A DNA stretch of 64,000 bases from Rhodocyclus gracilis (GTDB lineage: Bacteria > Pseudomonadota > Gammaproteobacteria > Burkholderiales > Rhodocyclaceae): assembly GCF_009617575.1 (NCBI RefSeq), contig NZ_WIXJ01000008.1, positions 1 through 64,000 on the forward strand. The letters are read 5' to 3'. Positions 1 through 64,000 of this stretch are shown here, piece by piece. Under the pieces are notes generated by a model. It worked only from the letters and a program-made list of their open reading frames with translations, did no database searches and was not told where the DNA came from. The position numbers were made by a program, and so were the translations under genes. Each line of letters starts with the position of its first letter. Position 1 is the stretch's first letter.

Positions 1-64
1 TCTTTTTGCTCCCGAACTCGCGTCCGGTCACCTCGACAAGCACCCACACCTATCAATTGTCTCG

Positions 65-104
65 TTTTTAAAGAACTTTGAATTCAAGCACTTGCTTCGA
101 ATTC
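65..104 (-). promoter_or_regulatory. rRNA operon leader with boxB hairpin and boxA antitermination element
   Basis: Read on the minus strand, a hairpin (arms about 94-104 and 80-90, GAATTC ends, one bulged G) is followed by GTTCTTTAAAAA at 76-65. The order hairpin then boxA is that of rRNA antitermination (nut-like) leaders, where NusB/NusE bind boxA so RNA polymerase ignores Rho. The bases after it, running out of the window at position 1, resemble the GTGTGGGTGCTTG segment that precedes many proteobacterial 16S genes. I infer that the 16S gene starts just left of the window. Confidence 0.8.
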
Positions 105-132
105 GTTCGCTGCGTCAGCAGCGAAGGAGCGA

Positions 133-160
133 ATTATACAGACATTTCAGAACGCGTCAA
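133..160 (-). promoter_or_regulatory. rRNA operon promoter, downstream copy (P2)
   Basis: On the minus strand TTGACG (160-155) and a perfect TATAAT (138-133) are separated by 16 bp. A GC-containing discriminator, TCGC, follows the -10 box, as expected of a stringently controlled rRNA promoter. The start point would lie near 126, just ahead of the leader. Confidence 0.85.
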
Positions 161-275
161 ATACTTTTAACACCCACTGAAAACTTCTTGTTTTACGCGC
201 TTTCGCCAACCGTGAAAACACTTTAAGCCATTGTTTTTATTGACTTACTGCGTTTGCCGTGCAACGAAGATGCGA

Positions 276-303
276 ATTATACAGAGCCAAATCGGCGCGT
301 CAA
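276..303 (-). promoter_or_regulatory. rRNA operon promoter, upstream copy (P1)
   Basis: TTGACG (303-298) and TATAAT (281-276), again with a 16 bp spacer and the same TCGC after the -10 box. It lies 143 bp upstream of P2 and only about 57 bp beyond the tyrS stop codon. I see no U-tailed terminator between tyrS and this promoter, so tyrS read-through into the rRNA operon is possible. Apart from these two promoters and the leader, positions 1-359 hold nothing I can assign. Confidence 0.85.
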
Positions 304-359
304 CGATTTTGGCGCCGTTTTTCAATAATTTCTCGACAATGGCAGGCAACCCACTGATT

Positions 360-1562
360 TCACGAAGAAGCCACGGTCACGCGCGCAAACCGGCGCTTGC
401 CAACCTGCACCACATAGACGCCGGCACCTGGCAAGCTTGCTGCGCGATCCGCAAGCTTTTCGCCGTCGACACGCACGCCGCCCTGATCAATCATGCGCAG
501 AGCCTCCGACGTGCTGGCGCACAGGCCAGCCTGTTTGAGTACCTGAGCAATCACCAAGGGGCCATCAGCCACGATCGAGACTTCCTCGATGTCATCTGGG
601 ACGGCGCCATGGCGGAAGCGCGCCTCGAAATCGGTCAGCGCGTCTTGCGCAGCCGCCTCACCATGGAAGCGCGCAACGATTTCCAGCGCCAAAGCCACCT
701 TGGCATCGCGCGGATTCCGCCCGCCGGCGACTTCACGGCGCAAGATATCGATATCGCTGAGCGCGCGGAAAGAGAGCAACTCGTAATAACGCCACATCAG
801 ATCATCAGAGACCGACATCAGTTTGCCGAAAATCTCGCGCGACGCCTCGTTGATCCCCACATAATTGCCCAGCGACTTCGACATCTTGTTGACGCCATCC
901 AGCCCGACGAGCAACGGCATCATGAGCACACACTGAGGCGCTTGCCCGAAATGCTTCTGCATTTCGCGCCCTACGAGCAGATTGAATTTCTGGTCAGTTC
1001 CGCCCAGCTCGACGTCCGCCCGCATTGCCACCGAGTCATAGCCCTGACAGAGCGGGTAGAGGAATTCATGGATCGCGATCGGCTGACCGGCCGCGTAGCG
1101 CTTCGAAAAATCGTCGCGCTCCAACATGCGAGCAACCGTATGCGTTGCAGCCAGCCGCATCATGCCGGCCGCACCGAGCGCCTCGATCCAGGTCGAGTTG
1201 AAGCAGATTTCGGTTTTGTCCCGGTCGAGAATCTTGAACACCTGCTCCTCGTAGGTACGGGCATTCTCAAGAATCTGCTCACGCGTCAGCGGCGGACGCG
1301 TGGCGTTCTTGCCGCTGGGGTCGCCGATCATGCCGGTGAAGTCACCGATCAGAAAGAGAATCTGATGGCCGAGATCCTGGAAGTGGCGCAATTTATTCAG
1401 CAGCACCGTGTGCCCCAAGTGCAGATCGGGCGCCGTCGGATCGAAGCCCGCCTTGATGCGCAAGGGGCGGCCACTCTTCAGCTTTTCGACGAGTTCCGCC
1501 TCCACCAGCAGCTCTTCGGCGCCGCGCTTGATCAAACTCAGGCTGCTCTCGACATCGATCAT
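360..1562 (-). CDS. tyrS: Tyrosine--tRNA ligase
   Basis: Cytosolic class I aminoacyl-tRNA synthetase that charges tRNA-Tyr. The protein has 400 residues. HLGH at 48-51 is the HIGH signature, KMSKS at 226-230 is the second ATP-binding signature, and about 335-400 looks like a C-terminal S4 RNA-binding domain. The KMSKS form differs from the KFGKT of E. coli TyrS and fits the longer TyrRS group common in beta- and some gammaproteobacteria. A GAGG ribosome site stands seven bases before the ATG. The gene is transcribed toward the rRNA operon and diverges from the M23 peptidase gene at 1650. Confidence 0.97.
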
Positions 1563-1649
1563 ATAAACCTCGTTAGCGCCGCTGCCCCAATGCGGGCGGA
1601 CGGCGTAGTTTGTTAGACTCCCGCGTGCCTTTTTGTACGCAGGAAGAAC

Positions 1650-3008
1650 ATGAATGACTCAGATACGGGCCGCAAAACAAGCCATTGCGAAGGATCGGCG
1701 ATTCTAGCGCAATCCCATCCCGCGATCGACCGACTGGCACGCCTGCGCTGGCCATTGTCCATCGCCGGCGCCTGCTCGCTTTTGGGCATGGTGACGGCGT
1801 TCGCAATTGCGCCGAGCGACGACAAGCAGGCTATCGATCAGCGCACCGTCGTTGAAACGCTCAACAACCTGGCACCAAAACTCATCGCCAGCGAAGGCGC
1901 CGAATTCCTGCACGAAGACCGCATTCTGCGCGGCGACACCTTGTCCTCGCTTCTACTCCGTCTGGGCGTGGACGACCGCACCGCGTTTGACTTCCTGACT
2001 AACAATAGTGATGCGCACGTAATCGCCCGGCAACTGCGGCCTGGGAAATCGGTCTCCGCCCGCACCGGAGCCAATGGCGAACTGCGCGCGTTATATTTTC
2101 CGCTCAACGGCAAAGACGCGACGCTCATCGTCGAGCGCAACGGCGAGCACTTCTCGGCCCGCGAAGAAGCGATGGCCCTGCAAACGCAGACGCACTTCAA
2201 GTCCGGCGAAATCCGCTACTCGCTCTTCGGCGCCACCGATAGCGCCGGCATTCCCGACGCCATCGCCACGCAACTTGCCGACGTCTTCGGTGCCGACATC
2301 GATTTTCTGCGCGACCTGCGCAAGGGCGATCGTTTCTCGGTGGTCTACGAGATGCTCTATTACAAAGGGCAAGCGATCCGTAGCGGCCGCATCCTCGCGG
2401 CGGAGTTCGTCAATAATCAGAAGACTTACACCGCGTTCTGGTACGCCGCCGACAATTCGCATGGCGGCTACTACACACGCGACGGCCAGAATCTGCGCAA
2501 AGCGTTCTTACGCTCACCGCTCGAGTTTTCGCGTGTGACCTCCGGTTTTACCACCGCCCGCTTCCACCCCATCCTGCAAACATGGCGTGCTCACAAGGGC
2601 ATCGACTATGGCGCACCAATCGGTACGCGCGTGCGCAGTGTCGCCGACGGTACCGTCGAATTCGCCGGACAGCAAAACGGCTACGGCAATCTCATTGTCG
2701 TTCGCCATGCGGGAGCGTACTCAAGTGCCTACGGTCACCTGAGCGGATTTGGCCCGGGAATACGCAAGGGAGCGCACGTCGCGCAAAGCGATACGCTCGG
2801 CTACGTCGGCATGACCGGCATGGCGACCGGCCCGCACCTGCACTATGAATTCCGTGTCAACGGCCAGCAGGTCAATCCGCTCGCCCTGAATCTGCCGGCC
2901 TCGCTGCCTCTCGAACCCACACAGATGGCAGCCTTCCGCCGCACCGTGCCGGCGCGTGCCGAACAACTCGGTCTAGCCAAACAGGTCACCGTCGCGGCCA
3001 GCGAATGA
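1650..3008 (+). CDS. M23 family metallopeptidase, membrane-anchored
   Basis: Predicted peptidoglycan endopeptidase of the periplasm. Of 452 residues, about 27-50 form a hydrophobic segment that could be an anchor or uncleaved signal. The C-terminal third carries the lysostaphin-type zinc site: HxxxD near 314-318 (HKGID) and HLH near 395-397 (GPHLHYE). The middle part resembles the OapA/LysM-like regions of YebA/MepM-type enzymes, so septal or side-wall remodelling is a reasonable guess. AGGAAG lies four bases before the ATG. The gene is divergent from tyrS, and a bidirectional terminator follows. The exact cut site and physiological role cannot be read from the sequence. Confidence 0.9.
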
Positions 3009-3026
3009 GTCGGCGGCAATCGGCAA

Positions 3027-3058
3027 CAAAAAAGGCGACCAAGGTCGCCTTTTTTTTG
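3027..3058. terminator. Bidirectional intrinsic terminator between the M23 gene and erpA
   Basis: Stem AGGCGACC / GGTCGCCT with a 2-nt loop, flanked by a run of A on the left and a run of T on the right. It therefore works for the rightward M23 gene and for leftward erpA. Confidence 0.9.
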
Positions 3059-3085
3059 CCGTCACCGGCCAAGCCCTTTCGCCAA

Positions 3086-3436
3086 TCAGGCAGAGAAGGA
3101 CGAGCCGCAGCCGCAGGTCGACGTCGCATTCGGATTACGAATCACGAACTGCGAACCCTCCAGTCCTTCGGTGTAATCGATCTCGGCGCCGACCAAATAC
3201 TGGTAGCTCATCGGATCGATCAGCAGCGTGACGCCGTTCTTTTCCATCGCCGTATCGTCGTCGGCGGCCACTTCATCGAAGGTGAAGCCGTACTGGAAGC
3301 CAGAGCAACCGCCACCGGAAACAAACACGCGAAGCTTCAGATCGGCGTTGCCCTCTTCGAGGATCAGCTCCTTGACCTTGTTGGCGGCGCTGTCAGTAAA
3401 GACGAGCGGCGCCGGGATATCGACTGCTGCATTCAT
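3086..3436 (-). CDS. erpA: Iron-sulfur cluster insertion protein ErpA
   Basis: A-type carrier that receives Fe-S clusters from the scaffold and hands them to apo-proteins in the cytoplasm. The 116 residues match the family's full length. The three conserved ligands are Cys44 (in GGCSGF) and Cys108 and Cys110 (in TCGCG near the C-terminus). The N-terminal extension before the HesB-like fold is the short one typical of ErpA rather than IscA, and there are no isc genes nearby, which also favours ErpA. It stands alone, 58 bp upstream of the bactofilin stop on the same strand. Confidence 0.95.
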
Positions 3437-3494
3437 CGAAAAAACTCCTGATAGGCCCGACCGTGCCGGGCGTTAGCGGGCTGATCCTGCGGGA

Positions 3495-3899
3495 TCAGTT
3501 AGTACTGCTGGCCAGTTTCAGTTCGACCGTCTTGGCGCTTGTCTGATGCACGAGTCGGCCCTGAACAACGGCCCCCTGCTGCATTTCCAGCTGATGATAC
3601 TCGACATCGCCTGTGACCCGCGCATTGGGCTGAAGTTCCAACGACACCGCCGCGCAGACCGGGCCGATGACGGTGCCATTGATGACGATATGGCCGACCG
3701 TGATCTCACCTTCAACGCGCGCCTGCTCGCTGATCACCAGCGTTCCGGTCTCTTCCTTTTCGGCACGCACATTGCCGCGAATCTCGCCGTCCACGCGCAG
3801 GCCACCGCTGAACGTCACGTGCCCCTCAATGCGCGTACCCGCGCCGATCAGGCTATCGATCTTGTTTTGCGGTTTGCTGCCGTTTTTCACACTGAACAT
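3495..3899 (-). CDS. Bactofilin (polymer-forming cytoskeletal protein)
   Basis: Bactofilins self-assemble without nucleotide into beta-helical filaments and place wall-modifying enzymes at the inner membrane. The 134 residues are mostly short repeats of the type G-x-x-x-V-x-G-x-I, as expected of the parallel beta-helix, for example FSGGLRVDGEIRGNV near residue 30. I start at the ATG at 3899. A TTG four codons earlier (3911) directly abuts the upstream stop codon but has no room for its own ribosome site. It follows the DUF6776-like gene by 12 bp, so the two are almost certainly cotranscribed and may act together at the membrane. Confidence 0.88.
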   Translation of the reverse strand: MFSVKNGSKPQNKIDSLIGAGTRIEGHVTFSGGLRVDGEIRGNVRAEKEETGTLVISEQARVEGEITVGHIVINGTVIGPVCAAVSLELQPNARVTGDVEYHQLEMQQGAVVQGRLVHQTSAKTVELKLASSTN

Positions 3900-3911
3900 T
3901 TGACACCCCAA

Positions 3912-4676
3912 CTAGAGGTTGACCGTCTGTCTTGCCCGCACCGCGCCGTCTTGCATCAAACGCGACTCCACGGACTTCACGAGCACTCCCGGCGGCACCG
4001 AGAAAACACCTTCAACACGCTGGAAGTGCTTGATTTCTATTTGAAATCGAGCGGCACCGCGCTCCGCCTCCGAAGGCACGGCGATGATAGCATCTTCATT
4101 CCCCTGGCGCACTTGCACGGCCAACTGCAAGGTGCCGCGAAATTCCTTCAATGGCTTGCCACCGTTATTGACGAGCAGCATGCGATAGCGGTACTGCCCA
4201 GGCACGGCATCCGGAGCGACGCTCATGCGATGGATGCGCACGCCTGGAACGGCGGACTCTTCCGAGGCCGGAATCAGCCCCTCGAAAAACGCCAGATCGT
4301 CCTTCAGTGCGCCATTTTCTGACTCCAGCGCCCGCACCTGCTGCGCCAATTGCTGCTGTGCCGCACGTTCCATCTGCAGGTTGCTGCCACCAGAACTCAC
4401 GATGCTGCGCAAGGCGGCCGCCTCGGTTTCGAGGGCAGCCACATGCCCCTTGAGCGCATTCAGCTCGGCATCGGCCGCCGCGTTGAAATTTCCGGCCGAA
4501 CGCCGCCCAGCGTCGAAACTGGCGAAGAGCAAGGCCCCCGTCAGCAAGAGTGCGATCACCCCGGCGAGCACGCGCCAGCGCCACTCGACATGCGTGCGGA
4601 TCGCCAGACGCGGCGCGCCGATGCCAAAGCGCCGGCGAAAGCGCCGAAGTTTCAGGGTAGCACCGGGAGATGCCAT
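3912..4676 (-). CDS. DUF6776-like membrane protein with coiled coil
   Basis: The 254-residue protein of unknown function has a basic N-terminus, one transmembrane helix near 33-52, then a long heptad-rich region (about 65-135) that should form a coiled coil, and a beta-rich C-terminal domain facing the periplasm. I recognise it only as the uncharacterised family usually found between argC and a bactofilin in betaproteobacteria. Its first 25 bases overlap the end of argC, and the bactofilin starts 12 bp after its stop. A role as membrane partner or anchor of the bactofilin is inference from this pairing. Confidence 0.7.
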
Positions 4677-5680
4677 AGACCTTCCGTTTCCGGCAAACCG
4701 AACATGATGTTCATATTCTGAACCGCCTGCCCCGCCGCACCCTTGACGAGATTGTCGATCACCGACAATACAACCACCGTATCAGCGCCCTGCGGACGAT
4801 GCACGGCCAGCCGGCAGACGTTGGACGCACGGACGGAACGCGTCTCGGGATGCGCCCCCGGCGGCAGCACGTCAACGAAGGGCTCATCGGCGTATCGCTT
4901 TTCAAAGAGAGCCTGAATATCGCCTTCAGCGACCAAGCGCGCATAAAGCGTCGCATGAATGCCGCGGATGAGCGGCGTCAGATGCGGCACAAACGTCAAC
5001 TCCACCGGACGCGGCGCCAACCGAGACAGACCTTGCCGGATTTCCGGCAAGTGGCGATGCCCGGCGACGCCGTAGGCTTTGAAGTTATCCGCCGCCTCGG
5101 AGAACAGGCTGGACGTTTCCGCCTTTCGCCCTGCGCCCGACACGCCGGACTTGGCATCGGCAATCAAATGCTCGAGATCGACGAGCCCCGATTCGACAAG
5201 CGGCGCAAGACCGAGCTGAACGGCCGTCGGATAACAGCCCGGATTCGCGACGAGTTGCGCGCCCACAATCGCCAGCCGATTGAGTTCGGGCAGACCATAG
5301 ACAGCCTTCGCCAGCCACTCCGGCGCCGCGTGCGGCTGGCCGTACCATTTTGCCCACTCGCCGGTATCCTTCAGACGAAAATCCGCCGCCAGATCGATGA
5401 CGCGCACACCTGCCGCCAACAGCGGCGGCGCCTGGTGCATCGCCACCCCGTTCGGGGTCGCGAAAAACACGACGTCACATCCGTCGAGAGGCGCATCGGA
5501 CGGCTCAGAAAAACGCAACGTCACTCGCCGGCGCAGACTGGGGAACATGTCGGAAACCAAGGTTCCCGCCTCGCCACGCGAGGTAATCGCCGCCAATTCG
5601 ACCTGCGGATGTTGTGCCAGGAGGCGCAGAAGCTCCACCCCTGTGTATCCGGTACCACCCACGACACCTGCCTTGATCAT
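4652..5680 (-). CDS. argC: N-acetyl-gamma-glutamyl-phosphate reductase
   Basis: Third step of arginine synthesis: NADPH reduction of N-acetylglutamyl phosphate to the semialdehyde. The 342-residue protein opens with the Rossmann motif GGTGYTG and carries the catalytic cysteine in NPGCYPT near residue 150. A clear AGGAGA precedes the ATG. It is the promoter-proximal gene of argC, DUF6776-like, bactofilin. The partner argJ is in this window at 15.9 kb, so the arginine genes are dispersed. Between 5681 and 5863 I see nothing apart from a presumed argC promoter I cannot place. Confidence 0.95.
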
Positions 5681-5863
5681 CGATTTCTCCTGAAACAGCG
5701 CCGTATCTTAATGCGCACACCCTATAAACACAAAAGCGCGCACGTTGCGTCGGCATTGCCGCGACACATGGCTCCCTTCGGCGCACCCCGCGAGCACGGA
5801 ACGATCTTCTGCAACGCAAGACCGCGGCGTACAAACAATCGCTATGCCTACCCGATCACAGAC

Positions 5864-5902
5864 GAAAAAAAACGGTCAGCGCCAAAGTGGCGATGACCGT
5901 TC
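5864..5902 (-). terminator. Intrinsic terminator of the rplM-rpsI operon
   Basis: On the minus strand, arms AACGGTCA / TGACCGTT plus an inner TGGCG pairing form a long stem, followed by eight T residues. It stops leftward transcription about 60 bp after rpsI. Confidence 0.92.
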
Positions 5903-5964
5903 TTCTCTCCAACTTCGCACCGCAAGCGCCGGCTTTGGAGCGGCGGCAGCGGATCGCTGAAAAA

Positions 5965-6357
5965 TTAGCGCTTGGAGAACTGCTTGCGACGACGAGCTTT
6001 GTGCAAGCCCACTTTCTTACGTTCGACTTCACGCGCGTCACGCGTCACGAAGCCGGCCTTCGACAGAGCGGACTTCAGCGCAGCGTCGTACTGGATCAGC
6101 GCGCGGGTGATGCCGTGGCGCACCGCGCCGGCTTGACCGGACTCACCGCCGCCACCGACATTCACCTGAATGTCGAAGGTCGAGATGTGATCGACGAGCT
6201 CAAGCGGCTGGCGAACGATCATGCGGCCCGTGACGCGAGAGAAAAACTCGTCAACCGGCTTGCCATTAACAACGATGGCACCCGTTCCGCGACGCAGGAA
6301 AACACGAGCAACCGAGCTCTTGCGACGACCGGTCCCGTAGTAAAAATTTTCAGCCAT
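5965..6357 (-). CDS. rpsI: 30S ribosomal protein S9 (uS9)
   Basis: The 130-residue protein has the conserved [13 protein letters not shown] start and the basic tail ending [17 protein letters not shown]. The last residues reach the P-site tRNA in the 30S subunit. It is translated nine bases after rplM on one transcript, the arrangement found in almost all bacteria. Confidence 0.98.
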
Positions 6358-6366
6358 GAGAACCCC

Positions 6367-6795
6367 TTAGATATCCAGAACTTTGGGCTGTTGAGCGGCA
6401 TGCGGGTGCGAGTCGCCGACGTAGCACTTCATCTTCTTGAGCATGGCGTAACCAAGCGGGCCTTTGGGCAGCATGCCCTTGACCGCCTTCTCAAGAACGC
6501 GAGCGGGGAAACGCTGCTGCATCTTGGCGAAGCTGGTTTCGTAGATACCGCCCGGGAAGCCGGTGTGCCGGTAATACTTCTTGTCCTGAGCCTTGTTGCC
6601 CGTGACGCGGAGCTTTTCAACGTTGGTCACAACGATGAAATCACCGGTATCAACGTGGGGCGTGAATTCGGGCTTGTGCTTGCCACGCAAGCGACTAGCG
6701 ATTTCAGTGGCCAGGCGCCCGAGCACCTTGTCGGTAGCGTCGACTACCAGCCACTCGCGCTTCACCTCGTGCGGCTTGGCGGAGAAAGTCTTCAT
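6367..6795 (-). CDS. rplM: 50S ribosomal protein L13 (uL13)
   Basis: An early-assembly protein of the 50S subunit, full length at 142 residues, with the standard [15 protein letters not shown] start and the [10 protein letters not shown] motif near 110. It leads the rplM-rpsI operon. In E. coli L13 represses its own leader; whether that occurs here is unknown. A strong promoter lies at 6838-6867. Confidence 0.98.
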
Positions 6796-6837
6796 TTGGA
6801 GCGCCGTCCTTTTATGCCTGATTGCAGAAAGCCGCGT

Positions 6838-6867
6838 AGTCTATTCGAGGACCATGGGCCGTGTCAA
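6838..6867 (-). promoter_or_regulatory. Promoter of rplM-rpsI
   Basis: Minus strand TTGACA (6867-6862), an 18 bp spacer and TAGACT (6843-6838). It lies about 40 bp before the rplM ATG and downstream of the sRNA terminator at 6963, so the ribosomal operon has its own start. Confidence 0.7.
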
Positions 6868-6962
6868 TCAGATCACGCATAAAAGCGTGTAAAACCCGAA
6901 ACATCGAGCCTCCACACCCGACGAAGCTCGTCTGTGGCCAGCACCGACGAGCGCTTGCAGGC

Positions 6963-6990
6963 AAAAAAAACGCGACTCAAACGAGTCGCG
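6963..6990 (-). terminator. Intrinsic terminator of the candidate sRNA
   Basis: Perfect stem CGCGACTC / GAGTCGCG, 4-nt loop, followed on the minus strand by eight T. No protein gene lies upstream on this strand until past 7.7 kb, so the terminator needs an RNA to end. Confidence 0.88.
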
Positions 6991-7060
6991 CTAAATCCAC
7001 ACCAAAGGAGGAGGGTGGAGGAGACAAAACAGCAAGCGCCAAAAAGTGCGACGCTGAGTT
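6963..7060 (-). ncRNA. Candidate trans-acting small RNA, about 98 nt, with anti-Shine-Dalgarno segment
   Basis: A complete transcription unit is visible. A promoter (7096-7068) would start RNA near 7060. Bases near 7055-7035 can fold into a 6 bp stem, AGCGUC with GGCGCU. A C/U-rich stretch at about 7025-7005 reads CUCCUCC twice. The unit ends in an 8 bp stem with a 4-nt loop and eight U residues (6990-6963). This is the build of Hfq-type sRNAs, which pair with ribosome sites through C/U-rich loops. No convincing ORF lies in it. The alternative is an attenuator leader of rplM, because the terminator points at that gene. I do not recognise a named family. The remaining bases between 7097 and 7343 show nothing else assignable. 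Confidence 0.6.
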
Positions 7061-7067
7061 GGATCGA

Positions 7068-7096
7068 ATTATCCTGCCAAACATTGCAAAGATCAA
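7068..7096 (-). promoter_or_regulatory. Promoter of the candidate sRNA
   Basis: TTGATC (7096-7091), 17 bp, GATAAT (7073-7068). The hexamers and spacing are identical to those of the promoter I place before tkt at 59.9 kb. Confidence 0.7.
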
Positions 7097-7343
7097 GCAC
7101 CTTTGTGCATCGCGGAAGCGATTCCGTCCATCTCCCCGCCAAACCAGACAAGAAATGACAAACCTTACAGAACATAACCCTAGAAACGCCAAAAGGAAAC
7201 GACTTCCTCAATTCGTAATTTCAACCATCCCGCCGCCCCTCGCTCGCCCCCCCAAATTTGCTGCGACGCACCAGAACACACAGGCACATCCGAACAACTC
7301 ACCGCACGCTACAATTGCGAAAACAAAACCCGAGGGATGCCAT

Positions 7344-7763
7344 ATGGAATGCAGAGTCCGCTGGAGCGGCGAAGGGATGTCGTTCATTGCCGAGACCGGC
7401 AGCAAGCACGTACTGATGATGGATGGCGCCCCGGAAGCCGGAGGACGCAATCTCGCCCCGCGCCCTCTCGAAACCATGCTCGCTGGCGCTGGCGGCTGCA
7501 CCGCCTTTGATGTCGTGCTGATCTTACAGAAAGGGCGACAAGCCGTCACAGGATGCGACGTTACGCTCTCAGCGGAACGCGCCGAAACCGACCCGAAGGT
7601 ATTCACGCGCATTCACTTCCATTTCCGCGTCACGGGAAAAGGATTGCGCCCCGAGAGCGTCGCCCGAGCCATCGAACTGTCGCACGACAAGTATTGCTCT
7701 GCCTCGATCATGCTCGGCAAAACCGCCGCAATCACTCACGACTTCGAGATCATCGAAACCTGA
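7344..7763 (+). CDS. OsmC/Ohr-family protein
   Basis: Thiol-dependent peroxidase fold of the OsmC family, 139 residues, cytoplasmic. The two redox cysteines are present: Cys52 in GGCTAFD and Cys118 in KYCSAS. The sequence is closer to the YhfA/OsmC-like branch than to Ohr, so the true substrate is uncertain. The open frame extends far upstream, but the ATG at 7344 has a GAGGG site six bases before it and gives the family's normal length; upstream residues look like noise. It converges on coq7 with 35 bp between the stops. Confidence 0.88.
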   Translation: MECRVRWSGEGMSFIAETGSKHVLMMDGAPEAGGRNLAPRPLETMLAGAGGCTAFDVVLILQKGRQAVTGCDVTLSAERAETDPKVFTRIHFHFRVTGKGLRPESVARAIELSHDKYCSASIMLGKTAAITHDFEIIET

Positions 7764-7798
7764 TTGCCGCCCATCCGGCGGCAGATCGACCGCCCCCC

Positions 7799-8422
7799 CT
7801 AGAGGCGATAGGCTGCACCTGTCATGACCTTGGCGGCGCTTCGCATGGCGGCTTTAACCGGCGAAGGCAACTCTCTGCCCCCCAAACCAACGGCCATGTG
7901 AGCATGGGCGATTTCGTCGGCACTCATCTGCGCGAGAATCGCGCGCGACCGTGCATCTTCTTCGGGCAGTTCCGCGAGATGGCGAGCCAGGTGAAGCTCA
8001 ACCTGGCGCTCGGTTTCGGCGAGAAAACCCAAATTCCAGGCATCGCCCATCGCACCCGACAGCACTCCCATCGACAGCGCACCGAGGTAGAAAAGCGGGT
8101 TCAACACGCTCGTGCGGCCGCCGAGTTCCGACAAACGCCGCTCGGTCCAGGCCAAGTGTTCGACTTCCTCCCGCCCCGCCTTTTCGAGCGCGGCGCGCAA
8201 GGCCGGCTGCCGACTGGTGATGGCCTGCCCTTGATAAAGCGCCTGCGCACACACCTCGCCACAGTGGTTGACCCGCATCAACGCGGCCACATGCCGACGG
8301 TCGTCGTCCGACAGATCGACATCCGCCACGTCAGCACCGGGCATCGGGCGCGACAAGGGCGACGAGGCAAATACGGTCCGCAACGCGCGATCAAACTCGA
8401 TGATGAAGCGATCGGCCAGCAT
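7799..8422 (-). CDS. coq7: 2-polyprenyl-3-methyl-6-methoxy-1,4-benzoquinone monooxygenase
   Basis: Di-iron hydroxylase for the last ring hydroxylation of ubiquinone synthesis, peripheral on the inner membrane. The 207-residue protein keeps the carboxylate/histidine set of the family in two halves: VNHCGE and EEVEH in the first, ETERQVE and ADEIAH in the second. I start at ATG 8422, four bases after GGAGG; a GTG one codon earlier sits too close to that site. It follows the CNP1-like gene by about 50 bp on the same strand. Confidence 0.94.
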
Positions 8423-8472
8423 CACACCTCCAAGCTAAAACGTTCGCCCAGCCCTCACCCCTTGCCGGGGAA

Positions 8473-9021
8473 CTAGTGCGGGACGGAAGGATGCCCACCG
8501 GCGAGCAGCGCCTTACGCGCCTCATCCGCGTCTGCCACGGGATTACCGATGGGACAAAAATACTCGGTGAACAAGGCCGCATGCTGGCGATTCAGGCTGC
8601 TGTTCTGAATTTTCACCCACATATTCCCGCGCGCCTTTGACCACGCGCCATCGGCGCGGCCAAACGCATAGAGCCGACGCTCCGCCGTCTCGCACCGAAT
8701 GCCCTCGTAGCTGACGTTCCGCACGCCCGACGCACTGGTAACGACCAAGGTGTAGCGAATGACGCCGTCAGCGCCGACGGAAATCGAGTCACCATCCACC
8801 TGAAAACGATTCGCCGAGCTGGCACTGACAAAAAATGCGATCAACGACGAATCTTTGGGCGGCGCCGGCAACTTGGCCTCGATTTCCTCCCAGACCTTCA
8901 CGTCGTAGTCGTCATCGAAGTCCGCAGCCGGAGACAGCGAGGGGCACACAGCACAGCAGATGCTCAAGGAAGCCGACAAGAGGAACCCTGCTCTCCAGCG
9001 AGCAGGCCTGGCATTACTCAT
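8473..9021 (-). CDS. CNP1-like family exported protein
   Basis: A 182-residue protein of the uncharacterised CNP1-like family. The start at 9021 is chosen because it gives a signal peptide (basic RPARWR, hydrophobic core, SPAA cut region near residue 32) and because its ATG overlaps the rppH stop, a sign of coupled translation. The mature part is rich in aromatic and acidic residues and has two cysteines (about 118 and 158) that could form a disulfide. Function unknown. The neighbourhood, rppH before and coq7 after, gives no strong clue. Confidence 0.75.
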
Positions 9022-9559
9022 CAGACGCCCCCTCCACCTCGGGTTTTGCCACACGCGCTTCGACGGATGGGCGCGGGCGACGCTGGTCGGCGTCGAGGTA
9101 ACGCGCAAGCTCGTTCAATGCCTGGGAATACACCCCGCGCTTGAACTCAATGACGGTATCGAGCGGGCCCCAGTAGTGCGTCCAACGCCACGCGTCAAAC
9201 TCCGGGTGATCGCTCGCGCGCAGCGAGACATCAGTATCGCGCCCGACAAGGCGCAGCAGAAACCATATCTGCTTCTGGCCTTTGTAGCTGCCACGCCATT
9301 CGCGTCTGACCCACTGTGTCGGCACATTGTAGCGAAGCCAGTCTTTGGTTCGTCCGAGTATGCGCACATGCTCGGGGAGCAGGCCAACCTCCTCGTAGAG
9401 CTCACGAAGCATCGCCTGCTCGGGAGATTCACCGCGATTGATGCCGCCTTGCGGAAACTGCCACGAATGTTCGCGAATCCGTTTGCCCCAGAAAACCTCG
9501 TTCCTGGCATTGCACAGAATGATGCCGACGTTCGGGCGGTAGCCTTCACGATCAAGCAT
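9014..9559 (-). CDS. rppH: RNA pyrophosphohydrolase (Nudix)
   Basis: Removes pyrophosphate from 5' triphosphate mRNA ends, which opens the transcript to RNase E. The Nudix box GX5EX7REVXEEXGU is intact at residues 38-60 (GGINRGE... to YEEVGL). At 181 residues it is slightly longer than E. coli RppH because of a charged C-terminal tail. It is divergent from proS with about 170 bp between the starts, and its stop overlaps the start of the CNP1-like gene. Confidence 0.95.
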
Positions 9560-9728
9560 AGTAGACCTGCAATCTATTGGTTGGAAAACATTCTTTCACA
9601 ATTCCAAGGACTTGAGAAGCTCGTGGCGAGAGCCGCGAACGCCTGCTTACCGGCAAAAACCGGGGCAAGATCGCATCGGCCCCGCACGTCCTGTAAAATT
9701 GACAAATTACCTTTCCGAATCGAACGCC

Positions 9729-11456
9729 ATGCGCACCTCGCAATTTTTCATCTCCACACTCAAGGAAGCCCCTTCTGACGCGGAAGTCGTCAGCCATCGG
9801 CTGATGCTGCGCGCCGGCCTGATCCGCCGCATGGCGGGCGGCATTTATACGTGGATGCCGATGGGGCTGCGCGTGCTGCGCAAGGTCGAAGGCATCGTGC
9901 GCGAAGAAATGAACCGCGCCGGCGCGATCGAACTGTCAATGCCGGCAGTGCAGCCCGCCGAACTGTGGCAGGAATCGGGCCGCTGGGAGAAGTACGGCCC
10001 CGAACTGCTGCGCTTCAAGGACCGCCACCAGCGCGACTTCGTCATCGGCCCGACGCACGAGGAAGTGATCACCGACGTCGTCCGCCGCGAGGTGAAGAGC
10101 TACCGCCAGCTGCCGCTGCACTTCTATCAGGTGCAGATGAAGTTCCGCGACGAGATTCGTCCGCGCTTCGGCGTCATGCGCGGGCGCGAGTTCCTGATGA
10201 AGGACGGCTATTCCTTCCACACCAGCTTCGCCGACCTGCAGCGTGAGTACGAGAACATGTACGCCACCTACACGCGCATCTTCGAGCGTCTGGGGCTGGC
10301 CTTCCGCGCCGTCGCCGCCGACACCGGCTCGATCGGCGGCACCGGCTCGCACGAATTCCACGTCCTCGCCGATTCGGGCGAGGACGCGCTCGCCTACTGT
10401 CCGGCCTCGGGCTACGCCGCCAACGTCGAGCTCGCCGAGGCCGTCGTGCCGGCGACGCCGCGTCCGGCGCCCGTTGCCGCGCTCGCCAAGGTGGCGACGC
10501 CGGGCAAGGAGAAGTGCGAAGATGTCGCCGCCTTCCTCGGTCTGCCGCTGACGCAGACGGTAAAGGCCATCGCCGTCGTGCGCGCCGAGCCGCCGCAAGG
10601 CACGCCGGCATTCACCCTGCTGCTCCTGCGCGGCGATCACGAACTCAATGAAATCAAGGCGCAGAAGCAGATCGGCGAGTTCCGCTTTGCGCGCGAGGAC
10701 GAAATCGTCGCCGCGCTCGGCAGCCAGCCCGGCTATCTCGGCCCGGTCGGCGCCAGCGAGGCGGTCTCGGTTGTCGTCGACCGCGCCGCCGCCTCGCTCG
10801 GCGACTTCGTCTGTGGCGCCAACGAGGCGGGCTACCACCTGACCGGCGTCAACTGGGGCCGCGACCTGTCCGACCCCGGCACCGGCGTCGACCTGCGCAA
10901 CGTCGTCGCCGGCGACCTTTCGCCTGACGGCGCCGGCCCGCTCGAACTGTGCCGTGGCATCGAAGTCGGCCACATCTTCCAGCTGCGCACGCGCTACGCC
11001 GAAGCGCTGAAGTGCAACTTCCTCGACGAGAACGGCCAATCGCAGGCGATGGAAATGGGCTGCTACGGCATCGGCGTGTCGCGTATCGTCGCGGCGGCCA
11101 TCGAGCAGAATCACGACGAGCGCGGCATCATTTTCCCGTCCAGCATCGCCCCCTTCCAGGTCGTCATCGTGCCGATGGGCTTCGCCAAGAGCGATGCCGT
11201 GCGCGAGGCAGCGACCGCCCTGCACGACGAACTCGCCGCTGCCGGCATCGACGTTCTGCTCGATGACCGCAACGAACGTCCGGGCGTCATGTTTGCCGAT
11301 ATGGAGCTGATCGGCATCCCGCACCGCGTCGTCGTCGGCGACCGTGGCCTGGGTGAAGGCAAGCTTGAGTACAAGGGACGACGCGACAGCGACGCGCAGA
11401 TGGTGGCAGTAAGCGAGATGGCCGCCTTCATCAAGGCCAGGCTGTGCGCTGCCTGA
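9729..11456 (+). CDS. proS: Proline--tRNA ligase
   Basis: Class II synthetase, 575 residues. The first 220 residues hold class II motifs 1 and 2, with [15 protein letters not shown] as motif 2. About 225-400 is the bacterial insertion domain that removes mischarged alanine. Motif 3 and the anticodon-binding domain follow, with CYGIGVSR near 450. The frame is open 39 codons further upstream, but the ATG at 9729 gives the invariant [15 protein letters not shown] start. Its last bases overlap the start of the lytic transglycosylase gene by 13 nt. Confidence 0.97.
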
Positions 11457-12145
11457 GATACGCTGTGGCCGGTGCGCTGCTGGCACTGGCCACCTCGTAC
11501 GCCTCGTCTGCGGCGTGGGCCGGCGCGCAGCAGTACGAAGCGCTGTCGGCCAGTGTGCAGAGTGCTTTGTCGCGCTCGCTCGCTGATCAGGCACCGTCAG
11601 GTACGGGGTTTCGCGATTCACTCGAATCGGTGGCCTGGCTCAGTGATATGTCGCAGCGTCTTGAGCGCAGTATTCCCGATCGCGACAGCCGCCTCGAATT
11701 CCTGCGCGCGGTGCATTACGAAGCGACGCGTGCCGGACTCGACCCGCAACTCGTCCTCGGCCTCATTCAGGTGGAAAGCGGCTTCCGCAAGTACGCTGTC
11801 TCGTCTGCCGGCGCCCGAGGCTTCATGCAGGTGATGCCGTTCTGGATACGACTGATCGGGCGCGAGGACGACAACCTCTTCCACCTGCGCACCAATCTGC
11901 GCTACGGCTGCACCATCCTGCGTCACTATCTCGATATCGAGCAGGGCGACCTCTACCGCGCGCTGGGCCGCTACAACGGCAGCCTCGGCCAGCCGGAATA
12001 CCCGACGCTGGTGCGCGCTGCCTGGCAAAACCGCTGGGAGTATCCGCGCAGCCCGCTGGCCGGCGACACGGCAGGAGGAAGCGCCGACACCGGCGGCGCC
12101 CTGCGCAGCCGTATCGCCAGCCAAAGCCTGCCGACGCTGCGCTAA
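11444..12145 (+). CDS. Lytic transglycosylase, SLT domain
   Basis: Periplasmic muramidase that cleaves glycan strands to anhydromuramyl ends. Residues 1-26 form a signal peptide ending AWA. The SLT fold begins near residue 95 with the catalytic glutamate at about 111 (VESGF), then GFMQVMP and the RYNGS motif near 174. The GTG start lies inside the last codons of proS, so the two are cotranscribed and probably coupled. The C-terminal 30 residues are low complexity. It converges with trpE; only about 35 bp separate the stops and I see no terminator there. Confidence 0.9.
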
Positions 12146-12179
12146 GCGCAGGCCGCCGCCCCCCGTTGCCGGCGACACG

Positions 12180-13655
12180 TCAGTCGACGCGCGTATCGAG
12201 TCCCTGTTCGGCAAGCTCGGCAGCACGCAGCACGGCGCGCGCCTTGTTCTGCGTTTCCTGCCACTCGGCGGCGGGATCGGAGTCGGCGACGATGCCGGCA
12301 CCAGCCTGCACATGCATTTCGCCGTCCTTGATCAACGCCGTGCGGATGGCGATGGCCAGATCCATCTCGCCGTGGAAACCGAGGTAGCCGACCGCGCCGG
12401 CGTAAATCCCGCGCTTGACCGGCTCGAGTTCGTCGATGATCTCCATCGCGCGCACTTTCGGCGCGCCCGAGACAGTGCCGGCGGGGAACGCAGCCTTCAA
12501 CACATCCAGCGCGTCGAGTCCCGGTCGCAGCTTACCTTCGACGTTGGAGACGATGTGCATCACGTGCGAGTAGCGCTCGATGGTCATTTTCTCGGTCAGA
12601 CGCACCGAGCCGACGGCCGACACGCGCCCCGCGTCGTTGCGGCCCAGATCGAGCAACTGTACGTGTTCGGCGCGCTCTTTCTCGTCGGCCAGCAACTCCA
12701 CCGCGAGCGCTTCGTCTTCCTCGTACGACGCGCCACGGCGACGCGTGCCGGCGATCGGCCGCAAGGTCACCTTGTCACCTTCGAGACGCACGAGAATCTC
12801 CGGCGAGGCGCCGACGACGTGAAAATCCTCGAAGTTGAAGTAGAACATGTAGGGCGAAGGGTTCAGCGAACGCAAGGAGCGATACAGCGCCAGCGGACTT
12901 GCCGCCAGCGGCTTGCTCATGCGCTGCGAGAGGACGACCTGCATGATGTCGCCCTCGGTGATGTAGCGTTTGGCCTTCTGCACCGCCTGCCGGAACTGCG
13001 CCTCGCCAAACACCGAGACTGCAGGCAGCGACGACTGCGGCGTTTCCGCAGGAATCTGCGCCGGCTCGCGCAGGCGGGCGAGCAACTCCTTCAGCCGCGA
13101 CTGCGCCTTCTGCAAGGCACCGGGAACACCGGGTTCGGCATAGACGACGAGCGTGAGCTTGCCCGACAGGTTGTCGACGACGGCGATTTCCTCGGACAGC
13201 AGCAGGCCGATGTCGGGCGTACCGAGATCGCCGGGCTTCTGTGTGCGCGTCAGCCGCGTTTCGACGTAGCGCACGGTGTCGTAGCCGAAACAGCCGACGA
13301 GACCGCCGCAGAAGCGCGGCAGACCGGTTGAGGGTGCCGCCCGGAAGCGCTTGAGATACGCGCCGATGAAATCGAGCGGATTGGTGTCGTCTTCGCGTTC
13401 GGCAATGCGGTTGCCGGTCAGCACCAGCACCTGATGCCCGTGCACGACGATGCGCGTCGGGCTCGACAGGCCGATGATCGAGTAGCGCCCGAAGCGCTCA
13501 CCGCCCTGCACCGATTCGAGCAGGTAGGTGTAAGGCCCATTGGCCAGCTTCAGGTAGATCGACAGCGGCGTGTCGAGATCGGCGAAGGTTTCGAGGGTTA
13601 CCGGGATACGGTTATAGCCTTGCGCGGCCAGGGCGTTGAATTCGATGTCGTTCAT
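12180..13655 (-). CDS. trpE: Anthranilate synthase component I
   Basis: Converts chorismate and ammonia to anthranilate, first step of tryptophan synthesis; needs the TrpG glutaminase subunit. The 491-residue protein has the N-terminal [14 protein letters not shown] feedback-binding region and the chorismate-binding domain with PIAGTRRRG and the C-terminal GAGIVADS motif. I start at ATG 13655 (MNDIEFNAL) because GAG lies six bases before it; 13661 is possible. It follows rpe-gph with a 178-bp gap that may hold a leader peptide. No trpG, trpD or trpC follows, unlike the usual betaproteobacterial trpEGDC order. Confidence 0.95.
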
Positions 13656-13699
13656 GGTCATCTCGCAGAAACGTTGGCGTACTTCGTCAGGAAGGAAGC

Positions 13700-13825
13700 G
13701 ACGGTGCAAGCACCGTCAGGGGCGGACGCTCAGCCCCGCCACGAACGCCAGCGGCACGGAGAAGCCAGGCTCTCGGCGCGCGCTGCACGTTTCTCCTTCA
13801 CTTCGGCAACGTAGTCGTGCGACAT
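13700..13825 (-). promoter_or_regulatory. Possible trpE leader peptide and attenuator-like hairpins
   Basis: Between gph and trpE a 31-codon frame starts at ATG 13825 and stops at 13730. Two of its last six codons are Trp (13750-13748 and 13741-13739). A small stem (GGCGG with CCGCC, 13740-13736 and 13725-13721) covers its end, and a perfect 8 bp hairpin GACGGTGC/GCACCGTC follows at 13717-13700. That layout resembles Trp attenuation. Against it: no clear ribosome site, and only a C/U mix rather than a U run after the hairpin. Confidence 0.35.
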
Positions 13826-13833
13826 GTGGACAT

Positions 13834-14529
13834 TCAGGAAGGCCGGCCCCTTGGAACGGGCGGCGACAAGACAAGGGAAGCCGCATAGGAGGCGGCTTCG
13901 ACGAGGTCCGATACTAGCGCATCGCATTCCGCGCTGTCCACCGGACGCCCCTCGTTATACCCATACGGCACACAAATCACCGGGCAGCCCGCCGCACGCG
14001 CTGCAGCGATGTCATTCGCCGAATCACCGACATGCAAATTGGCGGCCGGCTCACTGCCCATGGCGGCGCAGGCGTGCCAGAGCGGCTCGGGACGCGGTTT
14101 CTTGAACGGCAGCGTGTCGCCGCTGACGACCACGGCGAAATAGTCGGCGATCCCCATGCGCGCCAGCAGCGGCTCGGTGAACATCGCCGGCTTATTGGTC
14201 ACGCAGGCAAGGGGGAAGCCCAGACGGCGCAATGCGTCGAGTCCATCGAGCACACCCGGATAGAGACGTGTCGAATGCCCGTTGGCCTCGGCGTAGTGAA
14301 CACGGAACCGCTCGATGGCGCGCGCCACCAGCGCCGCATCGCTGGAGGCCGCGCCCAGACAGCGCTCCACCAGAACCGCCATCCCCTTGCCGACAAAGGC
14401 GTTGATCTCGGCCAGGCTGCGCGCTGGCAGGCTCAGATCGGCGAGCATGGCGTTGCTGGCGACAGCGAGATCGCCAACTGTATCGAGCAGCGTTCCGTCG
14501 AGATCGATGGTGAGCGAGCGGATGCGCAT
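13834..14529 (-). CDS. gph: Phosphoglycolate phosphatase
   Basis: HAD-superfamily phosphatase that clears 2-phosphoglycolate from DNA repair and oxygenation side reactions. Motif I DLDGTLLDT is at 9-17, motif II (VTNKP) near 118, and motif III/IV (KPRPEP, VGDSANDI) near 145 and 170. It is full length at 231 residues. It starts five bases after the rpe stop, so the two form one unit; gph and trpE are 178 bp apart. Confidence 0.94.
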   Translation of the reverse strand: MRIRSLTIDLDGTLLDTVGDLAVASNAMLADLSLPARSLAEINAFVGKGMAVLVERCLGAASSDAALVARAIERFRVHYAEANGHSTRLYPGVLDGLDALRRLGFPLACVTNKPAMFTEPLLARMGIADYFAVVVSGDTLPFKKPRPEPLWHACAAMGSEPAANLHVGDSANDIAAARAAGCPVICVPYGYNEGRPVDSAECDALVSDLVEAASYAASLVLSPPVPRGRPS

Positions 14530-14534
14530 GGCGT

Positions 14535-15221
14535 TCAGGCGGTGGGTTGCGGAACGCTCGCCAGTTCGGCGCGCATGGCGGCAATCGTCGCCGCATAGTC
14601 TTTCGTGCCGTAGATGGCCGAACCAGCGACGAAAGCGTCGGCCCCGGCGCGCGCAATCGCCGCAATGTTGTCAACCTTGACGCCGCCGTCGATTTCCAGA
14701 CGGATGCGCCGCCCGGTCTCGCGCGCATAGGCGTCGATTCGCGCACGAGCGGCGGCAAGCTTGGCCAGCGTGCCGGGGATGAACTTCTGGCCGCCGAAGC
14801 CCGGATTGACGCTCATCAGCAGGACGACATCGATCTTGTCCATCACGTAATCGAGATAGTCGAGCGGCGTCGCCGGGTTGAAGACCAGCCCGGCCTGACA
14901 GCCCTGCTCGCGAATCAGCGACAGCGAGCGGTCGATGTGTTCGGAGGCTTCCGGGTGAAAGGTGATGATGTTGGCGCCCGCCTTGGCGAAATCGGGAATG
15001 ATCCGGTCGACCGGCTTGACCATCAGATGCACGTCAATCGGCGCCTCGGTCAGCGGGCGAATCGCCTCGCAGACCAGCGGGCCGATAGTCAGATTAGGGA
15101 CGTAATGGTTATCCATGACGTCAAAGTGAATCCAGTCAGCACCGGCGGCGACGACGTTGACGACTTCCTCGCCCAGACGGGCAAAATTGGCAGAGAGCAG
15201 GCTCGGCGCGATGACGTACAT
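14535..15221 (-). CDS. rpe: Ribulose-phosphate 3-epimerase
   Basis: Interconverts ribulose 5-phosphate and xylulose 5-phosphate in the pentose phosphate or Calvin route. TIM barrel of 228 residues with [10 protein letters not shown] at the start, the metal and acid residues in [26 protein letters not shown] and EIDGGV. First gene of rpe-gph. Divergent from apaG; the 225 bp between them hold no element I can name. Confidence 0.97.
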
Positions 15222-15446
15222 GGCAGCCCCAAAAGAAAAAACCCGATCTTACTCGAAGCACCGGCAGCGGGCGATGACGACTCCGGCCGTACACCGGCCC
15301 AATGGTTCCAGCTACGGCGCAATTTGTCGCGCACCGCGCGCCGCGACAGAACCGCTCGCGGCACCGCGTGTCAGACGCAGGCTTGCCATTGATTACCCCG
15401 GCAGCGCGGCGATCCGCCCGCCTGCTCCACCTCCTCCGGACCCGCC

Positions 15447-15830
15447 ATGGCCGAAAGCAAGAAATACGAATTCCTCGTCAGCGCCTTGCCTCAGTACATC
15501 AGCGCGCAGTCGGCGCCAGAGCACGACCGTTACGTGTTCGCCTACACAATCACCATCGAGAACGTCGGCACGGTCGCTGCGCAGCTCATTTCGCGCCACT
15601 GGGTCATCACCGACGGCAGCGGCCAGACACAGGAGGTACGCGGCCTTGGCGTGGTCGGCGTCCAGCCCTTGCTGCATCCGGGCGAAAAGTTCGAGTACAC
15701 CTCCGGCTGCCAACTGACGACCGCTGTCGGCAGCATGCACGGCACCTACCAGATGGTCGCCGAGGACGGCGTGGCATTTCAGGCGCTGATCCCCGAATTC
15801 ACGCTCGCCGCGCCGCGCGTACTGCATTGA
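15447..15830 (+). CDS. apaG: ApaG domain protein
   Basis: Small fibronectin-III-like protein (127 residues) linked in enterobacteria to Co2+ and Mg2+ handling; biochemical role still unsettled. The family's HWVITDGSG, VVGVQP and YTSGC...MHGTYQM blocks are all present. Here it stands alone beside rpe instead of with ksgA and apaH. A long hairpin follows the gene. Confidence 0.93.
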   Translation: MAESKKYEFLVSALPQYISAQSAPEHDRYVFAYTITIENVGTVAAQLISRHWVITDGSGQTQEVRGLGVVGVQPLLHPGEKFEYTSGCQLTTAVGSMHGTYQMVAEDGVAFQALIPEFTLAAPRVLH

Positions 15831-15872
15831 AACCCGAGCTCCGCCCGACGATGCGCTCAGCAGCAGAAACGA

Positions 15873-15897
15873 CGAAGCCCGCACGCAGCGGGCTTCG
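15873..15897. terminator. Shared hairpin between apaG and argJ
   Basis: Perfect 10 bp stem CGAAGCCCGC / GCGGGCTTCG with a 5-nt loop, midway between two convergent genes. There is no U run on either side, so termination would be weak or Rho-assisted; it may simply protect 3' ends. Confidence 0.55.
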
Positions 15898-15935
15898 CGG
15901 ATAACGGCGCGGACGATCCTGACGAACGGACGATC

Positions 15936-17174
15936 CTAGCTGCGATAGTCGGCGTTGATCTTGACGTAGTCGTACGAGAAATCGCAGGTGTAGATCTTCG
16001 CCGCCGCGACACCGCGCGCGAGGTCGACACGCACGGTGATCTCGCTCTCCTGCATCACGCGCGCGCCATCTTCCTCACGGTAACTGGCGGCACGCCCGCC
16101 GTTCTCGGCCACCAGCACCTTGTCGCCCGCCGCTTCCAGCCACACGCGCAACGTATCGACGTCGAGGTCGTCGATGCCGGCGTAACCAATCGCAGCGAGG
16201 ATGCGCCCGAGGTTGGGGTCGGAGGCGAAGAACGCCGTTTTCACCAGCGGCGAGTGACCGATGGCGTAACCGACGCGGCGACATTCCTCGCGGTCGCGGC
16301 CGTTTTCGGCGATGACCGTGATGAACTTGGTCGCCCCTTCGCCGTCGCGGATGATCGCTTGCGCCAACTCGACCGCCACGCCGATCACCGCCTCGCGCAA
16401 CTGTGCGTAGCCCGGGGCATCGGCAGAGTCGAACTCAGCGCCGGAGCGCCCGCTGGCGATGAGCATGAAAGAATCGTTGGTCGACGTATCGCCATCGACC
16501 GTAATGCAATTGAACGACTCGTCAGCCGCTTCGCGCACCAGACGACGCAGCAGCGGCGCAGCGATGGCGGCGTCGGTGGCCACGAAGCCGAGCATCGTTG
16601 CCATGTTCGGCTTGATCATGCCGGCGCCCTTGCTGACGCCGGTGATGGTCACGACATGACCGTTGATGGTGACGCGCCGCGACGCCGCCTTGGCGACGGT
16701 ATCGGTGGTCATGATCGAGTGCGCGGCGGCGTGCCAGTGGTCAGCGTCCAGATCGCTGACACACGCGGGCAAGCCGGCAACCAGTCGTTCGGTCGGCAGC
16801 GGTTCGAGAATCACCCCCGTCGAAAAGGGCAGCACCTGACGCTCCTCGATCCCGAGCAGACGGGCGACGGCGGCACAGGTCTGCCAGGCAGCCTGAATGC
16901 CCGCTTCGCCCGTACCGGCGTTGGCGACACCGGTATTGATGACGAGCGCACGAATCTCGCCGCCAAGCTCAAGGTGCCGACGACAGAGTTGCACCGGTGC
17001 GGCGCAGAAGCGGTTCTGCGTGAAAACGCCTGCGACACGACAGCCGGGATCGAGCGCGACGAGCGTCAAGTCACGGCGCCCGACCTTGCGGATGCCGGCT
17101 TCGGCGACGCCGATGCGGACGCCCGCCACGGGAAAGAGTTGGTCAGGAGCAGGAGTTGCGTAATTCACAGACAT
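15936..17174 (-). CDS. argJ: Bifunctional glutamate N-acetyltransferase / amino-acid acetyltransferase
   Basis: Transfers acetyl from N-acetylornithine to glutamate and so recycles acetyl groups in arginine synthesis. The 412-residue precursor cuts itself before the threonine of NMATMLGF, near residue 190, to give alpha and beta chains; the block [14 protein letters not shown] is intact. I start at ATG 17174 with AAGGAACG before it; the 18 upstream codons are unlikely to be translated. It lies 79 bp downstream of secA on the same strand, the usual betaproteobacterial pairing, separated by a GC hairpin without a U tail at about 17227-17248. Confidence 0.96.
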
Positions 17175-17253
17175 GGGCGTTCCTTGCGAACGCGCGCGAC
17201 CGCGAGGCCGGCGCCGATAACGTCGCACGCCGCCCGCAGGCGGCGCGTGGGCA

Positions 17254-19971
<2,718 letters not shown>

Positions 19972-20058
19972 TCTGAGAAGGGAAGAGGGCCGAAAGACGG
20001 GGATTCTAGCACGCACGCGACACGCGAGTCGGACGCGACTCTGCGGTGGCGTAGCCCT

Positions 20059-21030
20059 CTAGCGCGGCAGCAATTCCTTCGGCAGTTCGCCTTGCGCGGT
20101 TTGCAGATTCTGGCGCAGGAAACGCGCCGGGTTCTGCGGCACGCCCTTGAGACGCACCTCGAAATGCAGGTGCGGCCCGGTCGAGCGACCGGTGTTGCCG
20201 CTGGCGGCAATTTCCTGCCCGCGTTTGATCACCTGCCCCGGTTTGACGAGGATGCGCGACAGGTGTGCGTAGCGCGTCACGAAGTCGTTGCCGTGATCGA
20301 TTTCGATCAGATTGCCGTACTGCGGGTGAAACTCGGCGGACGCGACGACGCCTCCGGCGGCGGCAATGACGCGTGTCCCCGGCTCGGCGATGAAGTCGAT
20401 GCCTTCGTGCATCGCCTGCACGCCAGCGATCGGGTCGGTCCGCCACCCGAAGCCGGAGCCGATGGCGCTCGCACGAATCGGCAGATTGGTCGGCAGCAGG
20501 ATGGTCTTGATGCGCTTGTCCATCAACTGCGACTCCAGCGCCGTCAGACTGTCGCTGCGCTGCTCGATGACGCTGGCGAGGCGATCGACTTCACGCTGCA
20601 ATTCGTTCGCCGAGAGAGGCTGCGGCGGCGGCAGGATCAGGGGGCCGCCCTGCCCGCCCTTGCCCTTGGCGACGGGCAGATCGGACGCCTTGCCGGCAGA
20701 CGCCGGCGCCTCGGCGCCCGACAGCACGGAAATGCGCTCACCGAGCGAATCGAGCCGCACCATCTGCGCCTGCATCTGACCGAGCTTGACGGCCATGGCG
20801 TTGAGATTGTCGCGCATGAAGGCCTCGTCCTTCTGCGCCTGCTGCTGCTGAACCGAGATGGCGAGTCGTTCCGCGAACGGCAGACGGAACTGCACCCCCA
20901 CCCACGACAGCAACAAGGAGAAAGCGACCACGAGCGAGACGATTATTACCGCCACAAGGGCTAAAATGCGCGGCGTGACGACCACCGACTTGGCGGTCGC
21001 CAGATGATCGGAGACGAGAATAATATGCAA
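20059..21030 (-). CDS. M23 family metallopeptidase next to secA
   Basis: A 323-residue inner-membrane anchored, periplasmic M23 protein: one transmembrane helix near 20-45, a coiled coil at about 60-155, and the zinc domain with HEGID near 225 and GPHLHFE near 300. This is the layout of the NlpD/MepM-like wall hydrolase found beside secA in betaproteobacteria. I use a TTG start at 21030 because AAGGAG stands seven bases before it and no ATG fits. The divergent DUF721 gene starts just 11 bp away. Confidence 0.87.
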   Translation of the reverse strand: MHIILVSDHLATAKSVVVTPRILALVAVIIVSLVVAFSLLLSWVGVQFRLPFAERLAISVQQQQAQKDEAFMRDNLNAMAVKLGQMQAQMVRLDSLGERISVLSGAEAPASAGKASDLPVAKGKGGQGGPLILPPPQPLSANELQREVDRLASVIEQRSDSLTALESQLMDKRIKTILLPTNLPIRASAIGSGFGWRTDPIAGVQAMHEGIDFIAEPGTRVIAAAGGVVASAEFHPQYGNLIEIDHGNDFVTRYAHLSRILVKPGQVIKRGQEIAASGNTGRSTGPHLHFEVRLKGVPQNPARFLRQNLQTAQGELPKELLPR

Positions 21031-21041
21031 GGCAACTCTCC

Positions 21042-21485
21042 TTGAAGTCCTCGACGAGCCAGTCAATCGACAACTATCTTGCGGCTGGCGACGGTGCCGG
21101 CAGCCTGTTGGCGCACGCCAGATTGTTGCAAAAGCTGGCGCACATCTTCGCGGACATCGCCCCCGCGCACCTCGCGCAGGCGAGTACGGTCGCCAATTAT
21201 CGCGCGGGGATGGTCGTCATTCACGCCGCCTCAGGGGCGGTTGCTACCAAGCTGCGCCAGTTGGCGCCAACACTCAGCCAGGAATTCGGCAAACGGGGCT
21301 GCGAGTGTATCGGCGTCATTGTCAAAGTTCAAACTGCTGAAATCCCGCGCCGGACAACGCCTCCGGCCGTACGTCCGCTGGCCAGCGGTGCGCGCCGCGA
21401 GATCGCCGGCCTGCGCGACCGCCTGCCGCCGTCACCGCTGCGTGACGCCCTGCACACCTTGCTCAGCCGCGCGGCCGACGAGTAG
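21042..21485 (+). CDS. DUF721 (DciA-like) protein
   Basis: A 147-residue protein of the DUF721 family. DciA members load the replicative helicase in bacteria that lack DnaC. The N-terminal KH-like fold is seen in the block from ANYRAGMVVIHA to KLRQLAP (about 50-80); the C-terminal part is proline- and arginine-rich and looks disordered. I start at TTG 21042, which gives a short run before the family's NYL motif. Convergent with lpxC about 50 bp beyond its stop. Helicase loading here is inference from the family. Confidence 0.75.
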   Translation: MKSSTSQSIDNYLAAGDGAGSLLAHARLLQKLAHIFADIAPAHLAQASTVANYRAGMVVIHAASGAVATKLRQLAPTLSQEFGKRGCECIGVIVKVQTAEIPRRTTPPAVRPLASGARREIAGLRDRLPPSPLRDALHTLLSRAADE

Positions 21486-21535
21486 CCCGCCAGCGAAAGT
21501 GCTCAGCCAAGCGCTCTGGCAGTGCCGAGATCCAC

Positions 21536-22462
21536 TCAGGCCGGCTGCGCCAACCAGCGCGTGACACCTTCCGGCGCCGTCGCCTCGTCGGCGTAACTGA
21601 CAAATTCCCAGGCCGATTGATTGGCGAGCAGCGCCCGCGCCAGCGCGTTATTCAGTGCATGTCCGGATTTGTGGGCCGAGAAGGCGGCCAACAAGGGATG
21701 ACCGAGCAGGTAGAGATCGCCGATGGCGTCGAGCACCTTGTGCTTGACGAACTCGTCGGCGTAGCGGAGACCGTCGGCATTGAGCACGCGAAACTCGTCG
21801 AGGACGACCGCGTTATCGAGACCGCCGCCCTGTGCCAATCCGTTTTCGCGCAGCCATTCCACTTCCTGCATGAAGCCGAAGGTACGCGCACGCGCGACTT
21901 CGCGCACATACGAGTGTTCGGCGAAATCGACGACGACCTGCTGGCCGCTGCGGTCGATGGCCGGATGATTAAAGACGATGGAAAACGCCAGACGGTAGCC
22001 GTCGTACGGATCGAAGCGGGCCCATTTGTCGCCCTCGCGCACTTCAATCGACTCGCGCAGGCGGATGAATTTTTTTGCCACCGGCTGCTCTTCGATGCCG
22101 GCAGACTGAATGAGGAAGACAAACGGTGAGGCCGAACCGTCGAGGATCGGCACTTCGGAAGCGTCCAGATCGACGTAGGCGTTGTCGATCCCCAGGCCGG
22201 CGAACGCCGACATCAGGTGTTCAACGGTGCCGACACGCACCTTGCCATGCACGCTATCGGTTTCGAGACACGAGCACATGCGCGTATCGCCGATGAGCAG
22301 GGCCGAAGCGGGCAGGTCGACTGCCGGATTCAGGTCGACACGGCAAAAGACGATCCCCGTATCGGGGGGCGCTGGGCGCAGGGTCATCGAGACCTTGACG
22401 CCCGAATGCAGGCCAACGCCGCAGGCGCGGATCAGCGTTTTGAGCGTTCGTTGCTTTAGCAT
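21536..22462 (-). CDS. lpxC: UDP-3-O-acyl-N-acetylglucosamine deacetylase
   Basis: Zinc enzyme for the committed step of lipid A synthesis. The 308-residue protein has the zinc ligands HLMSA (His near 79), and [10 protein letters not shown] (His and Asp near 240), and the catalytic HKSGHALNN motif near 265. ATG 22462 gives the normal MLKQRTLK start. It ends the dcw cluster, 127 bp after ftsZ, and a GC-rich hairpin separates the two, so it may have partly independent expression. Confidence 0.97.
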
Positions 22463-22544
22463 GTGCCTGAAAGAATGCGGGAAATCGGCGGATTCTAACA
22501 CACTCCGCCCGCGCACCCGTGCGCGCTGCAAGACGACGGAAGGA

Positions 22545-22577
22545 AACGGGCCTCCCGGAGGAGTCGGGCGGCCCGTT
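22545..22577 (-). terminator. Possible terminator between ftsZ and lpxC
   Basis: Arms AACGGGCC / GGCCCGTT with an inner pairing, followed on the minus strand by TTTCCTTCC. The U tail is imperfect, so partial read-through from ftsZ into lpxC is likely. Confidence 0.55.
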
Positions 22578-22589
22578 CGCGCCGCTTAC

Positions 22590-23774
22590 TTAGTCCGCCT
22601 GCTTACGCAGGAAGGCCGGGATGTCGTAACGATCCACGCCGCTATTGGCCAGCGCCTCCACCGTTGCGCTGCGCCCCTTGCGAATGACCGCCGGCGTATC
22701 GAGCTGGTTGTAGTCGATGGCCGTCACGGCGCTTTGCAGGAAGGCACCATCGGTACCGGTCGCCGCGACGACCGGGGTGTTGATGACTTCGAAGCTCTGC
22801 CGCTTGGCCTGCGCCTGGCCCAGCCCGGTCGCGACGACGGTGACGCGGATGTTTTCCGCCATCGATTCGTCGTAGACGGCGCCAAAGATGACGTGAGCGT
22901 CGTCGGCGGCAAACTCGCGCACCGTCTTCATGACCTCGTTGACTTCCTTCATCTTCAGGCTGCGCGTCGCCGTGATGTTGACCAGCACGCCGCGGGCGCC
23001 GGAAAGGTTGATACCTTCGAGCAGCGGCGAAGCGACGGCCTGTTCGGCAGCGATGCGCGCGCGGTCAAGGCCGGAAGCCATGGCCGACCCCATCATCGCC
23101 ATGCCCATTTCGCTCATCACCGTACGCACGTCTTCGAAGTCGACGTTCACCATGCCGGGGAAGTTGATGATTTCCGCAATACCGCCGACGGCGTTACGCA
23201 GCACGTTGTCGGCCGCCTTGAAGGCGTCTTCCATGGAAACGTCGTCGCCGAGCACTTCCATCAGCTTGTCATTGAGGATGACGATCAGCGAGTCGACGTG
23301 CTTTTGCAGCTCGGCGATACCGGCTTCGGCGATCTTCATGCGCTTGCCTTCGAAGCCGAAAGGCTTGGTCACCACAGCGACCGTCAGGATGCCCAGTTCG
23401 CGCGCCACTTCGGCGACGACCGGAGCGGCACCAGTACCGGTGCCGCCACCCATGCCGGCGGTGATGAACACCATGTGTGCGCCGCGCAAGGCTTCGGCGA
23501 TGCGCTCGCGTTCTTCGAGCGCGGCGCTGCGGCCGGCTTCAGGCTTGGCCCCCGCGCCGAGCCCGGTACCGCCCAGTTGCAGGCGCTGCTGGGTGCCGCT
23601 GCGCTTCAGGGCTTGCGCGTCGGTGTTGGCGGCGACGAAATCGACGCCGTTGACCCCCTCGCGGATCATGTGGTCGACGGCGTTACCGCCGGCACCGCCG
23701 ACACCGATGACCTTGATGATGGTGCCGATGTCGCTGTCGACCGCCGGCTCTTCCTTGTCAATGATTGCGAACAT
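22590..23774 (-). CDS. ftsZ: Cell division protein FtsZ
   Basis: Tubulin-like GTPase that forms the Z ring. The 394-residue protein has the GTP signature GGGTGTG near 107-113, NTDAQAL near 45, the T7 loop region near 205, and the C-terminal tail YDIPAFLRKQAD that binds FtsA and ZipA. A strong AGGAGG stands before the ATG. It lies 43 bp after ftsA, the widest gap inside the division part of the cluster, so a secondary promoter within ftsA is plausible. Confidence 0.99.
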   Translation of the reverse strand: MFAIIDKEEPAVDSDIGTIIKVIGVGGAGGNAVDHMIREGVNGVDFVAANTDAQALKRSGTQQRLQLGGTGLGAGAKPEAGRSAALEERERIAEALRGAHMVFITAGMGGGTGTGAAPVVAEVARELGILTVAVVTKPFGFEGKRMKIAEAGIAELQKHVDSLIVILNDKLMEVLGDDVSMEDAFKAADNVLRNAVGGIAEIINFPGMVNVDFEDVRTVMSEMGMAMMGSAMASGLDRARIAAEQAVASPLLEGINLSGARGVLVNITATRSLKMKEVNEVMKTVREFAADDAHVIFGAVYDESMAENIRVTVVATGLGQAQAKRQSFEVINTPVVAATGTDGAFLQSAVTAIDYNQLDTPAVIRKGRSATVEALANSGVDRYDIPAFLRKQAD

Positions 23775-23817
23775 GTTTGCCTCCTCTGCAAAAAACCGAA
23801 AAATTGAAACTATCCGT

Positions 23818-25047
23818 TTAAAAATTCTTCTCGAACCAGGATCTCATGCGCCCGAACACCTGCTTGATATCTCCGGTTTCACGCACCTTCAAACCGCGCT
23901 TGCGCTGTGCCTGGGCTTCAATAAGCAAGCCACAGGCCGTGGCAAAACGCGGGTTTTGCACGACATCGGCGAGCGCCCCCCGGTAGCGCGGCACACCCAG
24001 GCGCACCGGCATGTGGAACACTTCCTCGCCAAGCTCGATCATTCCCGGCATCACCGCGGAGCCCCCCGTGAGGACGATGCCGGACGACAACACTTCCTCG
24101 AACCCGGAACGGCGCAATTCCGCCTGCACCAGTTCGAACAACTCTTCGACGCGCGGCTGAATCACATCGGCCAGCGCCCGCCGCGACAACTTGCGCGACG
24201 GACGGTCGTCAACGCCGGCCACTTCGAGCGATTCCTCGGGGTCGGCCAGCTGCGACAGGGCGCAGCCGTACTTGATCTTGATGTCCTCGGCTTCGCGCGT
24301 CGGCGTGCGCAAAGCCATGGCGATATCGTTGGTGATCTGATCGCCGGCAATCGGAATCACCGAGGTGTGGCGAATCGCCCCTTGCGTCCATACGGCGAGG
24401 TCGGTCGTGCCGCCGCCGATGTCGACGAGGCAGATGCCGAGATCCTTCTCGTCTTCCGACAATACGGCGTAAGACGAGGCGAGAGGTTGCAGCACCAGAT
24501 CATTGACCTCCAGCCCGCAACGCCGCACGCATTTGACGATGTTCTGCGCCGCTGAAACGGCGCCGGTGACGATGTGCGTCTTCACCTCGAGGCGCATGCC
24601 GCTCATGCCGATCGGCTCGCGAATGCCATCCTGCCCGTCGATGACGAACTCCTGCGTCAGGATGTGCAGAATCTCCTGATCGGCCGGAATCGGCATCGCC
24701 TTGGCCGTCTCGATGACGCGCTCGACGTCGGTCGGCGTCACCTCCTTGTCCTTGATGGCGACCATGCCGTTCGAGTTGAAGCTCTTGATGTGGCTGCCGG
24801 CGATGCCGGTGTAGACGTCTTTCACCTTGCAGTCGGCCATCAGCTCGACTTCCTGGATCACGCGCGAAATCGTCGCCACCGTTTCCTCGATGTTGACGAC
24901 GACGCCCTTCTTCAAGCCCCGCGACTCCTGCGACCCCATGCCGATGACGTTGAAATGCCCTTCCGGGGTGATTTCAGCCACCAGCGCGACGATCTTCGAC
25001 GTGCCGATATCGAGGCCGACAATCAGATCCTTGTTATCCCTGCTCAT
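23818..25047 (-). CDS. ftsA: Cell division protein FtsA
   Basis: Actin-like ATPase that tethers FtsZ to the membrane. 409 residues: phosphate-1 loop GLDIGTSKI at 11-19, the 1C domain near 85-165, VDIGGGTTDLAV near 200, and a C-terminal amphipathic helix GRMRSWFEKNF that binds the membrane. Its ATG overlaps the ftsQ stop by four bases (ATGA). Confidence 0.98.
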   Translation of the reverse strand: MSRDNKDLIVGLDIGTSKIVALVAEITPEGHFNVIGMGSQESRGLKKGVVVNIEETVATISRVIQEVELMADCKVKDVYTGIAGSHIKSFNSNGMVAIKDKEVTPTDVERVIETAKAMPIPADQEILHILTQEFVIDGQDGIREPIGMSGMRLEVKTHIVTGAVSAAQNIVKCVRRCGLEVNDLVLQPLASSYAVLSEDEKDLGICLVDIGGGTTDLAVWTQGAIRHTSVIPIAGDQITNDIAMALRTPTREAEDIKIKYGCALSQLADPEESLEVAGVDDRPSRKLSRRALADVIQPRVEELFELVQAELRRSGFEEVLSSGIVLTGGSAVMPGMIELGEEVFHMPVRLGVPRYRGALADVVQNPRFATACGLLIEAQAQRKRGLKVRETGDIKQVFGRMRSWFEKNF

Positions 25048-25793
25048 TCCCGTCCCCTGCTTTCATTGCCCACGCTGCTGGCATAGCGCAGCGCGAAACC
25101 ATTCGGATACCGCATATCGACTGCCACCGGCGTGCCGCGATGCGCCGTGTGCAGCATTGCGTAATTGTCGACAAAACGCGCCAGACGCTGCGCAATCGGC
25201 GCCTTTGCCTGCTCGCGCCCGAGATCGACCAACAGGCCGTCGTCCAGACGAACCTGCCAGGCCAGGCGCGGCGACACTGTCAGCGCGGCCAAGCGATGCC
25301 CGGTCGGCGCCAGCTGCCGCGTGAACTCGCCGTAGCGGCGCAACGCCTCCGCCGACGTGCCGGCCGGCCCGGCCAGAACCGGCAGGACGTCGTCCCCCAG
25401 ATACGCAGCGCTGAACACTTCGCCATAGGTATTGACGAGCTGACCGGCGTTCTCGCCCCAGTACGCCGCCGGCCGATGCTCCTCGATGCTGATCTCGATC
25501 CCCGCCGGCCAGCGCCGCCGCAACTCGGCGTGCCGCACCCAGGGCAGCTTCTCCAGCGACTGGCGCAAGGTATCCAGATTGACGCTGAAGAAATTGCCGC
25601 GCAGCAAGCCCGCCAGCGCGCGCTCGATGTCCTTGCGTTGCAACTCGTGCAAATCGCTCACCACCACGGCTTCGCGCAGCGGGAACAGGGGCAGACGCGT
25701 CGCCCACAGGGCGCCGGCGACGAGCAGCGCTGCCGCTGCCGCTAACAGCAGCAGGTCGGCAACGACGATCATCAGCTGCGGACGGTGCCACAT
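25044..25793 (-). CDS. ftsQ: Cell division protein FtsQ
   Basis: Bitopic divisome protein that joins FtsB and FtsL. The 249-residue protein has one transmembrane helix near 10-32, the POTRA domain starting at FPLREAVVVSD, and the FtsQ beta domain with WPAGIEISIEEHRPAAYW and the conserved VDMRYPNGFALRY near the end. Three bases separate it from the ddlB stop. Confidence 0.96.
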   Translation of the reverse strand: MWHRPQLMIVVADLLLLAAAAALLVAGALWATRLPLFPLREAVVVSDLHELQRKDIERALAGLLRGNFFSVNLDTLRQSLEKLPWVRHAELRRRWPAGIEISIEEHRPAAYWGENAGQLVNTYGEVFSAAYLGDDVLPVLAGPAGTSAEALRRYGEFTRQLAPTGHRLAALTVSPRLAWQVRLDDGLLVDLGREQAKAPIAQRLARFVDNYAMLHTAHRGTPVAVDMRYPNGFALRYASSVGNESRGRE

Positions 25794-25796
25794 TGA

Positions 25797-26755
25797 TCAT
25801 CCCGTGGTGGCGAGCGCGAGAACGCGCAGCACCAATTCGTTGTAAGAAATTCCGGCGGCACGTGCGGCCACTGGCACCAAGGAGTGCCCGGTCATACCGG
25901 GCGAGGTGTTCGCCTCCAGGAAATACGCTTTGGGCGCTTCGTCGCCGGAGGCCGAGGCGGCAACGTCGAGCAGGAAGTCGACCCGTCCCCAGCCGCGTCC
26001 ACCGAGCGCACGGAACGCCACCAGCGCCTGCGCGCGCAACTCCGCCTCGCGCTCCGGCGGCAAGCCGCAGGGGCAGAGATAACGCGTGTCATCGCGCAGA
26101 TACTTTGCTTCGTAATCGTAGAAAGGCGTTGCCGGCTCGATCTTGACGATGGGCAGCGCCTCGTCACCGAGGATGGCGACCGTGTACTCGCCGCCGAGCA
26201 CCGCCCGTTCGGCAATCACCAGGCCGCCGCTGCTGGCCGCCGCCTTGGCCGCTTCGGCATACGCCGCCGCCAGCCCGCCCGCCTCGCGCACCATGACGAC
26301 GCCGATCGACGAGCCCTCGCATGCCGGCTTGACGAAAATCGGCAGTCCGAAGCGCGCCTCGATGGCGGCAAAATCGCTCGCCGCGTCGAGCAACACGCAC
26401 TCGGGTACGGGCAACCCGGCGGCGCTCCAGACAAGCTTGCTGCGCCACTTATCCATGCCCAGCGCCGAAGCGAGCACGCCGCTGCCGGTGTAGGGAATCC
26501 CCATCAGTTCGAGCGCGCCCTGAATCGCGCCGTCTTCGCCGTAACGCCCGTGCAAGGCAATGAAGACGCGATCGAAATCAGCCAGAGCATCGAGCGAGCG
26601 TTCGGCGGGATCAAAGGCTTCTGCCCTGACGCCCTGCTCTTGCAGCGCCGCCAAGACACCGGCACCACTCGAGAGCGAAACCTTCCGTTCAGCCGAACGC
26701 CCGCCGAGAAGAACGGCGACACGTCCGAAGGCGGCAGCGCGCGGATCGACGCTCA

Positions 26756-26759
<4 letters not shown>
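25797..26759 (-). CDS. ddlB: D-alanine--D-alanine ligase B
   Basis: ATP-grasp enzyme that makes the D-Ala-D-Ala dipeptide used by MurF. The 320-residue protein has [16 protein letters not shown] at the start, the flexible-loop [11 protein letters not shown] near 150 and the C-terminal [18 protein letters not shown]. The ATG at 26759 overlaps the murC stop; a far longer open frame upstream only shadows murC. No murB lies between murC and ddlB, a place it occupies in several other bacteria. Confidence 0.97.
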
Positions 26760-28143
<1,384 letters not shown>

Positions 28144-28147
<4 letters not shown>

Positions 28148-29202
28148 GAAACGACTTCCTCACATGCGCGTGCGACGGCCGCGGCCGCCTCCGGTCGCGC
28201 CAGCGCGCGCGCTTTTTCGGCCATTTGCAAAAGCTGGCCACGACTGTAGTTACGAATACGGCTGATCGATTCCGGGGTCAGCTCGTCTTGCGGCAACACC
28301 ACCGCACCACCGACGCGCGACAGGAAGCGCGCGTTGCTGGTCTGGTGATCGTCCACCGCGAAGGGGAAAGGTACGAGAACGCTCGCCGTCCCGGCGGCGG
28401 CGAGTTCTGCGACCGTCAGCGCGCCGGCGCGGCATAGTGCCAGATCGGCCCAGGCATAGGCAGCCGCCATGTCGTCGACGAAGGGTACGCATTCGGCGTC
28501 GACACCGGCGGCGGCGTAGGCCTGCCGCAGCGCCTCGATGTGCTTGGCGCCGGCCTGATGACGCACCAGCGGACGTTCTTCCGGCGGCAGCAGGGCCAGC
28601 CCTTGGGGCGTGATTTCGTTGAGCGCTGCCGCGCCAAGGCTGCCGCCGATCACCAGAAGGCGCAGCGGCCCTTGCCGCTCGGCCAGGCGCTCGGCGGGAG
28701 CCGGGAGGGCGGCGATCTCCGGGCGCACCGGGTTGCCGACCCACTCGCCACGCGGCAGAGCATCGGGGAAGCCGGTGACGACGCGGCGGGCGATCTTCGC
28801 CAGCACGCGGTTGGCGAGCCCGGCAATCGAATTCTGCTCATGCACGACGAGCGGAATGCCGGCGAGCTTCGCCGCCACCCCGCCGGGGAAACTGACATAG
28901 CCGCCCATGCCGAGGACGACGTCGGGGCGGATGCGGGCGATCTCGCGCCGCGCCTGACTGACGGCAGCGATCAGGGCAAACGGCAGCTGCAGCTTGCGCA
29001 GCAACCCCTTGCCGCGCAGGGCGGCGAACTTCACCGGCGCGAAGGTGTAAGGGCGCTTGGCGGTCAGCCGCGCTTCGATACCGTCCGGATTGCCCATCCA
29101 GACGATGTTCCAGCCACGCGAGCGCAAGACCTCGGCGACGGCGATGCCGGGGAAAACGTGGCCGCCGGTACCGCCGGCCATGACGAGCAGGGTGCGGCTC
29201 AT
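28144..29202 (-). CDS. murG: Lipid II synthase MurG
   Basis: Adds GlcNAc to lipid I on the cytoplasmic face of the inner membrane. The 352-residue GT-B enzyme has the G loops [10 protein letters not shown] near 10 and [10 protein letters not shown] near 98, and the donor-site [12 protein letters not shown] near 265. The true start at 29202 overlaps the ftsW stop by four bases. Confidence 0.98.
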
Positions 29203-30359
29203 AGCTTCGCCCCCCGCATCAGCTGGCGGTTTTCCCAGTCCACCCGCAAGAGGATCGCCAGCGCCGCGCAATTGGCGACGATGCCCGAGCCGCCAAAGCT
29301 CATCAGCGGCAGGGTCAGCCCCTTGGTCGGCAGCAGGCCCATGTTCACGCCCATGTTGATGAAAGCCTGCACCCCCAGCCAGATGCCGATGCCCTGCGCC
29401 ACCAGCGCCGGGTACAGGCGATCCAGTGTGACGGCCTGCTGGCCGATGGCGAAGGCGCGCTGCACGATCAGCGCAAACAGGGCGATCACCGCCACCACGC
29501 CGAAAAAGCCCAGTTCTTCGGCGATCACCGCGAGCAGGAAGTCGGTGTGCGCTTCCGGCAGATAAAAGAGTTTTTCGACGCTGGCCCCCAAGCCAACGCC
29601 AAAGAACTCGCCGCGCCCGAAGGCAATGAGCGCGTGCGACAGCTGGTAGCCGCGCCCGAAGGCGTCCGACCACGGGTCCATGAAGCCGAAAATGCGGTCA
29701 CGCCGATACGGCGAGACGATGATCATCGCCGCGAACGCCACCAGCAGCAGCACGATCAGGATGGCGAAGAGACGCGCGCGCATGCCGCCGAGGAAGAGGA
29801 TGCCCATGGCGATGGCGATGATGACGACGAAGGCGCCGAAGTCCGGCTCCTTCAGCAACAGCACACCGACGGCGACCATGGCGCCGGCCATCGGCAGGAA
29901 GGCCTTTTTCAGATCGCCCATATGCGGCATCTTGCGCACCGTGTAGTCGGCGGCGTAGAGCACGGCGAAGAGCTTCATCAGCTCGGAGGGTTGCAGATTG
30001 GCGACCCCCAGCGGCAGCCAGCGGCGCGCACCATTGACGTCGCGCCCGAGCCCCGGCACCAGCACCAGCGCCAGCAAGGCAAAACCGGCGACGAAGAGCC
30101 ACGGCGAAATTTCCTGCCAGGTCTTGAGCGGCAACTGGAAGGCCGCGATGGCAGCGACGAGGCCGATGCACAGGAACACGGCGTGGCGGACGAGGAAATA
30201 CGTCGGCTGATGGCCGGTGAAGCGCCCGCCCTCGGCAATCGCAATCGACGCCGAATAGACCATCACCATGCCGGCGACGAGCAGAATCAGCGCGCTCCAC
30301 AGGAGCATCGGATCGACTTCGGCCGGCGCGCGAACGGGCGATTCCCAGGTACGCAGCAT
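29199..30359 (-). CDS. ftsW: Peptidoglycan glycosyltransferase FtsW
   Basis: SEDS-family polymerase that works with FtsI at the septum. The 386-residue protein has about ten transmembrane helices, with the characteristic QPSELMKLF near 122, the long periplasmic loop containing [20 protein letters not shown] near 225-245, and [16 protein letters not shown] near 340. The ATG at 30359 shares one base with the murD stop. Confidence 0.98.
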
Positions 30360-31765
30360 CACGGCGCCTCCTCGTTCAGGCCGCCGACGGCCGCGACGAA
30401 AGAATCGGCGCGATGCGCGTAGTTGCGGTACATGTCGAGACTGGCGCAGGCCGGCGAAAGCAGGACGGCATCGCCCGAGCGCGTGTGCGCGGCGCAAAAG
30501 CGCACGGCTTCGTCCATATCGATGCAAACCGCGCGCGCCGCTGTGCTGCCAGCCACATCGAGCGCCGCCGCGATGCTCGCCGCGTCGCGGCCGATCAGGG
30601 CGATGGCACGCGTGCGGACACCATCCTGTCCGGCCAGAGCCGCCGCCAGCGGCGCGAAATCCTGACCCTTGCCGTCTCCGCCAAGGATGATGGCCAGCGG
30701 GCGTCCGAGCCCCGTAATCGCCGCCAGCGTGGCGCCGACATTGGTTCCTTTCGAGTCGTCGATATAGAGGACGCCACCGATCTCGGCGACCGGCACGACG
30801 CGGTGCGGCAAGCCTGAAAACTCGCGCAGGGCCGGCACGACGTGCCGCGGACCGATGCCGATGGCCTCGCACAAGGCGAGTGCCGCCATGGCATTGGCGG
30901 CGTTGTGCCGACCGACGAGACGCAGACGATCGACTTCGACCAGCGCTTCCTCGCCACGTACGATCACGTTGCCCAGCAAACCGTAATCGCCCTCGCGCGT
31001 CGGTGCGTCGAGGCCGAAGGTGACAACGCGGACATCCGGATCAGCAACATCCGCCGACAGCAGGCTGCGCGGATCGTCGCGATTGAGCACGCGCACGCCG
31101 CCACGGCCTCGCGCCGGCTGGAAGACGCGACGCTTCGCCGCGGCGTAGTCGTCCATTCCCGTATAGCGGTCGAGATGGTCTTCGCTGACGTTGAGCAGCG
31201 TCGCCGCATCGGCACCGAGGGTGTAGGTCGTTTCCAGCTGGAAGCTCGACAGTTCGAGCACCCAGACGTCGGGCAGGGCGCCGGCGTCTTCCGCGTCCAT
31301 CAGGGCGTCGAGCGCCGACGGACTGATGTTGCCGCAGGCGATGGCCGGGAAGCCGGCAGCCGTTGCCAACGCTGCGGTCAGCGCGGTCGTCGTCGTCTTG
31401 CCGTTGCTGCCGGTGATCGCCAGCAGGCGCGCCGAAGCGTCAAGTTCGCGGATGGCGTCGACGAAGAGCTGGATTTCCGACACCACCGGGATTCCGGCCA
31501 CGATCGCCCGCTGCACCTCTGGCGTCGCCAGCGGCACGCCGGGCGAGAGGACGATGCGGTCGATCCCGTCCAGAATGGCGTCGGTGAAGGCGCCGCAGAC
31601 GACCTCGGCCGCTGGCGCCCAGCGGGCGATGGCGTCGAGGTTCGGCGGCTGCGTCCGACTGTCGGCGATGCGCAGGGGCGTGCCACTCCGCGCCAGCCAT
31701 TTGGCCGACGCCAGCCCGCTTTCGCCGAGGCCGAGGATGAGGGTGCGTTCGCCCGAGGTGTTCAT
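30359..31765 (-). CDS. murD: UDP-N-acetylmuramoyl-L-alanine--D-glutamate ligase
   Basis: Second Mur ligase; adds D-Glu. The 468-residue protein has [14 protein letters not shown] at the start, ATP loop [11 protein letters not shown] near 118 and [11 protein letters not shown] near 325. One base separates it from the mraY stop, with no overlap. C-terminal [13 protein letters not shown] is the usual end motif of the family. Confidence 0.98.
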
Positions 31766-31766
31766 G

Positions 31767-32855
31767 TCAGCGCAGCTTCAGGGTCGACAGACCGAAAAGG
31801 ACGAGCATGATGGTGATGATCCAGAAGCGGACGACCACCTGCGTTTCCTTCCAGCCACCGAGTTCAAAGTGGTGGTGCAAGGGCGCCATGCGGAAGATGC
31901 GTTTCCCGCCCGAGAAGCGGAAATACAGGACTTGCGCGGCAACGGAGAGCGTTTCGGCGACGAACACGCCGCCCATGATGGCGAGAACGATCTCCTGACG
32001 GACGATGACCGCCACCGTGCCGAGGGCTGCGCCAAGCGCCAGCGCGCCAACGTCGCCCATGAAAACTTCCGCCGGATAAGCGTTGAACCAAAGGAAGCCA
32101 AGTCCCGCCCCCACTAGCGCACCGAGGAAGACCGCCAGCTCGCCCGCGCCTGGAATATAGGGAATGAAGAGGTACTTGGCGTACACCGTGTTACCGGCGA
32201 CGTAGGCGAAAATGGCCAGCGCACCGGCGATCATCACCGTCGGCATGATCGCCAGCCCGTCGAGGCCGTCGGTGAGGTTGACCGCATTGCTCGTGCCGAC
32301 GATGACGAAGTAGGTCAGCGTGATGAAACCGATGACGCCGAGCGGATAGGCGATGCTCTTGAAGAAGGGAACGATCACTTCCATCTGCGCCGGCACGGTC
32401 GCCGTCATGCCGAGGTAGACGGCGACGATGAGACCGATGACCGACTGCCAGAAGTACTTCCATCGACTCGCCAGCCCCTTCGGATCGCGATAGACGACTT
32501 TCTTCCAGTCGTCGTACCAGCCGATGGCGCCGAAGCCCGTCGTCACGATCAGCAGGACCCAGACGTAGCGATTGGTCAGATCCGCCCACAGCAGCGTCGT
32601 CACGGCGATGGCGATGAGGATCAGCACGCCGCCCATGGTCGGCGTGCCCGACTTCTTGAGATGCGTCTGCGGCCCGTCGGTACGCACCGCCTGACCGATT
32701 TTTTTCGCCGCCAGCCAGCGGATGACGCGCGGCCCGGCAGCAAACGAGATGATCAGCGCTGTCATCGCCGCCATCACCGCGCGCAACGTGATGTAGTTGA
32801 ACACGTTGAAGGCCCGGATGTCCTGTCCGAACCATTGAGCAAGCATCAGCAGCAT
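31767..32855 (-). CDS. mraY: Phospho-N-acetylmuramoyl-pentapeptide transferase
   Basis: Makes lipid I from UDP-MurNAc-pentapeptide and undecaprenyl phosphate. The 362-residue protein has ten predicted helices. Catalytic features visible: GTPTMGG near 70, WYDDWKK near 113, [10 protein letters not shown] near 190 (catalytic Asp) and the HHHFE motif near 325 (loop E). Overlaps murF by ten bases. Confidence 0.98.
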
Positions 32856-34231
32856 GGTGCGCCCTCCCCGGCCGTCGGCGCCGCAATGGCATCGGCGACA
32901 CGTTCCATGCGCATGAAGCGCGATCCCTTGACCAGCACGGTGCTCTCCGGCGTCAGCGCGGCGAGCACGGCAGCGACGAGATCCTCGATGCGCCGGCAGT
33001 GCTGGCCGCCGACACCGAAGTTGTGCGCCGCCAGCGCGCTCGATTCGCCGAGCGCGAAAAGCAGATCAATTCCCTGGCTCTTGGCGTAGCCGCCGATCTC
33101 GTCGTGAAACTGCCCGGTCATTTCGCCGATCTCGCCCATATCGCCGAGGACGAGGATTTTGCGGCCGACGGTCGCCGCCAGCACGTCGATGGCGGCACGG
33201 ACAGAGTCGGGATTGGCGTTGTAGGTGTCATCGATCAGCGTCGCGCCCTGTGCGCCCGCGCGCCGTCGCAGGCGTCCGGGGGCGCCACGGAAGGCAGCGA
33301 GGCCGTCGCGCACCGCCGTCAGCGGCACGCCAGCCGCCAATGTCGCCGCCGCGGCGGCCAGCGCGTTGCGCGCGTTGTGGCGACCGGGCAAGGCGAGATC
33401 GATGGCGACCGTCTCGCCGTCATACGTAATCGTCAGATGGTTTTCCAGCCCGTGCACACGGCACTGACCGACCACATCCGCCGCCTGCTCGATGCCGAAG
33501 CTGACGACGCGCCGCGCCGCATTGCGTGCGCGCCAGAGCGTCGCCCAGGGATCGTCGGCGTTGATCACGGCCACGCCGTCATCGGCCAGACCGTCGTAGA
33601 TGGCCCCTTTTTCCACGGCAATCGCCTGCAAGGAGCCCAGACCTTCAAGATGGGCGCGTTGCGCGTTGGTGACGAGGGCAACGGTCGGCCGGGCAATCGC
33701 CGACAAGGCGGCAATCTCGCCCGGATGACTCATACCCATTTCGACGATCGCCGCGCGATGCGAGGGCCGCAAGGCGAGGAGCGTTAGCGGCAGGCCGATG
33801 TCGTTATTGAGGTTGCCACGCGTCGCCAGTACGTGCTCGCCGAAGGCGGCGCGCAGGATGGCAGCGATCATTTCCTTCGTCGTCGTCTTGCCGTTGCTGC
33901 CGGTCACGGCCACCAGCGGCAGCGTGAAGCGAGCCCGCCAGGCGGCGGCAATGGCACCAAGCGCCAGACGCGTGTCGGTAACGACCAGCAGCGGCAGTCC
34001 TGCCGGCAAGGTGAGGCTGGCCGCCGCGGCCTCGTCGATCACAGCGGCAGCAGCCCCGCGTTCCTGCACCGTGGCGAGGAAGGCGTGGCCATCGAATAAT
34101 TCGCCGCGCAAGGCGACAAACAGCTCGCCCGCCGCGAGGCGGCGACTGTCGGTCGAAACGCCGGCGAAGTCGACGTCTTCACCGAGCAGGCGGCCACTCG
34201 TGGCGCGCGCGGCAGCAGACAGTTGCATCAT
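32846..34231 (-). CDS. murF: UDP-N-acetylmuramoyl-tripeptide--D-alanyl-D-alanine ligase
   Basis: Last cytoplasmic Mur ligase; attaches the D-Ala-D-Ala made by DdlB. 461 residues with [20 protein letters not shown] near 25, ATP loop [11 protein letters not shown] near 112, and [14 protein letters not shown] near 330. Its ATG ATG start overlaps the murE stop. Confidence 0.98.
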
Positions 34232-35727
34232 TGGGGGAAAGACTCCAGACGGGTCGCCAGCGCCTTCCCGGCCTCGGCATGATCCGAGAAGGGACGGCGG
34301 ACGCCATTGATTTCCTGGTAGGGCTCGTGCCCCTTGCCGGCGAGGAGGATGACGTCAGCCGGATGGGCTGCCGAGATCACCTGCTGAATTGCCGTGGCGC
34401 GGTCGGCAATCACCGTTGCCGTCGGCGCGGCACGGCGGATGTCCTCGATGATCGCGTGCGGATCTTCGCTGCGTGGATTGTCGGACGTCAGCGTCACGGA
34501 GTCGGCAAGCTGCGTGGCGATTTCGCCCATCAGCGGACGCTTGCCGGCATCGCGGTCGCCACCGCAACCGAAGACGACGCGCAGCGCGGCACCCCGCGCA
34601 CGCGCCACGTCACGCAGAGCCGTCAGCGCGTTGCTCAGCGCATCGGGCGTGTGCGCGTAATCGACGACGACCAGCGGCTGATTGCCACCGCCCAGCGTCT
34701 CCAGCCGCCCCGGCGGCGCGCTCAGCGTCGCGAAACGCTCCGCCACCTGACGCGGCGTCATTCCGGCGTCGATCAGAACAGCGGCGACGGCCAGCAGATT
34801 CGAGATATTGAAGCGGCCGATCAGCGGCGTATCGACGTAGGCGCGGCCATTCGGCGCCACCAGCCGGAAGCTCATGCCCTCCGGCGTATTCATGACGTTC
34901 TCGGCGAGCACCAGCCCGGGCAAGGCCGGCGGTTTCTCGGCCTGCGAGTAGCCGATGATACGGGTTGCCGTCGTCCGCGACGCCAGTTCGCGACCGAAGG
35001 GATCGTCCAGATTGATGACGGCCAGACGCAGGCGCGGCCAGGTGAAGAGCTTCTCCTTGGCGGCGGCGTAAGCCGCCATTGAGCCGTGGTAATCGAGGTG
35101 GTCGCGCGTCAGGTTGGTAAACACCGCGACGTCGACACGAGCCGCGTTGAGGCGACCTTCCTCGATGCCGATGGAGCTCGCCTCGATAGCGCAGGCGCTC
35201 GCTTCGTCGGCGACGAAGTCGGCCAAGGTACGCGCCAGCGTCGCCGCCTGCGGCGTCGTGAAACCGGTATCGGCCAGTTTGCCGGGCAGGCCAACGCCGA
35301 GCGTGCCGATGACGCCGCACGGACGCGGGTAGGTCTGCGCGATCCACTGGCTGATGCTGGTCTTGCCATTGGTGCCGGTGACGGCGATCAGCGACAGGCG
35401 TTCCGTCGGCCGCGCGCACGCGGCGTGAGCGAGCGCGCCAGCAAACGCGCGCAGCCGCGCGACGGGCAGGTTCGGCACGCGCACGTCCGTCGGCCAGACG
35501 AAATCGCCGCCGGCCTCCCACACCACGGCCACGGCACCGCGCGCGACGGCATCGGCGATGAAGTTGCGGCCGTCGGCGAGATCGCCCGGATAGGCGAGGA
35601 AAACGTCTCCGGCGCGCACGCGTCGGCTGTCGTCCGCCGCGCCGCGAATCTGCGCCCCCTGCGACGCCAATTCCGCCAACGCGCCGTTGGCATCGCCTAC
35701 AAATACGTCACGCCCCACGATACTCAC
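34228..35727 (-). CDS. murE: UDP-MurNAc-tripeptide synthetase (meso-diaminopimelate adding)
   Basis: Third Mur ligase. 499 residues with ATP loop GTNGKTSISQW near 113 and the substrate motif DNPRSEDP near 405; DNPR is the signature for meso-diaminopimelate rather than lysine. I use GTG 35727, which overlaps the ftsI stop (GTGA) and has AAGGAA nearby; the open frame extends about 250 codons further but only shadows ftsI. Confidence 0.97.
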   Translation of the reverse strand: MSIVGRDVFVGDANGALAELASQGAQIRGAADDSRRVRAGDVFLAYPGDLADGRNFIADAVARGAVAVVWEAGGDFVWPTDVRVPNLPVARLRAFAGALAHAACARPTERLSLIAVTGTNGKTSISQWIAQTYPRPCGVIGTLGVGLPGKLADTGFTTPQAATLARTLADFVADEASACAIEASSIGIEEGRLNAARVDVAVFTNLTRDHLDYHGSMAAYAAAKEKLFTWPRLRLAVINLDDPFGRELASRTTATRIIGYSQAEKPPALPGLVLAENVMNTPEGMSFRLVAPNGRAYVDTPLIGRFNISNLLAVAAVLIDAGMTPRQVAERFATLSAPPGRLETLGGGNQPLVVVDYAHTPDALSNALTALRDVARARGAALRVVFGCGGDRDAGKRPLMGEIATQLADSVTLTSDNPRSEDPHAIIEDIRRAAPTATVIADRATAIQQVISAAHPADVILLAGKGHEPYQEINGVRRPFSDHAEAGKALATRLESFPQ

Positions 35728-37466
35728 AGTGATTCCTTTTCTGCATCGCCCGTCGCCACGCGTACGGACGCATCTGCCGGCACGCCAAGCGTGCGCAAGG
35801 CCGCTCCCATGACCGACGAAAACACCGGCGCGGCCACTTCCCCGCCGTAATACTTGCCCGCGCTCGGCTCGTCGATCATGACGGCGACGATCAGGCGCGG
35901 TTCGGTCGCCGGCGCCATGCCGACGAACGAGGCGACATAGCGGTCGGCGTAGACGCCGCCTTCCAGCTTGTGCGCGGTGCCGGTCTTGCCGGCGACGCGG
36001 TAGCCCGGTACTTGCGCCTTGAGCGCCGTACCCCCGGGCAACACCGCCATTTCGAGCATGGCGCGAACTTCGCGCACGGTTTGCGGGCTGAAGACCTGCG
36101 TGCCCTTCAGCACGCCCGGCTCCTGGCGCGTCAGCGACAGGGGAATCAGTTCGCCGTCGCGCGCGAAGACGGTGTAGGCGCGCGCCAGTTGAATCAACGA
36201 CACCGAAATCCCATGCCCGTAGGACATCGTCGCCTGCTCGATCGGGCGCCAGCGCTTCCACGGACGCAAACGGCCAGTGACTTCCCCGGGAAAGCCAAGC
36301 TCCGGCACCTGACCGAAGCCGACTTCGTCGAACATGTCCCACATTTCCTGCGGCGCCAGCATGGCGGCGATCTTTGCCGCGCCGACGTTGGACGACTTCT
36401 GGATCACCTGCGCCACCGTCAGCGGGCCATGCGGGTGCGAATCGGAGATCGTCGCCGTGCCGATGGTCAGCTTGCCGGGCGCGCAATCGATCTGGGTATC
36501 AAAACGCACACGGCCCTTTTCCAGGGCCAGGGCGATGGTGAAGGGCTTGAGCGTTGAGCCGGGCTCGAAGGCGTCGGTGACGGCGCGGTTTCGCAACTGG
36601 CCGCCGGACAATGATTCCCGGTTATTCGGGTTGTAAGTCGGCCAGTTGGCGAGCGCCAAGACCTCGCCGCTACGCGCATCGATGACGGCAATGCCACCTG
36701 CCTTGGCGCGGTTCTGCTCGATGGCCTGCTTCAACTGACTGTAGGCGAGGTACTGGATCTTCGAGTCGAGCGCGAGGCGGATGTCTTCGCCATCCTGCGG
36801 CGGGCGAATCGAGCCGACATCCTCGACGATCTGCCCGCGCCGATCCTTGATAACGCTACGACTACCGGGATGACCGAGCAACTGGTTCTGGAAGGCCAGT
36901 TCGACCCCCTCCAGTCCTTTGCCGTCGATGCCGGTGAAGCCAACCATGTGCGCCGTCATCTCGCCCGTCGGGTAGTAACGGCGATATTCGGTGTTCTGGC
37001 CGATGCCGGGCAGCTTGAGAGCGGCGATCTTCTCTGCCGTTTCGGGCGGAATCTGGCGATGCAGGAAGATGAAGCTCTTGTCGCTGGCGAGCTTGCGCGC
37101 CAGTTCTTTGGGATCGGTTTCGAGCAGCCGCGCCAGTTGCTGCGACTGCTCGGGCGACAGACGCGCATCCGCCGGGATCGCCCAGATCGATTTCATCGGC
37201 GTCGACACGGCAAGGATGTCGCCGTTGCGATCCGAGATACGGCCGCGCGACGCCGAGATTTCCAGATCGCGGCGATAACGCGAGTCCCCCTTCTCTTGCA
37301 GGAAGTCGTTGTTCAGTACCTGCAAATAGAAGGAGCGGCCGATCAGTGCGGCGAAAGCCGCAATGATCAGCAGAGCGACCATGCGCGAGCGCCAGGCCGG
37401 CAAACGCAGCAGCAGCACCGGGCTTTCGGCGAAGCGGTGGGCGAGGCGCCCTTTCAGCCGCATCAC
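35724..37466 (-). CDS. ftsI: Peptidoglycan transpeptidase FtsI (PBP3)
   Basis: Class B penicillin-binding protein that cross-links septal wall and pairs with FtsW. The 580-residue protein has a transmembrane helix near 28-48, the pedestal domain, and the transpeptidase motifs S-x-x-K (STLK near 304), SSN near 355 and KTG near 495. Starts at GTG 37466 or the ATG one codon later, overlapping ftsL. Confidence 0.98.
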   Translation of the reverse strand: MMRLKGRLAHRFAESPVLLLRLPAWRSRMVALLIIAAFAALIGRSFYLQVLNNDFLQEKGDSRYRRDLEISASRGRISDRNGDILAVSTPMKSIWAIPADARLSPEQSQQLARLLETDPKELARKLASDKSFIFLHRQIPPETAEKIAALKLPGIGQNTEYRRYYPTGEMTAHMVGFTGIDGKGLEGVELAFQNQLLGHPGSRSVIKDRRGQIVEDVGSIRPPQDGEDIRLALDSKIQYLAYSQLKQAIEQNRAKAGGIAVIDARSGEVLALANWPTYNPNNRESLSGGQLRNRAVTDAFEPGSTLKPFTIALALEKGRVRFDTQIDCAPGKLTIGTATISDSHPHGPLTVAQVIQKSSNVGAAKIAAMLAPQEMWDMFDEVGFGQVPELGFPGEVTGRLRPWKRWRPIEQATMSYGHGISVSLIQLARAYTVFARDGELIPLSLTRQEPGVLKGTQVFSPQTVREVRAMLEMAVLPGGTALKAQVPGYRVAGKTGTAHKLEGGVYADRYVASFVGMAPATEPRLIVAVMIDEPSAGKYYGGEVAAPVFSSVMGAALRTLGVPADASVRVATGDAEKESL

Positions 37467-37732
37467 GGCGCGACTCCTGCAGCGACAATCGTCCGCGCCG
37501 GCTCAGGGGTGCTCATCTTGAGCTTTTCACGGGCGATTTTTTCGATCCGCGGCGGCGTCGCCCAAGTCGACAGCTCAAGCTGCAACTGGCCGAACTCGAC
37601 GTCCAGCTGACGCGCGTGGTCCTGCTCGGCTTCCAGCGCCTGGAAGAGCTTGCGCGCCGTGTGCTGGGCCGTTACGGTCGCCAGCGCGCAGCCGGCGGCG
37701 ATGATCAGGAGGAGGAGGTTCAGGCGGGTCAT
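37463..37732 (-). CDS. ftsL: Cell division protein FtsL
   Basis: Small bitopic divisome protein. 89 residues: one transmembrane helix at about 3-22 followed by a leucine-zipper-like coiled coil ([20 protein letters not shown]) that pairs with FtsB. It activates FtsWI in known systems. Overlaps both rsmH and ftsI by four bases. Confidence 0.95.
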
Positions 37733-38694
37733 GCGCGCCGGCCCCCATGTGCGGCGCTGGCCGGCGCCGCGAGTTTTTCCGCCACCCGCAGGACTGCGCT
37801 GCGCGCGCGCGGATTCGCGGCGATTTCGGCAGCGCTCGCCCGCACCGGCTTGCCGATCAGGCGCAAGTCCGGCGGAGGCAGATCGGCAGCGCGCAGCGGC
37901 AGGTCTTTCGGCAAGGCATCCGGAGCCGCCGCCTCGCGCATGAAGCGCTTGACGATCCGGTCTTCGAGCGAATGAAAGCTGATCACCACCAGCCGCCCTC
38001 CTTGCCCGAGTGCCTGCGCCGCTTGTGGCAGGGCTAGCGCAAGCTGCTCGAGTTCTTGATTGATATGAATCCGTAGAGCTTGAAAGGTGCGCGTCGCCGG
38101 GTCCTGGCCTGGCTCACGGGTCCGCACGGTCTCGCGTACAAGCGTGGCGAGCAGCCCTGTGGTTGCAATAGGCCGCTCTCCCCGAGCAGCCACAATCTTC
38201 TTTGCAATCTGGAAAGCAAACCGTTCTTCGCCATAGTTTCTAATGACCTCCGTGATTTCCCCGATGTCGGCTCGCGCCAACCACTCCGCCGCCGTCTCGC
38301 CCTGCGTGGTATCCATCCGCATGTCGAGTGGCGCATCAAAGCGGAAGCTGAAGCCCCGCCCCCCGTCATCCAGCTGCGGCGATGACACCCCGACATCGAG
38401 CAACACGCCGTCAACCGCCTGAATATTTGCTTCGCGCAAAGCCTCGGCCATGCCGCCAAAACAGCGATGCAGCAAGGTAAAGCGAGCGTCGCCGATGGCC
38501 TGCGCGGCCACCACCGCCTGCGGATCGCGGTCCAGTGCCAGCAGACGACCGCGCGGCCCGAGCTGCGCCAGAATCGCCCGACTGTGCCCGCCACGCCCGA
38601 AGGTCCCGTCGACGTAGCAGCCCGAAGGTTTGATCTGCAACGCCGCCACGGCTTCGTTCAGCAACACCGTCTGGTGCCCGGAGGCCAGACTCAC
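37729..38694 (-). CDS. rsmH: 16S rRNA (cytosine(1402)-N(4))-methyltransferase
   Basis: SAM-dependent enzyme that modifies C1402 in the 16S P site. 321 residues with [10 protein letters not shown] near 7, SAM loop [14 protein letters not shown] near 29-42, [10 protein letters not shown] near 100 and [13 protein letters not shown] near 235. GTG start, overlapping mraZ by four bases. The segment 38026-38241 uses many A/T-ending codons (AGA, ATT, GCA, GCT, GTA, CTA) unlike the rest of the gene and its neighbours, while the protein stays conserved. Confidence 0.97.
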
Positions 38695-39137
38695 AACGCC
38701 AAATCCTCAAGTCCGGGAGGAAGCAGCTGATCGCCGAGCGCAAAAATGTCTTGCTGCTCCTTGCGCCAGCCGGCATCCGACCAGATTTCAAAATGATCGC
38801 CCTGCCCGACCAGCCACACCTGGCGGTCCAGCTCGGCAAATTCGCGAAGCGAGGGAGCAACGAGCAAACGCCCGGCGGAATCCAGCGTCTCGTTGCAGGC
38901 ATAGCCGACGAGCAGGCGCTTGATCTGCGCCGCCTGACGCTGCAGGCTCGGCGCCGCCAATACCTTGTCGCGGATGGGCTGCCAGGCAGGTTGCGGGTAG
39001 AGCAACAAGCACCGGTGCGGGTGCGCGGTCAGGACCAGATTGCCCTCCCCGGCAGCGACGAGCGAGTCCCGGTGGCGCGCCGGAATGGCGAGCCGACCTT
39101 TGGCATCGATACTCAGCGCTGTCGCACCTTCGAACAC
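38691..39137 (-). CDS. mraZ: Transcriptional regulator MraZ
   Basis: DNA-binding protein with two AbrB-like halves (DxxxR motifs: [13 protein letters not shown] near 11 and [14 protein letters not shown] near 80); represses the dcw operon by binding repeats in its own promoter. 148 residues. I take the GTG at 39137 because AAGGAGG lies seven bases before it; upstream codons overlap the operator. First gene of the 16-gene cluster. Confidence 0.95.
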
Positions 39138-39161
39138 TTGCTTGCCTCCTTCGCGACCGGG

Positions 39162-39201
39162 AGAACCCACTTTCCCCCACTTTTTACCACTCCCTCCCAC
39201 T
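39162..39201 (-). promoter_or_regulatory. MraZ operator: four 10-bp repeats
   Basis: On the minus strand four copies of AGTGG(G) begin at 39201, 39191, 39181 and 39171, exactly one helical turn apart: AGTGGGAGGG, AGTGGTAAAA, AGTGGGGGAA and AGTGGGTTCT. MraZ is known to bind TGGGN repeats spaced like this as a ring-shaped oligomer. The array ends about 25 bp before the mraZ start codon, so it probably lies just downstream of, or over, the start point. I could not assign a confident -35/-10 pair in the AT-rich bases 39202-39300. Confidence 0.85.
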
Positions 39202-39203
39202 TT

Positions 39204-39345
39204 AAGATAAAGAATTTCTCAAAGCAAGCGGAATATGGGATTTTTTTCAATCGCGACAAGGACTTATGCGCACTTTTCAAAGTGCAATAAGCGAATTTTT
39301 TCCCCTTAAAAAACAAGGGGAAAATCACATCACTTAAAGTGCTTT
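39204..39345. other. AT-rich intergenic block with inverted repeats upstream of mraZ
   Basis: The GC content drops sharply. It holds a 10 bp perfect inverted repeat TTTTCCCCTT / AAGGGGAAAA (39298-39307, 39315-39324), a 7 bp one GCACTTT/AAAGTGC (39270-39285), and a related CACTTAAAGTGC at 39331-39342. None has a proper U tail for termination. They may be regulator sites for the dcw promoter. No gene is visible. Confidence 0.5.
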
Positions 39346-39403
39346 GTGACGAGCGGCATCAAGGTGCCATCGCGCGACGGCGATAGGCATAGCGGCTCAC
39401 GGG

Positions 39404-39529
39404 ACGACGTAAAAATACGCAAACGTCGTGGGAGCCAAGGGGCATTCGCCCCTTCTGCGCTCGCGTCGGGCGACGCGGATGAGTCGGCGCAAGACACATG
39501 CGCCGCAGGTGCCGGAACGATGCCGGCAC
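39404..39529. repeat. Run of five perfect stem-loops beside rnpB
   Basis: Five consecutive, different inverted repeats, each with 7 bp arms: 39404-39429 (ACGACGT), 39437-39454 (AAGGGGC), 39462-39477 (CGCGTCG), 39485-39505 (CGGCGCA) and 39509-39529 (GTGCCGG). Loops range from 2 to 12 nt. None has a U run. They start about 27 bp past the rnpB 3' end and could be a trailer of that RNA, a separate structured RNA, or both. No convincing ORF. Confidence 0.6.
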
Positions 39530-39555
39530 ACACATTCTGCCCGCGCGAAAAAGAG

Positions 39556-39938
39556 GAGGTGGGGAAGCCGCCCGGTAAGCCGGGTTCTGTCGTGGACAGT
39601 CATTCCTCTAGGCACGTCGTTACCGACGCGCTCAAGCAGCCAACCCGGAAGCGACGCGAGCCACGTCATTGCTTCCCTATTCGGCCTTGCTCCGGATGGG
39701 GTTTGCCGTGCCGTCCGCGTTGCCGCGTCCGCGGTGAGCTCTTACCTCGCCGTTTCACCCTTACCTGATCCCTGCCGTTTCCGGCGGGGCCATCGGCGGT
39801 CTATTCTCTGTTGCACTTTCCGTCGCCTTTGCCTTGCGGCGTATAGCGCCCGGCCGTTAGCCGGCATCCTGCTCTGCGGAGCCCGGACTTTCCTCCCGGC
39901 GCACAAAGCGCCCGGCGACTGTCTAGGCGACTTCCCCG
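39556..39938 (-). ncRNA. rnpB: RNase P RNA (class A)
   Basis: Catalytic RNA that trims tRNA 5' leaders. Minus-strand landmarks in order: GAAGUCGCCUAGACAGUCGCC at the 5' end, GGAGGAAAGUCCGGGCUCC (CR-I), the AGGGUGAAACGGCGAGGUAAGAG block, and AGAACCCGGCUUACCGGGC near the 3' end. The 5' GGGGAAG pairs with the 3' CUUCCCC to close P1. About 383 nt, close to the 377 of E. coli. Ends are estimated to within a few bases. Genes shown in this stretch by open frames are spurious. Confidence 0.95.
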
Positions 39939-39944
39939 GCGCGA

Positions 39945-39950
39945 ATTATA
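39945..39950 (-). promoter_or_regulatory. -10 box of rnpB
   Basis: TATAAT followed by TCGCGCC, seven bases before the mature 5' end. The -10 and discriminator match the two rRNA promoters at the left of the window (TATAATTCGC). I see no good -35 box at 16-18 bp. Confidence 0.65.
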
Positions 39951-39978
39951 CGCGAGCGACCGAGCCGCCACGCGCCAA

Positions 39979-40010
39979 TAAAAACGGCGCGGAGCCCAAG
40001 GGTCCGCGCC
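39979..40010 (-). terminator. Intrinsic terminator of ssb
   Basis: Arms GGCGCGGA / TCCGCGCC with inner pairing, followed on the minus strand by five T. It separates ssb from the rnpB promoter, 45 bp after the ssb stop. Confidence 0.88.
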
Positions 40011-40054
40011 GCCGATGCGTCCGCACGATATCGCCGCCAAGTCGCAGGTCGGGT

Positions 40055-40540
40055 CTAGAACGGAATATCGTCGTCCATGTCGTCGAAGCTGGCTTTCTTC
40101 GCCGGCGCGCCGCGCGGTGCCGACGGAGCGGGCGCGGGCGACGGCGCACTGCTGCCACCGTAAGCGCCATAACCGCCATCATCCGACGCCGGTGCGCCCA
40201 TGCCCTGGCGGCCGCCAAGCATCTGCATTTCAGTCGCTTCGATCTCGGTCGTGTAGCGATCCTGTCCGTCCTTGTCCTGCCATTTACGGGTACGGATGCG
40301 CCCCTCGATGTAGACCGACGATCCCTTCTTCAGATACTGACCGGCGATTTCGGCCAGGCGACGGAAGAAGACGATGCGGTGCCATTCGGTGATTTCCTTC
40401 TTTTCGCCGGACGACTTGTCCTTCCACGACTCCGAGGTGGCGACGGTGATGTTGCACACCGCGTCGCCGTTCGGCAGATAGCGCGTCTCCGGGTCTTTGC
40501 CCAGATTACCGACGATGATTACTTTATTGACTGAAGCCAT
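40055..40540 (-). CDS. ssb: Single-stranded DNA-binding protein
   Basis: Binds ssDNA in replication, repair and recombination. 161 residues: OB fold at 1-108 starting [17 protein letters not shown], a flexible G/P/S/A-rich linker at 110-148, and the acidic tip DDMDDDIPF that recruits partner proteins. ATG 40540; the open frame upstream is a shadow of the MFS gene. It lies 62 bp after the MFS gene on the same strand. Confidence 0.98.
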
Positions 40541-40602
40541 GAGAGCCCCCTGACTGAGGTTTATCGAAGAGTTATGTGAGAAGCTGGGGGAAAGCGCCGG
40601 AC

Positions 40603-41820
40603 TCAGGCGGCGAGCGGCTGCACCTCGGCGACGGCGCGTTTCGGCGGCGAAATCATCGACGCCGTCAGCAGCAGCCACCCCAGACAGACCACCGCCCCGC
40701 CCCAGAACACCGCATCGGCGCCGAAATGCCGGGCCAACCAGCCGCCCAGCGCGCCACCGAGAAAGAGGCCGATGGCCTGCGCCGTATTGTAAACGCCCAG
40801 CGCAAGCCCCCGCGATTCCTGCCCGGCAAAACGCGTCACCAGCGACGGCAGCAAGGCTTCCAGCACGTTGAACGCCGCAAAGAAAGCGAACACCAGCGCC
40901 GCCATGGCGGCGAAGCTGCCGCGCCCGAAAACGAAGCCAAGCTCGGTCAGCAACAGCAGCGCCACCGAAGCGAAGAACACGGCGCGGAATTTGCCATATT
41001 TTTCGGCGACGATGATCGCCGGAATCATCACCACGAACGACGCCATCACCGCTGGCAGATAAACCTTCCAGTGCTCGGCCAAAGGCAGATCGCCCGCCGA
41101 CACCAGCGCCGCCGGGATGACCATGAACATACCGACCTGCAAGACATGCAGGGCAAAAATCCCGAAATTGAGGCGCGCCAGTTGCGGATGAAAGAGCACG
41201 TCGGCAAGACGGGCGCGATGCCGCGTCTCGAAGCCCGCCGGCGCCGGCGGCACGCCGACGAAGAGCAGGACGATCGCCAGCAACGAGAGCACGCCGGTCA
41301 GCGCAAACAGCGCGAACAAGCCGCCCGCGTCGAAGATCGGCGGCGCGATGATCAGTGAGACAGCGAAGACCAGACCGATCGACGAGCCAATCATCGCCAT
41401 GATCTTGGTGCGATGTTCCTCCCGCGTCAGATCCGCCGCCAGCGCCGTCACCGCCGGAGAAATCGCCCCGGCGCCCTGCAGCACGCGACCGACGATGATC
41501 CATTCGATATTGGTGGCAAAGGCGGCGACGAAGCTGCCGAGCGCAAAGAGCAGCAGGCCGAAGACGATCACCGGCTTGCGGCCGAAGCGGTCGGCGGCAA
41601 AGCCGAAGGGGATGTGAAACAGTGCCTGCGTGATGCCGTAGGCGCCGAGCGCAAAGCCAACCAGCGCGACGTTATCGCCGCCGGGTAGATCGCGCGCGGC
41701 GATGGCAAAGACCGGCAAAATCAGGAAGAGCCCGAGGATACGCAGGGCAAAAATGGTCGACAGGCTGATTCCCGAACGAAGTTCTTCGGCGTTCATCCTG
41801 CTGGCAGTCGGTGCAGACAT
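40603..41820 (-). CDS. MFS transporter
   Basis: A 405-residue inner-membrane protein with twelve predicted helices in two halves. The motif A loop reads [13 protein letters not shown] near 75-87, and a second, weaker copy is near 290. I start at ATG 41820; an ATG at 41796 is possible. Substrate unknown; the gene is regularly found between uvrA and ssb in betaproteobacteria, which argues for a housekeeping or general efflux role. Divergent from uvrA. Confidence 0.85.
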
Positions 41821-42109
41821 CTGGGAGATCCGGGCTGGTGCGTCTTGGGCGGGCGGCGAGGGAGGCGGGCGCAAGCTACGCGGCGAATTGAACAAATGAC
41901 CGGAAGGGCAACACCGCCAAGACTCCGTATGAATCCATGCCTTGCTGCAAGACCTTGCCCACCGCGTCGAGCACGCTCTGACCGACGTTCACCTCAAAAA
42001 AATCCGTACTGCCGTACGTGCGGCAGGCAGGCGCTGCCCGAGCACGACGAACGGAGCGCTGGCGCCTCAACGCAGCGCCGGCGGGTTCCGAGAAAAAGCA
42101 CGGCCGCAG

Positions 42110-42138
42110 TTGGTTCGGCTCCGGGGAGTGCGTATATT
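42110..42138 (+). promoter_or_regulatory. Probable promoter of uvrA
   Basis: TTGGTT (42110-42115), 17 bp, TATATT (42133-42138), about 33 bp before the ATG. I did not find a convincing LexA box (CTGT-N8-ACAG) over it. The rest of the 350 bp between the MFS gene and uvrA shows no assignable element. Confidence 0.6.
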
Positions 42139-42171
42139 AGCAGGTTTCCCCACGCCCAAAGCCGACCCTCG

Positions 42172-45081
<2,910 letters not shown>

Positions 45082-45276
45082 AGCCCTCTTCCCTGCCGAC
45101 CGGGCGCTTGTCACTGGCATTGCCCCCGAAGCACCAAAATGGCGCATCGCCGGACGTGAAAAAGCGCAAAAAAACGCGCTGAACCCCTCCTTTCACGGCG
45201 ATTCCCTCTTCCCTAGCCGCCAATGAAATGCAAGAATTGCGGCGGAGCTACTCCATCACCAACCTCAGGAGATACC

Positions 45277-45564
45277 ATGAACAAGTCAGAACTCATCGAC
45301 GCGATTGCTGTCCGCACCGATCTTTCCAAAGCGGCTGCCGGCAAAGCGCTTGATGCCGTTGTAGACACGATCGTCGAAGCCGTTGCCGCTGGCGACAGCG
45401 TCAGCCTCGTTGGTTTCGGCGCTTTCAAAGCGACCGCCCGTGCCGCCCGCGACGGCAAGAACCCGAAGACTGGCGAAAAGATCAAGATCGCGGCTACCAC
45501 CGTGCCGAAGTTCGCCGCTGGCGCCACGTTCAAGGCGACGGTCGCTGCTGGTAAAAAGAAGTAA
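45277..45564 (+). CDS. hupB: DNA-binding protein HU
   Basis: Nucleoid protein that bends DNA as a dimer. The 95-residue protein has MNKSELIDAIA at the start and GFGAFKATARAARDGKNPKTGEKI over the DNA-binding arm; the usual R-N-P is seen as GKNPKTGE. AGGAGA lies five bases before the ATG; the 18 upstream in-frame codons (with a CxxC) are most likely leader. The C-terminal stretch is alanine/lysine-rich. Histone-like IHF is less likely given the arm sequence. Confidence 0.93.
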   Translation: MNKSELIDAIAVRTDLSKAAAGKALDAVVDTIVEAVAAGDSVSLVGFGAFKATARAARDGKNPKTGEKIKIAATTVPKFAAGATFKATVAAGKKK

Positions 45565-45631
45565 TCACCCCGCGCGCTACCGAGCGCCAGTCGGGAATCA
45601 CCCGACGACTCGCGAGGTCAGGATGGGAAGA

Positions 45632-45661
45632 GGGCTTGCCACTGCGGCAAGCCCTTTTTTT
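45632..45661 (+). terminator. Intrinsic terminator of hupB
   Basis: Stem GGGCTTGCC / GGCAAGCCC, 5-nt loop, followed by seven T, about 70 bp after the stop codon. Confidence 0.92.
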
Positions 45662-45737
45662 ATGTCGCACCGCTCGCATCTATAACGTCGCGCGTCATCT
45701 GCGGCGATATTCCCCTCGCGTGCTGCAGCCAAACTAG

Positions 45738-45844
45738 TAATACCTTAAAACAGGTAGTTTCAACCGATCCAAAAGACAGGTATTACGTGCGTTCCGGTAG
45801 GGAATAATCCTGCGTAACATTAATTTAATACTTGCATAACATTA
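45738..45844 (+). promoter_or_regulatory. AT-rich epsA upstream region with inverted and direct repeats
   Basis: The 450 bp between hupB and epsA contain an 8 bp inverted repeat TAATACCT / AGGTATTA (45738-45745, 45778-45785) whose arms enclose 32 bp, and a direct repeat TAACATTA (45815-45822, 45837-45844) offset by 22 bp, two helical turns. The stretch 45720-45870 is much richer in A and T than the genes around it. This looks like an operator region for the exopolysaccharide genes. I cannot name the regulator or place the start point with confidence. Confidence 0.5.
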
Positions 45845-46111
45845 GCATAATTTAATCGGCATTCCTGCCGCAGGTTTTGCTGTATTCTGCTTACGCTGAA
45901 CAATACGGCGCGATGACTATCCCCGTTGACGGGCAGGCAATTAAACAACGGGGGCATGGGCATCGTTCCTCTACCGTAACGCCCGCCCCCACACGCTCCC
46001 CGCCCGATATCGACCCGCCATGCACCCCTATCTCCGACCGGTATGCTGCAGGAGTACCGGTTGTCTTTCCCCGATTATCGCCCGTGCGGCGAATACTCCC
46101 GGCCGTGACCG

Positions 46112-46963
46112 ATGAATCTCACCGAGTCATTGAAGGCAGACGATCCGGCCCGCTACTTTGGCATTCTGCGAGGAGCGGTCAGCGTTCGTCGCCATTTCGA
46201 TCTGCTGACCTGGCTGCAGGGCGACATCCAGCGCTATGTGCCGCACGACATCATGGCGGCCGCCTGGGGTGACTTCGAACGAGGATCGCTACGCTACGAC
46301 ATCGCCTCGCCGCTGCCGGGCGTGCGGACGGGGGAAATCACGGACGGCGCGATCGCGCCCCTGTTGCACCAGCTCTTCCGGCGCTGGGTCGAATTCGGCC
46401 GACAGCCCTACACGCTCGATACCGGCGATGCCGGATTTGCGCTCGATGCGGACAATGCCGCCGACGCACTCGGCGGCCCGGTCGGTGGCGCCTTGCGCCG
46501 CATGCGTTCGTCGCTCGTGCACGGCATCTGCGACGAGCGTGGGCGCCACGATTGCCTGTACGTGCTCTTCAGTTCGGCGACCGTGCACGGCGACAAGCAC
46601 CGCAGCAATATCGAAATCATCCTGCCCTATCTCGACACGGCGCTGCGCCAGGTCGCACATCTGCCCACGCAGCAGCGCCGACGCGCCAGCGACTTCGTTC
46701 TGGGATCCCCCGCAGCGAGCGCGCGCAGCGACGAAGGCGATGCCAGTCCTCCCCTGAGCCCCCGTGAAAAGGAAATCATGGAATGGGTACGTCTTGGCAA
46801 AACGAATCAGGAAGTCGGGATGATTCTTGAAATCAGCGAATTCACCGTCAAGAATCATCTGCAGCGGATATTCAAGAAATTCGGCGTCTATAACCGCACG
46901 CACGCCGTCACGCGCTTCGAAAAGCAATACCCGCGGCAATACCAGCGCAATGATCGCCCCTGA
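46112..46963 (+). CDS. epsA: LuxR-type transcriptional regulator EpsA
   Basis: 283-residue regulator matching the XrtB/PEP-CTERM-associated EpsA family. The N-terminal 200 residues form a sensor-like domain without a recognised ligand site; about 215-275 is a LuxR helix-turn-helix (LSPREKEIMEWVRLGKTNQE, then EISEFTVKNHLQRIFKKFGV). No receiver domain is present, so phosphorelay control is unlikely. It is the first gene of epsA-epsB-epsL and probably controls them; the repeats upstream are candidate targets. The epsB start lies inside its last codons. Confidence 0.85.
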   Translation: MNLTESLKADDPARYFGILRGAVSVRRHFDLLTWLQGDIQRYVPHDIMAAAWGDFERGSLRYDIASPLPGVRTGEITDGAIAPLLHQLFRRWVEFGRQPYTLDTGDAGFALDADNAADALGGPVGGALRRMRSSLVHGICDERGRHDCLYVLFSSATVHGDKHRSNIEIILPYLDTALRQVAHLPTQQRRRASDFVLGSPAASARSDEGDASPPLSPREKEIMEWVRLGKTNQEVGMILEISEFTVKNHLQRIFKKFGVYNRTHAVTRFEKQYPRQYQRNDRP

Positions 46964-48368
46964 GCCAGCAACCATCACGGGTATCGCGCACGCGGGCGTC
47001 GCAACGCCGTTGGGCCGCGATCATCTGCTGACGGCAATCGAGGTCGTGCTAGAGCCGGCATTACTCGTCGTCTCGCTCTGGGCGCTCGCACTGGCGGACG
47101 CTGGCGACATCGCGCCGGCGTATCTCATCCTCGCCGTCATTACCTTTTCGCTTTCCTTCCCCGGCCATTCGCGACTGGGCGTTCCATTCTGGAAAGCACT
47201 CGGCGACATTCTCCTTGGCTGGCTGTGGATTTGTGCCCTGTTACTGTTTCTCGGCGTCGCCACCCGTTATCTGCAGGAGTTTTCCACCTCGGTGCTGGCC
47301 AGCTGGTTCGTCGTCGCGCCCAGCGTTCTGATCGCCGCACACCTCGCCCTGCGCGCAGCCGCCCCTTCGCTGGCCCGCCTGCAAGGCCGGCCGCAAGCAG
47401 CGATCATCGTCGGCATGAACGATCCGGGCGTCGCCCTCGCCCAACGCGTCTGCGACACGCCGCTGGCGCGCATCCACCTCGAAGGATTTTTCGACGATCG
47501 CGCGCCGCCACGGCTGGAGCGTAACGGCCACGGGCCGCTGCTCGGCCCGCTCAGCGCGCTGTCGGCCTACGTCAAGCAGCAGCATATCCGCCTCATTTAC
47601 CTGTCACTGCCCATGGCCTCGCAGCCGCGCATCCTGCAGGTGCTCGACGAGCTCAAGGACACGACGGCGTCGATCTATTTCGTCCCCGACATGTTCGTCA
47701 CCGATCTCATTCAGGGGCGGCCGGGCGCCGTCTGCGGCATCCCTGTCATCGCCGTCTGCGAAACGCCGTTCACCGGCAGCAACGGGCTGATCAAACGCGG
47801 CAGCGACATCCTCCTCTCGCTGCTCATCCTGGCGCTCATTGCGCCGCTGATGCTGGCGGTGTCGATCGCCGTCAAACTCAGTTCGCCCGGCCCGGTCATC
47901 TTCCGGCAGCGCCGCTACGGCCTCGATGGCGAAGAGATCGTCGTCTATAAATTCCGCTCGATGACGGTCTGCGAAGACGGGCCGACGATCGTCCAGGCGA
48001 GCGCCCGTGATGTGCGTGTAACACCCCTCGGGCATTTTCTGCGCAAGAGCTCGCTCGACGAATTGCCGCAGTTCATTAACGTCCTGCAAGGGCGCATGAG
48101 CATCGTTGGCCCGCGCCCGCATGCGGTGGCACACAACGAGCTGTATCGCCGCCTGATCAAGGGCTACATGGTGCGCCACAAGGTCAAGCCGGGCATCACT
48201 GGCTGGGCGCAGGTCAACGGCTATCGCGGCGAAACCGACACGCTCGACAAGATGCAGGCACGTATCGACCACGACCTCGACTACCTGCGCAACTGGTCGC
48301 TCGGACTCGACATCCACATCATTTTCAAAACCATCCGTGTTGTACTTCAGGGGAACGCGGCTCACTGA
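46950..48368 (+). CDS. epsB: Undecaprenyl-phosphate sugar phosphotransferase (EpsB/WcaJ type)
   Basis: Starts exopolysaccharide repeat assembly by moving a hexose 1-phosphate, probably glucose, to undecaprenyl phosphate. 472 residues: four or five N-terminal helices (30-145), a Rossmann-like middle domain (IIVGMNDPGVALAQRV near 150), then a membrane-dipping helix near 285-310 and the catalytic C-terminal domain with KFRSMTVCEDG, FLRKSSLDELPQF, GRMSIVGPRPH and KPGITGWAQVNGYRG. The ATG at 46950 overlaps epsA by 14 bases; earlier in-frame codons are a shadow of epsA. The sugar specificity is inferred from the family. Confidence 0.88.
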   Translation: MIAPEPATITGIAHAGVATPLGRDHLLTAIEVVLEPALLVVSLWALALADAGDIAPAYLILAVITFSLSFPGHSRLGVPFWKALGDILLGWLWICALLLFLGVATRYLQEFSTSVLASWFVVAPSVLIAAHLALRAAAPSLARLQGRPQAAIIVGMNDPGVALAQRVCDTPLARIHLEGFFDDRAPPRLERNGHGPLLGPLSALSAYVKQQHIRLIYLSLPMASQPRILQVLDELKDTTASIYFVPDMFVTDLIQGRPGAVCGIPVIAVCETPFTGSNGLIKRGSDILLSLLILALIAPLMLAVSIAVKLSSPGPVIFRQRRYGLDGEEIVVYKFRSMTVCEDGPTIVQASARDVRVTPLGHFLRKSSLDELPQFINVLQGRMSIVGPRPHAVAHNELYRRLIKGYMVRHKVKPGITGWAQVNGYRGETDTLDKMQARIDHDLDYLRNWSLGLDIHIIFKTIRVVLQGNAAH

Positions 48369-48396
48369 GTCCTTCCCGATTTTGCAGGAGAGATGA

Positions 48397-49596
48397 TTGA
48401 ACCCGCGCACGTCCCCCGTCACGCGATTGCCGCTCGGCGTCGCCCTCGTTCTGGCGGCCCCGCTGCTCGCCACCGGCCAGGCCCGCGCCGATGAATTCGA
48501 TACCGTCAATGTCACGCTGGGCGCCAGCAGCGTGCGCGACGACAACCTCTTCCGCCTGCCTTCCAGCGCGAAGTCCGACACCATCAGCTCAACCACGCTC
48601 GGCCTGAAGTTCGCCAAGAATTACTCCCTGCAGCGGCTCGAACTCGAAGGCAGCGTCTCCGACTATCGCTACCAGACCTTCAGCTATCTGAACTTCACCG
48701 CCACCAACTACACGGCGGCGTGGCGCTGGTCGGCAACACCGCGCCTGCACGGCAACCTCACCACCTCGCGCAGCGAAGCACTCAACAGCTTCGCCGACTA
48801 TCGCAACTACGACACGCGCAACATCCGTACCGACGAGACCAGCCGCTTCGACGGCATCTTCGACATTGGCCCCTGGCAGCTGCTCGGTGCCGTTGGCACC
48901 ATCAAGCGCAGCAACAGCCAGACCTTCCTGCAAGAAGGCGACAACACGCTCGATACCGTCGAAGGCGGCGTCGGCTACAGCTTCCCCTCCGGCGCCCTGA
49001 TCAGCGCCGTCAGCCGGCACGGACGCGGCGAGTATTTCAAGCAGTCGCAACCGAACCCGGCCACGCAGATCGACAACCACTTCGATCAGGACGAACAGGA
49101 ATTACGCCTCACCTGGCCGATCACCGGCAAAACGCAGCTCGATGGACGCCTCGCGCACGTCTCCCGGCAGCACGCGCACTTTGCCGACCGCGACTACGCC
49201 GGCACCATCGGCAACCTCGACCTGCGCTGGATGATCAGCGCCAAGACCTCGCTGGTCACCAGCCTCGCGCACGAACTGGCGAGCTACCAGACGACCGACA
49301 GCAGCTATTCGCGCACCGACCGCGTCGTCGTCTCGCCGCTCTGGCAGATCAGCGAAAAGACGCGCCTGCGCCTGCGCTACGACTACGCCCGCCGCGACTA
49401 CCTCGGGCCGCTCGCCGGCGTCACCGCCAGCAACCGGCAAGACACCTTGCGCGTCTCTTCCCTTGCGCTGGAGTGGCAACCGCTGCGCACGCTCTTCCTC
49501 TCGGCCTCGCTGGCCGGCGACCGGCGCGAATCCAGTACCACCGGTTTCAGCTACGACAGCAAATCGGTTCTCGTCAGCGCGCAGATCAGCTTCTGA
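48397..49596 (+). CDS. epsL: Exopolysaccharide outer-membrane protein EpsL
   Basis: 399-residue predicted outer-membrane beta-barrel of the XrtB/PEP-CTERM-associated EpsL family. Signal peptide at about 1-30 ending ARA. The rest alternates polar and aromatic residues in beta strands and ends in SAQISF, a terminal phenylalanine typical of barrels folded by BamA. TTG start with AGGAGA nine bases upstream. Probably the export or anchoring component of the polymer made with EpsB. A long GC hairpin follows. Confidence 0.8.
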   Translation: MNPRTSPVTRLPLGVALVLAAPLLATGQARADEFDTVNVTLGASSVRDDNLFRLPSSAKSDTISSTTLGLKFAKNYSLQRLELEGSVSDYRYQTFSYLNFTATNYTAAWRWSATPRLHGNLTTSRSEALNSFADYRNYDTRNIRTDETSRFDGIFDIGPWQLLGAVGTIKRSNSQTFLQEGDNTLDTVEGGVGYSFPSGALISAVSRHGRGEYFKQSQPNPATQIDNHFDQDEQELRLTWPITGKTQLDGRLAHVSRQHAHFADRDYAGTIGNLDLRWMISAKTSLVTSLAHELASYQTTDSSYSRTDRVVVSPLWQISEKTRLRLRYDYARRDYLGPLAGVTASNRQDTLRVSSLALEWQPLRTLFLSASLAGDRRESSTTGFSYDSKSVLVSAQISF

Positions 49597-49604
49597 CGCC
49601 GCGC

Positions 49605-49634
49605 AAGGCGGGGCGGGGCGAACCGCCCCGCCTT
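49605..49634 (+). terminator. GC-rich hairpin after epsL
   Basis: Perfect 12 bp stem AAGGCGGGGCGG / CCGCCCCGCCTT with a 6-nt loop. No U run follows, so it may be a weak or Rho-dependent stop or an mRNA 3' end protector. Between 49635 and 49825 I cannot place a promoter for the next gene. Confidence 0.55.
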
Positions 49635-49825
49635 CCCGGTAGCCCGTTGCCGAGGCACGGTGCTACGCCCGTACGGCACGCGGAGTATCCGATGTTGTGT
49701 AGGCAAGGCGGTCTATTGTGGCGCCCCCCGGAAAACTCCAATGATGGTGACGAGCTGCGGGCTTCATGGGGCTATCTGTCCCCTGCCGTCGGCTCTCACC
49801 CATTGATTTCCCGAGGAGATTCCCT

Positions 49826-50473
49826 ATGAACCTGCATATGAAATACGCCCTTCTGGGCCTGTCCATGATCGGCGCCGTCGGTGCCGCCCAAGCGACGACG
49901 CTGGTGCCGCTGGTGCCGACGACGTCGGTCGACATTGTCGGCGATTACTTCGGCGGCACCCTGCTCGATAGCATCGTCACGCCGATCAACAACCCCGTCT
50001 ATAACGGCATCGCCCGCGCGGCGGTCTACCAGACGGCGAGCGGACTGGATTTCTACTACCAGTACAGCAACAGCGCGACCTCGATCAACGGCGTCGAACG
50101 CTTTGCCGCCTTTGATTTTTCGGCGCTGGGCAGTTCTGCCATCAGCGTTTATCAGACCGGCGCCGCTTTCGGCATCTTCACCAAGGGAACGGAAACCGCC
50201 GACTACGCCGACCGGACCCTGCTCGGTGTCGTCGGCTTCAGCTTCGTGCCGAATACCGCATCGAAGATCAACCCTGGAACGACGAGCTTCACGCAAATCA
50301 TCCGGACCAGCGCTACCAGCTACAAACCCGGCAACTTCGGCCTGATCGACGGCTTTGGCGACAACGCCCACGCCTTCGCTCCGGTACCGGAACCGGAAAC
50401 CTATGCCCTGCTTCTCGCCGGGCTGGGCGTCATGGGAGCCATCGCCCGTCGCCGCAAGGCACGCCGCGAGTAA
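49826..50473 (+). CDS. PEP-CTERM sorting domain-containing protein
   Basis: 215-residue exported protein. Signal peptide at 1-23 (cut after AQA), a beta-rich middle part with several Ser/Thr-rich strands, and the sorting tail near 190-215: VPEPETYALLLAGLGVMG followed by ARRRKARRE. The PEP box, hydrophobic helix and basic end are the substrate signal of exosortase (EpsH/Xrt), which cleaves the tail and releases the protein to the exopolysaccharide matrix. GAGGAG lies before the ATG. No exosortase is in the window. The body of the protein matches no family I recognise. Confidence 0.9.
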   Translation: MNLHMKYALLGLSMIGAVGAAQATTLVPLVPTTSVDIVGDYFGGTLLDSIVTPINNPVYNGIARAAVYQTASGLDFYYQYSNSATSINGVERFAAFDFSALGSSAISVYQTGAAFGIFTKGTETADYADRTLLGVVGFSFVPNTASKINPGTTSFTQIIRTSATSYKPGNFGLIDGFGDNAHAFAPVPEPETYALLLAGLGVMGAIARRRKARRE

Positions 50474-50557
50474 TCCCGCTTCACGCAACGCGCATCCCCG
50501 CCAGCAGTCCGGCGGGGATGTGTCGTTCACGCGCCACCGCCACGTCACGTATTTTCA

Positions 50558-52003
50558 ATGCAGGACGCTTATCATGCGGACGTGAAACGCTCCCTTGCAC
50601 ACGGGCGCGCGGCAGCTTCAGATCACGGCTCCGGCCTTTTCAGCCCATCCTGCCGCTCCGACCTCGCCCCTCACTCGACGCTGCCGCCCCTTGCGGCGCA
50701 GTCCTCGCACGCTGACCCTCACGATGGTTACGACAGCGCGCGCTGGGAGCGCCGCATCAACGCTGCCGTACGGCCCATACGCCACGCGCTGCAAGCGTTC
50801 ATTGTCGGCCTCCTCTTCTCCGGCAGCGTCGGCGCGACACCGCTCGTCAGCCTGCCGCGCAGCGGCCTCAACGCCGACGAACTGGCGCTCCTCGTCAACG
50901 ACGCCGATCCCCAATCGCGGCAGGTCGCCGACTATTACCAGAAGGCGCGCGGCATCCCCGACGCACACGTGATTCACCTGCGCTTTAACGCCGAACGATC
51001 AGCCTTCGAAAAAGACGAATTCATCGCCCTCAAGCGGGAAATCGACGCCGCCACGCCAGAGAGCGTGCAAGCCTACGCCGTGACATGGACGACGCCCTAT
51101 CGCGTCGCCTGCATGTCACTCACCTCGGCGCTCGCCTTCGGCTTTCACGAACGCTATTGCTCGACGCAGTGCAGTAGCAGCGCCGCCAGCCCGTATTTCA
51201 ATTCCGCCAGCCTCAGCCCGGCACAGGATTACCGCCTGCGGCCGGCGATGATGCTGGCGGGGCGCAGTGTCGCCGAGGTCAAGGCGCTGATCGACCGGGG
51301 CGTCGCCGCCGACGGCACGCAGCCGCGCGGTCGCGCCTATCTGTTGAGCACCAGCGACGCCGCGCGCAACAGCCGCGCCGCCGGCTATACGCGCGCACGA
51401 ACCGCGCTGGCCGGCATTCTGCCCGTCGAGATCAGGCAAAGCGATGTGCTCGCCGATGCGCACGATGTGCTGTTTTACTTCACCGGGCTGGCGCGGGTGA
51501 CGCAGCTCGACAGCTTGCATTTCCTGCCCGGCGCGCTGGCTGACCACCTCACCTCCTTCGGCGGGCAACTGACCGATTCCGGGCAGATGAGCAGCCTGCG
51601 CTGGCTGGAAGCCGGCGCCACGGCGAGCTACGGCACGGTAGTCGAACCGTGCAACCACCCACAGAAATTCCCCCTGCCGGCCGTCGCCATGCTGATCTAC
51701 GCCAGCGGCGCGACGGCGCTCGAAGCCTACTGGAAGAGCGTGCAATGGCCGGGCGAAGGGCTCTTCATCGGCGAACCGCTGGCCCGCCCGTTCGCGCCGA
51801 CCTTGCACGAACTCGCCCCCGGCGAGTTCGAACTGCGGCTTTTTTCGCTCGGTGCCGGACAAGTGCGGCTGCTCGCCTCGGCCTCGCCGATGGGGCCTTT
51901 CGTCCCCGTGCGCGCGGGCCTGTCGATCCGTCCGGGCAACAACGTGCTGCGCTTCTCCCTGCCCATCGAGCGCAACGGCTATGTGCGACTGCTTTGGCCG
52001 TGA
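50558..52003 (+). CDS. TIGR03790 family protein (exported, function unknown)
   Basis: The conserved part resembles TIGR03790, a family known mainly from genomes with PEP-CTERM systems. A signal-like segment (AFIVGLLFSGSVGATP) sits near 80-95; the domain that follows opens LPRSGLNADELALLVNDADP and DYYQKARGIPDAHV, contains an unusually Cys/Ser-rich YCSTQCSSSAASPYF near 200, and ends in a beta-rich domain. The start is uncertain: an ATG at 50558 and a GTG at 50582 both lack good ribosome sites, so the first 70 or so residues may not be real. Follows the PEP-CTERM gene by 84 bp, likely as one unit. Confidence 0.7.
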   Translation: MQDAYHADVKRSLAHGRAAASDHGSGLFSPSCRSDLAPHSTLPPLAAQSSHADPHDGYDSARWERRINAAVRPIRHALQAFIVGLLFSGSVGATPLVSLPRSGLNADELALLVNDADPQSRQVADYYQKARGIPDAHVIHLRFNAERSAFEKDEFIALKREIDAATPESVQAYAVTWTTPYRVACMSLTSALAFGFHERYCSTQCSSSAASPYFNSASLSPAQDYRLRPAMMLAGRSVAEVKALIDRGVAADGTQPRGRAYLLSTSDAARNSRAAGYTRARTALAGILPVEIRQSDVLADAHDVLFYFTGLARVTQLDSLHFLPGALADHLTSFGGQLTDSGQMSSLRWLEAGATASYGTVVEPCNHPQKFPLPAVAMLIYASGATALEAYWKSVQWPGEGLFIGEPLARPFAPTLHELAPGEFELRLFSLGAGQVRLLASASPMGPFVPVRAGLSIRPGNNVLRFSLPIERNGYVRLLWP

Positions 52004-52075
52004 GCGCCGCGCCCCCGCGTACGGCGGCGGCGCTCATAATGGAGCCTCCCGACTGACCGTGAGCACAGGCCCGAC

Positions 52076-53269
52076 GTGACGACGCCCTCCTTGCCATCCT
52101 CCAGCGTAGCACCTCGTAGCTCCGGGCAGATTCCTTCCCTGCACGATCTCTTGCGGGCACGGCAGCCGCGCGTGCGCGTCACGCCCGCCCTGATCGCCGT
52201 CAACGTGCTGGTATTTCTCGCCATGCTCGGCAGCGGCGCCGGCCTCTGGCACTCGCCGAATGGCGTGCAGCTGAGCTGGGGCGCCAATTTCGGCCCGGCA
52301 ACGCAGGACGGCGAGTGGTGGCGGCTGGCGAGCGCCATGTTCCTGCATTTCGGGCTGCTGCATCTGCTGCTCAACATGTGGGCCCTGTGGGACGGCGGCC
52401 AGTTGGTCGAACGCATGTTCGGGCCGCTGCGCTTTGCGGCGATCTATCTCCTGAGCGGCGTCGGCGGCAATCTCGTCTCGCTCGTCAGCCACCACGGCCA
52501 GGTCGTCTCGGGCGGTGCTTCAGGAGCGATTTTCGGCATCTACGGCGCCCTGCTGGTCTGCCTCTGGCGCGAGCGCGCCTCTTTGCATCCGCAGGAATTC
52601 CGCTGGCTGTTCTGGGGTGCGGCGGGCTTTGCCAGCATCACCATCGTCCTGGGCCTGATCGTCACCGGCATCGACAACGCGGCGCACGTGGGGGGGTTCA
52701 TCGCCGGCGCGCTCGCAGGTCTTGTGCTGGCGCAGGCGCTGCGTGCCGATGAAGTGCAGGCAACAGCACCGCGCTACGCGGCGGCGGCGCTGGGCGTCTT
52801 TGGGGTCGCGCTGTTGCTGAGCCAGATTCCGCCGCCCGCCTATCGCTGGAGCGAGGAAGCGCAGGCGCGCAAGGAGATCAGCGAATTCATCAAGGACGAC
52901 GCCGCCATCGCCGCCGACTGGCAGCGCATCTTCGCCGACAGCCGCCGCCCCGATGCCTCCTTCGATGAGGTTGCCGGCCGCATCGATGCCAGCATCGCGC
53001 AACGCTACGAAGAGAATTTTGAGCAGCTGTCACGGCTATCGAGCAACCCCGCCCTGCCCTCGGCGGCGACGCTGGCGACCCTGCGCCGCTACGCCCAACT
53101 GCGCCGAGACGCCTCGCGTTCGCTGGCCGACGGCCTGCGCAGCAAAGATCCGCGCAAGATTGACGCCGCCTGGGCGCTCGAACAGCAGGCGCGTGCGTTG
53201 CAGGCGAGCCCACCGGCGATGCCGGGCCAGAGTCGTGGCCCAACATCGGGATTGAGCGGACGGGAGTAA
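52076..53269 (+). CDS. Rhomboid family intramembrane serine protease
   Basis: 397 residues. Six predicted helices between 35 and 225; the catalytic serine is Ser149 in GGASGA and the histidine His204 in DNAAHVGG, with Asn100 in HLLLNMW completing the oxyanion hole. After the membrane part comes a soluble C-terminal region of about 165 residues, helical and without a family I recognise. GTG start with a weak ribosome site. Substrates unknown; a link to the PEP-CTERM genes upstream is only positional. Its stop codon abuts that of the convergent lytic transglycosylase. Confidence 0.85.
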   Translation: MTTPSLPSSSVAPRSSGQIPSLHDLLRARQPRVRVTPALIAVNVLVFLAMLGSGAGLWHSPNGVQLSWGANFGPATQDGEWWRLASAMFLHFGLLHLLLNMWALWDGGQLVERMFGPLRFAAIYLLSGVGGNLVSLVSHHGQVVSGGASGAIFGIYGALLVCLWRERASLHPQEFRWLFWGAAGFASITIVLGLIVTGIDNAAHVGGFIAGALAGLVLAQALRADEVQATAPRYAAAALGVFGVALLLSQIPPPAYRWSEEAQARKEISEFIKDDAAIAADWQRIFADSRRPDASFDEVAGRIDASIAQRYEENFEQLSRLSSNPALPSAATLATLRRYAQLRRDASRSLADGLRSKDPRKIDAAWALEQQARALQASPPAMPGQSRGPTSGLSGRE

Positions 53270-54070
53270 CTAAGGGGCGACGGGCCGCGACTCGGGCCGA
53301 TGCGCACGGTAATGCGCGAAGACAGCGGGAACGTAGCCTTGCGTTTCAGGATAGGGCGGAATCTGGTTGGCGTAGCGTCGCACCGCGCCCTCGCCCGCGT
53401 TGTAGGCCGCCAGCGCCAGATCGAGGCGCTGCCCGAAACGGTCGAGCAGGTCGCGCAAATAGCGGCTGCCGGCACGCAAATTGTCAGCCGCACCGGTCGC
53501 GCCCGATACCGCAGCGACATCCCGCACGCCGTAGGCTCGCGCCGTCTCCGGCAGGAGTTGCATCAAGCCGACGGCACCTTTCGCCGATACCGCATCCGCC
53601 CGATACGCCGACTCGACAGCGACCAGCGCATGCACCAACTCCGGATCGACCCCCGCCTGGTGCGCCGCCTCGGCGATTTCGCGCGCGTACGGACGGGCGT
53701 CGGCCGGCCCCGCGAGACGATATCGGGCGTCATAGCGGTACGGCGCCTCGGCATAGGCGGCGAGGGAACGCGCGCCATGGGGCGTAGCGTCCGTCCGGGA
53801 CGCATCGGGCATCTGACGCCCTTCGCCGGCGACGGCAAGGGGAACCCCGCGCGCAGCATTCAGACGATACGGAGACAGATCCGGTACCGCGAATGCACCG
53901 ACTCCCGCCGCACCGCGCAGGACGGGAGTCGGCGGATGAGTCGGCGACGCGGTTCTCGCCAACGTGGCCGTCGGGGCCACGCGTCCCTCTTCGGCGCCCG
54001 CAAACACAGGCGCCAGCGCGAAGGCGACGCACAGCCCCCAAGGAATACCGCGGAATACGGGCAAAAGCAT
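53270..54070 (-). CDS. Lytic transglycosylase, SLT domain (second copy)
   Basis: 266-residue exported protein: hydrophobic signal at about 5-25 (cut near FAGA), a low-complexity linker up to about 115, then the SLT fold with the catalytic glutamate in LVAVESAYRADAVS, KGAVGLMQLLPETA, and LAAYNAGEGAVRRY before the GYVPAVFAHY end. I start at ATG 54070; TTG 54076 is also in frame. It sits 175 bp downstream of dinB and I see no promoter or gene in that gap. Convergent with the rhomboid gene. Confidence 0.88.
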   Translation of the reverse strand: MLLPVFRGIPWGLCVAFALAPVFAGAEEGRVAPTATLARTASPTHPPTPVLRGAAGVGAFAVPDLSPYRLNAARGVPLAVAGEGRQMPDASRTDATPHGARSLAAYAEAPYRYDARYRLAGPADARPYAREIAEAAHQAGVDPELVHALVAVESAYRADAVSAKGAVGLMQLLPETARAYGVRDVAAVSGATGAADNLRAGSRYLRDLLDRFGQRLDLALAAYNAGEGAVRRYANQIPPYPETQGYVPAVFAHYRAHRPESRPVAP

Positions 54071-54245
54071 GAGCAAAGACCCGGCAAGCCAGACGGGCAG
54101 GTGGCGAGAGGAACGGAGGGAACGAAGGAAAGACAGGACGCCAGAACGGAGCGGCGAAAAAGCGCCAAGCGCCAGATTCTCGCGTGCGCCCCCGCCCCCG
54201 ACAATGATCCGATCGGGCGCCCGGCGGCGCCCCGACGTCAGACGC

Positions 54246-55460
54246 CTAGAGCGGCAACTCGCGCTGCACGCCGGGCTCCGTCTCGTTGCCGTCCGCCGCT
54301 TCGAGCGCGCTGACGCGCACGCCGAGCAGGCGCAGCCTCTGCGTCAGCGGCACGCGCTTCAGGCATTGCCCGGCGGCGCGGCGGATCGTCGCCGCATCAC
54401 TGACGGCGTGCGGCAGCGTCAGGTCGCGGGTGACGACATGAAAGTCGGCGTAACGCAGCTTGATACCCACCGTCCGGCCGACCACGCCCTTGCGCGCGAG
54501 GTCGTCGGCGACGCGCACGCAGAGCGCCGTGAAGATTTCGGTCAAGGCCGCGCGATCCTGCCGGGCATGCAGATCGTGCTCGAAGGTGGTTTCGCGACTG
54601 ATCGATTTCGGCTGCGATTGCGTGATGACCGGCCGCGTATCGCGCCCGTGCGCGACCTCATGCAGCCAGACGCCCGTTGTCGCGCCAAAACGCTTCTGCA
54701 GCAGGGCCGGCGAGGCGGCAGCCAGCTGGCCGATGCGCTCGATGCCGAGCCGCGCCAGAACCGCCGCCGTCTTCGGACCGATGCCGTTGATCTTGCCGAC
54801 GGGCAAGGGCCACACCCGCGTCGGCACATCCGTCAGCGCGAGGAGCGTCAGCCCGTCGGGCTTGTCGAGGTCGGAGGCGAGCTTCGACAACAGCTTGTTG
54901 GGCGTGATGCCAATCGAACAGCGCAGACCGGTGGCGGCGAACACCGCCTGTTTGAGGCGCTGCCCGAGTGTCTGGCTGTCTTCTTCGAGGTCGGAGAGAT
55001 CGATGTAGATCTCGTCGATGCCGCGATCCTCGATCTGCGGCGCCAGCGCCGCGACGGCGTCCTTGAAGCGCCGCGAATACTGGCGATACGCATCGAAATT
55101 CGCCGGCAGGAGAATCGCCTCCGGCGCCAGCGCGGCGGATTTCATGAGGCCCATACCGGAAAAAACGCCGTACGCGCGCGCCTCGTAGGTCGAGGTCGTG
55201 ACGACGCCGCGTCCGGCGTAATCGCGCAACCGCGCGAAGCGCCGGCTGCCATCGGCCTGCACCTGCGGCGCCGGCACGTTGCGACCACCGACGACGACGG
55301 GCTGCCCACGCAACTCCGGGTACTGCAACAACTCGACGGACGCAAAAAACGCGTCCATGTCGAGGTGGGCGATACGCCGGGGCCGCCGGGGCAAGCTGCC
55401 CCCGACGTGATCCGTGTCGGTCGCCTTACCCCCCGCCGCGAGCACGTCGGCAGACGTCAT
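54246..55460 (-). CDS. dinB: DNA polymerase IV
   Basis: Y-family translesion polymerase, 404 residues. Catalytic acids: LDMDAFFASVE (Asp34, Asp36) and DEIYIDLSD (Asp149, Glu150); the steric gate is the second Phe of DAFF. Between VVVGGRN (about 56-61) and RGVVTTSTYEARAYGV (about 84) there is an insert of roughly 15-20 residues compared with E. coli DinB. Little finger and the C-terminal clamp-binding QRELPL follow; QRELPL fits the beta-clamp motif. Starts 26 bp after pgk on the same strand. Confidence 0.93.
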   Translation of the reverse strand: MTSADVLAAGGKATDTDHVGGSLPRRPRRIAHLDMDAFFASVELLQYPELRGQPVVVGGRNVPAPQVQADGSRRFARLRDYAGRGVVTTSTYEARAYGVFSGMGLMKSAALAPEAILLPANFDAYRQYSRRFKDAVAALAPQIEDRGIDEIYIDLSDLEEDSQTLGQRLKQAVFAATGLRCSIGITPNKLLSKLASDLDKPDGLTLLALTDVPTRVWPLPVGKINGIGPKTAAVLARLGIERIGQLAAASPALLQKRFGATTGVWLHEVAHGRDTRPVITQSQPKSISRETTFEHDLHARQDRAALTEIFTALCVRVADDLARKGVVGRTVGIKLRYADFHVVTRDLTLPHAVSDAATIRRAAGQCLKRVPLTQRLRLLGVRVSALEAADGNETEPGVQRELPL

Positions 55461-55486
55461 CCGTCGTGCTCCGCCGCTCCGCCCGC

Positions 55487-56671
<1,185 letters not shown>

Positions 56672-56721
56672 GGCGGTGGTAGGTCCGTTAAGGAGAAGAC
56701 AGAGGGGCGAGTCCGCAAAAC

Positions 56722-56750
56722 GAAAAAAGGGGCGCCGCTGGCGCCCCTCT
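56722..56750 (-). terminator. Intrinsic terminator between gap and pgk
   Basis: Stem AGGGGCGCC / GGCGCCCCT with a 3-nt loop, followed on the minus strand by six T. Likely reduces pgk expression relative to gap. Confidence 0.88.
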
Positions 56751-56762
56751 TTCGCGGGAGAG

Positions 56763-59833
<3,071 letters not shown>

Positions 59834-59877
59834 TCCGGAAAAAGAGGGAGGGGGCGCTACGGTGAAAGCAGCGAAAA

Positions 59878-59906
59878 ATTATCTTTCACAAACGGGTTGC
59901 GATCAA
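59878..59906 (-). promoter_or_regulatory. Promoter of tkt-gap
   Basis: TTGATC (59906-59901), 17 bp, GATAAT (59883-59878). Start point near 59871, giving a leader of about 40 nt. Hexamers and spacer length equal those of the candidate sRNA promoter. Confidence 0.7.
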
Positions 59907-59932
59907 CCTTGAATGTGCACTGAATGCGCCGC

Positions 59933-59997
59933 CCGGTCGCCGCGCGACCGGTCCATCCGCGGCATTGACAGGCCGCCCGCGGGAGAGTCCGGGCGGC
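59933..59997. other. Two GC-rich hairpins after fbp
   Basis: GCCGCCCG/CGGGCGGC (59972-59997, 10-nt loop) and CCGGTCGC/GCGACCGG (59933-59951, 3-nt loop). They lie between the fbp stop and the tkt promoter. Neither is followed by U residues, so they are not classic terminators. Confidence 0.5.
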
Positions 59998-60003
59998 GCA
60001 CGC

Positions 60004-61008
60004 TCAGTCAGCGCGGTGGTAGGCGACGATGGTTTCCACTTCATTTTTGGAGCCAAGCACGACCGGGATGCGCTGGTGCAGTCGCTGCGGCTGGATGTCG
60101 AGAATGCGCTGGTGGCCGTCGCTGGCGGCGCCGCCCGCCTGTTCGACGATGAAGGCCATCGGGTTGGCTTCGTAGAGCAGGCGCAGCTTGCCGCCCTGCT
60201 GGGTGATGCGGGCGTCGAGCGGGTACATGAAGACGCCACCGCGCGTCAGGATGCGATGCACGTCGGCGACCATCGAGGCCACCCAGCGCATGTTGAAATC
60301 CTTGCCGCGCGGGCCTTCCTTGCCGGCGAGCAGATCGTCGACGTAGCGCTGCATCGGCGCTTCCCAGTGCCGCTGGTTGGAGACGTTGATGGCGAATTCG
60401 CGGGTATCGGGCGGAATCGTCAGGTTCTCGCCGGTCAGGATAAAGGCGCCCTGCTCACGGTCGAGGGTAAACAGCGCGACACCGTTACCGAGCGTCAGCG
60501 CCAGCGTCGTCGTCGGGCCATAGAGGGCGTAGCCGGCGACCACCTGTTCGCTGCCGGCTTGCAGGAAATCGGCTTCATCGGGGTTGGTGGCGCCTTCCGG
60601 CCGGCGCAGGACCGAAAAGATCGTGCCCACCGAGATATTGACGTCGATGTTCGAGGAACCATCGAGCGGATCGAACAGCAACAGGTAGCCGCCCTTCGGG
60701 AAACGACTCGGAATCGGGTAGGGCTCTTCCATCTCCTCGGACGCCATGGCCGCCAGATGGCCGCCCCATTCGTTGGCTTCGAGCAGGATTTCGTTAGCCA
60801 GCACGTCGAGCTTTTTCTGTGCCTCGCCCTGCACGTTGTCGCTGCCGGCCTCACCCAGCACGCCGCCCAGTTCGCCTTTGCCGATGGCAATCGAGATGCG
60901 CTGACAGGCGCGCGCGACGACTTCGATCAACAGTCGCAGGTCGGCGTCTATCCGTCCCTTCTCGCGTTGTTCTTCGATCAGGTAACGGGATAGCGAAATG
61001 CGGCGCAT
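60004..61008 (-). CDS. fbp: Fructose-1,6-bisphosphatase class I
   Basis: Gluconeogenesis or Calvin-cycle phosphatase. 334 residues with the metal-site motifs [19 protein letters not shown] near 116-134, the sugar-binding [13 protein letters not shown] near 165, and the C-terminal [25 protein letters not shown] 61008; the upstream frame is not needed. It is transcribed toward tkt, so the sugar-phosphate genes fbp, tkt, gap and pgk lie in tandem. Confidence 0.96.
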
Positions 61009-61068
61009 GAGTTTCTCCGGGCGACGAGCGGGGCCAGCGACTGGCAATGGGGGGTAGAGCGCCTTCAG

Positions 61069-61099
61069 GCAGTGGTTCGTGCAAGGCACGAACCACTGC
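61069..61099. other. Perfect 14-bp palindrome upstream of fbp
   Basis: Arms GCAGTGGTTCGTGC / GCACGAACCACTGC with a 3-nt loop, about 60 bp before the fbp start. No U run on either side. It could be an operator, a structured 5' leader of fbp, or the 3' end of the thioredoxin-like mRNA. Confidence 0.6.
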
Positions 61100-61122
61100 G
61101 GCGGGCGGTATGGGCGCGCATT

Positions 61123-61689
61123 TTACTCTGTCGCCGCCCCGGCCCGCCATTTGATCGAGCAACCGATGCTCGCCACCTGCTCCACCGGTCCCTCGCCGGT
61201 GAGCGCGACAGCTCGCATCGCCTCGAACAGCTCGCGTCGCACCCCCGGCGCCGCCGGTGCCCGGCCGCTGGCATCGAGGCGACCACGGTACTGCAAGGCC
61301 AGCGCGTGATTGAAACCGAAGAAATCCGGCGTGCATACGGCGCCGTAGGCACGGGCGACCGCTTGCTCGGCGTCGTAGAGATAGGGAAACGGCAGCGCCA
61401 GCGTGCGCGCCAGAGACTGCATGTTGGCGAAAGAATCTTCCGGATACTCAGTCGCGTCGTTGCTGTTGATGGCGACAACACCGATGCCCAGCGACGCCAG
61501 TTCGCGGGCGTCGCGAATGATGCGGTCGAGCACCGCCTTGACGTAAGGACAGTGATTGCAGATGAACATGACGAGCAGACCACGTTCGCCGCGCAACTCC
61601 GCCAGCGTACGCACCCGGCCATCGGTATCCGGTAAGGCAAAATCGGGCGCCGGCCAGCCAAAATCGCAAATCGGGGTATTTACGGCCAT
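61123..61689 (-). CDS. Thioredoxin-family (AhpC/TSA-like redoxin) protein
   Basis: 188 residues, no signal peptide, so probably cytoplasmic. The AhpC/redoxin fold starts at APDFALPDTDG; the active site is CNHC at 44-47 (FICNHCPYVKA), followed by GIGVVAINSND and FPYLYD. The family is uncharacterised but common. Start at ATG 61689, chosen because the upstream 16 codons are not conserved in character. Divergent from rsmE. Confidence 0.85.
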   Translation of the reverse strand: MAVNTPICDFGWPAPDFALPDTDGRVRTLAELRGERGLLVMFICNHCPYVKAVLDRIIRDARELASLGIGVVAINSNDATEYPEDSFANMQSLARTLALPFPYLYDAEQAVARAYGAVCTPDFFGFNHALALQYRGRLDASGRAPAAPGVRRELFEAMRAVALTGEGPVEQVASIGCSIKWRAGAATE

Positions 61690-61815
61690 CAGAAAAGCTC
61701 CACGAGAGGGAATGAAGGCCGCAAGCGAAGCAGGCACGCATCCGACACACGCATTTACGTTCGCTAACGCTGGCGCAGCCTATGATCCGAGGGGATGTTG
61801 CCTGATAATAGCACG

Positions 61816-62604
61816 ATGAATTCTCCCCGCTTTTACTGCCCGGAAGCCCTCGCCAGCGGCGAGAACCTTGCCTTGCCGGACGATGCCGCGCGCCACGCCG
61901 TGCGGGCCTTGCGTCTGCGTGTCGGCGACTCGCTTTGCCTGTTCGACGGCGCCGGCGGCGAATACGCTGCCCGCATCGTCAGCATCGACCGGGCACACGT
62001 GCGCGTCGAGGTCGGCGCGCACCTTGCCGACGAACGCGAATCGCCGCTTGCCATCACCCTCGTGCAGGCGCTCCAGTCCGGCGACAAAATGGACCTGACG
62101 GTGCAAAAGGCGGTGGAACTCGGTGTCGCCCGCATCCAGCCCGTGCTCTCCCGGCGCAGCGTCGTGCGTCTCGACGGCGAGCGCGCGGCCCGCCGCGTCG
62201 AACATTGGCGGGGCGTTGTCGCCTCGGCCTGCGAGCAATGCGGCCGCAACCGCCTGCCGGCAGTCGATGAACTCCACGGACTCGAACGCTGGCTGGCACA
62301 GCCGGCCGCCGCAGGCGTTCGCCGCCTGATGCTGGCGCCGGGCGCAGCGCACACGCTGGCCAGCCTGCCGGCGCCGCAGGTAGGCGAGCGTATCGAACTG
62401 CTGATTGGTGCCGAAGGCGGGCTAGCCCCCGAAGAAATGCGCGCGGCGACGCTGGCCGGCTTTGTCGGCGTTCGCCTGGGGCCGCGCGTCCTGCGCACCG
62501 AAACCGCCGGTCTGGCCGCCCTCGCGGCGATGCAATGCCTCTGGGGAGATTTCATGTACAGCACGCCAGCCCCGTCGCCCAAACTGGCCACCGGCCATGT
62601 TTGA
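61816..62604 (+). CDS. rsmE: 16S rRNA (uracil(1498)-N(3))-methyltransferase
   Basis: SPOUT-class methyltransferase for U1498. 262 residues: N-terminal PUA-like domain, then VQALQSGDKMDLTVQKAVELGV near 85-105, the knot with LLIGAEGGLAPEEM near 200 and LGPRVLRTETAGLAAL near 225. ATG 61816 has a poor ribosome site; a TTG at 61795 with GAGGGG just before it is the alternative. Its stop overlaps the next start by eight bases. Confidence 0.95.
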   Translation: MNSPRFYCPEALASGENLALPDDAARHAVRALRLRVGDSLCLFDGAGGEYAARIVSIDRAHVRVEVGAHLADERESPLAITLVQALQSGDKMDLTVQKAVELGVARIQPVLSRRSVVRLDGERAARRVEHWRGVVASACEQCGRNRLPAVDELHGLERWLAQPAAAGVRRLMLAPGAAHTLASLPAPQVGERIELLIGAEGGLAPEEMRAATLAGFVGVRLGPRVLRTETAGLAALAAMQCLWGDFMYSTPAPSPKLATGHV

Positions 62605-64000
62605 ATCGGCCGAACTCGGCCATCGCGTCGATAAGGCGACGTTTCGCGACGCCGTTCCCGCCCTGCGCGCCGCCTTGCTCGACGCGCAATTCGAGTTACG
62701 CGAGAAAAGCCAATTCCCGGTCATCATCCTGATCAGCGGCGTCGACGGCGCCGGCAAGGGCGAAACGATCAACGTTCTCTACGAGTGGATGGATCCGCGC
62801 TACCTGACGACGCTCGCCTTCTCGGCGCCGAGCGACGAAGAGGCGGAGCGTCCGTACATGTGGCGCTACTGGCGCGCCCTGCCGCCGAAAGGGCGGATCG
62901 GTGTATTTGCCGGCTCGTGGTACTCCGACCCGATCCGCGACCGCATCGCCGGTCACCTCGATCAGGGCGACCTCGACCGGCGCATGGACCAGATCAACCG
63001 CTTCGAGGCGATGCTCGCCAACGAAGGCGCGCTGATCCTGAAATTCTGGTTCCACCTCTCCAAAGAGGGACAGCGCACCCGCCTGAAGACGATGGAAAAA
63101 GACCCGCGCACCGCCTGGCGGGTGACCAAGGAAAGCTGGACGCGGCTGAAGACTTACGACCAGTTGCAGGATGCGGCCGGCCACGTCCTGCGCATGACCA
63201 ACACGCCCTGGGCGCCGTGGATCGTCGTCGAGGGCACCGACGACCGTTACCGCTCGCTGACCGTCGGCCGTGTCGTTCTCGACGCGCTACAGAAACACCT
63301 CGCCGGCACGCGCGACCCCGGCTATCCGGTGGCGCCACCGCTCGGGCTGAAACACGATGTGTGCGACGTCCTGACCGCGCTCGATCTGTCACACACGCTG
63401 GATCGCAAGACGTACGAAACCGAGCTGGCGCAGTGGCAAGGTCGACTGTCGGAACTGCTGCGCTCGACGGCGTTCGCGCAGCGCTCGCTGATCATCGCCT
63501 TCGAAGGCTCCGACGCCGCCGGCAAGGGCGGTGCGATTCGCCGCATTGCCGCTGCGATGGATGCGCGCCAGTATCAGATCATCCCGGTCGCCGCGCCGAC
63601 CGAGGAGGAACGCGCGCAGCCGTATCTCTGGCGCTTCTGGCGGCACCTGCCGCGCACCGGCCGCGCCGCAATCTTCGACCGCAGCTGGTATGGCCGCGTC
63701 CTCGTCGAACGCGTCGAAGGCTTTTGCAGCGAGGCCGACTGGCTGCGCGCCTATGCCGAAATCAACGACTTCGAGCACGAATTGCAGGAATCCGGCGCGA
63801 TCCTCATCAAATTCTGGCTACAGATCAGCGACGAAGAACAACTGCGGCGCTTCCGCGAGCGCGAGAAGATCGATTTCAAGCGTTTCAAGATCACCGCCGA
63901 AGATTGGCGCAACCGCGAGCAGCGTCCCGCTTATCATGCCGCGGTCTGCGACATGATCGACCGCACCAGCACGGGCCAGGCGCCGTGGACCATCGTTGAA
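62597..64000 (+). CDS. pap: Polyphosphate:AMP phosphotransferase (partial, runs off the window)
   Basis: Class II PPK2 enzyme that phosphorylates AMP to ADP with polyphosphate. 468 codons are visible with no stop; the family has about 500 residues, so only the end is missing. It is a tandem of two PPK2 domains. Walker A of the first is GVDGAGKGE (48-56), of the second EGSDAAGKGG near 303-312. The second has the intact lid DRSWYGRVLVERVEGF; in the first it reads AGSWYSDPIRDRI, which lacks the key acidic and basic residues, so catalysis is expected from the second. Overlaps rsmE. Confidence 0.93.
   Translation, partial: MFESAELGHRVDKATFRDAVPALRAALLDAQFELREKSQFPVIILISGVDGAGKGETINVLYEWMDPRYLTTLAFSAPSDEEAERPYMWRYWRALPPKGRIGVFAGSWYSDPIRDRIAGHLDQGDLDRRMDQINRFEAMLANEGALILKFWFHLSKEGQRTRLKTMEKDPRTAWRVTKESWTRLKTYDQLQDAAGHVLRMTNTPWAPWIVVEGTDDRYRSLTVGRVVLDALQKHLAGTRDPGYPVAPPLGLKHDVCDVLTALDLSHTLDRKTYETELAQWQGRLSELLRSTAFAQRSLIIAFEGSDAAGKGGAIRRIAAAMDARQYQIIPVAAPTEEERAQPYLWRFWRHLPRTGRAAIFDRSWYGRVLVERVEGFCSEADWLRAYAEINDFEHELQESGAILIKFWLQISDEEQLRRFREREKIDFKRFKITAEDWRNREQRPAYHAAVCDMIDRTSTGQAPWTIVE

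Follow-up and report, generated by a model that had tools for sequence, protein, structure and literature searches.

The 64,000-nt stretch of Rhodocyclus gracilis DNA analysed here (the window) contains a small RNA (sRNA) gene on its minus strand, at 7061-6963, beside rplM; it comprises a promoter, a 5' hairpin, two CUCCUCC motifs and a terminator. An initial annotation had described such an sRNA-like unit beside rplM, and this observation was confirmed by a promoter scan, the predicted fold, the terminator and a comparison with relatives. The downstream neighbour rplM (encoding L13; 6367-6795, minus strand) lies outside the unit, which ends about 167 nt upstream of it on the same strand. A likely promoter of rplM itself, TTGACA-18-TAGACT, is located at 6867-6838 of the minus strand, past the sRNA terminator. 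On the other side lie a divergent osmC-like gene (7344-7763, plus strand) and coq7 (7799-8425, minus strand), which served as synteny markers at 59 and 45, respectively, of the 62 sRNA loci of this rplM/osmC/coq7 type; rplM was found at 53 of them.

The scan recovered the promoter claimed previously, TTGATC-17-GATAAT, at 7096-7068 of the minus strand, with the -35 box at 7091-7096 and the -10 box at 7068-7073. Transcription would start at about 7061 and yield an RNA of ~99 nt, in line with the ~98 nt proposed before. The predicted fold of 101 nt had a z-score of -5.83, and none of 200 shuffled sequences was equally stable. On the minus strand, the primary transcript carries a 5' leader hairpin at 7030-7056 (recognized from the fold and from relatives), two CUCCUCC anti-Shine-Dalgarno (anti-SD) motifs at 7017-7023 (motif 1) and 7007-7013 (motif 2), and an intrinsic terminator stem-loop at 6992-6969, which runs into U8 (the 8-T run at 6963-6970) and has 10 pairs where an 8-bp stem had been claimed. 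Both CUCCUCC copies were present as annotated, but the single open C/U-rich strand that was thought to hold them was not: in the fold, motif 1 is partly single-stranded and partly inside the stem UCCACCC/GG-GUGGA, and motif 2 lies mostly in the loop of that stem. A coding ORF was rejected as a reading of this unit: what is conserved is an RNA, whose terminator shows compensatory changes.

Family membership and conservation of the sRNA

The 3' two thirds of the sRNA gave a full-length match (cmscan, model positions 1-64 of 64) to the Rfam family RF02278, Betaproteobacteria_toxic_sRNA, with 63.4 bits against a gathering threshold of 50. This double-hairpin core occupies 6963-7026 of the minus strand (match reported at 6962-7026), and the double hairpin, the conserved CU-rich 5' end and the intrinsic terminator of the family were all found in the fold and the alignment. 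Judged by this match, the window sRNA is a member of RF02278, the family of Burkholderia cenocepacia NcS27. The covariance search against Rfam thus corrects the earlier statement that the RNA has no named family, and an orphan or new RNA family was ruled out. In the whole window, cmscan reported two matches above gathering, RF02278 and a bacterial RNase P RNA of class A (39560-39934, minus strand, 297.8 bits), the latter ordinary.

The label "orphan" is also refuted by the spread of the family. Matches to RF02278 with E up to 0.001 were found in 82 of 101 genomes, the window's own included (above gathering in 58 of the 101), and in none of 14 control genomes. When the 144 matches were sorted, 62 lay by rplM/osmC/coq7 (one in each of 62 genomes), 15 lay downstream of phasin genes, one had another relation to a phasin, and 66 had none of these markers. 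The core of the window sRNA also occurs in records of Azospira oryzae, Rhodocyclus tenuis (NZ_JACIGE010000014.1) and the Accumulibacter group. Azospira, Rhodocyclus and the Accumulibacter group make PHB, which Accumulibacter cycles in wastewater plants. Two loci hold several matches within a few kb, five in L116 (G046:C1:3304000-3310700) and three in L117 (G067:C1:1641000-1648200); these copies are perhaps leaderless short versions, since a -10-like box stands, by eye, directly before the core.

Relatives were compared at this locus, as the initial annotation had suggested, and the promoter, the leader hairpin, the CU-rich core and the terminator were conserved; because these elements, including the promoter spacer, are kept, we regard the feature as above chance. 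Promoters were assignable for 61 of the 62 copies, with a 17-nt spacer in 50 of the 61. Leaders range from 22 to 104 nt and vary freely in sequence, yet their hairpin is kept (mean z of -2.15 over 61 leaders; 52 of 61 below -1). They therefore fold better than shuffled sequences, indicating that the claimed 5' stem is real. In an alignment of 47 sequences drawn from the best-scoring loci, the first 11 nt of the core and GTGGA were identical in all 47, as was anti-SD motif 1; motif 2 was kept in most of them and altered in some (e.g. L217 and L220). Eight of the 10 terminator pairs showed changes on both sides, and the covariation score was 0.375, compared with 0.159 after shuffling and no more than 0.088 after sliding. 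Helix 1 hardly varies, so the comparison neither supports nor refutes it.

Much about this family has already been published: RF02278 itself, the anti-SD action and a function in carbon metabolism, as well as, for a relative, the involvement of Hfq and RNase E. According to citing papers the family goes back to Kimelman 2012; it comprises NcS03, NcS05, NcS27 and NcS62 of B. cenocepacia (the "double-hairpin RNAs") and bdhR1, and members were reported from Burkholderia, Bordetella and Herbaspirillum. Growth inhibition upon expression in E. coli was reported (PMC4603805, PMC5688073). NcS27, described as a growth-damping regulator of carbon use, is upregulated in biofilms, in stationary phase, under starvation and in glucose medium, and growth is slower when it is overexpressed (PMC5688073); its location in B. 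cenocepacia is given through flanking locus tags (PMC4603805). The RF02278 RNAs and the window sRNA share two hairpins, CU-rich motifs and a terminator, and NcS27 also exists as a longer form that contains a processing site, which would hold for the window sRNA too. By analogy with S17S and NcS27 (PMC11722255, PMC5688073), the RF02278 core is likely the processed short form of ~64 nt. In the published text consulted, no PhaR operator is described for the family. The window's genome holds a single copy.

S17 of Bordetella pertussis is Hfq-dependent, raised by BvgA and made as a 190-nt precursor; it lies between a glycosyltransferase gene and coq7, and a 27-nt segment of it was reported to be fully conserved throughout the Burkholderiales and also in other betaproteobacteria (PMC11722255). 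S17 and the window sRNA are both of the anti-SD type. Since both lie beside coq7, S17 is probably the orthologue of the window sRNA; it differs as a 190-nt, BvgA-raised precursor from the ~99-nt RNA with a putative PhaR operator described here. We count it with RF02278 by published likeness. Another comparison is with NmsRA/NmsRB (RcoF1/NgncR163) of Neisseria, in which a CU-rich linker and loop act as anti-SD segments, which repress TCA-cycle enzymes and which are poorly tolerated in E. coli (PMC5362039). CU-rich anti-SD segments are common to them and the window sRNA, but NmsRb (RF02877) scored only 26.8 bits on the latter (E 0.019; gathering 52), and the NmsR sRNAs are tandem siblings linked to the stringent response, not to PhaR. 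Six genomes of family f44 (G104, G176, G255, G278, G299 and G321) have weak RF02278 matches in close pairs, 200-400 bases apart in five of them and ~4 kb apart on opposite strands in G278, which recall the tandem NmsR siblings.

A putative PhaR operator at the sRNA promoter

Upstream of the promoter lies a candidate operator of the type bound by PhaR, the PHB-binding repressor: CGCGATGCACAA (7103-7114, minus strand) fits YGCRNYGCR, and its start precedes the first T of the -35 box by 18 nt. That published pattern is matched by CGCGATGCA at 7114-7106 of the minus strand and is conserved in relatives, which have TGCRNYGCACAAAA in common upstream of the core. In Sinorhizobium meliloti the PhaR operator was given as NYGCRNYGCRN, and the promoters of phaP1, phaP2, phaZ, SMa1961 and mmgR were shifted in EMSA (PMC12542648); in Herbaspirillum, the footprint of PhbF covers 24 bp that include TGNTGCN3GCAA (PMC3206438). 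We examined the phasing with a looser pattern at offsets of -40 to +12. Relative to the TTG of the -35 box, the site started at -19 in 31 of 61 promoters, at -18 (the offset of the window) in nine, at -20 in two, at -17 in two and at -4 in one, and at +1, overlapping the -35 box, in 14; seven of the 61 carry two sites.

The same motif marks phasin promoters. A matrix learned from the 62 sRNA promoters attained 14 bits or more in 27 of the 28 phasin promoters that it was run on (30 loci minus two with too little upstream sequence; the start codon of L110 is doubtful), the exception being L096 with 11.1 bits. The mean best score was 19.8 bits versus 5.3 (sd 3.7) for shuffles, and the best score of each phasin promoter was equalled by at most 3% of its own 60 shuffles. 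In the reverse direction, a phasin-promoter matrix found sites of at least 14 bits ahead of 48 of 62 sRNA copies, compared with 3 of 978 control windows from the same loci. This first matrix had the same starting seed as the sRNA motif; a second one, started from the published core alone, reached that score in 42 of 62 sRNA promoters versus 3 of 978 controls. Even bare YGCRNYGCR was found in 53 of 62 sRNA upstream regions against 145 of 978 control windows. The window's own operator scored 14.3 bits with an sRNA matrix trained without its genus, a value attained by six of the 978 controls. It is a weaker variant with a CGC half-site, for which the two phasin matrices gave only 8.6 and 1.8 bits. 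It is missed by the strict pattern TGCN3GCACAA, and a scan of its genome with that pattern was uninformative: the 11 sites returned compare with nine for the reversed pattern, and inspection by eye showed no PHB genes beside the 11.

The window's genome encodes PhaR (PF07879 at G000:C11:157817-157996, 107.8 bits) and a phasin. PhaR matches were obtained for 86 of 101 relatives and, across the order, for 203 of 299 genomes. Over both sets, rplM-linked sRNA copies had the operator motif at 12 bits in 72 of 78 PhaR-positive genomes versus one of eight PhaR-negative ones (Fisher 2.4e-6, ancestry ignored), and at 14 bits in 66 of 78 versus one of eight (6.5e-5, ancestry ignored). At 12 bits the exceptions were the six PhaR-positive genomes without the motif and the PhaR-negative G014, a draft with five phasin matches. 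The eight negatives are spread over five families (f1, f4, f28, f33 and f49), so phaR was probably lost more than once; some PhaR-negative assignments were made by elimination (among rplM-linked ones, G302, G147 and G180). A fresh set had RF02278 matches in 43 of 80 PhaR-negative and 31 of 40 PhaR-positive genomes. At its rplM-linked loci the motif was present at 12 bits in 16 of 19 PhaR-positive versus none of five PhaR-negative genomes, and at 14 bits in 13 of 19 versus none of five. Among the best 30 loci of each group, it occurred in 18 of the PhaR-positive loci at 14 bits and 22 at 12 bits, and in none and one, respectively, of the PhaR-negative loci.

The conserved, putative PhaR-type operator in the sRNA promoter seems to be a new control input. 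No signal common to the RF02278 family is named in the portions of the literature that we consulted. For three B. cenocepacia copies a "common upstream motif" is mentioned, with no regulator named in the accessible text (PMC5688073). The words "PhaR" and "phasin" are absent from the main texts of PMC5688073 and PMC11722255, and "PHB" from that of the latter. The literature searched gave no paper that connects RF02278 with PhaR, although Sass 2019 (on NcS27) or Kimelman 2012 may contain such a remark. The only PhaR-controlled sRNA in the available text of PMC12542648, PMC8401924, PMC9049629 and PMC11332829 is MmgR of S. meliloti, a PhaR-repressed sRNA reported to lower phasins (PMC12542648, PMC8401924). 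The initial annotation, which missed the operator, had pointed to alphaproteobacterial sRNAs, and MmgR proved the useful comparison. Like the sRNA proposed here, MmgR (RF00519) is a small, PHB-tied sRNA with a PhaR (AniA) operator, and binding and repression by PhaR are those of MmgR. It differs in its reported action on phasins and in sequence: RF00519 scored 15.1 bits on the window sRNA (E 0.82; gathering 41).

Predicted targets and proposed mode of action

In 42 of 61 genomes, a 10-nt complement to the sRNA 5' segment precedes an ATG by 2-11 nt, a tally that includes sites antisense to the sRNA gene itself. Of 44 target sites listed for eight genomes, we examined 40, with two antisense sites excluded; four look non-coding by eye. 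Pfam assigned eight of these 40 site-1 matches to Peripla_BP_6 (liv-type; four in G003, two in G028 and one each in G002 and G012), four to AMP-binding enzymes, and one each to DctP, MFS, a XylR-type sigma-54 activator and a LigB ring-opening dioxygenase, besides others. Peripla_BP_6 was found in eight of 40 targets versus none of 27 control ORFs (Fisher 0.012, ancestry ignored), where 20 of the 27 were scanned with Pfam and seven of 5-112 aa were counted as none; the controls came from 30 of 40 listed SD loci, three of which yielded no new ORF. A general SD preference of Peripla_BP_6-type genes may also explain this enrichment. Predicted duplex energies for six targets were -25 to -34, overlapping those of control SDs (median -22, 5th percentile -26). 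In the window's genome, the two predicted sites precede an AMP-binding enzyme, similar to a protein with a site in G002, and a rhodanese-domain protein. The predicted classes fit the published targets of NcS27 and S17, which are transporters, a sigma-54 activator and the catabolic pathways of phenylalanine/tyrosine and of phenylacetate (for S17, PMC11722255).

We consider it probable, with good confidence, that the window encodes a trans-acting RF02278 sRNA that masks SD sites of mRNAs for uptake and carbon catabolism and responds to PHB under putative PhaR control. Family, conservation, synteny, the operator motif and the co-occurrence with phaR were computed here. From its own sigma-70 promoter the gene would give the ~99-nt transcript, probably cut to ~64 nt, and its two CU-rich segments would pair with SD sequences and thereby keep a set of mRNAs from being translated, probably those for carbon uptake (branched-chain amino-acid-type and other systems), for acyl/aryl-CoA ligases and for the breakdown of aromatic compounds. 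The literature on relatives supplies the masking of SD sites, the dependence on Hfq, processing by RNase E, the damping of growth and the titration of PhaR by PHB; in particular, published relatives pair over ribosome sites (PMC11722255), which supports the earlier interpretation as an independent anti-SD sRNA, though not as an orphan. For the window's genome we infer PhaR binding, the targets and the direction of control, the latter because the usual role of PhaR is that of a repressor; an operator upstream of the -35 box could instead serve activation. Without PHB, PhaR would occupy the promoter and the sRNA would be low. PhaR moves to PHB granules in Cupriavidus necator (PMC9049629); as granules form, it would be titrated away and the sRNA made along with phasin, masking ribosome sites and damping further carbon uptake and catabolism. 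This suggests that the sRNA turns down nutrient uptake once the carbon stores of the cell are full. A PhaR operator would connect carbon storage with the increased expression published for biofilm, stationary phase and glucose medium, and a PhaR-sRNA link would offer a handle on feedback from stored carbon to uptake that is directly testable in PHB producers.

It is unlikely, if still a reading to be reckoned with, that the main output is PHB metabolism itself (phasin, phaB, phaC), as with Sinorhizobium MmgR, rather than nutrient uptake. The lowering of phasins reported for MmgR would fit such an output, as would a full 10-nt complement over the ribosome site of a short-chain dehydrogenase start, phaB-like by eye, ~2 kb from phaR in G007 (L319). 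Against it stand the eight Peripla_BP_6 and four AMP-binding proteins among the 40 site-1 matches and the transporters and aromatic catabolism reported as NcS27 and S17 targets.

We regard as quite improbable that the sRNA masks SD sites while its promoter motif belongs to another regulator of similar sequence preference, or generally to promoters of this clade, with PHB uninvolved. The seed of the main matrices was taken from these very sRNA promoters, the motif is absent in 6 of 78 PhaR-positive genomes, and S17 of B. pertussis is raised by BvgA, so inputs other than PhaR exist. However, the motif recurs in 27 of 28 phasin promoters and is rare in the 978 control windows, it was absent at 14 bits from the best 30 loci of the phaR-less fresh set, and its sequence agrees with the PhaR palindrome examined by EMSA. 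Autoregulation of ribosomal proteins, with the element as a cis-acting leader or attenuator of rplM-rpsI in place of a free sRNA, would agree with the position ~167 nt ahead of rplM in the same orientation and with the presence of rplM at 53 of 62 loci, yet has hardly any probability, because rplM has its own promoter-like site (6867-6838) past the strong, conserved terminator and nine of 62 loci keep osmC and/or coq7 but no rplM within ~1.5 kb (with at least 1.5 kb of sequence there), and also given that 82 of 144 family matches, including those in phasin 3' UTRs and tandem arrays, were not assigned to the rplM locus and that homologues were published as free sRNAs.

Possible copies of the sRNA in phasin 3' UTRs

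Extending the PhaR-controlled sRNA to the Burkholderiales as a whole, we favour somewhat less firmly that the rplM-linked RF02278 RNA is the RNA arm of the PhaR regulon: granules would release both phasin and an anti-SD sRNA, either free or, in some lineages, cut from the phasin 3' UTR, and thereby stop carbon uptake. If this is true, alpha- and betaproteobacteria reached or kept one wiring through sequence-distinct sRNAs.

The second version of the sRNA, proposed for some relatives, corresponds to the 15 of 144 RF02278 matches, in 13 genomes, that follow a phasin match on the same strand at a distance of 15-106 nt; two further ones were found in the test set (G125 and G137). Seven such copies inspected with their flanks have TCTCCTCCTCC, followed by a hairpin and a terminator. 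The 15 matches score 29.0-46.2 bits and may be a sister group of the family instead of members, because all fall below Rfam's gathering threshold of 50. They may be released as free RNA. CTCCTCC occurs within 220 nt after the stop codon in 10 of 30 phasin loci; it is absent from that interval behind the phasin gene of the window's genome. In one locus, L163 (G081:C1:2385200-2388400), phaR, a phasin gene and an RF02278-like hairpin are found together within ~1 kb.
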